This document shows positions 1 through 64,000 of a stretch of DNA of 64,000 nucleotides, one piece after another. Position 1 is the stretch's first letter, and every line of letters begins with the position of its first letter. The stretch is from the NCBI RefSeq assembly GCF_024054035.1, contig NZ_JAMXQU010000004.1, positions 124,001 to 188,000 of the forward strand, read 5' to 3'. Under the pieces are notes generated by a model that saw only the letters and a program-made list of their open reading frames with translations, had not been told where the DNA came from and did no database searches. This DNA is from Asaia lannensis NBRC 102526. GTDB taxonomy: Bacteria; Pseudomonadota; Alphaproteobacteria; Acetobacterales; Acetobacteraceae. The translations under genes and the position numbers were made by a program.

Positions 1-2862
1 CGAGTCACGCAGCATTTCCGATGTGGCCTGACGGATCAGCCTGTCATCCTCGACCAGCAGAACCGTGATGCAGAGCGCCTGTGAAGGAGGCGCGCTCTGG
101 CTTGCCTGTGCAGGAGGCTGCACTGTCTCATTCGAAGGGCGCGTTGTGTCATGACGGTCAGGGGGCGTAGGTACGTCTTTCACGCGCGCGCCCTGTCGCT
201 GCTGCCTGTTTGCCAGAACATGACGGAATTTCCGCGCCAGTGCATCGCGCGTATAGGGCTTGGAAAGCAGTTCGACCCCCGCATCGAGGCGCCCGCCATG
301 CACGATGGAGTTCTCCGTATAGCCGGAGGTGAACAGCACAGCGATGTCTGGCAGGCGTTCCCTGGCGCGCCGTGCCAGCTCAGGGCTCTTGAGCGGGCCG
401 GGCATGACGACATCCGTGAACAGGATATCGATCGGCATGCCGCTTTCGATCACCACGAGCGCGTTGGCGGCATCGGTGGCCTTGAGCACCTGATAACCCA
501 GATCGGATAGCATCTCGACCACGATCGCCCTGACCTCGTCATCGTCTTCGACGACCAGAACCGTTTCGCTCCCGCCTGTGGCAGGGGCCATATGATGCTG
601 GATCTCGATATCCTCGGCATCCATCGCGCGCGGCAGATAGAGCTTGATGGTCGTGCCTTCGCCCGGCTCGGAATAGATATTGATATGACCGCCGGACTGC
701 TTGACGAAGCCATAGACCATCGACAGGCCGAGACCGGAACCTTTCCCTTCCGCCTTGGTGGAGAAGAAGGGTTCGAATACCTTGGACAGGATTTCGGCTG
801 TCATGCCCGAACCGGTATCGCTTACCGCCAGAAGCACATATTGCCCGGCTTTGACATCGTCATGCTGGCGCACATAGGCATCGTCCAGATGGGCGTTACC
901 CAGTTCGATGGTGAGCTTGCCGTGACCGTCCATGGCGTCACGGGCATTGATCGCGAGATTGAGCAGGGCGTTCTCGATCTGGGCCGGATCGATAAACGTG
1001 TTCCACAATCCTGCTGAGACGACAGTCTCGATCTCGATGCCCTCGCCGATGGCGCGGCGCAGCATTTCATCCATTCCACGCACAAAACGCGTTGCGTTGA
1101 CGATCTTGGGCTCAAGGGCCTGACGTCGCCCGAAAGCCAGTAGTTGGCTGGCCAGACGCGATCCGCGCTGCACGCCACCCATGGCACTGCTGACATGGCG
1201 CTCGGCACGTTCGTTCCCGGCCACGTGACGGCTCAGCAGTTGCAGATTGCCGCTTATGACCTGAAGCAGGTTGTTGAAATCATGGGCCACGCCGCCGGTC
1301 AGCTTGCCGATGGACTCCATTTTCTGGGCCTGCGCGAGGCGTGTCTCGGCCTGTCGTCTTTCGGCAATTTCCTCGATAACCCGGTTTTCGAGCGTTTCGT
1401 TCAGCTTGCGAAGCTGCTCTTCCGCACGCTCGCGGTGGCGCACCTGCCGGGCAAGATCGGCTGCACGATCGCGCAGGGTTGCCTCGGCGGCGCGCTGATG
1501 GGTGATGTCGGTATGGACTCCTACCCATTCGGTGATTTCACCCGCCTCGTTGAGGATCGGCAGGGCCCTTATGGCGAAGTTGCGCCACTGTCCCTCGCGG
1601 TTGCGTACACGATGCTCATGCACGAACATCGACCTTGCGCTGACTGCGGCATTCCAGGCCATTACCGTGGCGGCGGCATCCTCCTCGTGAACGGCATTGG
1701 CCCAGCCGAATCCCTGATACTCCTCATAATCCTGACCCGTCAGCATGGACCAGCCATGCTGCTCGCCAGTCATTCTGCCATCGGCACTGTTCGTCCATAA
1801 TACGCCATGAACAGCCTCCATGGCCGTGCGAAAGCGCCTGTCGCTGGCTGCGACGTCGATAATGCGCCGTGTGCGTTCCTCGATATCGATACCGAGGATG
1901 TGCACTCCCGGAACAGATCCGTCTTCTGCCACGTGAGGCACATAGCGGAATTCGGTATGTCGGCCGCTACCGTCTCGTTGGGGCAAAACCGTCTCGGCCA
2001 CCACGGTCTCGCCGGAAAGGGCGCGTTCCAGATCGGGGCGGCGATCCTGATAAACGGTGTCCCCCAGAACTTCCGTAACGTGTCTGTCTACGATCCGCGA
2101 CGGGTGAATGCCGAGCCATGTCTCGTACTGGGCATTGGCAAAACGATAGATATGGTCGCGATCGACATAGGCGACGAGCATGGGCGTGGCATCGGTCACC
2201 CGGCGCAGATCGGCCTCGCGTGCTGCCAGTTGTGCCTCTGCCCAAACGCGTTCGGTGTTGTCCACGACGGTGCAGAGCACACCGCCCGCACGTCCGTCCA
2301 CTTCGAAAACCGGGGTGTAGTACAGGTCGAGATGGAAGCATTCAGGGCCATTCGGGCGATTGAATGTGACAGTACGGTTCCTGAAGGACGCAGGCTCACC
2401 TTCAAGCGCATTGTCGAGCACGGTCTGCTGCCACGACCAGAGCTCGGGGAACGCTGTTGCTCCCGTAACGCCCAGAGCGCAGGGATGACGCTCACCGGCT
2501 ATGCGGCTGAATGCGTCGTTATAGAACAGGATATGTTCCGGCCCCCAGAACAGCAGTTTCGCGACGGGGGAGTTGACTACATTGGTAATCGTGGCGCGCA
2601 GGACATCCGACCACAGAGCAAGTGCGCCAACCGGGTTTCGAGCCCAGTCGAATGCGCGTATCAGGGCGCCGCACTCGCCGCCTGCAACCGGAAAAGCCAG
2701 CGTATTGCGCAGCGTCGTTGCATCCTGAGCCTCGCGCAAAAGCTGCATGCCAGCGGCGAGAATATCCTGCTCCGACGAAAATGTTCCGGAGCGCAACATT
2801 TCGGCAAGAGCGGCTTCGAGCGCGGGAGGAAGAGAGATAATGCGGGAAGGACGACACGTCAT
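1..2862 (-). CDS. Hybrid sensor histidine kinase with PAS domains, two receivers and an N-terminal RHH domain (partial)
   Basis: The reading frame is open from an ATG at 2862 to the left window edge (at least 954 residues), so the C terminus is missing. Order read from the translation: a ParD-like ribbon-helix-helix segment (about residues 5-45), three PAS-type sensor regions (about 60-195, 205-315, 320-450), a coiled-coil linker, a HisKA box with GGVAHDFNNLL (phospho-accepting His about 527), an HATPase domain with NARDAMDG and GKGSGLGLS, a receiver with VLVVEDDDEV and TDVVMP (Asp about 817), and the start of a second receiver (VLLVEDDRL) at the edge. No membrane helix is visible, so it is probably a cytosolic phosphorelay kinase. 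The stimulus and output partner are unknown. Confidence is high for the class and lower for the role of the RHH segment. Confidence 0.93.
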   Translation of the reverse strand, partial: MTCRPSRIISLPPALEAALAEMLRSGTFSSEQDILAAGMQLLREAQDATTLRNTLAFPVAGGECGALIRAFDWARNPVGALALWSDVLRATITNVVNSPVAKLLFWGPEHILFYNDAFSRIAGERHPCALGVTGATAFPELWSWQQTVLDNALEGEPASFRNRTVTFNRPNGPECFHLDLYYTPVFEVDGRAGGVLCTVVDNTERVWAEAQLAAREADLRRVTDATPMLVAYVDRDHIYRFANAQYETWLGIHPSRIVDRHVTEVLGDTVYQDRRPDLERALSGETVVAETVLPQRDGSGRHTEFRYVPHVAEDGSVPGVHILGIDIEERTRRIIDVAASDRRFRTAMEAVHGVLWTNSADGRMTGEQHGWSMLTGQDYEEYQGFGWANAVHEEDAAATVMAWNAAVSARSMFVHEHRVRNREGQWRNFAIRALPILNEAGEITEWVGVHTDITHQRAAEATLRDRAADLARQVRHRERAEEQLRKLNETLENRVIEEIAERRQAETRLAQAQKMESIGKLTGGVAHDFNNLLQVISGNLQLLSRHVAGNERAERHVSSAMGGVQRGSRLASQLLAFGRRQALEPKIVNATRFVRGMDEMLRRAIGEGIEIETVVSAGLWNTFIDPAQIENALLNLAINARDAMDGHGKLTIELGNAHLDDAYVRQHDDVKAGQYVLLAVSDTGSGMTAEILSKVFEPFFSTKAEGKGSGLGLSMVYGFVKQSGGHINIYSEPGEGTTIKLYLPRAMDAEDIEIQHHMAPATGGSETVLVVEDDDEVRAIVVEMLSDLGYQVLKATDAANALVVIESGMPIDILFTDVVMPGPLKSPELARRARERLPDIAVLFTSGYTENSIVHGGRLDAGVELLSKPYTRDALARKFRHVLANRQQRQGARVKDVPTPPDRHDTTRPSNETVQPPAQASQSAPPSQALCITVLLVEDDRLIRQATSEMLRDS

Positions 2863-2903
2863 GAATCGAAGAGGCCCTTGCGCCACGGAGCTGAAGAGAA
2901 TTA

Positions 2904-2925
2904 AACGATTCCCGTCTGAATCGTT
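2904..2925. promoter_or_regulatory. Perfect inverted repeat upstream of the hybrid kinase gene
   Basis: AACGATTC, a 6-nt spacer, then GAATCGTT form a perfect 8-bp inverted repeat 41 nt upstream of the kinase ATG, in an AT-rich stretch. It is a candidate operator. The binding protein is unknown, although the RHH domain of the kinase itself is one possibility. Confidence 0.4.
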
Positions 2926-3051
2926 AAATAACGATAATGATCGTGATTGCTTAAATCGGCAAGAGGGCGGTCAAACTCCCGCTTCCCCTGTCATATCTTC
3001 GCAACGGCTCGCCTGTGATGCGGTTCCCGTATTGCCGTCGCAGTCGTCAGC

Positions 3052-3270
3052 TCAGTTCTGCCCGCTGCTTAGAGCGTAATGCAGGATCGCGACCCGCAAT
3101 GCCGACGCGAGGGGGCGCTCCGGGGGGCGTGTGGCGTCGATGCTGGCGATCAGCGAGGCAAGAGAGCGACCGGTGCTCATTTCTTCCAGCACCGCCCAGA
3201 ATTCCGGCTCCAGCGCGATGCTGGTGCGGTGGCGTGACAACGTGAAGCTGCGTTTGACGAGATCACTCAT
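3052..3270 (-). CDS. Small ribbon-helix-helix domain protein (RHH_4 type)
   Basis: The 72-residue product starts VKRSFTLSRHRTSIALEPEFW and continues with LASALRVAILHY. This matches the short alphaproteobacterial ribbon-helix-helix family in which a beta strand (RTSIALE) precedes two helices. It is probably a DNA-binding protein, but no target is known. Its start overlaps the end of queG by 8 bp, so it is the last gene of the queA-tgt-queG operon. No toxin gene is next to it, so it does not look like a classical antitoxin. Confidence 0.8.
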   Translation of the reverse strand: MSDLVKRSFTLSRHRTSIALEPEFWAVLEEMSTGRSLASLIASIDATRPPERPLASALRVAILHYALSSGQN

Positions 3271-4324
3271 TGTCTTCGTTACCCAGCAACTCGCCTCGTG
3301 CCCATTCTGCCGCTTCTGCCACCACAGGATTATCGTCTCGCATCAACGTCTCGATCAAGGGAAGGTGGGCCCTGTCGCCGGAATTGCCGAGTGCGATCAT
3401 GACATTGCGCACAAAGCGGTTGCGGCCGATGCGCTTGATGGGTGAGCCGGAGAAGAAGCTGCGAAATCCGGCATCGTCCAGCCGTGCCAGATCATCCAGT
3501 TTCGGTGCCATGAGATCGGCCCGCGGCTGAAGTTTCAGATGGCGCGAGGTCGCGGCAAAACGGTTCCACGGGCAGGCATTGAGGCAGTCATCGCAGCCAT
3601 AGATGCGATTGCCCATGGCCCTGCGGAATTCGACCGGTATCGACCCGTCATGCTCGATGGTGAGATAGGCAATGCAGCGCCGCGCATCGAGGGCATAAGG
3701 GTGCGGAAAGGCATCGGTGGGGCAGGCGGTCAGGCAGCGCGTGCAACTGCCGCATGACCCGGCGCGCCGTGGTGACGGGGTGAGGTCGAGCGTGGTGAAG
3801 ATTTCACCCAGCAGGAGCCATGACCCATGATCGCGTGAGACGACATTGGTATGCTTGCCCTGCCAGCCAAGCTGGGCCTGCTCGGCCAGAGGCTTTTCCA
3901 TGACCGGTGCCGTATCGACAAAGACCTTCACCTGTGTGCCATCGCCGCCGACATCCTGACGCACCACGAATTGCGCCAGATGCTTGAGCATGCCCTTGAG
4001 CACATCATGATAATCGCGATGGCGCGCGTACACCGAGATCGTGCCCGTATCGGGCCGGTCGAGTGTCTCGGCTGGGTCGGCTTCAGGCGCATAGGACAGG
4101 CCGAGAGAAATTACACTGCGAACTTCCGGCCATAGAGACTTGGGGTCGCCACGCTGGTCGATGCGCTGTTCCATCCAGCTCATCGCGCCGTGTCGTCCGT
4201 CCTCGACAAACTGGCGCAGACGCGTGCGGGCGGCCTCGGGCAGGGAGGCCTCGCAAAACCCGATCGCATCGAAGCCGAGATGCCGCGCATGGTCGGCAAT
4301 GCGGTCTTCGATGCTCTTGCTCAT
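3263..4324 (-). CDS. queG: Epoxyqueuosine reductase
   Basis: The 353-residue protein reduces epoxyqueuosine to queuosine in the wobble position of tRNA, the last step of queuosine synthesis, using cobalamin and two [4Fe-4S] clusters. Two ferredoxin-type cysteine motifs are visible: CGSCTRCLTACP (about residues 190-201) and CDDCLNACPWN. The N-terminal part is the DUF1730-like cobalamin region, and the C terminus ends in a HEAT-like helical segment (LPLIETLMRDDNPVVAEAAEWA). Length is normal for the shorter QueG type. It lies 13 nt downstream of tgt on the same strand, which supports the assignment. Confidence 0.95.
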   Translation of the reverse strand: MSKSIEDRIADHARHLGFDAIGFCEASLPEAARTRLRQFVEDGRHGAMSWMEQRIDQRGDPKSLWPEVRSVISLGLSYAPEADPAETLDRPDTGTISVYARHRDYHDVLKGMLKHLAQFVVRQDVGGDGTQVKVFVDTAPVMEKPLAEQAQLGWQGKHTNVVSRDHGSWLLLGEIFTTLDLTPSPRRAGSCGSCTRCLTACPTDAFPHPYALDARRCIAYLTIEHDGSIPVEFRRAMGNRIYGCDDCLNACPWNRFAATSRHLKLQPRADLMAPKLDDLARLDDAGFRSFFSGSPIKRIGRNRFVRNVMIALGNSGDRAHLPLIETLMRDDNPVVAEAAEWARGELLGNEDNE

Positions 4325-4337
4325 GGTGTGAGGGGCG

Positions 4338-5519
4338 TCATGGGACGGATGGCCAGTCCGGCTGGGGGAATTCGTCCTGCGTCCAGTCCCCGGCGGCCCA
4401 GTTGGCGCGCAATTCCACGGCCTTCTGCGGTAATGTGCCGTCCACGATGGCAGCGCGTATTTCGCGCATCAGGCGCTGGTAATAGGCGAGATTGTGCCAG
4501 GTCAGCAGCATCGGGCCGAGAATTTCATTGGCGCGGAACAGGTGGTGCAGATAGGCGCGGCTATGACGCGAACAGGCCAGACAGTCGCAATCCGGGCTGA
4601 TCGGGCGATTATCCTCGGCATGGCGGGCATTGCGCAGATTCAGCGTGCCGCGCTCGGTATAGGCACGTGCTGTGCGGCCTGCGCGCGTGGGCATGACGCA
4701 GTCGAACATGTCCACACCACGCTCGATACCACCTAGCAGGTCATCGGGGGTGCCCACGCCCATCAGATAGCGCGCATGGTCCTGCGGCAGAAGCGGGGTG
4801 GTGAAATCGAGCGTCGAGAACATGAGTTCCTGACCTTCGCCCACCGCCAGACCGCCAATGGCGTAGCCCTCAAAACCGATATCGGTCAGGGCCCTGGCCG
4901 AGCGGGCACGCAGATCGCGCTCTGTGCCACCCTGCACGATGCCGAACTGCCCATAGCCGGGGCGTTGCACGAAGGCCTCGCGCGAGCGTGCCGCCCAGCG
5001 CATGGACAGCTCCATGGAGGATTCGAGGCGCTCCGGCGTGGCGGGCAGAGCAGGGCACTCATCGAAGCACATGGTGATCGTGGCATCGAGCGCGTGCTGG
5101 ATGTCGGTGCTGCTTTCTGGCGTCAGACGATGCTTGGAGCCGTCGATATGGGAGTTGAATGTCACCCCGTCCTGATCGAGCTTGCGCAGCGCGCCGAGCG
5201 ACATGACCTGAAACCCGCCTGAATCGGTCAGGATCGGGCCGGACCAGTCCATCATGCGGTGCAGACCGCCCATCTTGCGCACGCGCTCGGCGCCGGGGCG
5301 CAGCATGAGATGATAGGTATTGCCCAGAATGATACCCGCACCCGTCGAGCGCACGGCATCCATGTTCATGGCCTTGACCGTCCCCACCGTGCCGACCGGC
5401 ATGAAGGTTGGGGTCGGGATCGTGCCATGGGCGGTATGCAGATGGCCCGCACGTGCCTGACCGCAACAGGCCTCGGCCTTCCAGTGCATTCTGTCGCTGC
5501 GTTGTGTCAGCTCGGTCAT
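4338..5519 (-). CDS. tgt: tRNA-guanine transglycosylase (queuine tRNA-ribosyltransferase)
   Basis: The 393-residue enzyme exchanges guanine-34 for the preQ1 base in tRNAs with GUN anticodons. The substrate-binding/catalytic motif [11 protein letters not shown] is present, and a zinc site is seen as [17 protein letters not shown] with three cysteines and a histidine. The second catalytic aspartate region reads [11 protein letters not shown]. Length is close to the usual 370-390. The ATG overlaps the queA stop in an ATGA arrangement (5516-5519), so the two are translationally coupled. Confidence 0.97.
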
Positions 5520-6553
5520 GGGGCGCGGTCCAGCAAGCAGGCATCTCCATAGGAATAAAAGCGAAAGCCTTCGTCAATCGCGTGTCGATAGGCGTCGCGC
5601 ATGGTCTCGGTTCCGGCCAGTGCACAGACCAGCATGAACAGGGTCGAGCGCGGCAGATGGAAATTGGTCATCAGCCGATCGACCGCACGGAAGTGATAGC
5701 CCGGTTTGATGAAAATCGAGGTTTCGCCCTCCCACGGATGCACGATGCCGTGCTCGTCCGCAGCACTTTCGAGCAGGCGCAGGCTGGTGGTGCCGACTGC
5801 GACGATTTTCCGGCCGCTGGCGCGTGTATCGTTGATGAGCTGCGCTGTCTGCGCGTCGATACGCCCCCATTCGGCATGCATCTTGTGGCTGGCGATTTCG
5901 TCGCGTACGGGCAGGAATGTGCCTGCCCCCACATGCAGGGTAAGGGTATGACGTTTCACACCTCGTGCATCGAGCGCCGCCAGAAGGTCGGGGGTGAAAT
6001 GCAGACCCGCCGTCGGGGCGGCGACGGCGCCCTTGTAGCGCTCGAAAATCGTCGCATAGTCGCTGTCGTCCTGCGCGGTCGGACCGGTGGGGCGGTCAAT
6101 ATACGGAGGCAGGGCCAGTACGCCGGCACGTTTGAGGAAAGCGTCGAACGCCTCGCCCTCGGCAGAAAACCGCATCGAGATGGCACCGTCGCCTTCATTC
6201 TCGACCACCTCGGCGGTCACGGAATCGGTGCCGAAATGCAGCGTATCGCCGGGCCTGAGCTTGCGCGCATTTTTCGCAAGCGCATGCCAGCTGCCATCGC
6301 TCAGGATGCGATCGAGCGTGATCCCGATCTTTGCCTCGCCGCGTTTTGCTGCAAGCTGGGCACGGATGACTGCCGTATCATTGGCAATCAGCAGATCGCC
6401 GGGTTCGAGCAACGACGGCAGATCGCTGATACGCCTCTCGGCCAATGGCTGACCGGCAGCGACACGCAACAGGCGGGCGCTGTCACGCGGGCGGGCGGGT
6501 TCCAGAGCGATATTCTCGCGCGGAAGATCGAAGTCGAAATCGGATATCTGCAT
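5516..6553 (-). CDS. queA: S-adenosylmethionine:tRNA ribosyltransferase-isomerase
   Basis: The 345-residue QueA transfers and isomerises the ribosyl part of S-adenosylmethionine onto preQ1-modified tRNA to make epoxyqueuosine. The start [20 protein letters not shown] and later segments [13 protein letters not shown] and [11 protein letters not shown] are family signatures. Length is typical. It is the first gene of the queA-tgt-queG-RHH operon, so a promoter should lie in 6554-6683. No preQ1 riboswitch could be recognised there, which fits an operon for late steps that act on tRNA. Confidence 0.97.
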
Positions 6554-6683
6554 GGGCGGCTTCGTTTAGGCCAGAACGGGCGCGTAATGCCAGCCCAATT
6601 CAGGCATGGCTTTCAGACGTGGCATGCGACTGCCCGGTTCGCTCGGTGTATCGGGTGCTGTGTGTCGGGCGCGCAAGCCCGTG

Positions 6684-7718
6684 TCAGGAATGCCCGGATC
6701 TGGCGGCAAGGCAGGCTGTCTGGCCGATTTGCGGTTCGGGCGTCGCTCCGTCATCCAGTGCATGGTTGGTCGCATCGCCCGTCACGCCATCGCGGCGCGC
6801 GCCGTCGTGCCCGGTGCCATGTCGACCGGTGCAGAGTTTGAGATGGTCGATCAGCCATCGCCCGGCCGGGCCGGGAGGCTCGGCAGTGGGATAAACGACG
6901 GTCATGGGCATGCGTGACCCGCCGGAGGTAAAGCCATCGATATTGAGCTCGACCAGTCGCCCTGCTTCGAGATCGGCACTGATGCTGTGAACCGGCATGC
7001 CGCCCCATCCCAGACCGCCAAGCAGAAAATGGTGCTTGGCGTAGAGATCGGCCAGACGCCATGTGGACGGAGAGTAGATTCCGCGTTCGCGTCCGGCAGA
7101 AAGCTCCGTCCTGTCAGTCAGGACAAGCTGGACATGGCGTGCCAGTTCGTCGCGCGGGATCGGCCCTTCATAGTGGGCCAGAGGATGTGTGGTCGAGGCC
7201 ACCATCATGAAGCGTATGTCGCCGATTGCCTCTGAGGAGAGAGAGGGCGGCATGTCGGGCAGAGGGCCTGCAATCCCGATGCGGGCGCGTGAGTCGAGTA
7301 TTGGCTGGAACACGCCGCCCAGTGCTTCGACATAGAGGCGCAGTGGCGTATGCGGAAAAGTCTCGCGAAAGCCGCGCGCGACACGTGTCACGCGGTCCAT
7401 CGGGAAAAAGACATCCACGACGACAGACAATTCAGGCTCGATGCCCGAGGACATGCCATAGGCGCGTGCCTTCATATGGTCGACGGCCAGCACGATGCCG
7501 CGTGCATCGGCCAGCAGCGTCTCGCCTGCCTTGGTGAGTTGCGGGTAGCGCCCGACGCGGTCGAACAGGGCAACGCCGATCTGTGCTTCGAGTGTTGCGA
7601 TCATCTCGCTTATTGCTGGCTGCGACCGGCGAAAACGCCGCGCAGCGGCAGAGAAGCTGCCGTCATCGGCGGCAGCAATAAAAACACGCAGCTGGTCTAG
7701 TGAGATACGGTCCAGCAT
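6684..7718 (-). CDS. LysR-family transcriptional regulator
   Basis: The N terminus is a LysR winged helix (LDQLRVFIAAADDGSFSAAARRFRRSQPAISEMI), followed by a periplasmic-binding-like effector domain. The protein is 344 residues. LysR proteins are usually about 300, and the fold appears to end near LIDHLK (about residue 291). The remaining 50 or so residues are low-complexity (many G, D, T, H) and may be a frameshifted or read-through tail. It is divergent from azoR, and an AT-rich intergenic stretch (7741-7778) is the likely shared operator. It probably controls azoR, by LysR precedent. Confidence 0.88.
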   Translation of the reverse strand: MLDRISLDQLRVFIAAADDGSFSAAARRFRRSQPAISEMIATLEAQIGVALFDRVGRYPQLTKAGETLLADARGIVLAVDHMKARAYGMSSGIEPELSVVVDVFFPMDRVTRVARGFRETFPHTPLRLYVEALGGVFQPILDSRARIGIAGPLPDMPPSLSSEAIGDIRFMMVASTTHPLAHYEGPIPRDELARHVQLVLTDRTELSAGRERGIYSPSTWRLADLYAKHHFLLGGLGWGGMPVHSISADLEAGRLVELNIDGFTSGGSRMPMTVVYPTAEPPGPAGRWLIDHLKLCTGRHGTGHDGARRDGVTGDATNHALDDGATPEPQIGQTACLAARSGHS

Positions 7719-7740
7719 TATGTCTCCACCCGCCTCTGCA

Positions 7741-7778
7741 TCTATAATATTTATCGATACTATCCATCGGAATATATC
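7741..7778. promoter_or_regulatory. AT-rich divergent promoter region between lysR and azoR
   Basis: This short AT-rich block stands out from GC-rich surroundings. It contains a TATAAT hexamer and ATATT/AATAT arms flanking a core with two ATC-containing repeats. LysR regulators usually bind such dyads (T-N11-A type) between divergent genes. The exact operator is not resolved by eye. Confidence 0.4.
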
Positions 7779-7894
7779 AAGTGTCCAGATGGATCATCAT
7801 ATGGGACGGTATGACGCACTGGCTGGCCGGAGCAGCAGGCAGGAGAGGCTTTCATTCTGCAGCTTTGGCCCATACGCATTCAGGAGCGCATAGC

Positions 7895-8506
7895 ATGAAG
7901 ATTCTTCATATCGATTCCAGCATTCTCGGCGATAACTCGGCGAGCCGCGCCCTTTCGGCAGAGACCATCGCGCATCTCAGAAAGGCCCATCCCCAGGCCG
8001 AGGTGACCTATCACGATCTGGCCGCCAACCCGATCCCGCTGCTCAGCGCGGACCATGTGGCGGCCCGGTTCGGGGGAGAGGTGACCGATGAGACGATCCA
8101 GGCCGATCTGGCGCGTGGCAATGCCCATGTGGATGAGCTCTTCGCTGCCGATGTCATCGTCATTGGCGTGCCGATGTACAACTTCACCATTCCTGCACAG
8201 CTCAAGGACTGGATCGACCGTATCGTCGTGGCAGGCAAGACATTCAGCTATGGGGAGCACGGCCCTGTCGGGCTCATTCCTGCAGGAAAGAAGCTCGTTC
8301 TGATTTCGACCCGCGGCGGCAATTACACGCCCGGCAATCCTGCTGCCGTAATGGACCATCAGGAGCCCTATATGAGCGCCGTTCTCGGTTTCCTCGGATT
8401 GCGCGATCTCACATGGGTGCGTGCCGAAGGGCTGAGTCGTGGGCCTGAAGCACGCGAGGCTGCCATGAAGGCTGCACGCGCGGAAATCGCTGCGCTTTCC
8501 ATCTGA
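7895..8506 (+). CDS. azoR: FMN-dependent NADH-azoreductase
   Basis: The 203-residue flavodoxin-like oxidoreductase reduces azo dyes and quinones with NADH. It begins MKILHIDSSILGDNSASR, the phosphate-binding strand and loop of the family, and has the FMN-binding segments PMYNFTIPAQLKDWIDR and STRGGNY. I chose the ATG at 7895 because it follows an AGGAG ribosome-binding site (7882-7886) and gives a family-length protein. The open frame continues upstream, but that part looks non-coding. The divergent LysR gene is its probable regulator, and quinone stress defence is the likely role. Confidence 0.95.
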   Translation: MKILHIDSSILGDNSASRALSAETIAHLRKAHPQAEVTYHDLAANPIPLLSADHVAARFGGEVTDETIQADLARGNAHVDELFAADVIVIGVPMYNFTIPAQLKDWIDRIVVAGKTFSYGEHGPVGLIPAGKKLVLISTRGGNYTPGNPAAVMDHQEPYMSAVLGFLGLRDLTWVRAEGLSRGPEAREAAMKAARAEIAALSI

Positions 8507-8552
8507 CATTCCCTTTTCACATTCAGTCGTTCATTCGAGAAAGGGTTACGTC

Positions 8553-9170
8553 GTGACCAGAACTCTCCTTGCCAGCGCAGCGCTTCTTGCGTCGCTCATC
8601 GCCCTGCCGCAGGCCCATGCCCAGAAGGGCGGCACGCCTGATCCGAAGGCCGTTCAGGCTGGCAGCTATGCCGTCGAGCCCTATCACACGCAGGTCGGCT
8701 TCACCCTGCTCCATATGGGCTTTACCGATTTCTCAGGCTTCTTCTCACAGGCTTCGGGCACGCTGACGCTCGATCCGGCGCATGTCGATGCCACGAAGCT
8801 CGATGTAACCCTGCCCATCGCCTCGGTTCAGACCACAGTGTCCAAGCTCGATGGCGAACTCAAAGGCGCGGACTGGTTCGACGCCGATAAATTCCCGACC
8901 GCCCATTTTGTCTCGACCCGTATCGTTCGCATCGGGGCGAGCATGGCCAGCATTACCGGCGATCTGACGCTCCATGGCGTGACCAGACCCATAACCTTCA
9001 AGGCGCGTCTCATCGGTAGCGGCGTGAACCCGCTCGACAAGAAGGAGACGGTCGGTTTCGAGGGAAATGCCGTGATCTCCCGCAGCGCGTTCGGCGTGTC
9101 GCGTTACGTGCCTCTGGTTGGCGATTCGGTGACCCTGCATATCGCAGCGGCTTTCGAGCGCCAGTCCTGA
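8553..9170 (+). CDS. YceI-family periplasmic lipid-binding protein
   Basis: This is a 205-residue secreted protein with a Sec signal peptide (LLASAALLASLIALPQAHAQ) and a YceI lipocalin-like barrel (YAVEPYHTQVGFTLLHMGF, then GADWFDADKFPTAHFVST). YceI proteins bind isoprenoid chains or amphiphiles in the periplasm. The start is a GTG with a purine-rich ribosome-binding site just upstream. It is followed after 4 nt by a cytochrome b561 gene and then a second YceI gene, a common three-gene arrangement suggesting an isoprenoid-quinone-linked redox role. Confidence 0.93.
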   Translation: MTRTLLASAALLASLIALPQAHAQKGGTPDPKAVQAGSYAVEPYHTQVGFTLLHMGFTDFSGFFSQASGTLTLDPAHVDATKLDVTLPIASVQTTVSKLDGELKGADWFDADKFPTAHFVSTRIVRIGASMASITGDLTLHGVTRPITFKARLIGSGVNPLDKKETVGFEGNAVISRSAFGVSRYVPLVGDSVTLHIAAAFERQS

Positions 9171-9174
9171 CCCG

Positions 9175-9846
9175 ATGAAGCGCGGACCCGCCTCTCCCGA
9201 CAGGGCCGGGTCCAATCCGGCGCAGCCTGCCTCCGCATCGTCGGTCCCGGTCCTGTCCGTTACCGGGGTGCGGTATACGGCCATCGCCATGATCCTCCAC
9301 TGGGTCATGGCAATCGGTATCCTCGCCTTGCTGGGTATCGGGCTCGTGATGGTGCATGGGTCGCTCGATCCGGGCACCATGTTTCGTCTGTTTCAGCTTC
9401 ACAAGTCGATTGGCATTACCGTCCTGCTTGCAGCCCTGCTCAGGCTCGTCTGGCGGTTGTTCCACCATCCGCCAGTTTTGCCTTCGGGCATGCGGGCGCT
9501 GGAAAAGCGTCTGGCCCGTTTCGGTCACTGGGCGCTCTATGGCGAAATGCTCTTTCTCCCCCTGAGCGGCTGGGCTCTGGTTTCGAGCTCGGTCTTCGCC
9601 ATTCCGACGGTGCTTTATGGAGTCATTCCCTGGCCTGATCTGCCCTATCTTCCCCATCTCGCCGATAAAAAGCCGGTCGAGGATTTTTTTGCGACACTGC
9701 ACGCCTATGGCGCCTGGGGGCTTATCGTTCTGATCGCTCTCCATGTGGGCGCGGCCCTGCGCCATCATTTCATGCTGCGTGACGATGTGCTGCGACGCAT
9801 GCTGCCATGGCGCGCGATCCCGGTTTCAGCAAAGGAAAAGCCATGA
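9175..9846 (+). CDS. Cytochrome b561-type membrane protein
   Basis: The 223-residue four-helix di-haem b cytochrome has paired histidines in membrane segments: the helix around ILHWVMAIGILALLGIGLVM, the helix starting FQLHKSIGITVLLAALL, and a last helix with GLIVLIALHVGAALRHHFM. The family moves electrons between quinol and periplasmic acceptors. It starts 4 nt after the first yceI, and its stop overlaps the ATG of the second yceI (ATGA at 9843-9846), so the three are co-translated. The N-terminal 30 residues before the first helix are cytoplasmic and unremarkable. Confidence 0.93.
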   Translation: MKRGPASPDRAGSNPAQPASASSVPVLSVTGVRYTAIAMILHWVMAIGILALLGIGLVMVHGSLDPGTMFRLFQLHKSIGITVLLAALLRLVWRLFHHPPVLPSGMRALEKRLARFGHWALYGEMLFLPLSGWALVSSSVFAIPTVLYGVIPWPDLPYLPHLADKKPVEDFFATLHAYGAWGLIVLIALHVGAALRHHFMLRDDVLRRMLPWRAIPVSAKEKP

Positions 9847-10439
9847 GTGCTTCTCGACCCGGTCTGGCTCTCGTCCCGGTTCTGGCGATGGTTCTTGGCC
9901 TCACCCTGTCGGCAGGAACGGCAGCCGCACAGACGCACTCGATGCCGTGGCAGCTCGACAAGACCCATAGCCAGCTCGAGTTTTCCGGAACACAGACCGG
10001 ATCGGGATTTACCGGAACGTTCTCACGCTACGAGGCTCGTATCGACTTCGATCCTGCCCAGCCGCAAACCGGGCATATCGATCTGACGATCGATCTGGGG
10101 AGTGCGCGGACGGGCGACACCCAGCGCGACACAGCCCTGCCGGGAAAAGACTGGTTCGATATAGCGTCTTTCCCCAAGGCACATTTCGTCTCGACGGCCA
10201 TACGTCGAACCGGCGCGAACACCTATCAGGCAGACGGATCGCTCACCCTGCGCGATGTCACGCGTCCTGTCAGACTTGATTTCATGCTTTCGGTCGATGG
10301 GCAGACGGCACATGCCAAAGGTCAAGCCGATCTCATGCGTACGCAATTCGGTGTCGGACAGGGACCCTGGGCATCCGGGCAATGGGTCGGGTTGCCGGTC
10401 GTGGTCAGCTTTGATTTCATGGCCCGACGTGCAGGCTGA
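9843..10439 (+). CDS. YceI-family periplasmic protein (second copy)
   Basis: The 198-residue secreted protein has a signal peptide ending near TAAAQ and a YceI fold (WQLDKTHSQLEFSGTQTGSG, GKDWFDIASFPKAHFVST, SLTLRDVTRPVRL). It diverges clearly from the first YceI, so it is not a recent duplicate. The start at 9843 overlaps the cytochrome stop. It ends the YceI-cytochrome-YceI operon. The ligand is not known, but the family precedent is polyisoprenoid binding. Confidence 0.92.
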   Translation: MSASRPGLALVPVLAMVLGLTLSAGTAAAQTHSMPWQLDKTHSQLEFSGTQTGSGFTGTFSRYEARIDFDPAQPQTGHIDLTIDLGSARTGDTQRDTALPGKDWFDIASFPKAHFVSTAIRRTGANTYQADGSLTLRDVTRPVRLDFMLSVDGQTAHAKGQADLMRTQFGVGQGPWASGQWVGLPVVVSFDFMARRAG

Positions 10440-10586
10440 CCGGCGCAGATAATGTGCTGCAGGAGTGGTGTTTTCCGCATGGACGGAGAAGCGGAGCAGC
10501 GGCATCCGATCTTAATCGGCCTGTCGGGGTGAAATGACGCATTCACATGACTATATGAAGAAGCATCAGCTTCAAGGAGATAGTCA

Positions 10587-10811
10587 ATGTCCTATGCCGC
10601 TCTTGACGCAGCCCGCGTCGCAAAGGCTTCCAAATCTGCCCTGACCGCTCTGGCTCAGGTGCAGGAACAGTCCGAAACCCATGTGCGCAAGACGATCATG
10701 GTCGAGCGTATCGAAGCGCTGGCCAGTGCTGCTGCCCAGACCACCCTGCCGGGCGGTGGTGTCGTGACCCTGACATCCGAAGAATTCTGGCTGATCAGCA
10801 AGAACTGGTAA
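10587..10811 (+). CDS. Small conserved-looking hypothetical protein
   Basis: The 74-residue soluble protein is alanine-rich, with a helical N-terminal half, and ends GGGVVTLTSEEFWLISKNW. I do not recognise a family. It looks like a genuine gene because a strong AAGGAG ribosome-binding site sits 6-7 nt before the ATG, it has its own leader, and a textbook intrinsic terminator follows the stop immediately. It appears to be transcribed alone. Confidence 0.75.
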   Translation: MSYAALDAARVAKASKSALTALAQVQEQSETHVRKTIMVERIEALASAAAQTTLPGGGVVTLTSEEFWLISKNW

Positions 10812-10813
10812 CG

Positions 10814-10846
10814 AAAAAGGGGGCGGAAATTCCGCCCCCTTTTTTT
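10814..10846 (+). terminator. Rho-independent terminator after the 74-residue gene
   Basis: A GC-rich hairpin with arms GGGGGCGGAA and TTCCGCCCCC is followed by seven T residues and preceded by five A residues, so it could work on both strands. It ends the small plus-strand gene and also faces the end of the minus-strand VOC operon. Confidence 0.92.
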
Positions 10847-10881
10847 AGCTCTGCCTGTCGTTCTGTTTTTTCCTGACGGGC

Positions 10882-11274
10882 CTACCCCTGATAGGAGGCG
10901 ATCTCGACAAGGTTCTGATCGGGGTCGTGTATATAGACCGATGTAATCGGTCCTAGGGCGCCGATACGCGTTACGGGTCCTTCGATAATCGCCACGCCGC
11001 ATTTTTCGAGATGCCGGATGATGTTTTCCGAATCGATGGCCGTTGTGAAGCACAGATCGCTTACGCCCGGCGCTGCTTTTTCAGCCGTCGTCCAGCCTTC
11101 GGACTCGACCGGACGCAGATTGATCTTCTGGCCGCCAAAACAGAGCGAAACGCGATTATTGCGCCCGTATTCCTCGATTTCCATGCCCAGAACGCGCTGA
11201 TACCAGTTTGCCGACAGGGCGCGGTCACGAACCGTGAGAACGATATGGTCGAGACGATCGACTGTAAAACGCAT
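10882..11274 (-). CDS. VOC-family (glyoxalase-like) metalloprotein
   Basis: The 130-residue protein has one vicinal-oxygen-chelate module: RLDHIVLTVRD at the start supplies the metal histidine, and the C-terminal DPDQNLVEIASY supplies the glutamate. It resembles the small 'VOC virulence' proteins of unknown substrate. I used the ATG at 11274. A TTG at 11310 overlaps the stop of the upstream AbrB gene and would add 12 residues, so the true start is uncertain. It is the last gene of the isochorismatase-AbrB-VOC operon. Confidence 0.87.
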   Translation of the reverse strand: MRFTVDRLDHIVLTVRDRALSANWYQRVLGMEIEEYGRNNRVSLCFGGQKINLRPVESEGWTTAEKAAPGVSDLCFTTAIDSENIIRHLEKCGVAIIEGPVTRIGALGPITSVYIHDPDQNLVEIASYQG

Positions 11275-11306
11275 GAGGTCCGGACTTTCGCTGACTGAAA
11301 TCTGGT

Positions 11307-12395
11307 TCAAGCAGTATCAGTGTTCCGCCTCGCCTGACTAGGGTGAGCGCTACGTCCCTCGGGAAGAAGACGCGCAAGAGTCGTCGCAATACCCGGCGCG
11401 ATGGCCAGCAGCACGAGAAAACGCGCAATCTGCATGGCCATGACAAAAGGCACATCTATGGGTGTCGAGGCCGCAATAATGGCGATGGAATCCGCTCCGC
11501 CCGGGCTGGTGGCGAGATAGGCGCTCAGCAGATCCACATGGGCGATATGGGCCAGTGGCCAGGAGAGGCCAGCGCAGCCGAGTATCAGCACGACTGTCGA
11601 GGCCGAGACGGCAGGCAGGGCGCGCCAGACATGGCGCAGAACGTCACGCGTGAAGCGTCGCCCAATCATCCAGCCGATCACGACGTAACTGGGGGCAAGA
11701 AGCCAGAAAGGCAGTGTGTAATGCAGGCCGAATTCGGCCTGAACGATCACACCGCCAACCATGCTCAGCAAAAGCGGCGCAGCCCCATGGCGTATGAACG
11801 GCGCAAGAAGAACCGCAAGGGCGATGAGAGGCAGACAGGGCCAGAAGGCGAACGGCCCCGCCGCAATAGCCCCAGCGCCATGATGGGGGGCAGAGGCTCC
11901 ACCCACGACGAAATGTGCGACGATCGAAGTTGCGAATGTCACCATAAGGACGCGCAGATAGACCATGAAGGCTACGAGACGCTGATCGGCCCCGTAATCC
12001 TCGCAAAGCAGGATCATGGCCGTGGCTGCACCGGGCGAGGCGCCCCATAGGGCGGTCGTACCGGGCATGACGCGCAATCGTGCCAGCAGCCAGCCAAGTG
12101 CGAAGCTGATGACGACAACGGACATGACGCCACCGATGAAAATGCTCCAGTGCGCCAGTATCTCGCGCAGCACTCTCATGGTGAGACTATGGGCCATCAG
12201 CTGCCCGATAATGGCCTGGGCGATAACGGGCAGCCGGTGATGGAGCGGTATGCTATGGCCGCTCACCGCTACGGCGATGGCGGCCAGCATGGGGCCGAGC
12301 AGAAGGGCCGCAGGAAAACCCACCAGCATCAGCCCTCCAGCCAGGAGGGCGGAGAGGGCCGAAAGGATCAGCAGACCGTGCGCCCGCGCTTTCAT
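11307..12395 (-). CDS. AbrB-family membrane protein (putative ammonia monooxygenase-like regulator/transporter)
   Basis: The 362-residue integral membrane protein is made of repeated hydrophobic helices with glycine/proline turns (GFPAALLLGPMLAAIAVAV, ATSPGGADSIAIIAAST), characteristic of the AbrB duplicated membrane family (PF05145). The family has no firmly established substrate. I chose the ATG at 12395 because it overlaps the isochorismatase stop in an ATGA, while the open frame upstream of it has no membrane character. The position suggests it moves or senses a compound processed by the neighbouring hydrolase. Confidence 0.88.
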   Translation of the reverse strand: MKARAHGLLILSALSALLAGGLMLVGFPAALLLGPMLAAIAVAVSGHSIPLHHRLPVIAQAIIGQLMAHSLTMRVLREILAHWSIFIGGVMSVVVISFALGWLLARLRVMPGTTALWGASPGAATAMILLCEDYGADQRLVAFMVYLRVLMVTFATSIVAHFVVGGASAPHHGAGAIAAGPFAFWPCLPLIALAVLLAPFIRHGAAPLLLSMVGGVIVQAEFGLHYTLPFWLLAPSYVVIGWMIGRRFTRDVLRHVWRALPAVSASTVVLILGCAGLSWPLAHIAHVDLLSAYLATSPGGADSIAIIAASTPIDVPFVMAMQIARFLVLLAIAPGIATTLARLLPEGRSAHPSQARRNTDTA

Positions 12396-12958
12396 GCGCT
12401 GAACGTCACCTCGCTGGCAGTCGTGACCCGACACAGGCGGGGAAAGACGTGAGTAAACGCCATGCGATGCAGGTCCGCATTCAGCGATGTGCAGGCATCC
12501 TCGGGCACGACGACATCGTAACCGAGTTCCCAGGCGTGACGCAGCGTCGATTCCACACCGAAATTCGTGGCGATTCCGGCAAGAACGATGGTCTTGATGC
12601 CACGACGGCGTAGCTGGAGATCGAGGTCGGTCCCCGTAAAGGCGCCCCATTGCTTCTTGAGCACCACGATATCCCCCGTCTGTTCCAGCCCGGGGGCGAG
12701 ATCGCTCCAGTCAGCGGGAAGGGGGGATGCAGAGCTCAGCGGCGCATCGACGTTGCTGGGCGGTGCATCGGCAAAATCGGGGGCGAAGCCGACATGAACC
12801 AGAATGACCGGCGCACCGGCTGCGCGCGCGGCGCTGGCGAGCGCCATGCCTTTATCGAGAACGTCTTTGCTCGGATGAGGAACGACAGGCATAGTCAGAA
12901 TGCCTTTCTGAAGGTCGATCAGGACGAGTGCGGTTGTCTTGGGATCGAGAGCAGGCAT
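12392..12958 (-). CDS. Isochorismatase-family cysteine hydrolase
   Basis: The 188-residue protein belongs to the isochorismatase-like superfamily. The catalytic Asp lies in the ALVLIDLQKGI strand, the Lys in VVLKKQWGAF, and the nucleophile position follows the VLAGIATNFGVEST strand. In that last motif the usual catalytic Cys is replaced by Asn (TNFGVEST instead of TNxCVxxT), so the chemistry may be altered, as in isochorismatase-type enzymes that lack the Cys. It is the first gene of a three-gene operon and is divergent from a TetR regulator only 17 bp away. Confidence 0.9.
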   Translation of the reverse strand: MPALDPKTTALVLIDLQKGILTMPVVPHPSKDVLDKGMALASAARAAGAPVILVHVGFAPDFADAPPSNVDAPLSSASPLPADWSDLAPGLEQTGDIVVLKKQWGAFTGTDLDLQLRRRGIKTIVLAGIATNFGVESTLRHAWELGYDVVVPEDACTSLNADLHRMAFTHVFPRLCRVTTASEVTFSA

Positions 12959-12975
12959 GGAGGACCCTTTCGCTT

Positions 12976-13593
12976 ATGGAAACGTCACCCGGCAGTTATG
13001 CGAGGGAATCCTCGCATAAGTCAAACGCTATCGCGCCGAAGCGTCAGCGCGGGCGTGAACGCGTGGCGCGCATTCTCGACGCGGCGGGTGAGGTATTTTC
13101 CGAAAAAGGGGTCGATGGCACGACAATGACCGAAATCGCCGCGCGCTCAGGCACGGCAATCGGCTCGCTCTACCGCTTCTTTCCGACGAAAGAGAGTATC
13201 GCCACCACACTGCTCGAACGGTTCATCCATGACCGGCTTGCCGTGCTCGATCATATCCGCGAGACCACGGTACCGGGAGATTTCGAAAGCGCGGCGTCCG
13301 GCCTGCTCGGAGCATGGCTGGAGAAAAAGGCGGAGCGCGATTACACGACCCTGCTTCTCGCAGCTCGCCCCGATGTGGAAAATGTTACGAAAGAATGGCG
13401 CGGCCAGTTTCTTTCACGCGTTATCGCCCTGCTCGAACAGGTCAGCCCTGACAAGCGCGAGACTGCGCCGACACGCGGCGTTGTGCTGCTTCATGTCCTC
13501 AAACTCGCCCCGCAGCTTGTAACGGGCGAGAATGGACCGGCTATCGAGGCAGAGCTGCACAGGATTGTTCGTGGGCTGGTCACGGCCAGCTGA
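12976..13593 (+). CDS. TetR/AcrR-family transcriptional regulator
   Basis: The 205-residue protein has a TetR helix-turn-helix near its N terminus (RVARILDAAGEVFSEKG, then MTEIAARSGTAIGSLYRFF) and a helical ligand domain. The ATG at 12976 was chosen because it follows a GGAGGA motif at 12959-12964. The frame is open further upstream into the divergent gene. It lies head to head with the isochorismatase-AbrB-VOC operon and probably represses both. The best operator candidate (12996-13019) lies inside its own first codons. Confidence 0.92.
   Translation: METSPGSYARESSHKSNAIAPKRQRGRERVARILDAAGEVFSEKGVDGTTMTEIAARSGTAIGSLYRFFPTKESIATTLLERFIHDRLAVLDHIRETTVPGDFESAASGLLGAWLEKKAERDYTTLLLAARPDVENVTKEWRGQFLSRVIALLEQVSPDKRETAPTRGVVLLHVLKLAPQLVTGENGPAIEAELHRIVRGLVTAS
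12996..13019. promoter_or_regulatory. Perfect 10+4+10 palindrome, probable TetR operator
   Basis: TTATGCGAGG, a 4-nt spacer and CCTCGCATAA form a perfect 24-nt palindrome. On the minus strand it overlaps a TTGACT hexamer at its upstream end, and with 17-nt spacing a weak -10-like GCATAA falls in its downstream arm, about 40 nt before the isochorismatase ATG. This is the standard place for a TetR repressor to block a promoter. It also lies within codons 7-15 of tetR itself. Confidence 0.75.
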
Positions 13594-13649
13594 TGCCTGC
13601 CCTTGGTTGCTTGAGAGCAGGTCAGAAAGGACAGGTCGGTCGTAATGGG

Positions 13650-13671
13650 CCGGTCGGAACGGGCCGACCGG
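13650..13671. terminator. Hairpin between convergent tetR and sspB
   Basis: CCGGTCGG, a 6-nt loop and CCGACCGG form a perfect 8-bp stem in the 84-bp gap between the two converging genes. It has no clear T tract, so it may be a bidirectional transcription barrier rather than a strong intrinsic terminator. Confidence 0.45.
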
Positions 13672-13677
13672 GGCAAG

Positions 13678-14202
13678 TCAGTGAGGGCGTTTGCGAAACG
13701 CGTCGAGACTGACAACCTGTCCGTCTTCGCTGGCTGCAGGATGCGTTTCCTCGACTTCCTGAGACTCGGTTTCGGTTTCCTCGATCCCGGTTGCGACTTC
13801 GCCCTGATCGACCGTAAAGCGCAGGGCCATACGGATATGGGGGTCGGCGAAGGCAGTGATTGCAGCGAACGGAATGACCAGAACGCTGCCAATTCCGCCG
13901 AATGAGAGACCGACAGAAACGGTCATGGCCTCACGATCGACTTTCAGATCCCAGAACTGGTGCTGAAGCACGATCGTCATGTCATGCGGGTACTGCGCGC
14001 GCAGACGGTCGGGAATGATGACGCCCGGATAATCGGTCAGAAACGTGAGATAGAAATGGTGCTCCCCAGGCAGCCCTTCGGCACCGGCATAATCGAGTGC
14101 GCGCAGCATGACCTCGCGATAGGCATCTTCGACCCATTCATCATAGGGAAGCAGGCTTTCTGGCAGCTCGTGGTCCATGCCGTCACCCTGATCATCGTTC
14201 AT
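13678..14202 (-). CDS. sspB: SspB-type ClpXP adaptor (stringent starvation protein B, alpha family)
   Basis: The 174-residue protein has the alphaproteobacterial SspB fold: LPYDEWVEDAYREVMLRAL at the start, HHFYLTFLTDYPGVIIP in the core and ILQHQFWDL-like tag-binding strands. The C terminus is an acidic flexible tail ending in a short basic segment (VVSLDAFRKRPH) that would dock ClpX. SspB delivers ssrA-tagged proteins to ClpXP. Here it is directly downstream of, and on the same strand as, the ssrA gene itself, an apt pairing. The ATG at 14202 was preferred to longer frames because the fold begins there. Confidence 0.92.
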   Translation of the reverse strand: MNDDQGDGMDHELPESLLPYDEWVEDAYREVMLRALDYAGAEGLPGEHHFYLTFLTDYPGVIIPDRLRAQYPHDMTIVLQHQFWDLKVDREAMTVSVGLSFGGIGSVLVIPFAAITAFADPHIRMALRFTVDQGEVATGIEETETESQEVEETHPAASEDGQVVSLDAFRKRPH

Positions 14203-14374
14203 TCTAAGCGATCCATTTGCCGGAAACTGATCCTGCAGGGATGCGACGTTTCGTACGTCATGGCAAGGCCTCGATGGCGCGCGTATCGTGCAGATGCTCT
14301 TTGGACGTCGATGCAGATGATTGCCGGGCAGATGACAGCCGGTTGTCGCGCGGGGCAAACCTGTCATGGGGGAA

Positions 14375-14672
14375 GTGAAGTGGGAGGGCTTCTGTTGCCC
14401 GGTGCCCTCCCGAACCGCGCTTATCGCTTATGCAGCGACAGCGAGCACCTTTGTGTTATCATTGGCACTTGTGATTTAGCCCGATAACGGCGGTACAATG
14501 CCGGGCAAAAGATAAGTCTTTACCACGCACGTCGAGCCTGTTTCGTCCCCTGACTTTCCGTCTGGCAGAGCCTTCGGGAAGGAATGGTGGAGACGCCGGG
14601 CACTGCCCCCGGGTCCGTAACGATTATTCCACTTACCGTTTATCGCCATAGCCAAGGGCGAACCCTCCGGCA
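14375..14672 (-). ncRNA. ssrA: Transfer-messenger RNA, circularly permuted two-piece form
   Basis: On the minus strand the acceptor piece comes first and ends CCA at 14585, with a T-arm CCGGG/CCCGG. After a 34-nt intervening segment the coding piece begins at 14550 with GGGGACGAAACAGGCTCGAC. Its first six bases pair with the GTCTCC before the discriminator base of the acceptor piece (one G-U pair), giving the tRNA-like acceptor stem. The tag reading frame (14466-14428) encodes ANDNTKVLAVAA and then TAA. A closing hairpin GGGAGGGC/GCCCTCCC lies at 14382-14411. The outer ends are estimated. This layout is typical of alphaproteobacteria. Confidence 0.95.
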
Positions 14673-14678
14673 CCGATG

Positions 14679-14707
14679 CATATAGGCCCTCCCGGCGGTC
14701 CCGACAA
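14679..14707 (-). promoter_or_regulatory. Probable ssrA promoter
   Basis: On the minus strand TTGTCG and TATATG are separated by exactly 17 nt, and the -10 box lies about 7 nt before the estimated tmRNA precursor start. Good sigma-70 geometry directly upstream of a stable RNA gene makes this likely. Confidence 0.7.
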
Positions 14708-14914
14708 GAGGCGCATGCAGGTGCAGCGACAGACGCGGCAGGAAACGGGCCAAGAGAAAAAAAGAGGGTGAGAGGACCAGGGCGGAAGAGGCCCGAAAGA
14801 CGTGCGAGCGTCTGGGCAGCAGGAAAGCGCGGAGAAAAAAAGCCGGTCGCGAATCACGATGTGTGACCATACTGACAGTGTTTTGTGCGGCACTCTTGTG
14901 GTAAGGCTCGGCCC

Positions 14915-15823
14915 ATGCCGCTGACACCAGAACAACGCGCCGAAATCGACGCCTCCCGCCTTTCGCCTTCCCAGACGAGCCGGCCGACTGTGCCCGCTCT
15001 GGAGGCACTTCTCTTTTCTCCCATAGAGTTGCTGGATCACGGTTTTATCCGTGTCATCGACTATATGGGCGATGACGGGGCTGTGGTTCAGGCTGCCCGC
15101 GTGTCCTACGGGCGTGGCACCAAGAAAGTGTCTGAGGATACGGGTCTGATCCGTTATCTGATGCGCCACCGTCATTCGACGCCGTTCGAAATGTGCGAGA
15201 TCAAGTTTCACGTCAAACTGCCGGTTTTCGTGGCACGACAGTGGATCCGCCATCGCATGGCGAGCGTGAACGAGTACTCCGCGCGTTACTCGATTCTCGA
15301 CCGTGAATTCTACCTGCCCGAACCCGAGCAGGTGTCGTCGCAAAGCGTGTCGAATCGTCAGGGCCGCGCAGAACCGCTCTCACCGGAAAAATCGGCCGAG
15401 GTGCTGGATCTGCTGCGTCAGGACGCGGCACGCTGCTATGACAATTACGAGACCATGCTCGATCCGGAAGGCTACGGTCTTGCCCGCGAGCTGGCACGCA
15501 TGAACCTGACGCTCAATACCTATACGCAGTGGTACTGGAAGATCGATCTTCATAACCTGCTGCATTTCCTGAGCCTGCGTGCAGATAGCCATGCGCAGTA
15601 TGAAATTCGCGTCTATGCCGAAGCCATGATCGAGATCCTGCGTGCCTGGGTACCGATCACAGCCGCCGCGTTCGAGGAATATCGTCTGGGCGCCTTCACC
15701 TTCTCGGCTGGCATGATCGCGGTGCTGCGTCGTCAGCTTTCGGGTGAGACTGTAACGCAGGCCGATTCAGGGCTCAGCAAGCGCGAATGGGAAGAAATGC
15801 AGGCCGCGCTGGTGAAGGGCTGA
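14915..15823 (+). CDS. thyX: FAD-dependent thymidylate synthase
   Basis: The 302-residue flavoprotein methylates dUMP using methylenetetrahydrofolate and NADPH. The ThyX signature [11 protein letters not shown] (RHR-x7-S) is intact. The start is placed at the ATG at 14915 ([14 protein letters not shown]) rather than the ATG 30 nt upstream, which has no better support. Other conserved parts are [22 protein letters not shown] and [20 protein letters not shown]. The next gene starts 4 nt after the stop. Confidence 0.96.
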
Positions 15824-15827
15824 GTCG

Positions 15828-16067
15828 ATGAACGATCTGCGCCGCATGATGGAAGAGGGGGTTCCCGATCCGGAACCGCCGCGCAAGCTGCCTTCCATCA
15901 TGCCTTGGGCGATCGTTGCTCTCGTTCTGGTGCTGATCTCTCTGGGGATACGTCTTTTCTGGCCTATCCCGACGGCTCAGAAATTGCCCGAGTGCAACCC
16001 TGCGACACAGGAACAGAGTGCCTGCATACGCAGCGCCACGACGCCGGTCGATAAATCGAAGTCCTGA
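15828..16067 (+). CDS. Small single-pass membrane protein, hypothetical
   Basis: The 79-residue product has a proline-rich N terminus, one clear membrane helix (IMPWAIVALVLVLISLGIRLF, about residues 24-44) and a short C-terminal domain with two cysteines (ECNPATQEQSACIR) that would lie in the periplasm and could form a disulfide. I do not recognise a family. It starts 4 nt after thyX and is probably co-transcribed with it. Confidence 0.75.
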   Translation: MNDLRRMMEEGVPDPEPPRKLPSIMPWAIVALVLVLISLGIRLFWPIPTAQKLPECNPATQEQSACIRSATTPVDKSKS

Positions 16068-16213
16068 GGGGCATTAGCGCGCCCGTTCTGTCCTCATTTG
16101 TCATCGTGCCCGCTTTATCCTGCCATGCGTTGTCACGGCCTGTTGTCAAGGCGTGAATGTCGGTCAGGGATAGGCCCGTTTTCAGGGCACGCGGGCTGAA
16201 CACCAGACGGTGT

Positions 16214-16588
16214 TCAGCTTTCAGGCTTGGCTGAGGGCTTCATCCAGCCTGGATGACGACGCTCTATCCAGGCCAGTAACCGGCCACTCAATCTACGCAA
16301 AACCGGAATATCTTCCGCGAGAAGGAAGAAGCCGAGAGGCAGCATCCACAGCCCCAGTACCGGAAGAAACGCAAGACAGCCCCCGATCATGAACAGCAAA
16401 CCCGCGGGAATGCGTATCCAGATCCGTGAGGGAGCGAGAAGCCAGCGCACGAGCTCGGCCATCCGGCCCGGCAACCTGTCGATCAACAGAGCGAGTCGCC
16501 TTTGCCGCTCGGCCTCTTCGAATTGCGCATGGCTCTGGTGGGGGCGGTGCTCGGAAGGGGATGATGCGAACGGATTGGGAGACTTCAT
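16214..16588 (-). CDS. Small membrane protein with PGPGW-like hydrophobic core, hypothetical
   Basis: The 124-residue protein has a charged N-terminal half (EEAERQRRLALLIDRL) and a hydrophobic core with proline/glycine turns (LLFMIGGCLAFLPVLGLWMLPLGFFLLAEDIP) followed by an arginine-rich amphipathic tail. The core resembles the putative transmembrane PGPGW family found in Acetobacteraceae and Rhizobiales. Function is unknown. It is a single-gene unit between plus-strand neighbours. Confidence 0.75.
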   Translation of the reverse strand: MKSPNPFASSPSEHRPHQSHAQFEEAERQRRLALLIDRLPGRMAELVRWLLAPSRIWIRIPAGLLFMIGGCLAFLPVLGLWMLPLGFFLLAEDIPVLRRLSGRLLAWIERRHPGWMKPSAKPES

Positions 16589-16771
16589 GGAACGACTGCC
16601 GATAGAGTGCCCGGATGGGCGTGCCCAAACGGGAGAGGTTTATATGTAGCGGCCTGTTCTGTCCGGAATGTGACGAATACGTATGCCGCTCAGGGAGAAA
16701 CTCCGGGCTGGATCGAAGGTTCTGCTCTCAAGCCGGAAAGCAATACCGGAAGGCACAAGGAGGCGTTTCGC

Positions 16772-16987
16772 ATGATGTATCCGACACTCGACAGCCTGTA
16801 TGAGGCGGTCAAGACCGGTGAGACCGGTCTGTCGTTTTCCCTTCCGACCTTCGGCGGGCCTGAGCCGGTCGATGCGCCTGAAATCTGGTCGTGGGACCCC
16901 GATCGCTATATGGTCGGCACCTGCGCAGCCGATTTGTCCCTGATTCCGCGCAGTGAATGGACCGGGGACGTCAAGATCGTGCGCTGA
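16772..16987 (+). CDS. Small hypothetical protein
   Basis: The 71-residue soluble, acidic protein begins with two consecutive ATG codons (16772, 16775) placed 8 nt after a strong AAGGAGG ribosome-binding site, which decides the start although the frame is open upstream to 16607. It contains several aromatic residues (EIWSWDPDRYMVG) and no membrane segment. I do not recognise a family. Confidence 0.65.
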   Translation: MMYPTLDSLYEAVKTGETGLSFSLPTFGGPEPVDAPEIWSWDPDRYMVGTCAADLSLIPRSEWTGDVKIVR

Positions 16988-17108
16988 TCGCCCAGGCCGG
17001 CTTGCTTGCGGTTACGATCGTGTCTGCCGGGCTTGCTGACACAGGCGGGGCTGACAGATCCGATGGTAACCGGATCTCACCGGCAGGGATTGGCGTGACG
17101 GTCGCGAA

Positions 17109-17131
17109 AAGCGTCGTATAGAGCGACGCTT
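17109..17131. repeat. Inverted repeat before the SLT-like lipoprotein gene
   Basis: AAGCGTCG, a 7-nt spacer and CGACGCTT form a perfect 8-bp dyad, 18 nt before the TTG start of the next gene. It may be a terminator for the small upstream gene or an operator. There is no T tract. Confidence 0.4.
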
Positions 17132-17148
17132 GCAGGGGTGGTCTGGAT

Positions 17149-17763
17149 TTGTCTCTCAGCAAGCTGGTTCCGGGGTCTTTGCTGACAGCGCTGTGTCTTG
17201 CGGCCTGCACGCCCGTTCCCCCCGCCCATCCGGACGATATCTGCTCGATCTTTCATGAAAAACGCGGCTGGTATCATGCGGCGCTGCGTCAGGAGAAAAA
17301 ATGGAATGTTCCTTTCTCCGTGCCGATGTCCATCATGTACCAGGAGTCGGGTTATCACAGTAACCTGCACACAAAGCGCACTTATATCCTGTGGTTCATC
17401 CCCTGGGGGTACGTGACGACAGCCTACGGCTATCCTCAGGCCAAAACCGATATATGGCGCGATTACCAGAAAGCGACGGATACAAGTGCCAGCCGCGAAA
17501 ACTTTGCGGATTCGCTAGATTTCATCAACTGGTACGTCACCAACACGCACAGACAGAACCGTGTTCCCGTCACCGACGGGACAAGGCAGTATCTGGCTTA
17601 TCATGAAGGGTGGGGCGGCTATCGCCGACGGTCTTATGCCAGCAAGGGGTGGCTCATGACCGCTGCACGGAAAGTCGGTGCACGCTCCAACGTCTATGCT
17701 GCCCAGTATGCCAGCTGCGAGAACGACCTGAAGGATAAGGGCTTCTGGAGCTGGCTTTTCTAG
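17149..17763 (+). CDS. Lipoprotein with a lytic-transglycosylase-like (SLT) domain
   Basis: The 204-residue protein has a lipoprotein signal peptide with a lipobox at LCLAAC and an SLT-like fold: FSVPMSIMYQESGYHSN carries the catalytic-type glutamate in the usual 'ES' context, followed by YGYPQAKTDIWRDYQ and YLAYHEGWGGYRRRSY. It is probably an outer-membrane-anchored muramidase acting on peptidoglycan. The start is a TTG. The ribosome-binding site (AGGGG at 17133-17137) is a little distant. It appears to be transcribed alone. Confidence 0.82.
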   Translation: MSLSKLVPGSLLTALCLAACTPVPPAHPDDICSIFHEKRGWYHAALRQEKKWNVPFSVPMSIMYQESGYHSNLHTKRTYILWFIPWGYVTTAYGYPQAKTDIWRDYQKATDTSASRENFADSLDFINWYVTNTHRQNRVPVTDGTRQYLAYHEGWGGYRRRSYASKGWLMTAARKVGARSNVYAAQYASCENDLKDKGFWSWLF

Positions 17764-17916
17764 TCAGCTCATCTGCGGCCGCCTCAGGCAGTATCACACC
17801 CGGTAGCATCGGACCGGGCAGAAGCGGCGTGAAACGCGATGCCTGAAATGTATGCTGAAATGACGTCCGAAGCAGGTTTCGGATGCAACGGACGCCCTGG
17901 GGCTTGGTGCTGGGGC

Positions 17917-18876
17917 TCAGTGCTGAGCTCTTGGTGTATCCGATGCAAGGCATCCAGCGGGAACCTTGCTCGCGAGAAATGCTGCGAACTCGCGGAATGC
18001 CGGGCCTCTCGGGTCAGAGCTGCGCCAGACAAGGCCGATCTGTCGACTGGCAGAGGGCAGGGCACGGGTCACGACCAGCTCATCCCATTCTGCCCGGTTG
18101 CGCAAGGCGAGCTGGGGAATGAGCGAATAGCCTTCACCGGCGCCGATCATGTGCCACAGCATTTCGAGGCTGGTGGCAAGGCGCTGCTGATCGCGCATCG
18201 GCATCATGCCGCACACAGCCAGTGCCTGATCACGCAGACAGTGCCCATCTTCGAGTAGCAGGAGACCGTTTTCGCCCTGATCGCTGGCGAGATCCTGCAT
18301 CGTCAGGTTTTCCCGCGAAGCCAGCGGATGCGATTTTGGGAAGACGGCCAGAAACGGCTCCTCGAAAAGCGGCGCGCTTTCAAAGCTCTCTCCCGGGACG
18401 GGGAGTGCTGCGAAAACGAGGTCGAGCTCGTTCTGCCTCAGGCGCGACAGCATGACCTGAGTCAGACTTTCGGTCAGCTGCAGCTTGAGCTCAGGGTAGG
18501 ACCGGCGCAGGAGCGGTAGAAGACTTGGCACGTAATACGGCCCGAGTGTCGCTATCACACCAATGCGCAACAGCCCCTCCAGGGGGCCGGTGCGCGATCT
18601 GGCAGCCTCGATCATGGCACGCGCCGAGGCCAGGACCTCGCGCCCCATGGCAATAAGCCTGATGCCGTCAGGCGTAGGGGCAACATGACGACGCGAACGC
18701 TCGAACAGCGTGACATCGAGCAGCATTTCAAGCTTGCGCACCTGCTCTGACAATCCGGCCTGGCTGACACCGCATCGTTCGGCAGCACGCGAGAAATTAC
18801 GCAGATCATCGACGGCCACCACGTATTCGATGTCGCGCAGGGAGAGCCCGGAAAGAGGAATATAGGTCATAGCCAT
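17917..18876 (-). CDS. oxyR: Hydrogen-peroxide-sensing LysR regulator OxyR
   Basis: The 319-residue LysR protein has a helix-turn-helix (RNFSRAAERCGVSQAGLSEQVRKLE) and the OxyR redox loop LLLLEDGHCLRDQALAVC. The two cysteines are nine residues apart, exactly as C199 and C208 of E. coli OxyR, so disulfide sensing is expected. It is divergent from ahpC-ahpF, its classical targets. The start could be the ATG at 18876, one at 18870 or a TTG at 18888, and no ribosome-binding site decides between them. Confidence 0.93.
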   Translation of the reverse strand: MAMTYIPLSGLSLRDIEYVVAVDDLRNFSRAAERCGVSQAGLSEQVRKLEMLLDVTLFERSRRHVAPTPDGIRLIAMGREVLASARAMIEAARSRTGPLEGLLRIGVIATLGPYYVPSLLPLLRRSYPELKLQLTESLTQVMLSRLRQNELDLVFAALPVPGESFESAPLFEEPFLAVFPKSHPLASRENLTMQDLASDQGENGLLLLEDGHCLRDQALAVCGMMPMRDQQRLATSLEMLWHMIGAGEGYSLIPQLALRNRAEWDELVVTRALPSASRQIGLVWRSSDPRGPAFREFAAFLASKVPAGCLASDTPRAQH

Positions 18877-19014
18877 AGATAGGACCAATCCGTACCCGCT
18901 GGGAAAACGGTTCTGCCTATATCTGCCATTGACAGAAACGATTTCCGGGGCGTTCGTATCCGTGGGACAACGAGCCCGTCATCAAACACAGATGTGAACC
19001 AGGGAGCATATCGC
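18877..19014. promoter_or_regulatory. oxyR/ahpC divergent control region
   Basis: This 138-bp gap separates the divergent genes. It holds ATAG- and CTAT-type elements (CATAGATAG near 18873-18881 and GCCTATATC near 18915), which are the kind of half-sites OxyR recognises. A single operator cannot be fixed by eye. A GGGAG ribosome-binding site for ahpC is at 19002-19006. Confidence 0.45.
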
Positions 19015-19578
19015 ATGCCACGCATCAACGCGTCAGTGAAGCCTTTCGAAACCGATGCCTTTCACGATGGCAAGTTCATCAAGGTGTCCGAAGCAGACTT
19101 GAAGGGCAAGTGGTCCGTCGTCTTCTTCTACCCTGCAGATTTCACCTTCGTCTGCCCGACGGAGCTTGAGGATCTCGCCGATAACTACGAGACCTTCAAG
19201 CAGCTTGGCGTCGAGATCTACTCGGTCTCCACCGACAAGCATTTCACGCACAAGGCCTGGCACGACACCTCGCCGGCCATCGGCAAGATCAAGTATGTCA
19301 TGCTTGCCGACCCGACGGGCACGATCAGCCGCAATTTCGATGTCATGATCGAAGAAGCCGGTATGGCCGATCGCGGCACCTTCCTGATCGATCCTGAAGG
19401 CAAGATCCAGTACATCGAGGTCACTTCGGGTGGCGTCGGCCGTTCGGCTGCAGAGCTGATCGAAAAGGTCCGCGCGGCACAGTATGTCGCATCGCATCCG
19501 GGCGAAGTCTGCCCCGCAAAGTGGAAAGAGGGTGAAGCTACCCTGTCTCCCTCGCTCGACCTGATCGGCAAGATCTGA
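19015..19578 (+). CDS. ahpC: Alkyl hydroperoxide reductase subunit C (typical 2-Cys peroxiredoxin)
   Basis: The 187-residue peroxiredoxin reduces H2O2 and organic peroxides. The peroxidatic Cys47 sits in [12 protein letters not shown] and the resolving cysteine in [13 protein letters not shown] near residue 166, both in canonical places. The ATG at 19015 gives the exact family length and has a ribosome-binding site. An in-frame upstream start at 18994 would add seven unrelated residues. It is followed by ahpF and preceded by divergent oxyR. Confidence 0.97.
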
Positions 19579-19660
19579 GGTCGTCTGGCCCGGTCTCAGC
19601 GCCGGGCCAGCCCCGCCGGAATCGCCGGCACAGTTTTTCGGAAAGAGCAGGATCAGCCAG

Positions 19661-21220
19661 ATGTTGCAGGACCCCATCAAGTCACAGCTTTCGACCTATC
19701 TCGCCAATCTGGCCCATCCGGTCGTGCTTGAAGCGTCCCTCGACGGGAGCGCGAAAGCGCGCGAAATGGGCGATCTTCTGCGTGAAGTGGCTGCCCTTTC
19801 CGATAAAGTGACCTATTCGGAAGACGGTGTCAGCGAGCGACGCCCCTCCTTCCTCATCAGACGTGGCGACAGCCGTCATGGGGTGAACTTTGCCGCCATA
19901 CCCATGGGGCATGAGTTCACGTCTTTCGTGCTGGCCCTGCTTCAGGCCGGGGGACACCCGCCCAAGATCGAGGCCGCGATTGCGGATCAGATCAAGGAAC
20001 TGGTGGGTGAATTCCGCTTCGAGATTTTCGTCTCGCTCTCATGCCAGAACTGCCCCGACGTGGTGCAGGCCCTGAACGCCATGAGCATTCTCAATCCGGC
20101 AATCAATGTCACGACCATCGATGGTGCGCTGTTCCAGGAAGAAGTCGCTTCCAAGAACATCATGACCGTGCCGCAGATCTATCTGAACGGCATGGCCTTC
20201 GGCTCGGGCCGTATGGATGTAAACCAGATCCTGGCCAAGCTGGATGACGACGCGCCGCGCCGTGCTGCCGAGCGCCTGAAAGACATGCCCGCTTTCGACG
20301 TGCTGATTATCGGCAGCGGTCCTGCCGGTGCCTCTGCGGCGATCTATGCCGCACGCAAAGGCCTGCGCACGGGTCTGGTGGCCGATCGTTTTGGCGGCCA
20401 GGTGATGGATACGGCCGGGATCGAGAATTTTATTTCGATCAAGGAGACGGAGGGGCCGAAGCTTTCGGCCCAGCTTGAGGCGCATGTCCGCTCCTATGAC
20501 GTCGAAATCATTTCCGGCCAGCGCGCAAAGGAGCTTTTCCCAGCATCGCATCCGGGCGGAATGTATGGCGTGGCCCTCGAAAGCGGCGCGATTCTGCACA
20601 GCCGTACCATCATACTGGCAACGGGCGCGCATTGGCGCCAGCTCGGTGTGCCGGGTGAGGAGCAGTATCGCACCAAGGGGGTCGCCTATTGCCCGCATTG
20701 TGATGGCCCGTTCTACAAGGGCAAGCGCGTCGCGGTGGCCGGTGGCGGCAATAGCGGTGTCGAGGCTGCGATCGATCTGGCCGGAATCGTGGGGCATGTC
20801 ACCCTGTTGCAGCGTAGCTCGAAGCTGAAGGCGGACAAGGTTTTGCAGGACAAGCTGCACAGCCTGCCGAATGTGACGGTGCTGACCGAGGCTCTGACGA
20901 CCCGGATCGAGGGCGATGGCAACAAGGTGAACGGGCTGACCTATCGCGGTGGCGATGGCAAGGATCATCGCATCGATCTGGAAGGCGTGTTCGTGCAGAT
21001 CGGTCTGCTGCCCAATACGGAATGGCTGCGTGGAACGCTGGCCCTGAACGATTTTGGTGAGATCAAGGTCGATGATCACGGCGCGACATCGGTACCGGGG
21101 GTGTTCGCGGCGGGCGATGCCACCACAACACCTTACAAGCAGATCGTGATTGCAGTGGGCGAGGGGGCGAAAAGCGCTCTTTCCGCATTCGATTATCTCA
21201 TCCGTCTGCCAGCTGCCTGA
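19661..21220 (+). CDS. ahpF: Alkyl hydroperoxide reductase subunit F
   Basis: The 519-residue flavoprotein passes electrons from NADH to AhpC. The N-terminal thioredoxin-like domain has its redox pair in [11 protein letters not shown], and the thioredoxin-reductase-like part has FAD motif [17 protein letters not shown], active-site YCPHCDGP and an NAD motif [10 protein letters not shown]. Length matches the family. It is 82 nt downstream of ahpC, and a hairpin follows the stop. Confidence 0.97.
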
Positions 21221-21224
21221 GTGC

Positions 21225-21258
21225 GAAGCGGGAGGGGCATGTGAAACCCTTCCGCTTC
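21225..21258 (+). terminator. Hairpin after ahpF
   Basis: GAAGCGGGAGGG pairs with CCCTTCCGCTTC across a 10-nt loop with a single G-U pair, 5 nt after the ahpF stop. There is no T tract behind it, so termination would be weak or factor-assisted. Confidence 0.5.
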
Positions 21259-21311
21259 TGCCGCGCTTCTCTCTCCCCCATCGGGGCATCGGACGAGGAA
21301 AGAAGCGCAGC

Positions 21312-23458
<2,147 letters not shown>

Positions 23459-23560
23459 TCGCCCTTGCCTGACATCCAGCCCTGCCAGCCTGTGTCGTGT
23501 GCAGGGCATTCTCGTACAGAGACTATGGCTGTTAGGGCATCCCGGCGGGCTGGGCCGTGA

Positions 23561-24991
23561 TCAGCTGATGGAGATGTTCGAGGCCTTGAGATCGGTCACA
23601 CCGATGAAAGTGACCTTCATGTTGTTATCCAGCATGAGGGCGGTGTTCCCGCCCTGAACCGTTGCTGTCGCGAGAAGTTTCTGCACGGCGGCGGCGGCAT
23701 CTTCGGGCTTGTAATTGTACATGAAAAATTTGTTGCCGCTGACAGCAGCGAAATCGGCAATCGTGATATCGCCAGATGTATGACCAGCAAGCACACCAAA
23801 AGTATTGGCCCCGCCACTCCCTCCGGTGACTGTTGCATAGGTCGGATCATTGTTGCCCGGATAGGCCGTGCCAAAGACGAAATGGTCCGAAGCACTGCCG
23901 CCGATGACTGTCTGCTCACCGGCACCGGTCCATGCACTGAGCGAACCCTGTGAAGATGAAGCGTCGATCACCTCACTCGTGCTGCTATCCGACTGGTTAC
24001 CAGTCCAGATTGCTGTCGAGCCGATATCGACATGAGCGGAGAGACCATCTGCACCCCAGATCGTCGCCTGTTCGGCGCTGATCTCTGTATTGCCTGTGTT
24101 CGCAATGAATTTGAGCGCGCCTGAAACGCTGAGCGTCTGGGTCTCGCCTTTTTCCACCGTCAGATCGCCCAGAGCTGAAACGGTATCGTTTCGAGCGCCG
24201 GACAAGGTGCCCGAGGCACCGGAGAAGATCACGGTCGAGCCGCTACCCGATTGCACTGTGCTGTTATCGCCGATCGAGATATGGCTGCCGATCGAGGCCT
24301 CGTCATTGATGAAACTGTTGCTGCCAAGCGTCACCCAGGCGTTCCCGCCGGAGAGCGTCAGCAGTGTCTTTCCGCCTTCCTGGCCTGTAATCGTGTCCTG
24401 CCCTTCGGAGAAAACGGTGTTCGTCCCCTGCTGCAGCTCGATCAGGTTTTTGCCTGTGCCTGCATCGATGCTGTTCTCTCCGTTGGTAGCCAGTATGGTG
24501 TCGTTGCCTTCGGCGGTTACGATGGTCCAGCTGGCGCTCTGGGTGCTACCATTGAAGAAATTATCGCCACTCACGCCCAGGAAACTGCCATTCGATGACC
24601 CGGCTTCATAAGTGAGGCCAGCCGTACTGCCGCCCAGAACAGACAGCATGCCGGAGATTGTCAGCCCGGCGCCGTCGACAGTGACGCGGTCGTTGAGCAG
24701 CGCCTGACCTGACCCGGAGGTCGATTTGTCCCAGCCGCCGGCGCCGATGAAGTCGTAGTTCCCCGTAGGCGCGTAGCTCCCGCCGGTCGTCACAAACCCC
24801 TGAACGAGGCTGTCCCCCTGGGCGGTCGGCGCCGCACTGCGTTCTGAAAGCAGAACCGTGGTCAGCTTCTTGCGCGAAAATGCGGCAGACATCTGCTGGG
24901 CATAGGTTTCGGCCATAGCCTGTGCTTTGCCACCGCTGACAGTTACCTGAACGACTGTACCTGATGTGCCGACGATCGTGACAATACTCAT
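23561..24991 (-). CDS. Secreted beta-strand-rich protein with RTX/type I secretion-like C terminus
   Basis: The 476-residue protein has no Sec signal and is extremely rich in G, S, T, N and D, in repeating short beta units (VTAEGNDTILATNGENSIDAG, then GTNTVFSEGQDTITGQEGG) that suggest a beta-helix. The C terminus has TVTGGSGGANTFGVL, GDITIADFAAVSGNKFFMY and VTFIGVTDLKASNISIS, resembling the end of type I secreted RTX proteins. Classical GGxGxDxxx calcium nonapeptides are only partly recognisable. No TolC/HlyBD-like secretion genes are in the window. It is probably an adhesin or surface-layer-like protein. Confidence 0.8.
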   Translation of the reverse strand: MSIVTIVGTSGTVVQVTVSGGKAQAMAETYAQQMSAAFSRKKLTTVLLSERSAAPTAQGDSLVQGFVTTGGSYAPTGNYDFIGAGGWDKSTSGSGQALLNDRVTVDGAGLTISGMLSVLGGSTAGLTYEAGSSNGSFLGVSGDNFFNGSTQSASWTIVTAEGNDTILATNGENSIDAGTGKNLIELQQGTNTVFSEGQDTITGQEGGKTLLTLSGGNAWVTLGSNSFINDEASIGSHISIGDNSTVQSGSGSTVIFSGASGTLSGARNDTVSALGDLTVEKGETQTLSVSGALKFIANTGNTEISAEQATIWGADGLSAHVDIGSTAIWTGNQSDSSTSEVIDASSSQGSLSAWTGAGEQTVIGGSASDHFVFGTAYPGNNDPTYATVTGGSGGANTFGVLAGHTSGDITIADFAAVSGNKFFMYNYKPEDAAAAVQKLLATATVQGGNTALMLDNNMKVTFIGVTDLKASNISIS

Positions 24992-25208
24992 GAAATTTCG
25001 CCCTGAAAATGCAAGCGCAGATCAGACCTGTTGTGACGACCGGGCAGGGCACAAAGAAACATCAGTTACGAAGTCCCGATGTCTTTATCGTCCTGTAACG
25101 GCGATGCATCGTTAAACTCCATGAAAAGTCTCGATTGTGTATCGTTTGAGGGCGTCTGCATGCGCAGTCGACGGTGGTCTGCGGCTTTCATTTTATCGAC
25201 CAGGTATG

Positions 25209-25247
25209 AAAAAACCCCTGCTGCGTGAGACGCAGCAGGGGTTTTCA
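25209..25247. terminator. Bidirectional intrinsic terminator after dps
   Basis: CCCCTGCTGCGT, a 3-nt loop and ACGCAGCAGGGG form a perfect 12-bp stem flanked by A and T runs on opposite sides, so it works for dps on the minus strand and could stop plus-strand reading too. Confidence 0.93.
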
Positions 25248-25277
25248 ATGTGCCGTTCGAAAACGGGTGGGCGAAGC

Positions 25278-25814
25278 TTAGCGGGCGCCGGTGTGGTCGC
25301 CGTCGCGCATCTGGCCGGTCGGCTCCTGCGTGTGGGCTTCGAGGAACCACAGATGCTTGTCGAGTGCACGCGAGGCCTCGGTGAACAGGTCGGCCGTATC
25401 GGCGTCGCCTGCTTCATCCGTCACATCGATCGACTGACGCACGTTGTTGGCAACGGTGGCATAGCGGTCGATCAGGGCGGAGATGTGATCGGCAATTTTG
25501 TACACATCGGTCGGATAAGGCGTGCAGGCAGAGTTCTTGGCGACGACCTGCACTGTGCCATAGGCCGTGCCACCGAGCTGGACCGCGCGCTCGGCGACCT
25601 TGTCTACCAGATCGTCAATGCTGTCACGGAAGCCATCGAGCATTTCATGCACACCGATGAATTGGGGACCCTTTAGGTTCCAGTGTGCCTGCTTCGTAAT
25701 CAGTGCCAGATCGATCAGATCGGCCAGACGGGCATTGAGTGTCTCGATCGACACGGTCTTGGCGTTGGACTTCAGGGCGTTCTGCGTGGTGTGCATCGCG
25801 TTTTTCGTGGTCAT
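25278..25814 (-). CDS. dps: DNA-binding ferritin-like protein Dps
   Basis: The 178-residue miniferritin oxidises and stores iron and protects DNA in stationary phase or under oxidative stress. The ferroxidase-site signature KQAHWNLKGPQFIGVHEM, then DGFRDSIDDLVD, is intact. The start is placed at the ATG at 25814 with a GGG-containing ribosome-binding site. The longer frame adds only ten residues. A lysine-containing N-terminal tail could bind DNA. It is a single-gene unit closed by a strong terminator. Confidence 0.96.
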   Translation of the reverse strand: MTTKNAMHTTQNALKSNAKTVSIETLNARLADLIDLALITKQAHWNLKGPQFIGVHEMLDGFRDSIDDLVDKVAERAVQLGGTAYGTVQVVAKNSACTPYPTDVYKIADHISALIDRYATVANNVRQSIDVTDEAGDADTADLFTEASRALDKHLWFLEAHTQEPTGQMRDGDHTGAR

Positions 25815-26060
25815 TGATCTACCCTTACGAGTTTGATTGCGCATAGTCGCAAAAAGCGATGGTCCTCAAACGTGCGGAATTTGGACCGGTTGCCGAGAGG
25901 CACAGGGAAACCCGTGGGAGAAACATGTCGAGTAGTTCATTTACTGGCACAGTTTGTCAGCGTGGCTCTGGGACAGGGCGATACCGGTCGATCATGCGCG
26001 CTGTGTGACCTTCGACCGTCGAAAAAAGGAGCGGCCATCCGTTATCCGACTGCCAAGGCA

Positions 26061-26441
26061 CTACCCTGCGAGAAAAGACACATGTGCGATGAGGACGCGC
26101 CAGCTTTCGGCTTCCCTGACCCAGGTCTGGCTCTGACGACCGATCCTGCCATTGGCCAGATTACGAAACACGATGGTGACACAGCCTGCATCGGGGCCGA
26201 GTGCGACGATTTCACGACGCAAGCGCTCTCTCGGGGGCGCTCCACCCGTTCTCGCGCGTCTGAAGGCGGCGATCTCTTCTGCCCCGAACAGGTTCTCTGT
26301 TGCGCCCAGCCGGATCACGTTCGGGTTATCGCTGAACAGGGCATCGAGTTTTGCGATGTCATTCTGCGCCAGAGCCTCTTCGTATTCGTTCGAAGCTAGG
26401 GTAAGGGCAGAAACTGTCTCGGGATAAGCGGTGAAGGTCAT
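26061..26441 (-). CDS. AtzH-like / SnoaL-type small cone-shaped protein (DUF3225)
   Basis: The 126-residue protein reads FDALFSDN-like LDALFSDNPNVIRLGATENLFGAEEIAAFR, with FRNLANGRIGRQSQTWVREAESWRVLIAHVSFL at the end. This is the cystatin-like (NTF2) fold of the AtzH/DUF3225 group, often linked to amidases of urea or allophanate metabolism. No such genes lie nearby. It was assigned the ATG at 26441, where the family match begins. It is divergent from the MFS gene 49 bp away. Confidence 0.83.
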   Translation of the reverse strand: MTFTAYPETVSALTLASNEYEEALAQNDIAKLDALFSDNPNVIRLGATENLFGAEEIAAFRRARTGGAPPRERLRREIVALGPDAGCVTIVFRNLANGRIGRQSQTWVREAESWRVLIAHVSFLAG

Positions 26442-26490
26442 AGGGGCGCCCCTGTTCGCGAGAATCATTTGAGAATTTGCTGAGGGTGGC

Positions 26491-27702
26491 ATGAGCAGCT
26501 TGGGATCTGGCGATCTGGCCCGGTCGATGCGCGACATACGCATCATATTTTTTAGTCTCGGGCTTGGTGCCTTTGCAATCGGCACGGCCGAATTTGCAGC
26601 GATGAGTCTTGTGCCGATGATCGCACACACTTTCGGTGTGAGCGATCCTGAGGCCGGACATGCCATCGTGCTCTATGCAGCAGGTGTCTGTGTAGGGGCC
26701 CCGACCATTGCGCTGTTCAGTGCCGGGATCAGCCGTCGTACCATGCTGATCAGCATGATGCTGCTCTACATGCTGGGCAATGGCATCAGCGCGGTAGCGC
26801 CGAATTACTTTCTCTTTCTTGTCTGTCGCTTCATCAGCGGTCTGCCGCACGGTGCGTATTTCGGTATCGCCGGTATTCTTGCCTCGTCGCTCGTCCCGCC
26901 GAACAAGCGTTCTCAGGCCGTGGGACGCGTCATTCTCGGTCTGACGATCGCCACGATCGGCGGTGTACCTCTTGCGAACGGTATCGGTCAGCTCGTGGGC
27001 TGGCGCTGGGCGTTTGCACTGATCGCGTTCCTGGCATTGTGCACGGCACTCCTGCTCATGATGTTCGCGCCAAAGGATACGCCACGCAAGGATGCGAGCA
27101 TCCTCAATGAGTTCACGGCGCTCAGGATAAGGCAGGTCTGGTTGACACTGGCAATCGGCGCTGTCGGTTTCGGCAGTGTATTTTGCGTTTATACCTATCT
27201 TGCCTCGATCATGATCAATGTCACCAAGGTGCCGGAATCCTATGTGCCGATCATGCTGGCCGTATTCGGTGTGGGCATGACGATCGGAACGCTCGTCTGC
27301 GCATGGCTGGCCGATCACAAGATGATGCCGACCCTTGCTGGCGTTCTTCTGATGGGTGCTGCCTCCATGGCGGGCTTTCCCGAGGCATCCCATAAATTCA
27401 TACCGCTTGCGATCAACGTGTTCATGATCGGTGCAAGCGGCGGTTTGGCGACCGTCGTGCAGGCGCGTCTGCTCACTGTCGCAGTCGGGGCAGAAGGTCT
27501 TGCGGCAGCCCTGAACCAGAGCGCCTTCAATATTGCCAATGCTGTCGGTCCCTGGCTGGGCGGGCTTGCCATCTCCGCAGGTCTTGGCTGGACCTCGGTT
27601 GGCTGGGTCGGGCTTGCACTCTCACTGGGCGGTTTCGGCATTTACGTTCTGAGCATCGCAGATGATTTCAAGAACAAGAAAGGCACTCTGCCTCGCCCGT
27701 AA
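26491..27702 (+). CDS. Major facilitator superfamily transporter (AraJ-like drug/sugar efflux type)
   Basis: The 403-residue protein has twelve predicted membrane helices and DHA1-type signatures: FAIGTAEFAAMSLVPMIAH in helix 1, FLVCRFISGLPHGAYFGIA in helix 4 and ARLLTVAVGAEGLAAALNQSAFNIANA in helix 10. This matches the AraJ/YdhP branch of proton-driven exporters. The substrate is unknown. A strong terminator follows the stop. Confidence 0.93.
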   Translation: MSSLGSGDLARSMRDIRIIFFSLGLGAFAIGTAEFAAMSLVPMIAHTFGVSDPEAGHAIVLYAAGVCVGAPTIALFSAGISRRTMLISMMLLYMLGNGISAVAPNYFLFLVCRFISGLPHGAYFGIAGILASSLVPPNKRSQAVGRVILGLTIATIGGVPLANGIGQLVGWRWAFALIAFLALCTALLLMMFAPKDTPRKDASILNEFTALRIRQVWLTLAIGAVGFGSVFCVYTYLASIMINVTKVPESYVPIMLAVFGVGMTIGTLVCAWLADHKMMPTLAGVLLMGAASMAGFPEASHKFIPLAINVFMIGASGGLATVVQARLLTVAVGAEGLAAALNQSAFNIANAVGPWLGGLAISAGLGWTSVGWVGLALSLGGFGIYVLSIADDFKNKKGTLPRP

Positions 27703-27732
27703 AAGGCAGAACGTCCAGGCGATCGATACGAG

Positions 27733-27756
27733 AAAAGGGGGCGCAAGCCCCCTTTT
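27733..27756 (+). terminator. Intrinsic terminator after the MFS gene
   Basis: The hairpin GGGGGC, loop GCAA, GCCCCC is flanked by AAAA and TTTT, 31 nt after the stop. It can serve both the plus-strand MFS gene and the minus-strand glycosyltransferase that converges on it. Confidence 0.92.
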
Positions 27757-27815
27757 CCGTGTCTGTTCGGTTATTGTCTGTGTATTCGGAGAACGGAGGT
27801 TTTCGCGAGACGCCT

Positions 27816-30320
27816 TCAGGTGCCTGTGGGGTCGACCAGATCGAAGAACGGCTGCAGGTCGACCGTAAAGAAACGCGGATAAGCGGGGTCGCGCTCATAG
27901 AGCGGGTGACCGCCCCAGCGCTGCTGCATGGCCTGTCCTTCTTCGAAAAAGCGCGCTTCCTGTTCAGGCACATCGTCCGAGCCGCGTGTCAGGCTTTCAT
28001 GATGCCAGGCAAGAGCTTCGGCACAATAAACGATGCGATATCCCGCATCCCTGATTTTGAGGCAGAGATCGACATCGTTATAGGCGATGCGCAGACGGGT
28101 TTCGTCGAAACATCCAACTTCTTCGAAAACGCTGCGTCGAACGAGCATGCAGGCGGCAGTCACCGCCGTCACTTCATGGCTGAGAAGAATGCGGCCTATA
28201 TAACCGTAATCCTCGGGTCCGCAGCCGCGATGGGCATGGGCGCCGATTCCTGCGGGGCCCACGACGACACCTGCATGCTGAACGGTCTTGTTGGGGTAGA
28301 GCAGGCGCGCGCCGACTGCTGCAACACGGTCGCCAGCAAGAGCCTCATTCATCATCAGGCGCAGCCAGTTCGCGTCTTCGACGAACACGTCGTTGTTCAT
28401 GAACACGAGATAATCCGACATGCAGCTTTGAGCGGCAAGATTATTGAGCCGTGAGTAATTGAACGGCTCCTCGATCGTCACGAAGCGTACGATCGGGTGC
28501 TTGGCATATTCCTGCATGAACTCGCGTGCCTGGGGCGTAACCGACCAGTTATCGACGAGAACGATTTCCATATCAGGATAATCGGTGCGTTCGAGAAGCG
28601 TCTCGACGCACTGGCGCGTGATATCGATCTGATCCTTGAACGGAATGATGATCGAAACGCTGGGGTTTTCCTTCAGACGCCAGTCCACACGATAAAGCGT
28701 CAGGCCGTTGATCGAGGAAACGTCGGCGTCGAACCCGCGTCGGGCGAGATGATCCGAAACGGCCTTCACCCCGGCGGCAATCGCGTAGTTCTTGTTGCCT
28801 ACGGTAACCGCTGTGGAATTCGGGGTCATGCGCCAGTGGTAAAGAAGTTCAGCAGCATGGCTGATGCGATCATGCGGGATCTGTTCGCAGGCACGCAAAA
28901 TGAAATCGTGATCCTGGGCCCCGTCATATTCGGCGCGCAGGGGGCCAATTGCACGCATCGTGGCGGTTTCGACCATCGTCAGATGGCAGACATAGTTGCA
29001 GCCAAGCAGATAACGGTAGTTGAAATCCGGCTTGAAATTCGGGGCCTGCCAGTTATTGGCGAGATCGACTTTATCTTCGTCGGAGTAGACGAGCAGGGCA
29101 TCGTTTTCCTGTGCCTTGCGCAGCATGACCTCGAGAGCCACATCGACCAGCATGTCATCATGATCGAAGAAGACCGTATAGGTACCGCGTGCGGCATCCA
29201 TGCCAGCATTGGTGGCATCTGATATGCCACGATTCTTGGCCAGAGAGAGCACGCGTATGCGACTGTCCCGGGCAGCATAATCGGCTATCAGCGCCGTCGT
29301 CTGCGGGCAGACCATCCCGTCATCGATCAGGATAAGCTCCCAGTTGCGATAGGTCTGAGCCAGCACGGAATCGATGGCGGCGATATAGTCGGCCCTGAGC
29401 GGCTTGTAGGTCGGGCAGAGAACACTGATCAGCGGTTCCTCGACCAGGGGCGCCGTTACGCGCAAAAGCGCAGTCCGTTCGCGCAGGGCCGGATAATAGA
29501 GCGCAGCCCAGCGATCGTAATTGCCAAGATTGTAGCCCGCCTGCGGGATCGCACCGCGTATCTCGGTACGCAGTTTCGTCAGCTCGCGATGAAGCCGGTC
29601 GATCGTCTCGGCAATATCGAGCAGGCGTGTCTCGAGCGCATCGTCGGCAATCGAGCTCGTGAAAGGACTGCCCATAAGTTCTTCACCCCCGGGCATGACT
29701 TTGACCGAATAGCTACGGGGCGAAGATCCACGAAAGCGCTGAGGGATGGGGACCTCGAAGCCACAGTGCGGATTGCAGCCCACGGCGGCGGCAACATCGC
29801 CGCGATACCGGTCTGCGCGTGCCTGTGCGATAAGAACATTGTTGGCCGTGACGGATACGATGCAGTCACCACGCCACTCTTCCTCTCCCGGCGTTTTCTG
29901 AAGGATCCAGCCCTTGAGGGTGCCGTGGGTAATTCCATCGACGCAGCTTGTGTATTCGGGTTTCAGTTCTAGAGTGAATACGTTACCATTTTTTTGGATA
30001 TCGGAATTGACGTCGTCTTTTATTTGAAGTTCAGTGCGATCTGCGAAGCGAATTGACAATCTGTGAGGTAATCCGTCCATGAACCGTGAGGGAATTGTAT
30101 AGGCAAACCCCATTCGGTCGTGAGGCGTTTTCAATACATTCTGAACGTCCCTGCGAGGCTGGTCGGCCAGAACTTGCGCTATTTCCTGGCCATCAATCAG
30201 AATGTGCAGACGCACAGGAATGGATGGATCAAGGCGGTTCAGAGCCCAGCCGAAAAAGGTTTCTTTGTGCAGTCCGTCATAATGACCGATGAAAGGACTA
30301 TTGGCTTGGGCCGTTGTCAT
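27816..30320 (-). CDS. Large glycosyltransferase with two family-2 (GT-A) domains
   Basis: The 834-residue protein has an N-terminal beta-rich region (about 1-250, including FIGHYDGLHKETFFGWALN), then a GT2 domain starting ISVLCPTYKPLRADYIAAI with its DxD-like FFDHDDM, and a second GT2 domain starting VSIIIPFKDQIDITRQCVE with FMNNDVFVEDANWL. The end includes the conserved AYNDVDLCLKIRDAGYRIVY. It probably extends a surface polysaccharide or glycan chain by two sugars. The start is the ATG at 30320. It is divergent from a second glycosyltransferase gene. Confidence 0.92.
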   Translation of the reverse strand: MTTAQANSPFIGHYDGLHKETFFGWALNRLDPSIPVRLHILIDGQEIAQVLADQPRRDVQNVLKTPHDRMGFAYTIPSRFMDGLPHRLSIRFADRTELQIKDDVNSDIQKNGNVFTLELKPEYTSCVDGITHGTLKGWILQKTPGEEEWRGDCIVSVTANNVLIAQARADRYRGDVAAAVGCNPHCGFEVPIPQRFRGSSPRSYSVKVMPGGEELMGSPFTSSIADDALETRLLDIAETIDRLHRELTKLRTEIRGAIPQAGYNLGNYDRWAALYYPALRERTALLRVTAPLVEEPLISVLCPTYKPLRADYIAAIDSVLAQTYRNWELILIDDGMVCPQTTALIADYAARDSRIRVLSLAKNRGISDATNAGMDAARGTYTVFFDHDDMLVDVALEVMLRKAQENDALLVYSDEDKVDLANNWQAPNFKPDFNYRYLLGCNYVCHLTMVETATMRAIGPLRAEYDGAQDHDFILRACEQIPHDRISHAAELLYHWRMTPNSTAVTVGNKNYAIAAGVKAVSDHLARRGFDADVSSINGLTLYRVDWRLKENPSVSIIIPFKDQIDITRQCVETLLERTDYPDMEIVLVDNWSVTPQAREFMQEYAKHPIVRFVTIEEPFNYSRLNNLAAQSCMSDYLVFMNNDVFVEDANWLRLMMNEALAGDRVAAVGARLLYPNKTVQHAGVVVGPAGIGAHAHRGCGPEDYGYIGRILLSHEVTAVTAACMLVRRSVFEEVGCFDETRLRIAYNDVDLCLKIRDAGYRIVYCAEALAWHHESLTRGSDDVPEQEARFFEEGQAMQQRWGGHPLYERDPAYPRFFTVDLQPFFDLVDPTGT

Positions 30321-30485
30321 TGTTTGTTTCTCTTGCCAGTCACACCTGCGACACAAGTCTAGTCGCTTCAATCAATGATGCAGCAATTCAGAGGTGCTCG
30401 CTAGACGAAGTCGCGGATTTACAACAAAGGGAGATACTTCATTACAATTTCTGCAAACAGTCGTGCGGTAAACATTCGTGTTGTC

Positions 30486-31424
30486 ATGATGCAGCGTGAT
30501 GAAGGGGCCATGCTCATGGCGTGGCTCTCTTATTATGGCCGACTATTCGGCTTTGAGCATCTGACAGTCTTCGATAACGGATCCTGCGATCCGCTGACAC
30601 TTCATCTTCTGGCTCAGGCTGAACTCTGTGGTGTAACCGTGCGTCGCGATCGTCGTCACATGGACGATTTTCACGCCAAGGGACTCCATTTTGCAGAGCA
30701 GATCAGGGCGTGGGATCGGGAAGGCGAATATGATTTTGCGCTCCCTGTCGATTGCGACGAATTCATTGCAGTGGTCGATGACGACGGTCTTTCGACCAGC
30801 GCTTCACGCATAATGAGCGAATTTGATCGTCTGAGGGGAGAAAAGCGTGCGCTTCGTATCGGCACCTCGCTTTTCAACCTGCCATCGAGGCCCGGATGGT
30901 TTGCAGTCGATACACATTTCATCAAGGGGTTTCTTCCGGCGCGCAGTATCGCAACAATGGATAATGGGCATCACAATCCGACATCGTCCCTGGCTTCGGG
31001 TTTTGCCCTGTCGCGCTTTACCTATCTGCATTGGCATAACCGCGACTTCGCGCAGATGCAGCAGAGAGCGCGTCTGAAGCTTTCAAGTCCCTTGCTCGAT
31101 CCGGATGACCGGCCTTCGCTGCTGCGCTATGCTTCAACGCCCAATCTGCCAGGACGTCATCTCGTCGATCTTCTTCTCGAAGACGAGGCTCATTACCTGA
31201 CGCGTTATGACGGTATGCTGCAGGCCTATATGCCTTGGGCGTCGTCGCCCTCCGCTGTGCCGATCCATGTCGAGAACGGTCCCGTGCTGCTGCGCGATGC
31301 GCGCGGTGCGAAGCCCTGGTCGTCGGCTAATTATCTCGGCGCACAAGGGGATATCGGATCTTGGTCCCTTGGTCCGCTCCTGCATTACTTTCTCCATGGC
31401 TGGGCCGAAGGACGCCGTTTCTAG
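30486..31424 (+). CDS. Glycosyltransferase family 2-like protein
   Basis: The 312-residue (or longer) protein shows MQRDEGAMLMAWLSYYGRLFGFEHLTVFDNGS, the GT-A nucleotide-binding beginning, and PVDCDEFIAV as the DxD-type metal motif. This pattern fits the Glyco_tranf_2_4 group of surface-glycan enzymes. The annotated ATG falls inside the first beta strand (NIRVVMMQRDEG). The frame is open back to 30405 without ATG, GTG or TTG, but an ATT at 30441 follows an AAAGGGAG ribosome-binding site. Translation may therefore start there. Confidence 0.85.
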   Translation: MMQRDEGAMLMAWLSYYGRLFGFEHLTVFDNGSCDPLTLHLLAQAELCGVTVRRDRRHMDDFHAKGLHFAEQIRAWDREGEYDFALPVDCDEFIAVVDDDGLSTSASRIMSEFDRLRGEKRALRIGTSLFNLPSRPGWFAVDTHFIKGFLPARSIATMDNGHHNPTSSLASGFALSRFTYLHWHNRDFAQMQQRARLKLSSPLLDPDDRPSLLRYASTPNLPGRHLVDLLLEDEAHYLTRYDGMLQAYMPWASSPSAVPIHVENGPVLLRDARGAKPWSSANYLGAQGDIGSWSLGPLLHYFLHGWAEGRRF

Positions 31425-31426
31425 GT

Positions 31427-31444
31427 CTGTCATGAAATATTCAC
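31427..31444 (+). promoter_or_regulatory. Candidate Pho box before pstC
   Basis: CTGTCAT, a 4-nt spacer (GAAA) and TATTCAC match the PhoB direct-repeat consensus, the first half perfectly and the second partly. It starts 3 nt after the upstream glycosyltransferase stop and about 120 nt before pstC. Confidence 0.6.
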
Positions 31445-31561
31445 AGGCCGCTTTTGTCGAGGCTTGTTGTCTCCCAGCGGCTGGGAAGCTACACGACAGA
31501 CTGGCACCAGATGCCTTGAGACCCAGTGACTCCCAAGTTCGAGCCAGGACCCGACGACCGT

Positions 31562-32536
31562 ATGACTAGTGCTGCCGCGACGCGGACCCAGCCTGCCCCG
31601 CTTCAGGAAGCCCGGAAAACGCCGTTCTGGAAAGGCGATCGCCTGTTCAGACTTCTCGTCAGTGCCTGCGCCTTGCTTGTGCTGGTTTCTCTCGGCGGTC
31701 TCGTTCTCACCATGGCGCTGGGAGGCAGCAAGGCCTTCAGTACGTTCGGCCTCGGCTTTGCTTTCCGGGATGTGTGGAACCCGGTGACGAATGAATATGG
31801 TGCGCTTGCACCGGTTTTCGGCACCATCGGTTCGACCCTGATCGCGGTCCTGATCGGTGTGCCGCTTGCTTTTGGGGCAGCGTTCTGGCTGACCAATATC
31901 GCCCCTCCGATGGTGGCGGGCATCGTGGGAACGGCTGTACAGCTGCTGGCAGCTGTGCCTTCGATCATTTTTGGCATGTGGGGCTTTTTCATTGTGGTGC
32001 CGTTCATGGCCCAGCATGTGCAGCCCTTTTTCCGGCATCATTTCGGCCATGTCCCCGGCATACGCTGGCTCGTTCACGGAGCGCCGTTCGGTTATGGATT
32101 GCTGACAGGCGGTCTTGTTCTCGCTGTCATGATTACCCCCTTCGTCACGGCCGTCATGCGCGATGTTTTTGCCGTAATGCCGCCCATGCTCAAGGAGAGC
32201 GCCTACGGGCTCGGCGCGACGCGCTGGGAAGTCATGCGACGCGTCATCGTACCCTGGTCGCGTGCCGGGATGATCGGTGGTGTGGTGCTCGGCATGGGGC
32301 GTGCGCTTGGCGAGACCATGGCCGTGACCTTCGTGATCGGTAACGCCAATACGATCGGCTGGTCCCTGTTTGCGCCGCGCAATACCGTTGCCTCGCTCGT
32401 GGCTCTGGAGTTTCCCGAAAGTGCAGCAGGAAGTCTCAAGCTTTCATCCCTGTTGGCGCTCGGCTTCATTCTGATGCTCCTGTCCTTCACCACCCTTGCG
32501 ATCGCACGCTGGCTGCTGCGGGAGAAACGCGCATGA
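31562..32536 (+). CDS. pstC: Phosphate ABC transporter permease PstC
   Basis: This 324-residue inner-membrane permease of the high-affinity phosphate importer has six predicted helices and the ABC-permease loop ESAYGLGATRWEVMRRVIVPWSRAGMIGG. The segment AVPSIIFGMWGFFIVVPF is characteristic of PstC. The start is given as the ATG at 31562. A GTG at 31526 would add twelve residues. It overlaps pstA by ATGA (32533-32536). It is the first gene of the pst-pho operon. Confidence 0.95.
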   Translation: MTSAAATRTQPAPLQEARKTPFWKGDRLFRLLVSACALLVLVSLGGLVLTMALGGSKAFSTFGLGFAFRDVWNPVTNEYGALAPVFGTIGSTLIAVLIGVPLAFGAAFWLTNIAPPMVAGIVGTAVQLLAAVPSIIFGMWGFFIVVPFMAQHVQPFFRHHFGHVPGIRWLVHGAPFGYGLLTGGLVLAVMITPFVTAVMRDVFAVMPPMLKESAYGLGATRWEVMRRVIVPWSRAGMIGGVVLGMGRALGETMAVTFVIGNANTIGWSLFAPRNTVASLVALEFPESAAGSLKLSSLLALGFILMLLSFTTLAIARWLLREKRA

Positions 32537-33402
32537 GCAAGGCAATAGGGCAGGGCTGGCGCAAGGACCCCCGCGCCACGCAACGTCTCATCATGGATCG
32601 TCTGGCGACAGGCCTGAGTCTGACCGCAACGGCCATACTCGTTCTGGCGCTCGTTTCCATTCTCTGGACGCTTTTGTGGAACGGGCTTGCCGGTCTGTCG
32701 ATCGCTGCGCTGCTGCACCCCATGGGGCCGCCCGGCAGCAATGGCGGTCTGGCCAATGCCATTATCGGCAGTCTGATCCAGACGGCGGTCGCGCTGCTGA
32801 TCGCCACACCTGTCGGTCTCGGATGCGGGATCTATCTTTCGGAATTCGGCAACGGATCGCGCTTTGCGATGGCCGTGCGTTTCGTGTCGGACGTGCTGCT
32901 TTCCGCACCGTCCATTCTGATCGGTCTGTTCGTCTATCTCGTCCTCGTTGCGCCTTTCGGCCATTTCTCGGGTTTCGCCGGCTCTGTGGCGCTCGCCATT
33001 CTCGCCGTGCCGATCATTGTCCGCACGACGGAAGACATGCTGCGTCTCGTCCCGGTTGCCATGCGCGAGGCCGGTTCGGCGCTCGGTGCGGCTCACTGGC
33101 GTGTGGTGCTGTTCCTGTGCCTGCGTTCGGCCGCCCCGGGCGTGCTGACCGGTATTCTCCTTGCCCTTGCACGTGTCAGCGGCGAGACCGCTCCCCTGCT
33201 CTTTACCTCGCTGGGCAACCAGAACTGGTCCTTCAGCCTCGACAAGCCCATGGCAAGCCTGCCTATCGCCATCTATCAATATGCTGGCGCGTCCTACGAC
33301 GACTGGGTCCGTCTAGCCTGGACCGGCGCCCTTCTGGTGACGTTCGGTGTTCTGGGTATCAATATCATCGTGCGGTTCGGCTTCCGCAGCAAACAGTCAT
33401 AA
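32533..33402 (+). CDS. pstA: Phosphate ABC transporter permease PstA
   Basis: The 289-residue partner of PstC has the signature SAPSILIGLFVYLVLVAPFGHFSGFAG, the coupling loop REAGSALGAAHWRVVLFLCLRSAAPGVLTGILLALARVSGETAPLLFT (given as neighbouring blocks) and the C-terminal helix. The length matches the family. It is translationally coupled to pstC by ATGA and sits 18 nt before pstB. Confidence 0.95.
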   Translation: MSKAIGQGWRKDPRATQRLIMDRLATGLSLTATAILVLALVSILWTLLWNGLAGLSIAALLHPMGPPGSNGGLANAIIGSLIQTAVALLIATPVGLGCGIYLSEFGNGSRFAMAVRFVSDVLLSAPSILIGLFVYLVLVAPFGHFSGFAGSVALAILAVPIIVRTTEDMLRLVPVAMREAGSALGAAHWRVVLFLCLRSAAPGVLTGILLALARVSGETAPLLFTSLGNQNWSFSLDKPMASLPIAIYQYAGASYDDWVRLAWTGALLVTFGVLGINIIVRFGFRSKQS

Positions 33403-33420
33403 GCAAAGGACGATACGCTC

Positions 33421-34227
33421 ATGAGCGAAGCCCTGCAGGATTTCCCCCCGTCTACAACCGCGTCCGTCGTGCCTGAGGCGGCATTGGCTGTGCGCGAACT
33501 CGATTTCTATTACGGTGAGAAACAGGCGCTCAAATCCATTACCATGGATTTCCGCAAGCAGAACGTCACCGCCATGATCGGTCCGTCCGGCTGCGGCAAA
33601 TCCACGTTACTGCGCATTTTCAACCGTATGTACGATCTGTATCCGGGCCAGAAGGCGACGGGCTCTGTCCTGTTCGACGGCGCCAATATTCTCGATCCGG
33701 CTCTCGATCTGAACATGCTGCGCTCGCGCATCGGCATGGTGTTCCAGAAGCCGACGCCGTTTCCGATGTCGATTTACGACAATATCGCCTTTGGTGTGCG
33801 TCTGCATGAGAAGCTCTCTCGCGCAGAGATGGATGCGCGCGTTGAGGACGTTCTGACGCGCGTCGCCTTGTGGAAAGAAGTGCGCGACCGTCTGAAGGAG
33901 CCTGCCGGAGGCATGTCGGGCGGTCAGCAGCAGCGTCTGTGCATTGCGCGCAGCATTGCCACCAAGCCGGAAGTGCTCCTGCTCGACGAACCCACTTCGG
34001 CGCTCGATCCGATCTCGACTGCGCGCATCGAAGAGCTTCTCGATGAGCTGAAACAGGATTTCACCATCGCCATCGTGACGCATAACATGCAGCAGGCGGC
34101 ACGATGCGCGGATCAGGTAGCCTTCTTCTATCTCGGCTCCCTGATTGAAATGGATAGCGCTGACCGGATGTTCACCAATCCGCGTCAGAAGCAGACCCAG
34201 GATTATATCACCGGACGTTTCGGATAA
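33421..34227 (+). CDS. pstB: Phosphate ABC transporter ATPase PstB
   Basis: The 268-residue ATPase drives phosphate import. Walker A is [13 protein letters not shown], the signature is [16 protein letters not shown], Walker B is [13 protein letters not shown], and the switch His is in [13 protein letters not shown]. The ending [10 protein letters not shown] is the typical PstB C terminus. It lies within the pst-pho operon. Confidence 0.97.
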
Positions 34228-34257
34228 GTTTCCCCAAGCGGGTAGGGACAAGTAATC

Positions 34258-34974
34258 ATGCCAGCGGACAGCCTTCACACCGTCAAGAGCTACGAGCAGG
34301 AACTGGACCGTATGCGCGCCATGATGGCGCGTATGGGCGGGATTGTGGAAAGTCAGGTGGCGCAGGCCGTTGCTGCCGTGACCGAACATGACGAGGACGC
34401 CGCTCAGGCCGCTCCCGCGCAGGACCCGCAGGTCGATCTGCTGGAACGCGATGTCGAGGCTCTGGCAATCAGGCTTCTGGCCCTGCGTAGCCCCATGGCG
34501 GGCGATTTGCGCGAGATCGTTGCAGCGCTCAAGATCACGGGCGATCTGGAGCGTATTGGCGATTATGCCGCATCCATTGCACGTCGCAGCCAGCGTTTCG
34601 ATCTTGTGGATCGTCAGATTTCGCTCTCGGGCCTGCGCAGCATGGGCCGGCTGGTGCAGGAAAACCTGCGTCGCGTGATCGATGCCGTCACGCAGCAGGA
34701 TGCGGATCGTGCGACCGAGGTCTGGCAGGCCGATCGTGAGGTGGACGAGTATTACACGGCCATGTTCCGTGAGCTGGTCACCTATATGATGGAAGACCCG
34801 CGCAATATCAGCCCGTGCACGCATCTCCTGTTCATCGCCAAGAATTTCGAGCGTATCGGGGATCATACGACCAACATCGCCGAGCGCGTCTATTACGCCG
34901 TAACGGGTGAGAACCTGCCCGCGGTTCGTCCGCGCGGCGGCGTGCCTGCCGGGGACGATCTGGTTTCGCGATGA
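34258..34974 (+). CDS. phoU: Phosphate transport regulator PhoU
   Basis: The 238-residue all-helical protein has two PhoU repeats, each with an E/DxxxD metal-binding type motif (RSPMAGDLREIVAALKITGDLERIGDYA and FIAKNFERIGDHTTNIAERVYY). PhoU links the Pst transporter to PhoR and restrains the Pho response when phosphate is plentiful. The phoB ATG overlaps its stop (34971-34974), so both are made together. Confidence 0.96.
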   Translation: MPADSLHTVKSYEQELDRMRAMMARMGGIVESQVAQAVAAVTEHDEDAAQAAPAQDPQVDLLERDVEALAIRLLALRSPMAGDLREIVAALKITGDLERIGDYAASIARRSQRFDLVDRQISLSGLRSMGRLVQENLRRVIDAVTQQDADRATEVWQADREVDEYYTAMFRELVTYMMEDPRNISPCTHLLFIAKNFERIGDHTTNIAERVYYAVTGENLPAVRPRGGVPAGDDLVSR

Positions 34975-35666
34975 GTGGCTCCCTCGTAAAGATCGTCGTC
35001 GTCGAGGACGATCCCTCGCTCCAGCTGATGATCCGCTACAACCTCGACAAGCTGGGATACGATGTCTCGGCTTTTCCTGAAGCGGAACAGGCCTGGGAAT
35101 TCATTTCGCGCGCCCGACCGGATGCCATTGTGCTGGACTGGATGCTGCCTGGCATGTCGGGAATCGATCTGTGCCGCCGTATCAGAGGCACCTCGTCCCT
35201 TCACGATCTGCCTGTACTCATGCTGACGGCCCGTGCTGACGAGCAGGACAGTATTCGCGGCCTCGACAGCGGTGCCGACGACTACATCGCCAAGCCCTGC
35301 AGTATCGAGGCACTCGATGCGCGGCTCAGGGCACTGTTGCGCCGTACCCAGCCGGTCAAGCAGAACGTGCTGAGCTTTGCCGATCTGACACTCGATCTGC
35401 AGACCCATCGTGCCGAGCGAAGCGGTCGCGCCCTGACGCTTGGACCGACGGAATTCCGCCTTCTGGAATTCCTGATGCGTCATCCAAGACGCGTCTTTTC
35501 GCGCGAGGATCTGCTCCAGAAGGTGTGGGGCTCGAACGTGCATGTCGAGCTGCGCACGATCGATGTGCATATCCGCCGCCTGCGACGCGCGCTCAATCTC
35601 GATGACGAGCTGGATTATGTCCGCACGGTACGTTCTGCCGGCTACGCCCTTGACGATCAGGCCTGA
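34971..35666 (+). CDS. phoB: Phosphate regulon response regulator PhoB
   Basis: The 231-residue OmpR-type regulator has a receiver with acidic residues VVEDDPS, phospho-acceptor Asp in IVLDWMLPGMSG, and the conserved Lys in DYIAKP. The C-terminal winged helix ends VRTVRSAGYALDD. PhoB activates pst and pho genes at low phosphate through Pho boxes such as those suggested at 31427. It is coupled to phoU upstream and phoR downstream. Confidence 0.96.
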   Translation: MSGSLVKIVVVEDDPSLQLMIRYNLDKLGYDVSAFPEAEQAWEFISRARPDAIVLDWMLPGMSGIDLCRRIRGTSSLHDLPVLMLTARADEQDSIRGLDSGADDYIAKPCSIEALDARLRALLRRTQPVKQNVLSFADLTLDLQTHRAERSGRALTLGPTEFRLLEFLMRHPRRVFSREDLLQKVWGSNVHVELRTIDVHIRRLRRALNLDDELDYVRTVRSAGYALDDQA

Positions 35667-35678
35667 GAGACCACGCCA

Positions 35679-36824
35679 CTGACGCTACTTCTCGCTGCGC
35701 TTCTCGCGGCAACGCTTCTCGGTTGGGGAATAAGCTGGCGCCGCTGGAACAGGCACGCCACGCAGACGCGGGACGCTGTTCCCCTCGTGGCATCGGCAGC
35801 CAGCGAGGCTCCCAAAGCTCAGGCCTTTTGCGAGTTGCTCCCGATTCCGGCCGTATTACTGGGAACGGGCGGTCGTATTTTTCACGCAAACCGTGTGGCC
35901 CATTCTGTATTCGGCGATGCGCTTGGGGCGGTGATACGTCATCCGGCCGTTCAGTCGGTGCTGACGACATTGACCCCTGAAACCGGCGTTGTGACCCGCG
36001 TCGAGCTCGACGTGCCGGTCAGGCGTATCGTGCAGGTGACCTTCCGGCAGTGGCCCGAACGTTTCGCCCATGCCATTGGATGGGAAGAGGGGGTGCTGGC
36101 CATTCTGGAGGACTGCTCGGAGTTCGAGGTGGTCGATCGTATGCGCGCCGATTTCGTGGCCTATGCCAGTCATGAACTGCGCACGCCACTCGCCTCGCTG
36201 ATCGGGTTTATCGAAACCCTCCAGGGGCCTGCAGCGGATGATCCTGCGGCACAGCAGCAGTTTCTTGCCATTATGGCGGCACAGGCAGCCCGAATGGAGC
36301 GTTTGATCGGGCGTCTGCTCTATCTGTCTCGCGTGCAGCGTCTGGAGCATATGCGCCCGCACGATATGGTCGCTGCACAGGACATCATGGATCGTCTGCT
36401 GGAAGACAGTCAGATCCTGATACGTGCGTCGGATGCACGTCTCGTCATTCTGCCGACAGAAGACGATCTCTTCTTTCCTGCGGATGAGGATCAGATTGTG
36501 CAGGTTCTGCTTAATCTGGTCGAGAATGCCCTGAAATACGGAGGGCCGAATATCGAGATCCGTGCGGGGATCACGGCCGAGAACGGCAAGGGTGTGGAAA
36601 TCACCGTGGCCGATAACGGACGTGGGGTCGATAGCCAGCATGTGCCACGCCTGACCGAGCGTTTCTATCGCGTCGAAGGGCGCGCGACGGCGTCACAATC
36701 CGGCACGGGGCTCGGTCTGGCAATCGTCAAACATATTGTCGATCGTCATGGTGGACGGCTGCGTATCGAAAGCGCCCCGGGCAAGGGCATGACCTGTCGC
36801 ATCTGGCTACCCAGAACGAGCTGA
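35679..36824 (+). CDS. phoR: Phosphate-sensing histidine kinase PhoR, start at CTG
   Basis: The kinase core is clear: a PAS-like domain, H-box YASHELRTPLASLIGF, N-box VENALKYGG and G boxes NGRGV and GTGLGLAIVK. The first ordinary start codon is a GTG at 35787, which would leave no membrane anchor. Upstream in the same frame, with no stop back to the phoB end, lies a CTG at 35679 followed by about 18 hydrophobic residues and an arginine-rich turn (GWGISWRRWNRH), the normal N-terminal anchor of PhoR in this family. I infer translation from this CTG, 13 nt after phoB. The protein would be 381 residues. Confidence 0.85.
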   Translation: MTLLLAALLAATLLGWGISWRRWNRHATQTRDAVPLVASAASEAPKAQAFCELLPIPAVLLGTGGRIFHANRVAHSVFGDALGAVIRHPAVQSVLTTLTPETGVVTRVELDVPVRRIVQVTFRQWPERFAHAIGWEEGVLAILEDCSEFEVVDRMRADFVAYASHELRTPLASLIGFIETLQGPAADDPAAQQQFLAIMAAQAARMERLIGRLLYLSRVQRLEHMRPHDMVAAQDIMDRLLEDSQILIRASDARLVILPTEDDLFFPADEDQIVQVLLNLVENALKYGGPNIEIRAGITAENGKGVEITVADNGRGVDSQHVPRLTERFYRVEGRATASQSGTGLGLAIVKHIVDRHGGRLRIESAPGKGMTCRIWLPRTS

Positions 36825-36882
36825 GATCCGCGATATAGTCGTCCCGGCACGCGCGCAGAGCTGTGCCGGAAGCGGGGCGGAG

Positions 36883-37254
36883 TCAGAACCAGCCGCGTGG
36901 ATTGCGTATCGGCGCTTCATCGACCAGTGCGATAACAGGGCGTATCACGCGGACCAGCCACCAGACGAAAAGCAGTGCGAGCAGCACATAGCCGATCATG
37001 ACGAGGCACAGCACACCTGCGACCATCGCCCCCAGCAGACCGAGCCAGAATGTCCTGATCGCGTAGGTGAAGTGGCTTTCGTAGATCGTGCCTTCAGCCT
37101 CGCCCCGTTTCATGTAGGCGACGATCACGCCGGGAATGCTCGTAATGCCGAAGAAGAACGAAGCGATGAACAGGATATGGACGATCCATGCCCAGCGTCG
37201 TGCCCGTTCGCTGCGCGGCGATGCGGGCCATGTCTGGGAAAAGCTCGGTTGCAT
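36883..37254 (-). CDS. Small membrane protein, DUF4870-like
   Basis: The 123-residue protein has three to four membrane helices (WAWIVHILFIASFFFGITS, FWLGLLGAMVAGVLCLVMIGYVL, then the VWWLVRVIRPVIALVDEAP end), resembling DUF4870 proteins of unknown function. The ATG at 37254 follows an AGGAAAG ribosome-binding site. Upstream in-frame ATGs at 37278 and 37326 have less support. It sits between phoR and pstS on the opposite strand. Confidence 0.8.
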   Translation of the reverse strand: MQPSFSQTWPASPRSERARRWAWIVHILFIASFFFGITSIPGVIVAYMKRGEAEGTIYESHFTYAIRTFWLGLLGAMVAGVLCLVMIGYVLLALLFVWWLVRVIRPVIALVDEAPIRNPRGWF

Positions 37255-37310
37255 GGCGTGTTTCTTTCCTGAAGCCATATGGGGCGTGATGTCGGGTTGT
37301 GATAAAGGGT

Positions 37311-37343
37311 ATGAAGGGCGGTTCACAGAGTATCGCGAACCGC
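37311..37343. promoter_or_regulatory. Candidate control elements before pstS
   Basis: On the minus strand CTGTGAA, a 4-nt spacer (CCGC) and CCTTCAT form a degenerate Pho-box-like direct repeat. Overlapping it, GCGGTTC and GAACCGC (37318-37343) form a 7-bp inverted repeat. The region lies between pstS and the divergent small membrane gene. Both signals are suggestive only. Confidence 0.35.
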
Positions 37344-37375
37344 GCGATGATGGTTACAGAAAATCGATCGGTCAC

Positions 37376-38383
37376 ATGAATTCGTTTCTACGCCCAATCC
37401 CGCTTGCCTCTGCCCTAATGGTGGCTTTCGCCGCTGGCCTCGTTGCTCCGGCTGCAAGAGCGCAAAGCGTCACCGGAGCCGGTTCGAGCTTTGCCGCGCC
37501 GCTTTACGAGGTCTGGGGCGAGCAGGCGAAGGAAAAGGCGGGGATTGCCGTCAATTACCAGAGCGTCGGTTCCGGTGCCGGGCTCAATCAGGTGGTGGCT
37601 GGCACAGTCGATTTCGGGGCGTCGGACAAGCCTGCTTCGGCATCCCTGCTGGATGCCCATCGTCTCTATCAGTTTCCGACAGCGCTCGGGGCGATTGTGG
37701 TGATCGTGAACGTGCCGGGCATACCGCCCGGTGCGCTGCGTCTCGATGGGCCGACACTGGCCGCATTGTACGATGGACGTATCACGGAGTGGAACGATCC
37801 TGCCATTCAGGCACAGAACCCGGATCTGACCCTGCCCGATGCAGATGTGGCCCCCATTCACCGTGCGGATGCGTCAGGCACGAGCTTTGTCTTTACGTCC
37901 TATCTCTCCCATGTCTCCAGCGAATGGAAAACGCGCATAGGGGCAGGCACATCGGTCGCGTGGCGCGATGGTGCCGGTGCACGCGGCAACGATGGCGTGG
38001 CTGCAAGCGTCAGGGAAACGATCGGTGGGATCGGCTATGTGGAATTCGCCTATGCCAACCATAATCATATCCCCATGGCGCAGCTGAAAAGTCATGACGG
38101 TCCCTATGTGATGGCGACGAAAGAGAATTTCACAGCAGCAGCGGCGCAGGCGGACTGGGCACATGCCTCCAACCATGTGGTCGATCTGCTCGACAGCCCG
38201 GGGCTGAATGCCTGGCCGATCATGAGCGCGACCTACGCCATCGTGCCGAACGCAGCAAAGCCGGACATCCGGCGCTTTTTCGAAATCGGTCTGCGCGATG
38301 GCGAGGAGGCTGCCCGCAAGCTCGACTACATCACGATTCCTGCCGCTATACGCGACGAGATCCTGACGAACTGGCCGAAATAA
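37376..38383 (+). CDS. pstS: Phosphate-binding periplasmic protein PstS
   Basis: The 335-residue protein is the periplasmic receptor of the Pst importer. It has a signal peptide ending in APAARAQS and the PstS opening VTGAGSSFAAPLYEVW, then SVGSGAGLNQVVAGTVDFGASDKP and the phosphate-binding region HRADASGTSFVFTSYL. The start is the ATG at 37376, where the signal peptide begins. Unusually it is not at the head of pstCAB but 0.5 kb beyond phoR, after an opposing gene, so it needs its own promoter. Confidence 0.95.
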   Translation: MNSFLRPIPLASALMVAFAAGLVAPAARAQSVTGAGSSFAAPLYEVWGEQAKEKAGIAVNYQSVGSGAGLNQVVAGTVDFGASDKPASASLLDAHRLYQFPTALGAIVVIVNVPGIPPGALRLDGPTLAALYDGRITEWNDPAIQAQNPDLTLPDADVAPIHRADASGTSFVFTSYLSHVSSEWKTRIGAGTSVAWRDGAGARGNDGVAASVRETIGGIGYVEFAYANHNHIPMAQLKSHDGPYVMATKENFTAAAAQADWAHASNHVVDLLDSPGLNAWPIMSATYAIVPNAAKPDIRRFFEIGLRDGEEAARKLDYITIPAAIRDEILTNWPK

Positions 38384-38566
38384 AAAACGTAGCCAAGTCA
38401 TTTTGGCTTTGACGGGAAAAGTTCCCTAGGTTTGAGATAGCAAAGTCTTGATGGAGACTGGCATTCTCAAAGAGCCATGCCTGTCTATTCTTGGGAAGAC
38501 AGGCGCGGCGCATGTCATATCGACCTGTTGCCGTGCTGGTATAAGTGACCGAGCGGGACCCATATC

Positions 38567-39034
38567 ATGCCTTTGCCTTCCTTTCTTTTCGTCTGCACAG
38601 GCAATATCTGCCGCTCGCCTCTCGCAGAGGCTGCAATGCGTGCCGAGGCTGCCAGACGTGGCCTCACACTGGACATCGATTCTGCCGCAACCGGCGTCTG
38701 GCATGTCGGAGAAGCGCCGGACATACGGGCAAGACGTGTGGCCAAAAAACATGGTCTCGATATCGAAAACTATGTGGCACGACAGGTGCAGGAAGAGGAT
38801 TTTACGCGCTTCGACCACATCATTGCACTCGATAGCGGCCATCTTCGTGCGCTGCGACGCCTTGCCCCGCAGGAGGCGCAGGATCGTATCCGCCTGCTGA
38901 TGGATTATGTACCTGAGCGCGGCGGAGAGGAGATCTCCGATCCCTTTTACGGCAAGGACCTCGATTTCGAGACGGCCTGGCAGGAAATCGCCCTTGGCTG
39001 CACGCATCTGGCCAGTTTTACGCTCGATTCCTGA
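38567..39034 (+). CDS. Low-molecular-weight protein-tyrosine-phosphatase family protein
   Basis: The 155-residue enzyme has the P-loop VCTGNICRSP (nucleophilic Cys and binding Arg) and the general-acid region EEISDPFYG. It is followed with no gap (TGA then ATG) by a fructosamine-kinase-family gene. In other bacteria this pair has been linked to removal of sugars from glycated proteins, where the LMW phosphatase dephosphorylates ribulosamine or erythrulosamine 5-phosphates. That role is inferred from context here. Confidence 0.93.
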   Translation: MPLPSFLFVCTGNICRSPLAEAAMRAEAARRGLTLDIDSAATGVWHVGEAPDIRARRVAKKHGLDIENYVARQVQEEDFTRFDHIIALDSGHLRALRRLAPQEAQDRIRLLMDYVPERGGEEISDPFYGKDLDFETAWQEIALGCTHLASFTLDS

Positions 39035-39889
39035 ATGAGTGCCCGGCTCGATACGGTCGCCGCGCTGATCGGCGATACGATGCCCTGCGAGCGCACAGCG
39101 CTGGGTGGGGGCGATCTTTCGACGCTGTGGCGCCTGCGCTTCGCATCGGGGCGTGACGTGGTGGTCAAGGAGGGCGGTGAGGCAGAAAAAGAAGCCGCCA
39201 TGCTTCGGGCCATTTCCGCAACGGGTGTGCATGTTCCGCCCGTTCTGGCAGTCGGGGACGGACTACTGGTGCTCGGTTATGTGCCCTCGCATGGACTGAA
39301 CGATGCTGGGTGGGTGTCGCTGGGGCAGACAATGCGACAGTTGCACGACGCGCCCCAGCCCGCGCGTTATGGCTGGATGTGCGATTATGCTTTCGGCACC
39401 ATGCCTGTGGTCAATCGCTGGGCATCGGACTGGCGCGATTTCTGGCGCGACTCACGACTCAAGCCCTGTCTGTCATTCCTGCCTCGTGTTCTGGCCGCGC
39501 GTATCGCCCATCTGATGCGGGATCTGGACCGGTTCCTGCCAGCCTCGCCCCGTCCTGCCCTGCTTCATGGCGATCTGTGGACAGGCAATGTCCTGACCAC
39601 AGATAGGGCGCCGGCAGGGGGCCGGTCAGAAGAAGGCTCGCCTTCCAGCACGCAGGTCGTCCTGATCGATCCGGCTTGCTATATTGGCGATGCCGGAGCG
39701 GATTTCGGTATCCTGACCCTGTTTTCCACACCGCCCCATGCCTTCTGGGAAGCCTATGGCGCGCTTCCGGAGGGGTTCGCTCAATCGATAGGCGTGTATC
39801 GGCTTTGGCCAGCTCTCGTTCATTATCGTCTGTTCGGCGATGGGTATCTTGGCATGGTGGACGCGTGTCTGGATGCTCTGGAGTTGTGA
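39035..39889 (+). CDS. Fructosamine/ribulosamine kinase family protein
   Basis: The 284-residue protein phosphorylates ketoamine sugars on glycated proteins so that they fall off (protein deglycation). The kinase-like fold shows ALGGGDLSTLWRLRFASGRDVVVKEG with the ATP-binding Lys, PALLHGDLWTGNVL with the catalytic Asp, and VVLIDPACYIGD with the metal-binding Asp. It is coupled to the phosphatase gene. Bacterial members act mainly on ribulosamines and erythrulosamines, so 'ribulosamine/erythrulosamine 3-kinase' is the likelier activity. Confidence 0.92.
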   Translation: MSARLDTVAALIGDTMPCERTALGGGDLSTLWRLRFASGRDVVVKEGGEAEKEAAMLRAISATGVHVPPVLAVGDGLLVLGYVPSHGLNDAGWVSLGQTMRQLHDAPQPARYGWMCDYAFGTMPVVNRWASDWRDFWRDSRLKPCLSFLPRVLAARIAHLMRDLDRFLPASPRPALLHGDLWTGNVLTTDRAPAGGRSEEGSPSSTQVVLIDPACYIGDAGADFGILTLFSTPPHAFWEAYGALPEGFAQSIGVYRLWPALVHYRLFGDGYLGMVDACLDALEL

Positions 39890-39980
39890 GAGCGCGAACC
39901 GGTATCCAGTGAGAGAGGCCGGCAAAACCATGTCCAGTCACAGCCGTAAGCCTTGTGTGGAAGCCGGACCGGAAATCAAG

Positions 39981-40010
39981 GAACGGGGCAGGGGAGATGC
40001 CGCCCCGTTC
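39981..40010. terminator. Hairpin between convergent kinase genes
   Basis: GAACGGGGC and GCCCCGTTC form a perfect 9-bp stem around a 12-nt loop, in the gap between two genes that converge. It probably limits read-through in both directions. A clear T tract is lacking. Confidence 0.5.
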
Positions 40011-40027
40011 GCCTCGCGAGCAGATCC

Positions 40028-41650
40028 CTAAAGCGCTGCGGCCAGCGCTTCGAACAGGAGAGCGATGGCATCTGCCCCCGGATCGGGGATGTCGGCCAGT
40101 TGTCCGGCTGGAATATAGGCGGCGCGGCCCGCACCAGCCTTCATGCTGCGCGTCGCTTCAGCGCCGATGCGTGCTGCTTTCGCCGCCTCTGAGAGCGAAT
40201 GGCCCTGTTCGAGGCTCGCAAGTGCGGGCAGCAGGGCATCGAGCATGGTTCGGTCGCCGGGCTTTGCCCCGCCATAGGCCTGCATGCGCGCAGCCCCCGC
40301 ATCCAGTCCCTTGCGCCAGTCCTCATCCTGCCCGGCCGTCGTCATGAGGATCGACAGCAGGACGCCGCTCGATCCACCGCTGTGACGTGCAAGAAGACGA
40401 CCCAGTGTTGCGAGAAGGGCAGGTGGATTGGCGAGGGGCAGGGAGTCTGTGGCGCGCAATATCTGGCGCGCGGCATCGGCAAAGGTCGAACCTGCATCGC
40501 CATCGCCGCATTTGGCATCGAGTGCGTTAAGCGCGGCTTCGTTGTCGATCAGGGCTTGCGCGCCTTTCGTTATCAGCGCGCGAAGAACCGGATTATCCGA
40601 GGGCGCCTCGATGAATGTATCGGGCAAGGCCGGCATGGGACGTGTGGAAATCGCGCCATAGGGGGCGATGCCGGGCCATGCATGGGGTGAGGCAGGCGCT
40701 TGCAGGCCGTCGATAAACACAGGATCGGCAGGCAGGGCGGTAAGGGAGAAGCCGTTCATGTCGAGTGCCGTCATGACTGGCGCCGGCCCGAGGATCCATG
40801 CTGTTCGACGGGCAAGACGAGTGCGCGAAAACCCGTCGAGCAGGGCATAGGCCTCGATCGGGGGAACGCTTCCCAGCATGTTGAGCAGAACGATAACCTC
40901 GCCATCTTCGGGGAGGGATGCTTCCAGCCTGTCTGCCGTTCTGGCCATGAGCGTATCGAGGTCAGCCATGGGAATACGTTCGACCCCGGCCTCACCGTGA
41001 ATGCCAAGCCCAAGCTCGGCCTCTTCGTCACTCAGGCGCGTCGATTGATCGGGGGTGAAAACATTGCAGTCGCTGAGGGCGAGGCCGATCGAGCCGAGAG
41101 CTTTCGCCGTTTTGCGTGCCAGTGCGGCCACTTCCTGCAGCGATTGCCCGGCTTCTGCCGCAGCGCCTGCAATCTTGTGCACGAGCACAGTCCCGGCAAT
41201 GCCGCGTGCTCTGTCGGTCCGACCAAGAGCGATATCATCGCCGACGATCACGAGCTCCACATCGAGGCCGAGAGCCTTGGCCTGCTCGGCGGCAATGCCG
41301 AAATTGAGACGATCGCCTGTGTAGTTCTTGACGATCAGCAAACACCCGGCTTCGCCAGATACGGCACGTATGGCAGCAAGAATGGCGTCCACGCCGGGGG
41401 AGGCAAAAAGCTGACCGCAAACAGCGCCTGTCAGCATGCCTTTGCCCACAAAGCCCGCATGGGCCGGTTCATGTCCGGAGCCACCGCCGGACAGCACGGC
41501 AACATGTTGCTTCTGCCAGTCTTTTCTCAACACCACATGGATATCGTCAGCCCCGTCGAGGCGACACAGACCGGCACCTGCGGAAGAGCGCAACAGACCC
41601 TCGATCCCTTCGGCGACGATGGTTTCCCGATGATTGAAAAAGCGTTTCAT
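40028..41650 (-). CDS. Fused dihydroxyacetone kinase (DhaK-DhaL)
   Basis: The 540-residue enzyme uses ATP to phosphorylate dihydroxyacetone, which acetic acid bacteria make from glycerol. The N-terminal DhaK domain has GGGSGHEPAHAGFVGKGML and the GIHGEAG motif whose His binds substrate covalently. The C-terminal DhaL domain has the metal-binding DAKCGDGDAGSTF. The one-chain ATP-dependent form is complete. The ATG at 41650 follows a GAAGGAA ribosome-binding site. An upstream in-frame start at 41698 adds sixteen unlikely residues. Confidence 0.94.
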   Translation of the reverse strand: MKRFFNHRETIVAEGIEGLLRSSAGAGLCRLDGADDIHVVLRKDWQKQHVAVLSGGGSGHEPAHAGFVGKGMLTGAVCGQLFASPGVDAILAAIRAVSGEAGCLLIVKNYTGDRLNFGIAAEQAKALGLDVELVIVGDDIALGRTDRARGIAGTVLVHKIAGAAAEAGQSLQEVAALARKTAKALGSIGLALSDCNVFTPDQSTRLSDEEAELGLGIHGEAGVERIPMADLDTLMARTADRLEASLPEDGEVIVLLNMLGSVPPIEAYALLDGFSRTRLARRTAWILGPAPVMTALDMNGFSLTALPADPVFIDGLQAPASPHAWPGIAPYGAISTRPMPALPDTFIEAPSDNPVLRALITKGAQALIDNEAALNALDAKCGDGDAGSTFADAARQILRATDSLPLANPPALLATLGRLLARHSGGSSGVLLSILMTTAGQDEDWRKGLDAGAARMQAYGGAKPGDRTMLDALLPALASLEQGHSLSEAAKAARIGAEATRSMKAGAGRAAYIPAGQLADIPDPGADAIALLFEALAAAL

Positions 41651-42029
41651 GGGCGTTCCTTCTCCTTGCGGTCGGTCAGGCAGGGCGTGCGTGAACATGT
41701 ATGGGCTGTCAGGCTAGGAGTATTAACGGCGCGTCGACATGACATTTCTATGTGATGAAAGACACATTGATGTGACGTCTTAAATAACGGTCATAAGGGT
41801 ATTTCTTGTCGATCCGACGACCGGACCGAACCGCTCCGTCACGACCTTGAAGGGCCGCAACTGGCCGGATTAACGGGATCTGCTGCGCGCGCGCATCTCC
41901 TGCGGACCATCGGATGGAGAAGCGGGCGATGGCTTGACAGATCAGGCCGAGTGCCCTGCATTTCATGACACACCCCTCTGGCAAGCTGCCAATGGAAACG
42001 ATTGGCAGCACGCGGAGAATTCGTTACGA
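41651..42029. other. Intergenic region between dhaK and ansP
   Basis: No gene is seen in this 379-bp divergent gap. It contains an AT-rich block (about 41720-41800) with an ATGTG/CACAT dyad at 41750-41767 that may serve the minus-strand kinase promoter, and the ansP leader hairpin at 41985-42009. Confidence 0.5.
41985..42009. promoter_or_regulatory. Perfect 9-bp inverted repeat in the ansP leader
   Basis: GCTGCCAAT, a 7-nt spacer and ATTGGCAGC form a perfect dyad that ends 20 nt before the proposed TTG start and 4 nt before the GGAG ribosome-binding site. It could be an operator or an RNA hairpin controlling translation. Confidence 0.5.
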
Positions 42030-43481
42030 TTGAACAAGAAAATTCGTCAACAAGGTCAGGATTACAGAGTTTTGGACATTCCATCCAAGTCGCAGCTTCA
42101 TCCCCCGCCGCAGGTCGATGAAGGGTATCACAAGGATCTGGACCGTCGTCAGGTCCAGATGATTGCCATTGGCGGGGCGATCGGCACAGGGCTCTTTCTG
42201 GGGGCGGGAACGCGGCTCCAGCAGGCTGGTCCTTCTCTGGCGATCGACTACCTCGTTTGCGGTATTTTCTGCTTTCTCATTCTGCGTGCGCTTGGCGAGC
42301 TCGTCATGTACAGGCCGAGCGCCGGAAGCTTCGTTTCCTATGCGCGCGAGTTCCTGGGTGAGAAAGCAGCTTATGCTGCGGGTTGGCTGTCCTTTCTCAA
42401 CTGGGCCATGACCGGTATCGTCGATATCACCGCAGTTGCGCTCTACATGCATTTCTGGGGTACTTTCGACCATGTGCCGCAATGGGTGTTCGCGCTTGTC
42501 GCCCTCGGTATCGTCGGCACGATGAACATGATCGGCGTGCGCTATTTCGGTGAACTCGAATTCTGGTTCTCGCTCATCAAGGTTGTGGCCCTTGCGCTGT
42601 TTCTGGTTTTTGGCTGCGTGGTTCTGGGCCTCAGAATGCCGGTTGCGGGCAATATTCCCGGCTTTCATCTGATTTCAGAAAATGGCGGCATTTTCCCGCA
42701 CGGGATCATGCCGGCGCTCTTCCTGATGCAAGGTGTCGTTTTCGCCTATTCGGCCATCGAACTTGTAGGAACCGCGGCCGGTGAGTGCGCCAATCCGCGC
42801 GCGATCATCCCCCGCGCGATCAACAGCGTGATCTGGCGTATCGGTCTGTTCTATGTGGGTTCGGTCATTCTGCTCGTCTGTCTTCTGCCCTGGAATGCCT
42901 ACCACAAGGGTGTCAGCCCGTTTGTGACCTTCTTTCAGGCACTGGGTGTGCCGCATGTCGATACGGTGATGAATATCGTCGTGCTGACGGCGGCCCTGTC
43001 GAGCCTGAATTCAGGGCTGTACTCGACTGGCCGCATTCTGCGCGCGCTTGCGATGGGTGGCTCCGCGCCGCGAGCCCTCGCGCGTATGAACAGGCAATCC
43101 GTTCCTTACGTCGGTATCCTCACGACAGTGGCCGTCTATATGGTCGGGGTAGGGCTGAACTATCTCATTCCGGCACGCGTGTTCGAAATCGTGCTCAATG
43201 TCGCGGCGCTGGGCATCATCAGCACCTGGAGCTTCATCCTGATCTGTCAGATCCGGTTGCGTCAGCTCGTCGATCGCGGCGAGATCGAAAGTGCCGGGTT
43301 CCGCATGCCGGGCGCGCCGTTTACTTCGTATCTGACGCTGGGGTTCCTCGGGTTTGTGGTCGTCATGATGGGGCTCGATTATCCGGAAGGCACCTATACC
43401 GTGATGGCCATTCCATTCATCGCCCTGCTTCTGGTGGCCGGCTGGGGGCTCATCCTGCTGAGCCGTCGCAACAGGGCCTGA
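42030..43481 (+). CDS. ansP: L-asparagine permease (amino acid/polyamine/organocation family)
   Basis: The protein has twelve membrane helices and is very similar along its length to E. coli AnsP: EGYHKDLDRRQVQMIAIGGAI, SAGSFVSYAREFLGEKAAYAAGW, TAAGECANPRAIIPRAINSV and LTAALSSLNSGLYSTGRILRALAMGGSAP (given as separate blocks). It imports asparagine by proton symport. No ATG lies at a suitable place. I chose a TTG at 42030 (483 residues) because it lies just after the leader hairpin and a GGAG. A TTG at 42072 is the alternative. Confidence 0.92.
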   Translation: MNKKIRQQGQDYRVLDIPSKSQLHPPPQVDEGYHKDLDRRQVQMIAIGGAIGTGLFLGAGTRLQQAGPSLAIDYLVCGIFCFLILRALGELVMYRPSAGSFVSYAREFLGEKAAYAAGWLSFLNWAMTGIVDITAVALYMHFWGTFDHVPQWVFALVALGIVGTMNMIGVRYFGELEFWFSLIKVVALALFLVFGCVVLGLRMPVAGNIPGFHLISENGGIFPHGIMPALFLMQGVVFAYSAIELVGTAAGECANPRAIIPRAINSVIWRIGLFYVGSVILLVCLLPWNAYHKGVSPFVTFFQALGVPHVDTVMNIVVLTAALSSLNSGLYSTGRILRALAMGGSAPRALARMNRQSVPYVGILTTVAVYMVGVGLNYLIPARVFEIVLNVAALGIISTWSFILICQIRLRQLVDRGEIESAGFRMPGAPFTSYLTLGFLGFVVVMMGLDYPEGTYTVMAIPFIALLLVAGWGLILLSRRNRA

Positions 43482-43503
43482 CCTGTTTTTCCTGAACTGG
43501 CGG

Positions 43504-43523
43504 GCACGCCCTGCAAGGCGTGC
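43504..43523. terminator. Hairpin between convergent ansP and symporter genes
   Basis: GCACGCC, a 6-nt loop and GGCGTGC form a 7-bp stem in the 42-bp gap between the converging genes, directly behind the symporter stop. It is a probable shared terminator without a strong T tract on either side. Confidence 0.5.
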
Positions 43524-44771
43524 TCAGACCCTTTCAGAAGACGTGGTGGTTGACGGAAGCTGGCCTTCCCATTTCGCCACCACGGCAGTTGCCAGAGAGT
43601 TTCCCACGACATTCGTTGCCGAACGCCCCATATCGAGAAACGTGTCGATACCGAGGATGAGCAGAACGCCCTCTTCGGGGAGTTTGAACTGGCTTAGCGT
43701 TGCTGCAATGACAACCAGAGAAGCGCGGGGAATGCCCGCAACGCCTTTGCTGGTGAGCATGAGCGTCAGCAGCATGATGATCTGCGTGCTCCAGGGCAGG
43801 CTGATATCGTAGGCCTGTGCGATGAAGATGCTGGCGAAGGTGCAATACATCATCGTGCCATCGAGATTGAACGAATAGCCCAGAGGCAGCACGAAAGAGG
43901 AAATGCGTCGCGAGATGGGGAAGCGTGAAAGCTGGTCCAGCATCAGTGGGTAGGCCGCTTCAGAGCTCGCGGTGGAAAAGGCCAGCAGGAATGGCTCGCG
44001 CATCAGCCCGATCAAACGACGTGCCGAGCGCCCGAGAATGGCAAAGGCAGCCAGGATCAGCGCGCCCCAGAGCAGGGAAAGGGCGATATAGAATTCGCCC
44101 ATGAACTTGCCGTAATTGATCAGCACGCCAAGGCCGTTAGTCGTGATCGTTGCTGCCATGGCACAGAAGACGGCCAGGGGGGCAAGCAGCATCACGAAGC
44201 CTGTCACTCTCAGGATGATCTGTGAAAGGCTTTCGGTCCAGGCCATGATGACACGTGCCTTTTCTGGCATCGAGGCACAGGCGATGCCAAAAAAGACCGA
44301 AAAGACGACAATCTGCAGGATTTCATTGTCGGTCATGGCCCGGAACACGGAATCCGGCACGATATGTTTGACGAAACTGTCGAGCGACATGCCATCCGTC
44401 GCGATTGGCGAGGTGGTGATGCCATGGAGGCGATGCATCCCGACACCCGGTCCGAATAGATTGACCAGCACCATGCCGAGCGTGAGCGAAAAGAGCGAAG
44501 CACCGACGAACCAGATCATCGCCTTGGCCCCGACACGCCCGACCGATGCCGCATCGGACATATGACCTATGCCAACGACCAGCGTCGAGAAGACCAGGGG
44601 GGCGATGATCATCTTGATCAGTCGCAGAAAGATTGTGGAGCCGATCGAGATGTAATGGGCAAAATGCTGCTGCTGGATGCTGTCCGAAATCAGGGAATGA
44701 GCTGCACCACCGACGGCTATGCCAAGCAGCATCGCAATGACGATGAGGGTGGTCATGCTCATGCGCTTCAT
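43524..44771 (-). CDS. Dicarboxylate/amino acid:cation symporter (DAACS, GltP/DctA family)
   Basis: The 415-residue protein has eight membrane helices and the family's re-entrant hairpins: the serine-rich AFSTASSEAAYPLM in HP1, the GYSFNLDGTMMYCTFASIFIAQ segment and the HP2 region LTSKGVAGIPRASLVVI. It imports glutamate, aspartate or C4-dicarboxylates with H+ or Na+. The start is the ATG at 44771, since the ten residues before it in the open frame are not family-like. It faces the asparagine permease, an apparent amino-acid/dicarboxylate uptake pair. Confidence 0.93.
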   Translation of the reverse strand: MKRMSMTTLIVIAMLLGIAVGGAAHSLISDSIQQQHFAHYISIGSTIFLRLIKMIIAPLVFSTLVVGIGHMSDAASVGRVGAKAMIWFVGASLFSLTLGMVLVNLFGPGVGMHRLHGITTSPIATDGMSLDSFVKHIVPDSVFRAMTDNEILQIVVFSVFFGIACASMPEKARVIMAWTESLSQIILRVTGFVMLLAPLAVFCAMAATITTNGLGVLINYGKFMGEFYIALSLLWGALILAAFAILGRSARRLIGLMREPFLLAFSTASSEAAYPLMLDQLSRFPISRRISSFVLPLGYSFNLDGTMMYCTFASIFIAQAYDISLPWSTQIIMLLTLMLTSKGVAGIPRASLVVIAATLSQFKLPEEGVLLILGIDTFLDMGRSATNVVGNSLATAVVAKWEGQLPSTTTSSERV

Positions 44772-45044
44772 CAAATCGGCTCCCAAATCCTGCAGAAGCA
44801 CCGGGTCTAGGCCAGAAATGTGCCTTTTATCAAATCATGGCTCCTGCAAGCGCGCGCGCCCCCATGGAGAGCAGGGGTTTTCCACATAACCGGGAAGCCT
44901 GAAAACCAGTGATATTTCTGCCGTCAGATGGGGTTCGCTGTCCGGATGCAATCGCGAAACATTGTGAAGTTCGTGGTCTGGGGCATATGATCGGGGCGTG
45001 TCAGCAGGGGGGTCACGAGGCCACCTCACCATCGGAGAAGAAAC

Positions 45045-45329
45045 GTGATCGAGAATGCGATAGCGGTCGTTGTCGGCCTGATCATGGGCCTTTTTACGCT
45101 GATCGTCTCCGTTATCGTGTTTGTGGAAGAGGTGGCGCGCAGGGGGTTGCAGACACTTGGGGTGCCGCATCAGGTCGAGACGGCATTGCTGGCACTGCTG
45201 CTGTTACTGCTCATCGTGGCTTCGTTCCGTCTTTTCGGCCGGATATTCGGTGTGCTGATTGCAATCGTGCTGCTGGCGTTTCTGCTGCATGCCGTGTTTG
45301 TACCCCAGGCTGCAACGGTCGCCTTCTAG
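45045..45329 (+). CDS. Small membrane protein, hypothetical
   Basis: The 94-residue product has two hydrophobic blocks (NAIAVVVGLIMGLFTLIVSVIVF and a second near ALLLLLLIVASF, extending to FLLHAVFV) joined by a short polar loop. It starts at a GTG preceded by a clear GGAGAAG ribosome-binding site. No family is recognised. Composition alone could mislead, but start signal and codon usage look coding. Confidence 0.6.
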   Translation: MIENAIAVVVGLIMGLFTLIVSVIVFVEEVARRGLQTLGVPHQVETALLALLLLLLIVASFRLFGRIFGVLIAIVLLAFLLHAVFVPQAATVAF

Positions 45330-45429
45330 GGGGCAAACTGGTCCTGCACGGAAATCAGGAATGAAGGCCAGCAAGAGCCTGTCATACGTTCCATGCTGTC
45401 ATAGCAGGGTGAAAGGGGGGCTGAAGTGA

Positions 45430-45736
45430 TGGTGTCCGCGGCGGGATTCGAACCCACGGCCCCAGGATTCATACCACTTCGACTTTCGCCGCCGACGCCT
45501 GTGACGTCGTTCGTGGTCTGGACTGTCTCTTCACCATAATCCGGTATCCGGATGACAGGTGCTGCCCGTACAGTCTCTACACCTCCACAGAACTTTCGGC
45601 CCTGTGTTTGGCTCGGGATTGGCACGGTCATCGACCAGAGCGTTCCCCGAATTTGAGCAGATCCACCATAACGTTTCCAATTATGGCGCCCAATTAACTA
45701 GGAATCCTGTGCTCTATCCTGCTGAGCTACGCGGAC
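45430..45736 (-). tRNA. tRNA-Arg(CCU) interrupted by a group I intron
   Basis: Exon 1 (45700-45736) and exon 2 (45430-45469) join to a complete cloverleaf: acceptor stem GTCCGCG/CGCGGAC, D-arm GCTC/GAGC, anticodon stem CAGGA/TCCTG with loop TTCCTAA (anticodon CCT), variable loop GGGCC, T-arm GTGGG TTCGAAT CCCGC, discriminator A and an encoded CCA (45430-45432). The intron lies directly after the anticodon, between positions 36 and 37. tRNA-Arg(CCU) reads AGG codons. It is known as a host of group I introns in some alphaproteobacteria such as Agrobacterium. Confidence 0.96.
45470..45699 (-). ncRNA. Group I self-splicing intron in tRNA-Arg(CCU), 230 nt
   Basis: The 230-nt insert follows a U and ends in G, as group I introns do. 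The conserved core is visible on the minus strand: TCAAATTCGGGGAA (P3/P4 region, 45641-45660), CCGAGCCAAAC (Q, 45606-45616), GGTGTAGAGACTGTACGG (R, about 45559-45584) and AGACAGTCCAGACC (S, 45515-45532). The R and S strands pair as GACTGT/ACAGTC to give P7, the guanosine-binding helix. The exon CCU can pair with GGG at 45689-45691 as a short P1. This is very close to the Azoarcus tRNA-Ile intron (subgroup IC3). No homing endonuclease is encoded. Confidence 0.93.
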
Positions 45737-46078
45737 CATCATTTCTATTGTATGTGGGGGCCGTCCACCCGGCAAGAGGCGCCGTTTCAATTTTTTCTGT
45801 TCCCTGTGATCGGTTGCAATACTCGCAAGTCATTCTAAGATTGTTGTTGGTTGTGTATCCATAAGCCTTGTTGCATAGCAGATTTAAAAGTCTTTTATGT
45901 GCGGAGGTCGCAAGATTTACTTCCGTTCTTCCATCAAGGGGTTGCCCGCAACAGACACACTCTCGGCACTATCGTTTTTCCTTCAACTACGCGCGATGCT
46001 GAGGTGGAGAATACGTTTCGTAAAAAAACCGAGACAGGGAATGTGATATAAGGCGCTGAGAAAAGAAAGCTTGAAGTA
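45737..46078. other. Intergenic region between the tRNA and the SARP-type regulator
   Basis: This 342-bp gap holds the tRNA promoter (minus strand) and the AT-rich leader of the next plus-strand gene. I see no protein gene or further RNA in it. Confidence 0.5.
45747..45775 (-). promoter_or_regulatory. tRNA-Arg promoter
   Basis: On the minus strand TTGCCG and TACAAT are separated by exactly 17 nt, and the -10 box ends 11 nt before the mature tRNA 5' end. This is nearly consensus sigma-70 spacing for a stable RNA. Confidence 0.8.
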
Positions 46079-48190
46079 ATGTTCGATCTGGCCCTCCGTG
46101 GTGTTGCAAAAACCGATTCCACCCTGCTGCGTCTGCGACTGATCGGTCGCATGGAAGCCACTACACTGACTGGTGAAAGTGTGTTGCCTGTTGGCGGGAA
46201 GACGAAGGGATTACTTGCGATCCTCGCGTTATCGGATCGCAAACCTGTTGCCCGCTCCCATCTGGCCGAGCTCCTCTGGAGCCGTCGCCCGGACGATCTT
46301 GCGCGCGCGTCCCTTCGGCAGGAGATCCATCGCCTTCTCGATGCGCTCAGTCCGCTCGGTGTGGATGTAATCGATGTGCAGCGACACACGCTCGCGCTGA
46401 AACCAGCCCTGACCTCGGTCGATGTCGAACGTATTCTCAACGGCGGCAAATCCATCCTGCGCGACCTGCCACCGCCGAGCGACGTGCTGCTAGGTGAACT
46501 CAACGGTATCGATCCTGCCTTCAATGAATGGATCGAGGGGCAGCGCACGCGCCTCAACCGTCATATCTACCAGCTTTTCGAGAGTGCGTTGCGCACACAG
46601 GTCGATCCCGACGCCATTCTGGAGACGGCCGATCATCTCCTGGTGCGCGATGCGCTGAATGAAGCCGCATGGCGTGCCCGTATCCAGGCTTGGGTGACCA
46701 AAGGAGAATACGCGCAGGCTGCTACTCTGGGCGATCAGGTTGTACAGCTTTTTCAGGATCAGCTCGGCACCGTGCCTGGTCCGGCCACGATGGGGCTGGT
46801 TCGTGGCTTGCAGGAGCGAATCGCCTTCGATTCCTATGCGAAGACCCATCACGGAGCGTCAGCCGACCTCGATCCGGCTCTCGTTCATGCCGATATTCAT
46901 GTCGAGAACTCGGGCATGTTCGCCGGTGGTGGAGGAGAGGGGTCATTTCTTTCGGCTGGCCCGCCAGCACGTTCGCTCGGCTCGATTGCTGTCGCGCCCC
47001 TCAAATCGACGGGTGGGGCGCATGCCGACATGTTGGCTGCGGAACTGACAGAACGCCTCGAAGTCAAGCTTGTCGGGCTGCAGACCTTTACTGTCGTGCC
47101 GTTCCCTGAAACGCCGCTGGGTGAGACGGGGCCGCTACTCGGCAACACGCATAATCCCGGGACGGATTACGTCATTTCGGGTCTCGTGCGCGTCAATGGC
47201 GATCATGACGAGACTTCGGAAGGTTACGTGATTATCCGCCTCCTCAGTCTGAGGCAGGAGGGAAGCGTCGTCTGGGCAGACCGGTTCGAGTTGCCGAAGG
47301 ATACGCGCGCCCAGCGTGCGCTGCTATTCTATGTGATGAAATCGCTGCAATGGTCGCTCTTCGTGTCCGAAGGGCAGCGCATGATGTCGCGTCCCATCGC
47401 CGAATTGTCCTCTTTCCAGATGGCGATCCGGGCTTTGACGTTGCTGCTGCGTTGCGATGTGACTCTCTCCGGCGAGCTTGAAGAACTGGTCGAGCGGGCC
47501 TATCAGTCCGATCAGGAATCGGTTTTCGTTCTTTACGTGCGGTCGCTCATACGTTTCTTCCTGTATCAGGAAGATCTCGCGTCAACGCCGAGAGAAGACA
47601 TCGAGGAGATTGCTGCGGCTGCGGGCTATGTGGCCATTCAGCTTCGTGCCAATCCGCTGGGTGTGTGGCTTTCCATGCTGACGCGCACCTTCACGCCCGG
47701 CCAGCTCGACGAGGCCAAGGCGCTCACTGCGGAATATACCGGAGCGGGTGGCGTTTTTCCGGCTATTGCGATCTCGCCATCGGTGCATACGCTCAAGGCC
47801 ATTCAGGCATTGTTGAGCGGGCAGAAATCGATAGCGCTTGAGGAAATACAGCAATTCCGTGCCTTGCGTGCCTCGCAACCTCTGGCTGTGCTGTCCGAGC
47901 CATTCAGCATTTTCGTGCTTGAGGCGTCGGGTAATAACGAAGAAGCCAGACAGGCGGGCGCCGCATTCGTCAGCCTCTATCCGAGAAGCGCGGCCGGTGT
48001 GCTCTACTATCTCGTGGCTCTCGCCTCGCATGGTATGGGTGAGGAAACCGAACGCGTGAAACGCCATCTTATGCGTCTCGTGCCGGACGTAACGATTGCC
48101 AGCATTCTCGCGCGGCATGCATTCCTGCCAGAGAAAATGCAGGGCTGGCTGCGCGAAATGCTCGAACGGGTCAGTATCCCCAGAGGATAA
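46079..48190 (+). CDS. SARP/BTAD-type transcriptional regulator
   Basis: The 703-residue protein begins with an OmpR-like winged helix used in SARP activators (LRLIGRMEATTLTG, then KTKGLLAILALSDRKPVARSHLAELLW and RQEIHRLL), followed by a BTAD helical bundle (ADHLLVRDALNEAAWRARIQAW). The middle (about 300-450) contains SIAVAPLKSTGGAHADMLAAELTERLEVKL, similar to the FlgO/TolB-like domain of CadC-type regulators, and the C-terminal 250 residues are TPR-like helices. Targets are unknown. It is not next to a biosynthetic cluster. It lies directly upstream of the essential leuS group but probably with its own promoter. Confidence 0.88.
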   Translation: MFDLALRGVAKTDSTLLRLRLIGRMEATTLTGESVLPVGGKTKGLLAILALSDRKPVARSHLAELLWSRRPDDLARASLRQEIHRLLDALSPLGVDVIDVQRHTLALKPALTSVDVERILNGGKSILRDLPPPSDVLLGELNGIDPAFNEWIEGQRTRLNRHIYQLFESALRTQVDPDAILETADHLLVRDALNEAAWRARIQAWVTKGEYAQAATLGDQVVQLFQDQLGTVPGPATMGLVRGLQERIAFDSYAKTHHGASADLDPALVHADIHVENSGMFAGGGGEGSFLSAGPPARSLGSIAVAPLKSTGGAHADMLAAELTERLEVKLVGLQTFTVVPFPETPLGETGPLLGNTHNPGTDYVISGLVRVNGDHDETSEGYVIIRLLSLRQEGSVVWADRFELPKDTRAQRALLFYVMKSLQWSLFVSEGQRMMSRPIAELSSFQMAIRALTLLLRCDVTLSGELEELVERAYQSDQESVFVLYVRSLIRFFLYQEDLASTPREDIEEIAAAAGYVAIQLRANPLGVWLSMLTRTFTPGQLDEAKALTAEYTGAGGVFPAIAISPSVHTLKAIQALLSGQKSIALEEIQQFRALRASQPLAVLSEPFSIFVLEASGNNEEARQAGAAFVSLYPRSAAGVLYYLVALASHGMGEETERVKRHLMRLVPDVTIASILARHAFLPEKMQGWLREMLERVSIPRG

Positions 48191-48308
48191 ATCATTGCCC
48201 CGCTTGGCGTGGCCGGGCGGGCGCGATATGAACGATCAATAAAGCCGGACGCGGGTACCGCGATCGGGGATTTCGACACGCGGCCAGTGCCAGTCTAATA
48301 GGGACATC

Positions 48309-48842
48309 ATGACACCTCGTTTGCAGCCGATCGCCCCTCTCAACGCGCCCGTAAAGGCGACGTCATTCCTGGGGCGGTTTCTTCCCGTTCTGCCTCTCTG
48401 TGCCCTGATGGCGCTGAGTGCCTGTGGCGGCGGGCGCGATCCCGACAGCCTGACACAGCCCCGCAACCATCTTCTGGGCGTCGATCGTGGCGCTACCGGC
48501 GGTGACGACCAGCTTCAGGGCGGCGTGAATGCCTATCTGTGGCGCGGTGCGATCGATACGCTGTCATTCATGCCTTTCGCTTCGGCCGATGCCAATGGCG
48601 GCGTGATCCTGACTGACTGGTACCAGCCCCCGGCCAGCACGAATGAGCGCTTCAAGATTGCAGCGTATATTCTCGATCGTCGACTGCGTTCGGATGCCCT
48701 TCGCGTATCTGTTTTCCGTCAGGAGAAGCAGGGAAGCGAATGGGTCGATACGCCGGTCGCCGCAAATACAACCTCTGACATTACGACGCGCATTCTCGCC
48801 CGTGCCCGCCAGCTGCGCGCGGATAACGGCAACCGGGACTGA
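48309..48842 (+). CDS. DUF3576-domain lipoprotein
   Basis: The 177-residue protein has a long N-terminal leader with the lipobox ALSACGGG and the DUF3576 core LWRGAIDTLSFMPFASADANGGVILTDWY (read as adjacent blocks). The family is an uncharacterised outer-membrane lipoprotein of alphaproteobacteria, usually found directly upstream of leuS, as here (46 nt). That stable association with leuS and lptE suggests an envelope role. Confidence 0.93.
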   Translation: MTPRLQPIAPLNAPVKATSFLGRFLPVLPLCALMALSACGGGRDPDSLTQPRNHLLGVDRGATGGDDQLQGGVNAYLWRGAIDTLSFMPFASADANGGVILTDWYQPPASTNERFKIAAYILDRRLRSDALRVSVFRQEKQGSEWVDTPVAANTTSDITTRILARARQLRADNGNRD

Positions 48843-48888
48843 TCCCGGTTTCCATGCACGATACGACCGGAACAGACGATAGAAGATC

Positions 48889-51486
48889 ATGACGGAACAA
48901 GAGACACTCGGCTACGATTTCACAAAGGCCGAGCCCGGTTGGCAGGCCCGTTGGGATTCAGTGCGCGCTTTCGCCGCTGACGATCATCCTGCGGCCGACA
49001 AGCCGAAATACTACGTGCTTGAGATGTTCCCCTACCCGTCCGGTCAGCTTCATATGGGGCACGTACGTAACTATGCGCTGGGCGATGTAGTGGCGCGCTA
49101 CAAGCGCGCACGCGGTTTTTCGGTATTGCACCCCATGGGCTGGGACGCCTTCGGCCTGCCCGCAGAAAATGCGGCGCGCGAGCGCGGTGTGCATCCCGGC
49201 CAGTGGACGCTCGACAATATCGCTGCAATGCGCAGCACGTTGCAGCGTCTGGGCTTTTCCCTGGACTGGGAGCGCGAGATTGCAACCTGTCTGCCGGAGT
49301 ATTACGGGCACCAGCAGAAGCTCTTTCTCGACATGTGGCGCAAGGGTCTTGTCGAGCGTCGTGAGTCCTCGGTCAACTGGGACCCGGTGGATAACACCGT
49401 TCTGGCAAATGAACAGGTTGTCGACGGACGTGGCTGGCGCTCAGGTGCGCTGATCGAGAAAAAGCGCCTGTCGCAATGGTTCCTCAAGATCACCGACTTC
49501 GCCGCACCGCTCCTTGAAGGGTTGGACAAGCTCGATCGTTGGCCTGCGCGTGTGCGTGTTATGCAGGAGCGCTGGATCGGTCGTTCTGAAGGCGCGCGCG
49601 TGCGTTTCGCACTTCACGCGCCGCCGGAAGGATACGATGTCGATCTCGATTCGGTAGAGGTCTTCACAACCCGGCCCGATACGCTGTTCGGCATGAGTTT
49701 TGTAGCTATTGCTGCCGATCATCCGCTGGCAGCCAAGGTTGCACGCGAAAATGACGCGGCGCGTGCTTTCATTGAGGAATGCCAGCGTCTGGGCACTTCC
49801 GAAGAAGTCATCGAAGCCGCTGAAAAGCGCGGCTTCGATACCGGACTGCGCGTCAGCAATCCGTTTGCTCCCGATGAGACTGTGCCGGTCTGGATCGCGA
49901 ATTTCGTCCTGATGGAATACGGAACGGGCGCGGTTTTCGGTTGTCCCTGCGGTGACCAGCGCGATCTGGATTTCGCCCGCAAATACGATCTGCCCGTTCG
50001 TCCCGTCATTCTGCCGCCGGGCGAGCAGCAATCCAGCTTTACCGTTGGCAAGACTGCGGTGACAGGTGAGGGAACGCTCATCAATTCGGGTTTCCTCGAT
50101 GGGCTCGACACGGCAGAAGGCAAGCGCAAGGCCATCGAACGCCTCGAAGCCATGGGCGTCGGACGCAGTGTCGTGAACTGGCGCTTGCGCGACTGGGGTA
50201 TTTCACGCCAGCGCTACTGGGGCTGCCCTATTCCGGTCATTCATTGCGAGACATGCGGCGCCGTACCGGTTCCCGACGATCAGCTGCCGGTCAAGCTGCC
50301 CGATGACGTGACGTTCGATCGTCCGGGCAATCCGCTCGATCATCACCCGAGCTGGAAGCATGTCGATTGCCCGCAATGCGGTGCAAAGGCCCGTCGCGAG
50401 ACAGATACGTTCGATACTTTCGTCGACAGCTCATGGTATTTCGCGCGTTTCACCGCGCCTCATGCCAGCACCCCGACCGATCCTGCCGCGGCCAATTCAT
50501 GGCTTCCGGTCGATCAGTATATCGGCGGTATCGAGCATGCGATCCTTCATCTGCTCTATGCACGCTTCTTTACAAGGGCGATGCATGAGACGGGTCATCT
50601 GGATGTGGACGAGCCCTTCGACGGGCTGTTCACGCAGGGCATGATCACTCATGAAAGCTATCGCGACGCAGGCGGCTGGCTGGCGCCCGAAGATGTCGTG
50701 CGCTCGGGTGAAGGCTATGTGCGTCGCGATAATGGTGAGCCGGTCCAGCTCGGACGTTCCGAGAAAATGTCCAAATCCAAGCGCAACACGGTTTCGCCCA
50801 CGGCGATTATCGAGCGCTTCGGTGCCGATACGGCGCGCTGGTTCGTTCTGTCCGACAGCCCGCCGGAACGCGATATGGAGTGGACCGAAGCCGGTGTGGC
50901 AGCGTCGGCCCGTTTCGGTCAGCGCCTGTATCGACTGGTGCAGAATGTCGCTGCGTCGGTGCCTCAGGACGCCGCGTTTGCTGAGGGCGGTCGCAGCCTG
51001 AGACAGGCCACGCATCGCACGATCAAGGCTGTTACCGAGGCACTTGAGGGCTTTACCCCCAATGTGGCGGTGGCTCGTCTGCATGAGCTAAGCGCAGCAC
51101 TCGCCGAAGCCGAAAAATCCTCTGAAGAGGGCATAGGTGCGGCGCGTCGCGAGGCCGCACTTTCCCTGGCCCTGCTGGTTGCGCCGATGATGCCGCATCT
51201 CGCCGAAGAGATGGTGTCCCTGCTCGAACCGGGTGGCGCGATGGTTGTAGAACGTGCATGGCCTGAAGCGCTGGAAGAATTCCTTGCGCTGGACAGCATC
51301 ACGCTCGGCGTCCAGATCATGGGCAAGCTGCGCGGTACGATCGAAGTGCCGCCCGATGCACCCTCTGATATGGTTCTGCCTCTTGCCGAAGCCGAACCCA
51401 ATGTCGCACGGATGCTCGAAGGCAAGCGTATCGTCAAGCGCATCCATGTGCCCAACCGTATCGTCAATTTCGTGGTGGCAGGCTGA
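48889..51486 (+). CDS. leuS: Leucyl-tRNA synthetase
   Basis: The 865-residue class I synthetase charges tRNA-Leu. The HIGH-type motif is in [15 protein letters not shown], the KMSKS motif is [14 protein letters not shown], and the editing domain (about 230-420) holds the conserved TTRPDTLFG. Its length is normal and no truncation is visible. It is followed after 3 nt by lptE. Confidence 0.98.
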
Positions 51487-51489
51487 TCC

Positions 51490-52140
51490 ATGCGTCGTTT
51501 CGTCCTGCTTGCTGCCTTGACCCTGAGCGGATGCGGTTTCCAGCCGCTCTATGGAAGCAATGGGGACGGTGGTGCGCGTGTGGTGCATGAAATGCAGCGC
51601 ATCTACGTGGCCAACATTCCCGAGCGTCAGGGGCAGGAACTGCGTCTGGCTTTGCAGGAGCAGCTGGGCAGCGGCAGCACGAAGGCGCCGGACGGTTACA
51701 CGCTCAATGTCAGTTTCAACGTGAATGCTTCTGTGATCGATATCCACAGCGACAATACGGCCGGGCGTTTCCGTGAAATCGGCACAGCGCACTGGCGTCT
51801 GTTCACCGTCGAACAGACGCCGAAACTGGTGGCAGAAGGCGACGTCAACGAGCTTGACGGGTTCAATGCGACCTTCGAGCAGTATCTGGCCCAGACGCTG
51901 AATGACGAGACGGTGCGTGCACGCCTCGCCCAGACGCTTGCCGGGTCGATCCGCCAGCAGATTGCCGTGTGGTTCAAATCCCAGATCAAGCCCTCGCGCA
52001 ACAATGCCAGAGACGTGCCTTCGTATTTCGATCCGAACGCTATGCCGACGCAGAACGGTCAGCCTTATGAGAAGGCCGGACCGGACGGTTTCCCTGCGGC
52101 AGCTACGGGACGTACGGACCTCAACAGCACGGATAACTGA
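51490..52140 (+). CDS. lptE: LPS-assembly lipoprotein LptE
   Basis: The 216-residue lipoprotein has the lipobox LTLSGCGFQPLYG and a fold in which IPERQGQELRLALQEQL is the conserved helix. LptE forms the outer-membrane plug of the LptD translocon that inserts lipopolysaccharide. The leuS-lptE-holA gene order is widely conserved in proteobacteria and supports the assignment. Confidence 0.93.
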   Translation: MRRFVLLAALTLSGCGFQPLYGSNGDGGARVVHEMQRIYVANIPERQGQELRLALQEQLGSGSTKAPDGYTLNVSFNVNASVIDIHSDNTAGRFREIGTAHWRLFTVEQTPKLVAEGDVNELDGFNATFEQYLAQTLNDETVRARLAQTLAGSIRQQIAVWFKSQIKPSRNNARDVPSYFDPNAMPTQNGQPYEKAGPDGFPAAATGRTDLNSTDN

Positions 52141-52146
52141 GCGCGC

Positions 52147-53157
52147 ATGAAGATCGATGCCCGCTCGACTGCCCGCACACTGGCCGAAATCGGCAAGTGG
52201 CGCGGCGTCCTGCTTTATGGTGACGATTTCGGCCTGATCCGAGAACGGGCTGCGCAATGCGTCCGGCAGATCGCGGAGTCTCTCGACGATCCTTTTCGTG
52301 TGGCCCTGCTCGATCAGGAACAGCATGCTCGTGTCGAGGAAGAAGTCGGCGCCCTGTCGCTGATAGGCGGTCGTCGTGTGGTCTGGATACGCGACGGGCA
52401 GGACGCCCTTCTTCCGCGCGTCATGGCAGCGCTCGCTATCGAGAGCGACACGGTCATGGTGATCGAAGCGCCCGGTCTTGTGTCGCGCGCCAAGCTGCGC
52501 ACGACGCTCGAAGCGCATAAATCCGTTGCCTCGATCGGGTGTTATCCCGAAGAGGGCAAGAACCTTGTGGCTTCGCTGGCCGACCTGTTTCGCGATGCGT
52601 CTGTGACCATAGACCGTGACGCCTTGTTCTGGCTGTCATCCGTCCTGGGGGCAGATCGGGCGGCGATACGCAGCGAGGTGGAAAAGCTCGTGCTCTATGC
52701 GGGTGAGGGCGGGCGACTGACACTGGATGAGTGCCAGGAATGCATAGGCGATTCCGCCAGCGCCACGCTCGACGATGCCACAACGGCTGCGATGGCGGGT
52801 GATCGTGCAACTGCCGATATCGCACTGGAACGGGCCCTGGCCGACGGTCTTTCTCCCATTGCGCTGGCGCGTGCCTGCCTGTCTCTCATGACCCGATTGC
52901 TGCGTGTGCTCGACTGGATGAGTGAGGGTCAATCGCGTCAGGAGGCCATGAAGCAGCTCAGGCCGCCGGTCTTTTTCAAGAAGACGGAAAGCTTCAACAA
53001 AGCCATCGAACGCTGGGACTGCCCTGCTCTCATGCGTGCCTGCGAGGCCGTTCAGGGTTTCGAACTGGCCTGCAAGCAGACGGGTACCCCCGATCTTGCC
53101 CTGTCTCGTCGTCTGATCGCTCAGCTCTGTCTCGGCCCGAGATCATTCCAGCGTTGA
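52147..53157 (+). CDS. holA: DNA polymerase III subunit delta
   Basis: The 336-residue protein is the clamp-loader wrench that opens the beta sliding clamp. It shows the delta N-terminal domain (VLLYGDDFGLIRERAAQCVRQI), the central LLDQEQHARVEEEVGALSL region and a C-terminal helical collar (LARACLSLMTRLLRVLDWM). It starts 6 nt after lptE, in the classic leuS-lptE-holA order. Confidence 0.94.
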   Translation: MKIDARSTARTLAEIGKWRGVLLYGDDFGLIRERAAQCVRQIAESLDDPFRVALLDQEQHARVEEEVGALSLIGGRRVVWIRDGQDALLPRVMAALAIESDTVMVIEAPGLVSRAKLRTTLEAHKSVASIGCYPEEGKNLVASLADLFRDASVTIDRDALFWLSSVLGADRAAIRSEVEKLVLYAGEGGRLTLDECQECIGDSASATLDDATTAAMAGDRATADIALERALADGLSPIALARACLSLMTRLLRVLDWMSEGQSRQEAMKQLRPPVFFKKTESFNKAIERWDCPALMRACEAVQGFELACKQTGTPDLALSRRLIAQLCLGPRSFQR

Positions 53158-53297
53158 AGTCATCAGATTCTTTTGCCACGCTTCGTGCTCTGACGTTTTC
53201 ATATGCCGGGAGAAGTGGTTTTGCGGTTTAGCGCGTTCCGGCTCGGTCCGGCCTATCCTGTCTATCGCTCGGCCAGTGCTGCAACGCGTAGCATGAC

Positions 53298-54251
53298 ATG
53301 AGAGCAGGTGCGTTTCTGCGCGGACGCGGTGCCGTGGCGGCGGCGCTGCTCGTTCTGGCCACGCTCGTGTTCTGTGCTGTGGCTGCGCCGCTCTATGCCC
53401 GTGCTGTCGGCGTCGACCCTATGGAGTCCAATCTCGCGGGCACCGTGATGCGTGATGGCGTGGCGCTGGACATCATGCAGGCCAATGACAATCCGCTTCA
53501 TCTTGGTCTCTCGCCCATCGGTCCTTCATGGCGCTGGGGGGCTTATGCGCTTGGGGCGGATTCACAGGGGCGCGATATTGCAGCCCGTCTGCTTTACGGT
53601 GCCCGTTCCTCATTGATCATCGCTTTTACCGCCGCCTGTCTCTGCCTCGTGGCTGCCAGCGTCTGCGGTTTGCTGGCCGGCTACTATGGTGGCTGGATCG
53701 ATCTCGTTCTGTCGCGTCTGCTCGATATTCTCTGGGCTGTACCGGTCTATCTTTTTGCCATCAGCCTGAGTGTGGTGACTGTCGGCCATGAACTTTCACT
53801 TGGGCCGTTCCACCTGCGTGCAGATTCCCTGCTTCTGCCTATCGGCATTATTGCGCTGATTTATGTGCCTTACGCTGCGCGCCCCATACGGGCCCGCACC
53901 AAGAGCCTCAAGAACGCTGGCTTCGTTCTGGCGGCGCGCGGGCTTGGGGCTTCCTCCCTCAGGATCGTTCTGCGTGAAATCCTGCCCTCTCTGGCAGAGA
54001 CCGTGCTCGTTCTCGTTCCGCTGATTATGGCGCTATGTCTTCTGGCGGAATCCGCCTTGTCTTTCCTCAGTCTGGGCGTGCAGGCGCCTGCGGCGTCATG
54101 GGGCAGTCTGATCCATGACGGCGAGGGGCTGATCTATAGCCGCCCCGTCGTGGCGATTGCACCGGGACTGGCCATCATCATCACTGTGCTGGCGCTCAAT
54201 ACACTTGGCGATGCGGTTCAGACGGCGCTGCGTGTGCGAGGCAGGCGATGA
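53298..54251 (+). CDS. Peptide/nickel-type ABC transporter permease (DppC-like)
   Basis: The 317-residue permease has an N-terminal helix, a periplasmic loop (LGADSQGRDIAARLLYGARSSL, the DppC hallmark) and five further helices with the coupling loop FVLAARGLGASSLRIVLREILPSL. It is the first gene of a four-gene transporter operon. Its last codons overlap the next gene by ATGA (54248-54251). The substrate (peptides, nickel or others) cannot be read from sequence. Confidence 0.93.
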   Translation: MRAGAFLRGRGAVAAALLVLATLVFCAVAAPLYARAVGVDPMESNLAGTVMRDGVALDIMQANDNPLHLGLSPIGPSWRWGAYALGADSQGRDIAARLLYGARSSLIIAFTAACLCLVAASVCGLLAGYYGGWIDLVLSRLLDILWAVPVYLFAISLSVVTVGHELSLGPFHLRADSLLLPIGIIALIYVPYAARPIRARTKSLKNAGFVLAARGLGASSLRIVLREILPSLAETVLVLVPLIMALCLLAESALSFLSLGVQAPAASWGSLIHDGEGLIYSRPVVAIAPGLAIIITVLALNTLGDAVQTALRVRGRR

Positions 54252-55228
54252 AGGCCTTTTTCTCACGTCTGGGGCAAATGCTGTTTGTCCTGTTCGGAAT
54301 TTCCGTTCTGGTTTTCGTCGTGTTTTTTGCGACGCCTGGCTCGGATCCTTCCGCGCGTATCGCCGGGCGTGGAGCAAGCCCGGAAATCGTGCAGCGCGTA
54401 CGCCATGATTACGGCTTCGACCGGTCACTGCCCGTGCGTTATCTCACGATGATGGATCATCTGTTCGTCTCGCGCGATCTCACATCCTATGTCAATCACG
54501 GACAGAATGTGGTGACGGAGGTATTCGATGCCGCACCGGTCACGCTGTCGCTGGTTCTGTGGGCAGCGGTGTTCTGGATTGGCGGGGCACTGTTTTTCGG
54601 CATGGTCGGGGCGGTCTGGCAAGGGGGGAGGCTAGACCGACTGGTTTCAGTCCTGGCTCTGATCGGGCTTTCCATTCCGGTTTTCTGGCTGGGCGAGATG
54701 GTCAATCTCGTCAGCCAGAGCCGTTTTCACGACAGCTTCCTGTTCCGGTGGGTGCCCCCACTGGGTTATGTTCCGCTCGGCACCAGCGTGACGGGGTGGG
54801 CCAGATCCCTCATCCTGCCAGCGCTTACGCTTTCGGTGGCTTTTATCGGCTTGTATAGCCGCGTCCTGCGCACCGATCTGCTGACGGCCATGCAGGATGA
54901 GTCGCTACGCACCGCGCGCGCCAAAGGGGTGGGGCCGTGGCGATTATGGTTCTGCCATGCGCTGCGCCTTTCGGGTCTGAGCGCCCTCTCGCTTTTCGGC
55001 CTCGATTTTGCACAGCTTCTTGGTGGTGGGGCCTTGCTGACAGAAGTCGTTTTTGCCCTGCCCGGTGTCGGTCACCTGACCTATCAGGGGCTCAGTACGC
55101 TCGACCTGCCATTGATCATGGCCACTGTACTTTATGCGGCTTTTTTTGTTGTCATGGCCAATGCCCTGATCGACGGGCTGTATCGTCTGCTCGACCCGCG
55201 TATCGGGGGGGGATCGCATGGGGAGTGA
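54248..55228 (+). CDS. Peptide/nickel-type ABC transporter permease (DppB-like)
   Basis: The 326-residue permease starts with the DppB-type helix (LFVLFGISVLVFVVFF), then IVQRVRHDYGFDRSLPVRYL, five more helices and the coupling loop LRTARAKGVGPWRLWFCHALRLSGL. It pairs with the DppC-like permease upstream. The order C-then-B is the reverse of the commoner dppB-dppC order. It overlaps the following ATPase gene by 11 bp. Confidence 0.93.
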   Translation: MKAFFSRLGQMLFVLFGISVLVFVVFFATPGSDPSARIAGRGASPEIVQRVRHDYGFDRSLPVRYLTMMDHLFVSRDLTSYVNHGQNVVTEVFDAAPVTLSLVLWAAVFWIGGALFFGMVGAVWQGGRLDRLVSVLALIGLSIPVFWLGEMVNLVSQSRFHDSFLFRWVPPLGYVPLGTSVTGWARSLILPALTLSVAFIGLYSRVLRTDLLTAMQDESLRTARAKGVGPWRLWFCHALRLSGLSALSLFGLDFAQLLGGGALLTEVVFALPGVGHLTYQGLSTLDLPLIMATVLYAAFFVVMANALIDGLYRLLDPRIGGGSHGE

Positions 55229-56195
55229 GCCCCTTCTGTCGCTTCATGATGTGCGACTGCGCCACCCTGCTGCAGGCATGTTGCTCGATGGCGTGTCGCT
55301 TACCCTGCGGCGTGGACAGATTCTTGGCGTCGTGGGTGAGTCCGGGTCGGGCAAGAGTCTGACCGGTCTCAGCGTGCTCGGGCTTCAGCCCGCCGGGGAA
55401 ATGAGCGGTCGCCTCCATTTCGACGGGCAGGATCTTTGCGCGTTTCGCGGACGTGACTGGCAGCGCTTTCGTGGAAGACGCGCCGCCATGATCTTTCAGG
55501 ACCCGATGACTGCCTTTCTGCCGGTAAGGCGCATAGGCGCGCAGATTGTCGAGCAGATCAGGCTACATCTTCCGCTATCGAGACGTGAGGCGCATGCCCG
55601 AGCGGTCGGTTTGCTTGCCCGTATGGGCGTTCCATCGCCGGAACAGACAGCCCGGCGCTTTCCGCACGAGTTATCGGGGGGATTGCGCCAGCGCGCCATG
55701 ATCGCAATGGCAATTTCATGCGAACCGGAGCTGTTGATTGCCGATGAACCGACGACAGCGCTCGATGTCACCGTTCAGGCGCAGATCCTTACCCTTTTGC
55801 GTGAAATCGGGGAGAGAGAGGCCAGCGTCATGCTCATCACTCATGATATGGGGGTCGTTGCGCAAAGCTGTACGGATGTCGCGGTGCTCTATGGGGGCGT
55901 GGTGATCGAGACAGGTCCGGTGGCATCCGTGCTCTCTGCGCCCCTGCATCCGTACACACAAGCCCTGCTGCGAGCCATACCGCCCCTTGATGGCCCGCGC
56001 CCTGACACCCTTCCCGTGATCGACGGGTCGCCTCCATCGCCACAGACCCGTCCCTCCGGTTGCGTGTTTGCTCCACGTTGCCCGCATGTGTCGTTGCCCT
56101 GTCAGACACGCCCTGCCATGCGCAGGGCCGGGGCGGTATCTGCAGGCGCATCAGGGGAGGGAGCACATGAGGTTGCCTGCGTGCTTTACCCATGA
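55218..56195 (+). CDS. ABC transporter ATPase (DppD/OppD-like)
   Basis: The 325-residue ATPase has Walker A VGESGSGKSLTG, signature HELSGGLRQRAMIA, Walker B LLIADEPTTALDV and the C-terminal oligopeptide-type extension (PSGCVFAPRCPH with conserved cysteines, possibly an iron-sulphur site as in DppD). It energises the transporter with the second ATPase. Overlaps on both sides show tight coupling. Confidence 0.94.
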   Translation: MGSEPLLSLHDVRLRHPAAGMLLDGVSLTLRRGQILGVVGESGSGKSLTGLSVLGLQPAGEMSGRLHFDGQDLCAFRGRDWQRFRGRRAAMIFQDPMTAFLPVRRIGAQIVEQIRLHLPLSRREAHARAVGLLARMGVPSPEQTARRFPHELSGGLRQRAMIAMAISCEPELLIADEPTTALDVTVQAQILTLLREIGEREASVMLITHDMGVVAQSCTDVAVLYGGVVIETGPVASVLSAPLHPYTQALLRAIPPLDGPRPDTLPVIDGSPPSPQTRPSGCVFAPRCPHVSLPCQTRPAMRRAGAVSAGASGEGAHEVACVLYP

Positions 56196-57127
56196 CCGAT
56201 CTTCTCAAGGCCGATAACGTGTCGCGCAGCTATCGTCTTGGCAACGGCAAGGCGCTGCGTGCAGTCGACGGCGTGTCCATAACGGTGGCACGTGGCGAGA
56301 CCTTGGCGCTAGTCGGTGAGTCGGGATGTGGAAAATCCACGCTTGGCCGCCTGATGATGGGGTTCGACAGGCCTGACGAAGGCCACGTGCTTTTTGACGG
56401 GCAGGATTTTGCCCGGCTCAGGCCTCGTGCACAGCGCAGCCTGCGAAGTCGTATCCAGATGGTTTTTCAGGATTCCGGCTCGTCCTTCAACCCGCGCTGG
56501 ACGATTGGCAGCGCGCTTGCTGAACCTTTTCGCATTCATCGCCGTAAGGTTTCCCCAGAGATATTGACCGCGCTGCTGGAGCGCGTCGGTCTGTCGGGCA
56601 GTTTTCTGGATCGCTATCCGGGAGCGCTTTCGGGCGGGCAGCGCCAGAGGCTCAATATAGCGCGCGCGATTGCGCTCTCTCCTCAGGTAATTGTGGCGGA
56701 TGAGCCGGTATCCGCGCTCGACGTCTCGGTTCAGGCCCAGATCGTCAACCTGTTACGGCGACTTCAGGCCGAGATGGATCTCGCCTGCCTGTTCATTTCG
56801 CATGATCTCGTTGTCGTCAGGCAGATTTCGGACCGCGTTGCGGTCATGTATCTGGGATCGATCGTGGAGCAGGGAGAGACCCTCTCCCTGCTGGCGCAGC
56901 CGCTCCACCCCTACACGCGTGCACTCGTTGAGGCTGTGCCCCAGCCCGGTAAAAGTCTTGCCATGCCTCTGCAGGGCGATGTTCCAAGCCCTCTTTCGCC
57001 ACCCGATGGATGCCGGTTTCATCCACGCTGTCCGATCGCGCAAGTGCGTTGTGCGCGCGAAAGACCGGTGCTCTTGCGGCATGAGACCGGGCGTGATGTG
57101 GCCTGCCATTATCCTCTGATCGACTGA
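56192..57127 (+). CDS. ABC transporter ATPase (DppF/OppF-like)
   Basis: The 311-residue ATPase has Walker [15 protein letters not shown], signature ALSGGQRQRLNIARAI and Walker B VIVADEPVSALDVS, with the C-terminal DGCRFHPRCPIAQVRCARERP typical of OppF. It overlaps the previous gene by 4 bp. It ends the operon. No substrate-binding protein follows, and the next gene is a TonB-dependent receptor on the opposite strand. Confidence 0.94.
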   Translation: MTDLLKADNVSRSYRLGNGKALRAVDGVSITVARGETLALVGESGCGKSTLGRLMMGFDRPDEGHVLFDGQDFARLRPRAQRSLRSRIQMVFQDSGSSFNPRWTIGSALAEPFRIHRRKVSPEILTALLERVGLSGSFLDRYPGALSGGQRQRLNIARAIALSPQVIVADEPVSALDVSVQAQIVNLLRRLQAEMDLACLFISHDLVVVRQISDRVAVMYLGSIVEQGETLSLLAQPLHPYTRALVEAVPQPGKSLAMPLQGDVPSPLSPPDGCRFHPRCPIAQVRCARERPVLLRHETGRDVACHYPLID

Positions 57128-57250
57128 CGCGATCCTCAGGATGGAATGCCCCTAGGGGCCGGTGTTGAAACCTGTAGCGTCAAGGGCGGTCGCCTCCGGG
57201 TGCTGGGGGTTTCAGGCCCGGCCTTTTTGCTGAGTTGGCCGGGGCGTCGA

Positions 57251-59596
57251 TCAGAAGCGTTGCGAAATGCCGGTCAGGATTGTGCGGCGCAGACCGTATT
57301 GGGGTGCGCCGACGCCGATGCCGGAGCCATCGCGTATCTGATAGGTCTTGTCGAACAGGTTCAGGACATCGAGACGCAGTTCGGTGCGCTTGAGGAAGGG
57401 CACTTGGAACAGGTCGCGGAAGGACTGGACCAGAGAGAGGTTGAACGTGGCGTAGATCGGCACGGAGCGCCCGTTGGGGACGGTGCCATCGGCACGCAGG
57501 CCGCTGCCATAGACCATCGATGCCGAAACGCGTGTCGGGTGGCCGGTGCGATAGAAGAAGGAATAGCTACCGCCTGCCGAGGCCGTCCAGCGCTGGTCAT
57601 GATCAAGATGGATCCAGCGATGCTGGATATAGGCGAGGTCATCCGGGTCCATCGTCCACTGGGCAGTGGTGATGTCCTTGCCGATGGCGCGCGACCATGA
57701 GGCATTGCCATAAAGCGAGAGCGGACCATGTTCGTAATTGGTCGAGAGTTCGTAGCCGTTCACCTGACCGCGGCGGTAGTTGAAAGCCGAGAGAATGATC
57801 GGCGCACCGAACTGGCCTTCATCGATCATGTTCTTGGCAAGCTTCACATAGGCGTCGAAAGAGGCGTGCCAGCCCGGCAGGAGAGACTGCGTCACGCCGG
57901 CATCGAAATAATGATCGCGCTCGGCTTTCACCGTGTTGTTCTGGAGTGTCTGGGGCTCGTTCGAGGTGCCGACATATTTGCCCAGCGACGTGTTGGCGAC
58001 CAGTTCGAAGGGCGGCGGCGTGAAATAGCGCGAATAGCCGGCATGCAGCACACCGCCACGCCATGCACGCCAGACAATATTGATACGCGGGCTGACCTGT
58101 TTCGAATGGGTGTACTCGTCCACACCATCGAAGCGCAGACCGTAATTGATGGTGAGATTGCGCACGGGGCGCCATTCGTCCTGCGCATACAGTCCATACA
58201 TCCAGCCTGTACGACCGCTGCCATCATGCACATTGGTGGTCGATCCATCATAGATCGGCGTGCCGTCATCCTCGGCACCGGTCTGCTGATAGACGATGGA
58301 ATCGGTCTTGGAGGTATTGCGCTCCACATAGACCTGATAGCCGAAACGCACCGTATGCTGTCGATTGGCGTGCCATGTCACATCGGTTTGCGAGCCCGTT
58401 GAGAAGACAGAACGTGCGGCGTGCTGGCTGATCCCGTTATAGACCAGATCGCCAAGCGGATCGGGGGAATAGCCCAGCGATGAGTAGCGCGCGATGACCG
58501 AACTCTGCAGGCTGACCTTGCCCATGTCCTTTTGCAGGGAGAGAATGCCGAAATCGGTGATTTCTTTCTGGCGCTCATTCAGGCTGGCGCTGTCGACGCT
58601 GCCATAGACCTGCTGGGACAGGGAGGAATCGAGAAAGCTCGGATTGGCAAACTGACGCTGCTGGCCCGGATTGTTGGGCAGCTGATACTGCGCGTTCGAA
58701 ACGCCGCCGGTCAGGCTGATACGTGTGTCTTCGTCCGCCGTGTAACGCAGGTGACCCAGCGCATGGTACTGATTGCTCAGGTCATGGATCGGGTTGAAGC
58801 TCGATGTCGGGTTTTCGACCCCGACCCGGTTATGAACGAAATCGCCCGTTGCGAAGTAATCCCATTTCCCCGCATGGCCACCATATTGCAGTGACGGGAA
58901 GAAATAGTCGCGCGCACCACCATAGATCGAGGCATCACCACCCGGATCGGCACTACCATTCTTGGTTGTGATATCGATTACACCGGCCTGAAGGAAACCG
59001 TATTCGCTGGGCAGCGCGCCGGTGGTGAGCGAGGCAGAATGGGCAAAGCGTGTCATGAGCGCCTGACCGAAAACGCTCAGCCCTTCAGGCAGCTGTACGC
59101 CATCGAGGCGGAATTGTACCTCGTTATGATCGCCGCGCACATGGATCTGGCCGAAGCTGTCCTGTGCGACGCCAGGCGCCTGAAGCAGCAGGGTGTTGAG
59201 CGGCGCGTTATCGCCGCCCGGATTGTTTTCGATATCACGACGCGTGAAACGATAGGTGGTCGCACCGGTCGAGGATTGCAGCGACGAACGTATTTCGTCG
59301 AGGCGCGCATTGACGAGGATGTGCTCCTCATGAGTCGCATTGACTCCCGCGTCCTTGCTATCGCCTGAACTGTCGAACGAGGTACGCGACTGGGAATCGG
59401 AACTGGCAGCGGCGCTTTTGCTGCTGCCGGGAGACGTTGTTTTCGTATCCGATCCGGACACGGCGGGCGTGCTTTTCGCCACGCCACTTGTCGTCGCCAT
59501 GTCGGCGCTCTGGGCACGGGCGGGCAGGGTCAGGGCGATGACCGAGCAAGACAGGAACAGGCTGGTCGACCACAGGGATCGGGGAGACATCATCAC
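57251..59596 (-). CDS. TonB-dependent outer-membrane receptor
   Basis: The 781-residue protein has a signal peptide (ending near PARAQS), a Ser/Thr/Asp-rich linker (about 30-95), a plug domain (PLNTLLLQAPGVAQDSFGQIHVRGDHNEVQFRLDGVQLPEG, read as blocks), and a 22-strand barrel ending in a C-terminal phenylalanine (SQRF). A classical TonB box is not obvious. It takes up a bulky ligand, whose identity is unknown. It converges on the ABC transporter operon, an association that may be functional. Confidence 0.94.
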   Translation of the reverse strand: MMMSPRSLWSTSLFLSCSVIALTLPARAQSADMATTSGVAKSTPAVSGSDTKTTSPGSSKSAAASSDSQSRTSFDSSGDSKDAGVNATHEEHILVNARLDEIRSSLQSSTGATTYRFTRRDIENNPGGDNAPLNTLLLQAPGVAQDSFGQIHVRGDHNEVQFRLDGVQLPEGLSVFGQALMTRFAHSASLTTGALPSEYGFLQAGVIDITTKNGSADPGGDASIYGGARDYFFPSLQYGGHAGKWDYFATGDFVHNRVGVENPTSSFNPIHDLSNQYHALGHLRYTADEDTRISLTGGVSNAQYQLPNNPGQQRQFANPSFLDSSLSQQVYGSVDSASLNERQKEITDFGILSLQKDMGKVSLQSSVIARYSSLGYSPDPLGDLVYNGISQHAARSVFSTGSQTDVTWHANRQHTVRFGYQVYVERNTSKTDSIVYQQTGAEDDGTPIYDGSTTNVHDGSGRTGWMYGLYAQDEWRPVRNLTINYGLRFDGVDEYTHSKQVSPRINIVWRAWRGGVLHAGYSRYFTPPPFELVANTSLGKYVGTSNEPQTLQNNTVKAERDHYFDAGVTQSLLPGWHASFDAYVKLAKNMIDEGQFGAPIILSAFNYRRGQVNGYELSTNYEHGPLSLYGNASWSRAIGKDITTAQWTMDPDDLAYIQHRWIHLDHDQRWTASAGGSYSFFYRTGHPTRVSASMVYGSGLRADGTVPNGRSVPIYATFNLSLVQSFRDLFQVPFLKRTELRLDVLNLFDKTYQIRDGSGIGVGAPQYGLRRTILTGISQRF

Positions 59597-59834
59597 TATC
59601 CAACAGGCTGGGTGCGGAACAAATCGTCTCCGTTCCTATTTCGTATGATATAACATAACAACTGATTAATAAGGGGGTAACAAGCCTTGTTGCAGACTGT
59701 GACAAAAAGGCGACAGGGGCGCGGGTGCCCCGTTCCAGAATGGATAGTTCCATAAAAGAGCGTTTAACTGCGAAGCCCATCTGGCTTGACGGCGTTTCAT
59801 TCCCGTTCGCTCCGATAAAGCCGAGGTCGCTTTC
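59597..59834. other. Divergent intergenic region between the TonB receptor and the MRJP gene
   Basis: The 238-bp gap contains AT-rich promoter-like sequence nearer the receptor (about 59630-59670) and a GC-richer part nearer the MRJP gene. A Fur-type operator was looked for but not convincingly seen. Confidence 0.4.
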
Positions 59835-61016
59835 ATGAAACGCCGGTCTTTTCTCACTGCTGCCTCCTGCGCCCCGGTCCTCGGTCTTGCAGGTCCGACT
59901 CAGGCGGCAGGTAATGCCGATGACGGTACTGGATCGTCAGGCACGTTCGATATCGTCGCCGAATTTGTCGGTCCGGGCCCGTCGGGCGTAGCGGTCTTGC
60001 CCGATGGACGGATGTTCGTCAGTTTTCCGCGCCACGCCGATAATCATGCCGGGGCGACGCTTGGTGAAATCAGGGACGGCACTGTTGTACCTTACCCCTC
60101 CGCAGCCTTGAGCCTGCCTTCGGAGCGTGCGCCCGAGGACCGTCTCATGTCGGTCCATGGTATCGCTCATGATTCCGCGGGGCGATTATGGGTGATCGAT
60201 GACGGGAAGCTGGCAGGTCACGATATCCCCCAGGGGGCTGCCAAAATTCTGTGCATCGACCCGGCAAGTAACAGTGTCGTTCATAAAATACTGCTCGAAG
60301 CGCCGGTCATGCTTGCGAACAGCCATATGAACGATCTGCGTGTCGCCCTGTCTGTCGGGGTGAAAGGCACCGTGTTCGTGACGGACTCATCTTTCGGCAC
60401 CGAGCCTGCCCTGATTGTGGCCGATATTGCGACCGGACGCACGAAGCGCGTTCTGGCCCATCATCCATCGACCCAGCCCGTATCGGGCTTCATGGCCATC
60501 GTCGAGGGTGAGCCAAGGCGTTATATTCCCCATCATCCCCAGATGGTGTCGGGTGGTGCAGACGGTATTGCGCTCCTGCCGGATGAATCGCGCCTTTATT
60601 ATGCTCCCCTGACCAGCCGGCGTTTGTACAGTATTCCGACCCGTATCCTCGCAGACCAGAGCCTCGATGACGAAGCGCTTGGCGGGCAGGTACGCGATGA
60701 GGGAGAGAAGGGGACAGCAGACGGGCTGTGTTTCGACCATCTCGGGCATCTGTACACGACGAATTACGAGCATGACTGCATTTTGCGTCGTGATCCCGAC
60801 GGGGCTTTTTCCATAGCGGTCAGAGATTCGCGCATTCTGTCTCCGGACGGTATCTGCGCGACTCATGACTGGATCTATTGCACGCTGGGCCAGTGGAACC
60901 GGCTGCCATCGTTCAATGAGGGGCAGAACCGGCGCAGACCGCCTTATCTGCTGATCCGTTTCCCCGTCGTACCCGGGGTGCCGCTGAATGCCGTGCCGGG
61001 AAAATCGGGGGGCTAA
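59835..61016 (+). CDS. Exported major royal jelly protein (MRJP)-family beta-propeller
   Basis: The 393-residue protein begins with a twin-arginine-type signal (KRRSFLTAASCAPVLGLAG, cut near TQAAG). The mature part shows VHGIAHDSAGRLWVIDDG, a repeated beta-propeller blade pattern and GADGIALLPDESRLYYAPLTSRRLYSIPT, close to bacterial members of the major royal jelly/Yellow family (PF03022). Insect relatives include royal jelly proteins and dopachrome-converting enzymes. The bacterial function is unknown. It is divergent from a TonB receptor. Confidence 0.88.
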   Translation: MKRRSFLTAASCAPVLGLAGPTQAAGNADDGTGSSGTFDIVAEFVGPGPSGVAVLPDGRMFVSFPRHADNHAGATLGEIRDGTVVPYPSAALSLPSERAPEDRLMSVHGIAHDSAGRLWVIDDGKLAGHDIPQGAAKILCIDPASNSVVHKILLEAPVMLANSHMNDLRVALSVGVKGTVFVTDSSFGTEPALIVADIATGRTKRVLAHHPSTQPVSGFMAIVEGEPRRYIPHHPQMVSGGADGIALLPDESRLYYAPLTSRRLYSIPTRILADQSLDDEALGGQVRDEGEKGTADGLCFDHLGHLYTTNYEHDCILRRDPDGAFSIAVRDSRILSPDGICATHDWIYCTLGQWNRLPSFNEGQNRRRPPYLLIRFPVVPGVPLNAVPGKSGG

Positions 61017-61020
61017 AACG

Positions 61021-61056
61021 ACGAAAGCCGGATCGGGGGTCCGATCCGGCTTTCGT
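61021..61056. terminator. Long perfect hairpin between MRJP and yidB genes
   Basis: A 16-bp perfect stem (ACGAAAGCCGGATCGG with its exact complement) closes a 4-nt loop between converging genes. On the minus strand it is followed by a short T run (CGTTTT), so it should stop transcription from yidB and probably from the MRJP gene. Confidence 0.85.
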
Positions 61057-61088
61057 TGAGATAAGCAGGCACTGCCCGAGGGCAGAAA

Positions 61089-61451
61089 TCAGCCTGTAGT
61101 GGTTGGCTGGTCGCCCTCACTCGTGTGATGGTCGACGACACCAGGCAGAAACTGGGCGAGGGCCGGGAGCAGGGCCCCTGCCGGAAGACCGGTTTTCGAG
61201 ACGAGCATCTGGACCTGTTCGTCAGTGAGCAGCGCACGAAGCTCGTCAGCGGTGATCGGCAGATTCTCGCCGGAGCCAATCCACGAGCGTACCTTGTCTT
61301 CCAGACCAGCACGGCGGGCCTGCTCGACAAGGGTCTGGATGCCCTGTTCGCTGGTGAGATACTCACCGATGCTTCCGCCCAGCTTGTCCTTGAGCTTGTC
61401 GCCCACGGATCCGAGGGCAGAATTGATCATCGAACCGAAAAAACCGCTCAA
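61089..61451 (-). CDS. YidB-like DUF937 protein
   Basis: The 120-residue protein has GFFGSMINSALGSVGDKLKDKLGGSIGEYLTSEQGIQTLVEQ, the helical repeat of YidB/DUF937 proteins (given as blocks), and an acidic tail (VDHHTSEGDQPTTTG). I placed the start at a TTG (61451) with a GGAG/AGGG ribosome-binding motif just upstream, because the family match begins there. The longer frame has unrelated sequence overlapping minE. Function is unknown. It follows the min operon on the same strand. Confidence 0.8.
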   Translation of the reverse strand: MSGFFGSMINSALGSVGDKLKDKLGGSIGEYLTSEQGIQTLVEQARRAGLEDKVRSWIGSGENLPITADELRALLTDEQVQMLVSKTGLPAGALLPALAQFLPGVVDHHTSEGDQPTTTG

Positions 61452-61485
61452 ACCCTGTCTCCAGTCTTTGCGCCATCCTGTTATC

Positions 61486-61758
61486 TCAGGACAGGCGTCG
61501 TGTATCCTTGTCGATCTGCGGCATCTCGATATCGATTTCGAGCATCGAGCACCCGTCGAGACCGCCATCGAGCTTGACCTGAACCTTGTCCTGATCGACC
61601 GCCACATGACGCTTGATCACTTCGAGGATCTCACGATGTAACTGATTGATCAGTTCCGAGTTGCCATTTCCCGTGCGCTCATGGGCCAGCAGGATCTGGA
61701 GGCGATCGCGTGCGACAGCGCTGGTGTTGCGCTTCGTGAGAAAACCGAACAGGCTCAT
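61486..61758 (-). CDS. minE: Cell division topological specificity factor MinE
   Basis: The 90-residue protein has the MinD-binding segment [16 protein letters not shown] followed by the dimer/topology domain ([24 protein letters not shown]). MinE drives MinD-MinC oscillation so that division is placed at mid-cell. Its ATG overlaps the minD stop (61755-61758). Confidence 0.96.
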
Positions 61759-62570
61759 GCGACCCTCTTCTTGAACAGCCAGTCGAGGATGCCCTTGCGC
61801 TCAAGCGGAACCTGGATCTCGATCTTCTCGCCCTGAAGGCGACGTGCTGCATCGAAATAGGCACGCGCCGGAGCGGATTCCGGGTTCGACAGCGTAACGG
61901 GAGCCCCCACATTCGATGCGCGAAGCACTTCTTCGCTTTCGGGAATGATGCCGAGCAGCGGGATTGACAGAATTTCGAGCACGTCCTCGGTGTTGAGCAT
62001 CTCGCCTCTGGCGGCACGGGACGGGTCGTAGCGGGTCATGAGAAGATGCTTCTCGACCTTCTCGCCGTTCTTGGCCTTTTCGGTGGTGCTGTCGAGCATG
62101 CCGATAATGCGGTCGCTGTCGCGTACCGAGCTGACTTCCGGATTGGTCACGACGACAGCGACATCGGCATGATACATGGCCATCTGTGCGCCACGCTCAA
62201 TACCGGCCGGGCTGTCGCAGATGATCCAGTCGAATTTTTCGCGCAGCTCTTCGATGACCTTGGCCACGCCTTCAGCGGTCAGGGCATCCTTGTCGCGTGT
62301 CTGCGACGCAGGGAGGATCGAGAGGGTCTCGCAGCGCTTGTCGCGGATCAGCGCCTGGGCAAGCTTCGCATCGCCCTGAACGACATTGATGAAATCGAAC
62401 ACGACGCGCCGCTCGGCACCCATGACGAGGTCGAGGTTTCGCAGACCGACGTCGAAATCGATCACCACGACATTCTGACCCGACTGAGCGAGCGCGGCAC
62501 CCAGTGCTGCCGTCGTGGTCGTCTTGCCGACCCCGCCCTTACCGGATGTGACTACCAGCACCTTAGCCAT
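61755..62570 (-). CDS. minD: Septum-site-determining ATPase MinD
   Basis: The 271-residue deviant-Walker ATPase starts [21 protein letters not shown] (signature Lys in KGGVGKTT) and ends with an amphipathic helix ([13 protein letters not shown]) that binds the membrane. It recruits MinC and is cycled by MinE. It is 114 nt downstream of minC, wider than the overlap to minE. Confidence 0.97.
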
Positions 62571-62684
62571 GTGCGCTCCACTAGAACTTTGACGGATACC
62601 GACGCATTTGTGATCATGCGAATGATTTCAATACTAATGACGAATGGGTACACGCCGCAATCGGCTAGGCGCAAATAGTTCCAT

Positions 62685-63509
62685 TCAGCCCAGTTTTATC
62701 ACGCTCACCCGGTCATCGCTCAGCATGGCCTGGGCAGGCTGGTCGTAAAGCGCTGCCTCCATTTCCTCGGCGATCATATAGAATCCATCGATGGCGAGCA
62801 GTTCTGCCTGCATGCGGCTGGCAAAGATGCGTGCGCCCGGCTGGCCGCCAACGCCCGCAATGGCGCGGCCACGCAAGGCGCCGTAAACATGCACGGAGCC
62901 CCCGGCGATCAGTTCTGCCCCCGATGCGACCGAGCCGATGACGATAATATCGCCATCGAGATGCATGATGCTCTGTCCAGAACGTATGGCGCGATCGACG
63001 ATCAGGCTTTCGGCCCGTTCCGGGATGGCCAGCTCTGGCGCAGGAGCGTCGGTCTCTGCTTCGGGGAAATCGACTGCGCCGCTGGCGCGTCCGCCTTCGA
63101 GCGTAGCGGGCCAGTCCCAGGTCTCGAGCTGTGTCCAGCTGCGATCGGCACCTTCAAGGCCGATCATATGGATCCCGCGTGCAGTCAGGGCTTCCTGAAG
63201 TGCGTCCAGCCCTTCGGTATCCTGCGCTACCAGTCCAAGATCGAGTATGACGGGCCGTCCGGCGAAAAAGCCGACCGAACGCGCGATCTGGGCGTCAAGG
63301 CCTGTCAGCCAGTCCGCGAGCGGGGCTTCGGGGGACAGCACCAGCGCCAGAAAGGAGCGTCCGCGCGCCCTGATACGCATGGGGACAGGATTGGCCGGAG
63401 CGTGACCGGCAGGATCGTGACTGGTAGAAGCGTGACTGGCAGGCGCATGACCGGCAGCAGCCTCACTGGGGGCGAACTCTGTTTCGGCGCTGTTCGTCTG
63501 GTCTGTCAT
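62685..63509 (-). CDS. minC: Septum-site-determining protein MinC with repeat-bearing N-terminal extension
   Basis: The 274-residue FtsZ antagonist has the N-terminal FtsZ-binding domain (about 45-140, from MRIRARGRSFLALVL) and the C-terminal beta-helix that binds MinD (AGGSVHVYGALRGRAIAGV). Before the first domain lies a 40-residue Ala/His/Pro-rich extension made of short repeats (GHAPA, SHAST, SHDPA, GHAPA), encoded by four 15-bp tandem repeats. E. coli MinC is 231 residues and lacks this extension. An internal ATG where the domain begins is an alternative start. Confidence 0.94.
   Translation of the reverse strand: MTDQTNSAETEFAPSEAAAGHAPASHASTSHDPAGHAPANPVPMRIRARGRSFLALVLSPEAPLADWLTGLDAQIARSVGFFAGRPVILDLGLVAQDTEGLDALQEALTARGIHMIGLEGADRSWTQLETWDWPATLEGGRASGAVDFPEAETDAPAPELAIPERAESLIVDRAIRSGQSIMHLDGDIIVIGSVASGAELIAGGSVHVYGALRGRAIAGVGGQPGARIFASRMQAELLAIDGFYMIAEEMEAALYDQPAQAMLSDDRVSVIKLG
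63398..63457. repeat. Four tandem 15-bp repeats in the 5' end of minC
   Basis: Four consecutive 15-bp units, consensus near GAGCGTGACCGGCAG with one to four changes each, run from 63398 to 63457. The unit length is a multiple of three, so copy number changes would keep the frame. Confidence 0.85.
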
Positions 63510-63606
63510 CTTGTGGGGGTGCTCTGCAGGCTCAGGGTCGAAATAGGGGCGATGGAGCGATGCAGCTCTCTTGCTTCACGACCGGGCAGACGGATAAGAA
63601 TGCTGC

Positions 63607-64000
63607 ATGCGCATTCTCTATCATCTGCCGCTCTCGCCGCAAAGCCGTCAGGTCAGGCTCGTTCTCGCCGAGAAACGGTTACCCTATGAGCCCAAGACGG
63701 AAAAGGTCTGGGAAAACCGCCCCGATTATCTTGCGCTCAATCCGGCGGGCGACGTGCCGCTTCTCGTCGAGGAAAACGGGCTGTCGATTCCGAATGCCTG
63801 GGTGATCTGCGAGTACCTTGAAGAGGCCTATCCCGACACACCACTCATGGGGCGCACCCTGGCAGAGCGTGTCGAGGTGCGCCGTCTGATGGCGTGGTTC
63901 GAAGGCAAGTTCGGCCATGAGGTATCGCGCAATCTGCTGGGAGAGAAGGTCGACAAGCGTCTCGCGGGGCGCGGCAATCCCGATGGGACGGCCCTGCGTG
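63607..64000 (+). CDS. Glutathione S-transferase family protein (partial)
   Basis: The start at the ATG at 63607 gives a thioredoxin-like N-terminal domain (MRILYHLPLSPQSRQVRLVLAEK) with the glutathione-binding segment NPAGDVPLLVEENG, then IPNAWVICEYLEEAYP and the first helices of the C-terminal domain. The frame is open at the right edge (131 residues seen, about 60 percent of a usual GST). It is divergent from minC 97 bp away. Confidence 0.9.
   Translation, partial: MRILYHLPLSPQSRQVRLVLAEKRLPYEPKTEKVWENRPDYLALNPAGDVPLLVEENGLSIPNAWVICEYLEEAYPDTPLMGRTLAERVEVRRLMAWFEGKFGHEVSRNLLGEKVDKRLAGRGNPDGTALR

Follow-up and report, generated by a model that had tools for sequence, protein, structure and literature searches.

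A group I intron in the anticodon loop of the tRNA-Arg(CCU) gene of Asaia lannensis and its relatives in Acetobacteraceae

Introduction

Whether Asaia lannensis NBRC 102526 encodes a tRNA-Arg(CCU) whose anticodon loop is split by a working group I intron, and how such an intron came to be there, are the questions raised by a short locus in the 64,000-nucleotide stretch of DNA analysed here (the window). Introns of this type have a history in the literature, which includes the first such intron (Reinhold-Hurek and Shub 1992, cited in PMC7717549) and their sporadic distribution in alphaproteobacteria (Paquin, Heinfling and Shub 1999, cited in PMC7717549). The bacterial hosts named in the parts of the literature consulted are the tRNAs for Leu(UAA), fMet, Ile(CAU) and Arg(CCU). 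The locus is best explained by considering the gene, the fold of its intron, its visibility to annotation tools, its descent, its splicing and its relatives in other tRNAs.

A split tRNA-Arg(CCU) gene

The minus strand from 45736 to 45430 holds a tRNA-Arg(CCU) gene, complete from the first acceptor-stem base through an encoded CCA and split by an intron (Table 1), and the limits given in the original prediction match it to the base. The insertion point lies between U36 and A37, at the bond joining CCU to AA. The joined exons are called by ARAGORN as a tRNA-Arg(cct) of 77 nt with a clean cloverleaf, made up of the acceptor stem, D arm, 5-bp anticodon stem, loop TTCCTAA and T arm, which bears out the exact exon joining that had been proposed. 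Adjoining the tRNA gene is a 703-aa protein (window 46079-48190, plus strand) with a borderline match to the BTAD activator domain (E 0.00017).

The genome is a draft of 3.22 Mb in 27 contigs, in which 45 tRNA genes were found with RF00005 and given their anticodons by ARAGORN. The arginine tRNAs among them are ACG (two), CCG and UCU. An intact second CCU gene, one half of what the original prediction had named as speaking against it, was sought and is absent from the 45 tRNA genes found in this 27-contig draft; the joined tRNA, used as a query in this genome, has only a split best match. The genome likewise has a single RF00028 match, namely this intron. As the tRNA-Arg(UCU) is present and could read AGG by wobble, the tRNA-Arg(CCU) product need not be essential.

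Table 1. Coordinates of the split gene and of its intron elements in the window
Feature	Position	Strand	Remarks
tRNA-Arg(CCU) gene with intron, acceptor stem to encoded CCA	45430..45736	-	307 nt
5' exon, 37 nt, ends ...GGATTCCT (U36)	45700..45736	-	
Group I intron of 230 nt with a terminal G	45470..45699	-	
3' exon, 40 nt, first bases AATCC, last bases the encoded CCA	45430..45469	-	
Guide GGG, pairs with exon CCU (45700-45702) in P1, U.G pair at splice site	45689..45691	-	paired in 77/77 introns
AUU, could pair with 3' exon AAU (P10)	45692..45694	-	read from the sequence of this copy only
P3, 5' strand (CTGCTC)	45655..45660	-	
P3, 3' strand (GGGCAG)	45562..45567	-	
P7, 5' strand (GACTG)	45571..45575	-	
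P7, 3' strand (CAGTC)	45521..45525	-	

Structure of the intron

The helix names P1 to P10, the omega G and the guide sequence are the usual terms for group I introns. On the window copy, 64 pairs in 14 helices were named by eye, which include P1 (exon CCU with GGG), P2, P3, P4, P5, an extension of P5, P6, P6a, P7, P8, an extension of P8, P9 and two P9 hairpins, and all 64 are standard pairs. P7 is what we take, from the family, to be the guanosine-binding helix. Of the features that mark a group I intron, a P3-P8 core including P7, a terminal G and a U.G pair at the 5' splice site are found. The Rfam group I model RF00028 matches over its entire length at 44.7 bits (E 4.6e-10 in 751 bases), though the score lies under the gathering score of 50, so that a gathering scan misses the intron.

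The fold shows strong covariation over the relatives. The pairing was followed over 77 of the 90 introns fetched from Acetobacteraceae genomes, the 13 excluded being near-copies or longer than 262 nt. Standard pairs occupy 96.0% of 4850 cells (shuffled mean 85.7%), both sides have changed in 40 pairs (26.7 in shuffled data), and the covariation score is 0.335 against 0.143 after shuffling, where 0 of 500 shuffles reach 0.335, and against 0.045-0.081 for slid versions. The covarying helices are P2, P3, P6a, P8 and the P9 arms; P1, P4, P6 and P7 hardly vary, hence covariation says little on those helices either way. P3, P4, P6, P7 and P8 are paired in 99.7-100% of cells, the U-G pair of P1 at the 5' splice site occurs in all 77 introns, and weaker parts are the extensions of P8 (84.5% of cells paired) and P5 (87.9%). 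The intron has helices P1-P9 and a terminal G, and the core structure given in the original prediction holds. The fold energy gives a modest signal against shuffled sequences, with a minimum of -81.7 kcal/mol (z -2.08; 4 of 200 shuffles equally good) for a fold that excludes the P3/P7 pseudoknot.

The short P5 region and the tRNA host fit the description of subgroup IC3, to which the intron may belong; P5(a-d) is absent from IC3 introns (PMC11835236). Two 101-aa ORFs overlap the gene, and neither matches any Pfam family at E 0.1; the predicted lack of a homing endonuclease holds in that none is recognisable, and from the missing Pfam matches endonuclease-driven homing would now be absent.

Visibility to annotation tools

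Standard scans had been expected to miss or mis-call the gene, and with the default settings tried they do. ARAGORN in default mode makes no call on the unspliced 307 nt and reports only a tmRNA and no tRNA in the window, and the Rfam gathering scan of the window reports only two tmRNA models. The window carries, at 14379-14711 of the minus strand, an Alphaproteobacterial permuted tmRNA of known form. Similarly, default ARAGORN calls none of the 90 unspliced genes of the relatives, and with its intron option it makes 90 calls on the same 90, naming Arg(cct) in 6 of the 6 listed. On a longer stretch with introns allowed, ARAGORN named His for one Arg copy (L139) out of three, and hence an intron-allowing scan finds the gene but may misname the tRNA.

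The Rfam gathering score of 50 bits seems too strict for these tRNA introns, as none of 17 genomes (G000 and 16 relatives) reach it with RF00028 and 11 of the 17 match at E <= 0.001. By its authors' account, tRNAscan-SE 2.0 is not meant for finding group I introns in tRNAs (PMC8450103). The host gene of the BbgpI intron of Bartonella bacilliformis, an unannotated tRNA-Arg(CCU) gene, was found by tRNAscan-SE only with the intron removed (PMC7717549).

Distribution and descent in Acetobacteraceae

With the unspliced gene and the joined tRNA as queries, and among the matches listed, 299 Acetobacteraceae genomes divide into 115 that are intron-bearing, 147 with an intact tRNA-Arg(CCU) and 37 unscored either way; none has both, in the sense that no intron-bearing genome had a best match of intact size. 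Five of these assignments carry a qualification: G197 and G287 were scored intact from the best E-value alone, G275 was scored intact on a partial intron match and an intact tRNA, and G093 (match in two pieces) and G048 (match from base 73 only) were scored intron-bearing. The 37 genomes outside both classes include nearly complete ones, and diverged introns may be present there. At the level of genera, 37 of 102 have intron-bearing genomes only, 47 intact genes only, 7 both, and in 11 neither was scored. The predicted patchy spread is plain from these counts.

The gene of the window is 66-88% identical to the listed full-length matches in the family. From the 115 intron-bearing loci, 90 were fetched, and in all 90 the intron lies at the same bond, ends with a terminal G and leaves exons that join in silico to tRNA-Arg(cct); the intron lengths are 213-314 nt. 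Within the genus of the window genome, the intron is present in 7 of 7 genomes, with exons 100% identical and introns identical at 83% on average, and in the flanks of these seven the identity is 67% over 150 nt upstream and 43% downstream. One of the same-genus genomes (G085) carries a copy (L050) that is 87% identical to the window gene.

A tree was built by a quick method without bootstrap from 89 distinct introns of the family, 11 Arg(CCU) introns of named bacteria and 8 Leu(UAA) introns. Its depth is weakly supported, with 52 of 105 inner branches open, and the single change that splits the Arg from the Leu introns has a support of only 39. The introns cluster by genus, with 19 label changes for 16 genera of two or more members, where the least possible is 15, and shuffled labels average 50.1 changes and never fall below 44 (200 shuffles). 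The seven same-genus introns group with that of one neighbouring genus (g9) at SH-aLRT 97. Judged from these sequences, the intron appears to have been inherited with its host in Asaia and close relatives, and over the wider family it has been gained or lost repeatedly.

A competitor to descent within the genus is that a working intron arrived in this lineage recently by horizontal transfer. This agrees with the patchy spread and its seven mixed genera among 102, and also with the locus L099 elsewhere in the family, where one of six genomes of a genus (g69) is intron-bearing and the intron groups among those of Rhodobacter and Rhizobiales (SH-aLRT 85-90), a placement that points to transfer in that case. 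In Asaia, however, the presence in all seven genomes, their grouping with g9 and an upstream flank that is recognisably common to the genus stand against it, and a recent arrival is therefore judged unlikely. Flank comparison within the mixed genera, made as a search for an empty site, gave exons that align and beyond them short pieces only. When L099 is compared with L395 and with L397, 24 nt of the tRNA end are repeated past its 3' terminus in both pairs, and with L395 there is also a shared piece of 49 nt; integration of an element at the tRNA might leave such features.

Splicing

The preferred reading is that the locus carries a working member of the known alphaproteobacterial family of introns in tRNA-Arg(CCU). 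The anatomy and the conservation are observed directly, and that the intron splices is very probable on the strength of its family. In the precursor, the intron GGG would pair with the exon CCU to form P1, a guanosine bound in P7 would cut after U36, and the freed 5' exon would then attack after the terminal G, whereby CCU is joined to AA. By the family's mode, these would be two transesterifications started by guanosine, with U36 as the end of the 5' exon and the terminal G as the 3' boundary. The product would have a normal anticodon loop, and the joined tRNA would read AGG codons. BbgpI splices in vivo and self-splices in vitro (PMC7717549); it is the same kind of intron in the same gene of another species, and guanosine-started self-splicing of the window copy is putative by this homologue.

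A decayed intron, with a fold still recognisable but splicing lost, the gene dead and AGG read by tRNA-Arg(UCU), would look similar at first sight. The loss could be tolerated in the presence of that tRNA, and the RF00028 score is below the cut-off. Such low scores are nevertheless usual for these introns, as seen in the 17 genomes above, and a decayed copy fits poorly with 64 standard pairs out of 64, with exons fully identical over the seven same-genus genomes, with introns there more alike than either flank, and with the use of AGG, the codon for 66 of the 1053 arginines encoded by 32 long non-overlapping ORFs in the window. Decay is thus very improbable, more so than a recent arrival. Chance similarity with no intron at all has a negligible probability, being ruled out by the joined cloverleaf, the RF00028 E-value, the same site in all 90 fetched relatives and the covariation over 77 introns.

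Relatives in other bacteria, tRNAs, plasmids and phage

The Asaia intron is a new member of a described alphaproteobacterial tRNA-Arg(CCU) family, of which a same-genus member is already in print. The latter is a split tRNA-Arg of Asaia bogorensis NBRC 16594, probably of the same genus as the window gene, that stands in a table footnote with no anticodon or structure given there (PMC4596401). The alphaproteobacterial introns of this family occupy the same gene and the same bond as that of the window. The guide ATTGGG is kept in 11 of 11 copies from named genera that were assigned to this site (Agrobacterium, Neorhizobium, Bartonella, Mesorhizobium, Phyllobacterium, Rhodobacter, Methylorubrum, Xanthobacter, Skermanella, Commensalibacter and Gluconobacter), and the divergence from them is mostly in loops and in the P2, P5, P6a, P8 and P9 extensions.

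The original remark that such introns are known from a few alphaproteobacteria understates their number in Acetobacteraceae (115 of 299 genomes). In a thin sample of the whole class, matches spanning most of the gene occur in 5 of 190 genomes, namely that of the window, two more from Acetobacteraceae, and G348 and G305, which belong to other families. This class-wide search was by DNA similarity, by which diverged copies will be missed; in a number of its other genomes the two exons directly adjoin, as they do in an intact gene. Named genomes scanned by pattern gave at least 115 stretches with 116 cores among the matches listed; the host assigned is Arg(CCU) at the same site for 23 of these cores and Leu(UAA) after U34 for 25, and for 53 no tRNA could be assigned. 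The 18 titled sequences among the 23 Arg(CCU) assignments are all from Alphaproteobacteria. The titled copies come from Agrobacterium, Neorhizobium, Mesorhizobium, Phyllobacterium, Bartonella, Methylorubrum, Xanthobacter, Rhodobacter, Skermanella, Gluconobacter, Acetobacter, Commensalibacter, Neokomagataea and others.

The introns of bacterial Leu(UAA) and CAU tRNAs share a related ribozyme core (about 72% identity for plasmid Leu(UAA) copies) but differ in the host tRNA and in the insertion, which is after U34 or after U33. Related introns also occur in further tRNAs that give a clean cloverleaf when joined: Thr(GGU) in three loci (L140, L162, L231), Thr(UGU) in two (L229, L236), Lys(UUU) in four (L141, L153, L203 and Gordonia phage Daredevil), Lys(CUU) in two (L250, L251) and Arg(UCU) in one (L148). 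The anticodon loops of the Thr, Lys and Arg(UCU) hosts all end in UAA. Such hosts were not seen in the limited open-access literature consulted, except for very short cyanobacterial cases (PMC5733544); those tRNA 'group I introns' of 22-49 nt fall short of the length that this ribozyme needs and were left out of the count.

For a host to be assigned, the junction had to follow a U, and both an omega motif and a guide triplet had to be present, which placed 103 of 250 cores; as the script demands the U, a junction that follows a U is built in for hosts other than Arg(CCU). The 147 cores without an assigned host, which may lie in other genes, include 91 viral ones and 23 at most 330 bases from a contig end. 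A looser script placed 128 of the 250, 55 of them with more than one identity, many of these by false joins, and it was dropped. Likewise, ARAGORN calls of Leu(CAA) and Leu(UAG) for L145 and L150 were not upheld by the stricter script, which gave no host for L145 and accepted L150 only with a much longer intron.

Copies are found on mobile elements too. The viral pattern scan gave at least 120 stretches, and 91 of the 123 listed cores have no tRNA host found. In Gordonia phage Daredevil (L078:1879-2190), a related group I intron interrupts a tRNA-Lys(UUU) gene, and the phage annotation has no feature at this place. On plasmid pCTX-M3 (L077:2933-3231), a complete tRNA-Leu(UAA) gene that contains a related group I intron lies near aac(3)-IId and near an ATPase gene, presumably tmrB, that has no match in the other loci compared. 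A search of 72,556 plasmids found this tRNA-Leu(UAA) with its intron on 1257 at >=80% coverage, and 624 of 5426 E. coli genomes have it as well, with no annotation under it in the three E. coli matches listed. Both L244 and a chromosomal tRNA-Leu of a Bradyrhizobiaceae MAG (L164) share 95% identity with it, and the latter is a hint at where the plasmid segment may have originated.

The Asaia intron could be a branch of an endonuclease-less family that has moved repeatedly between the anticodon loops of Arg(CCU), Leu(UAA), CAU, Thr(GGU), Thr(UGU), Lys(UUU), Lys(CUU) and Arg(UCU) tRNAs, a reading for which we see the balance as even. The phage and the many plasmids with copies could be the vehicles of such moves. 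All hosts but Leu end their loop in UAA, and each called junction comes after a U. For such moves, reverse splicing into a short target in the loop would be a better explanation than endonuclease homing.

Conclusion

The annotation of this genome is corrected in that it has a tRNA-Arg(CCU) gene missed by a default tRNA scan and by the Rfam cut-off. By itself the finding alters no general view, the intron being real but ordinary for its family. The set of 115 genomes with and 147 without the intron would make a good system in which to measure how often a ribozyme without its own protein is gained and lost.
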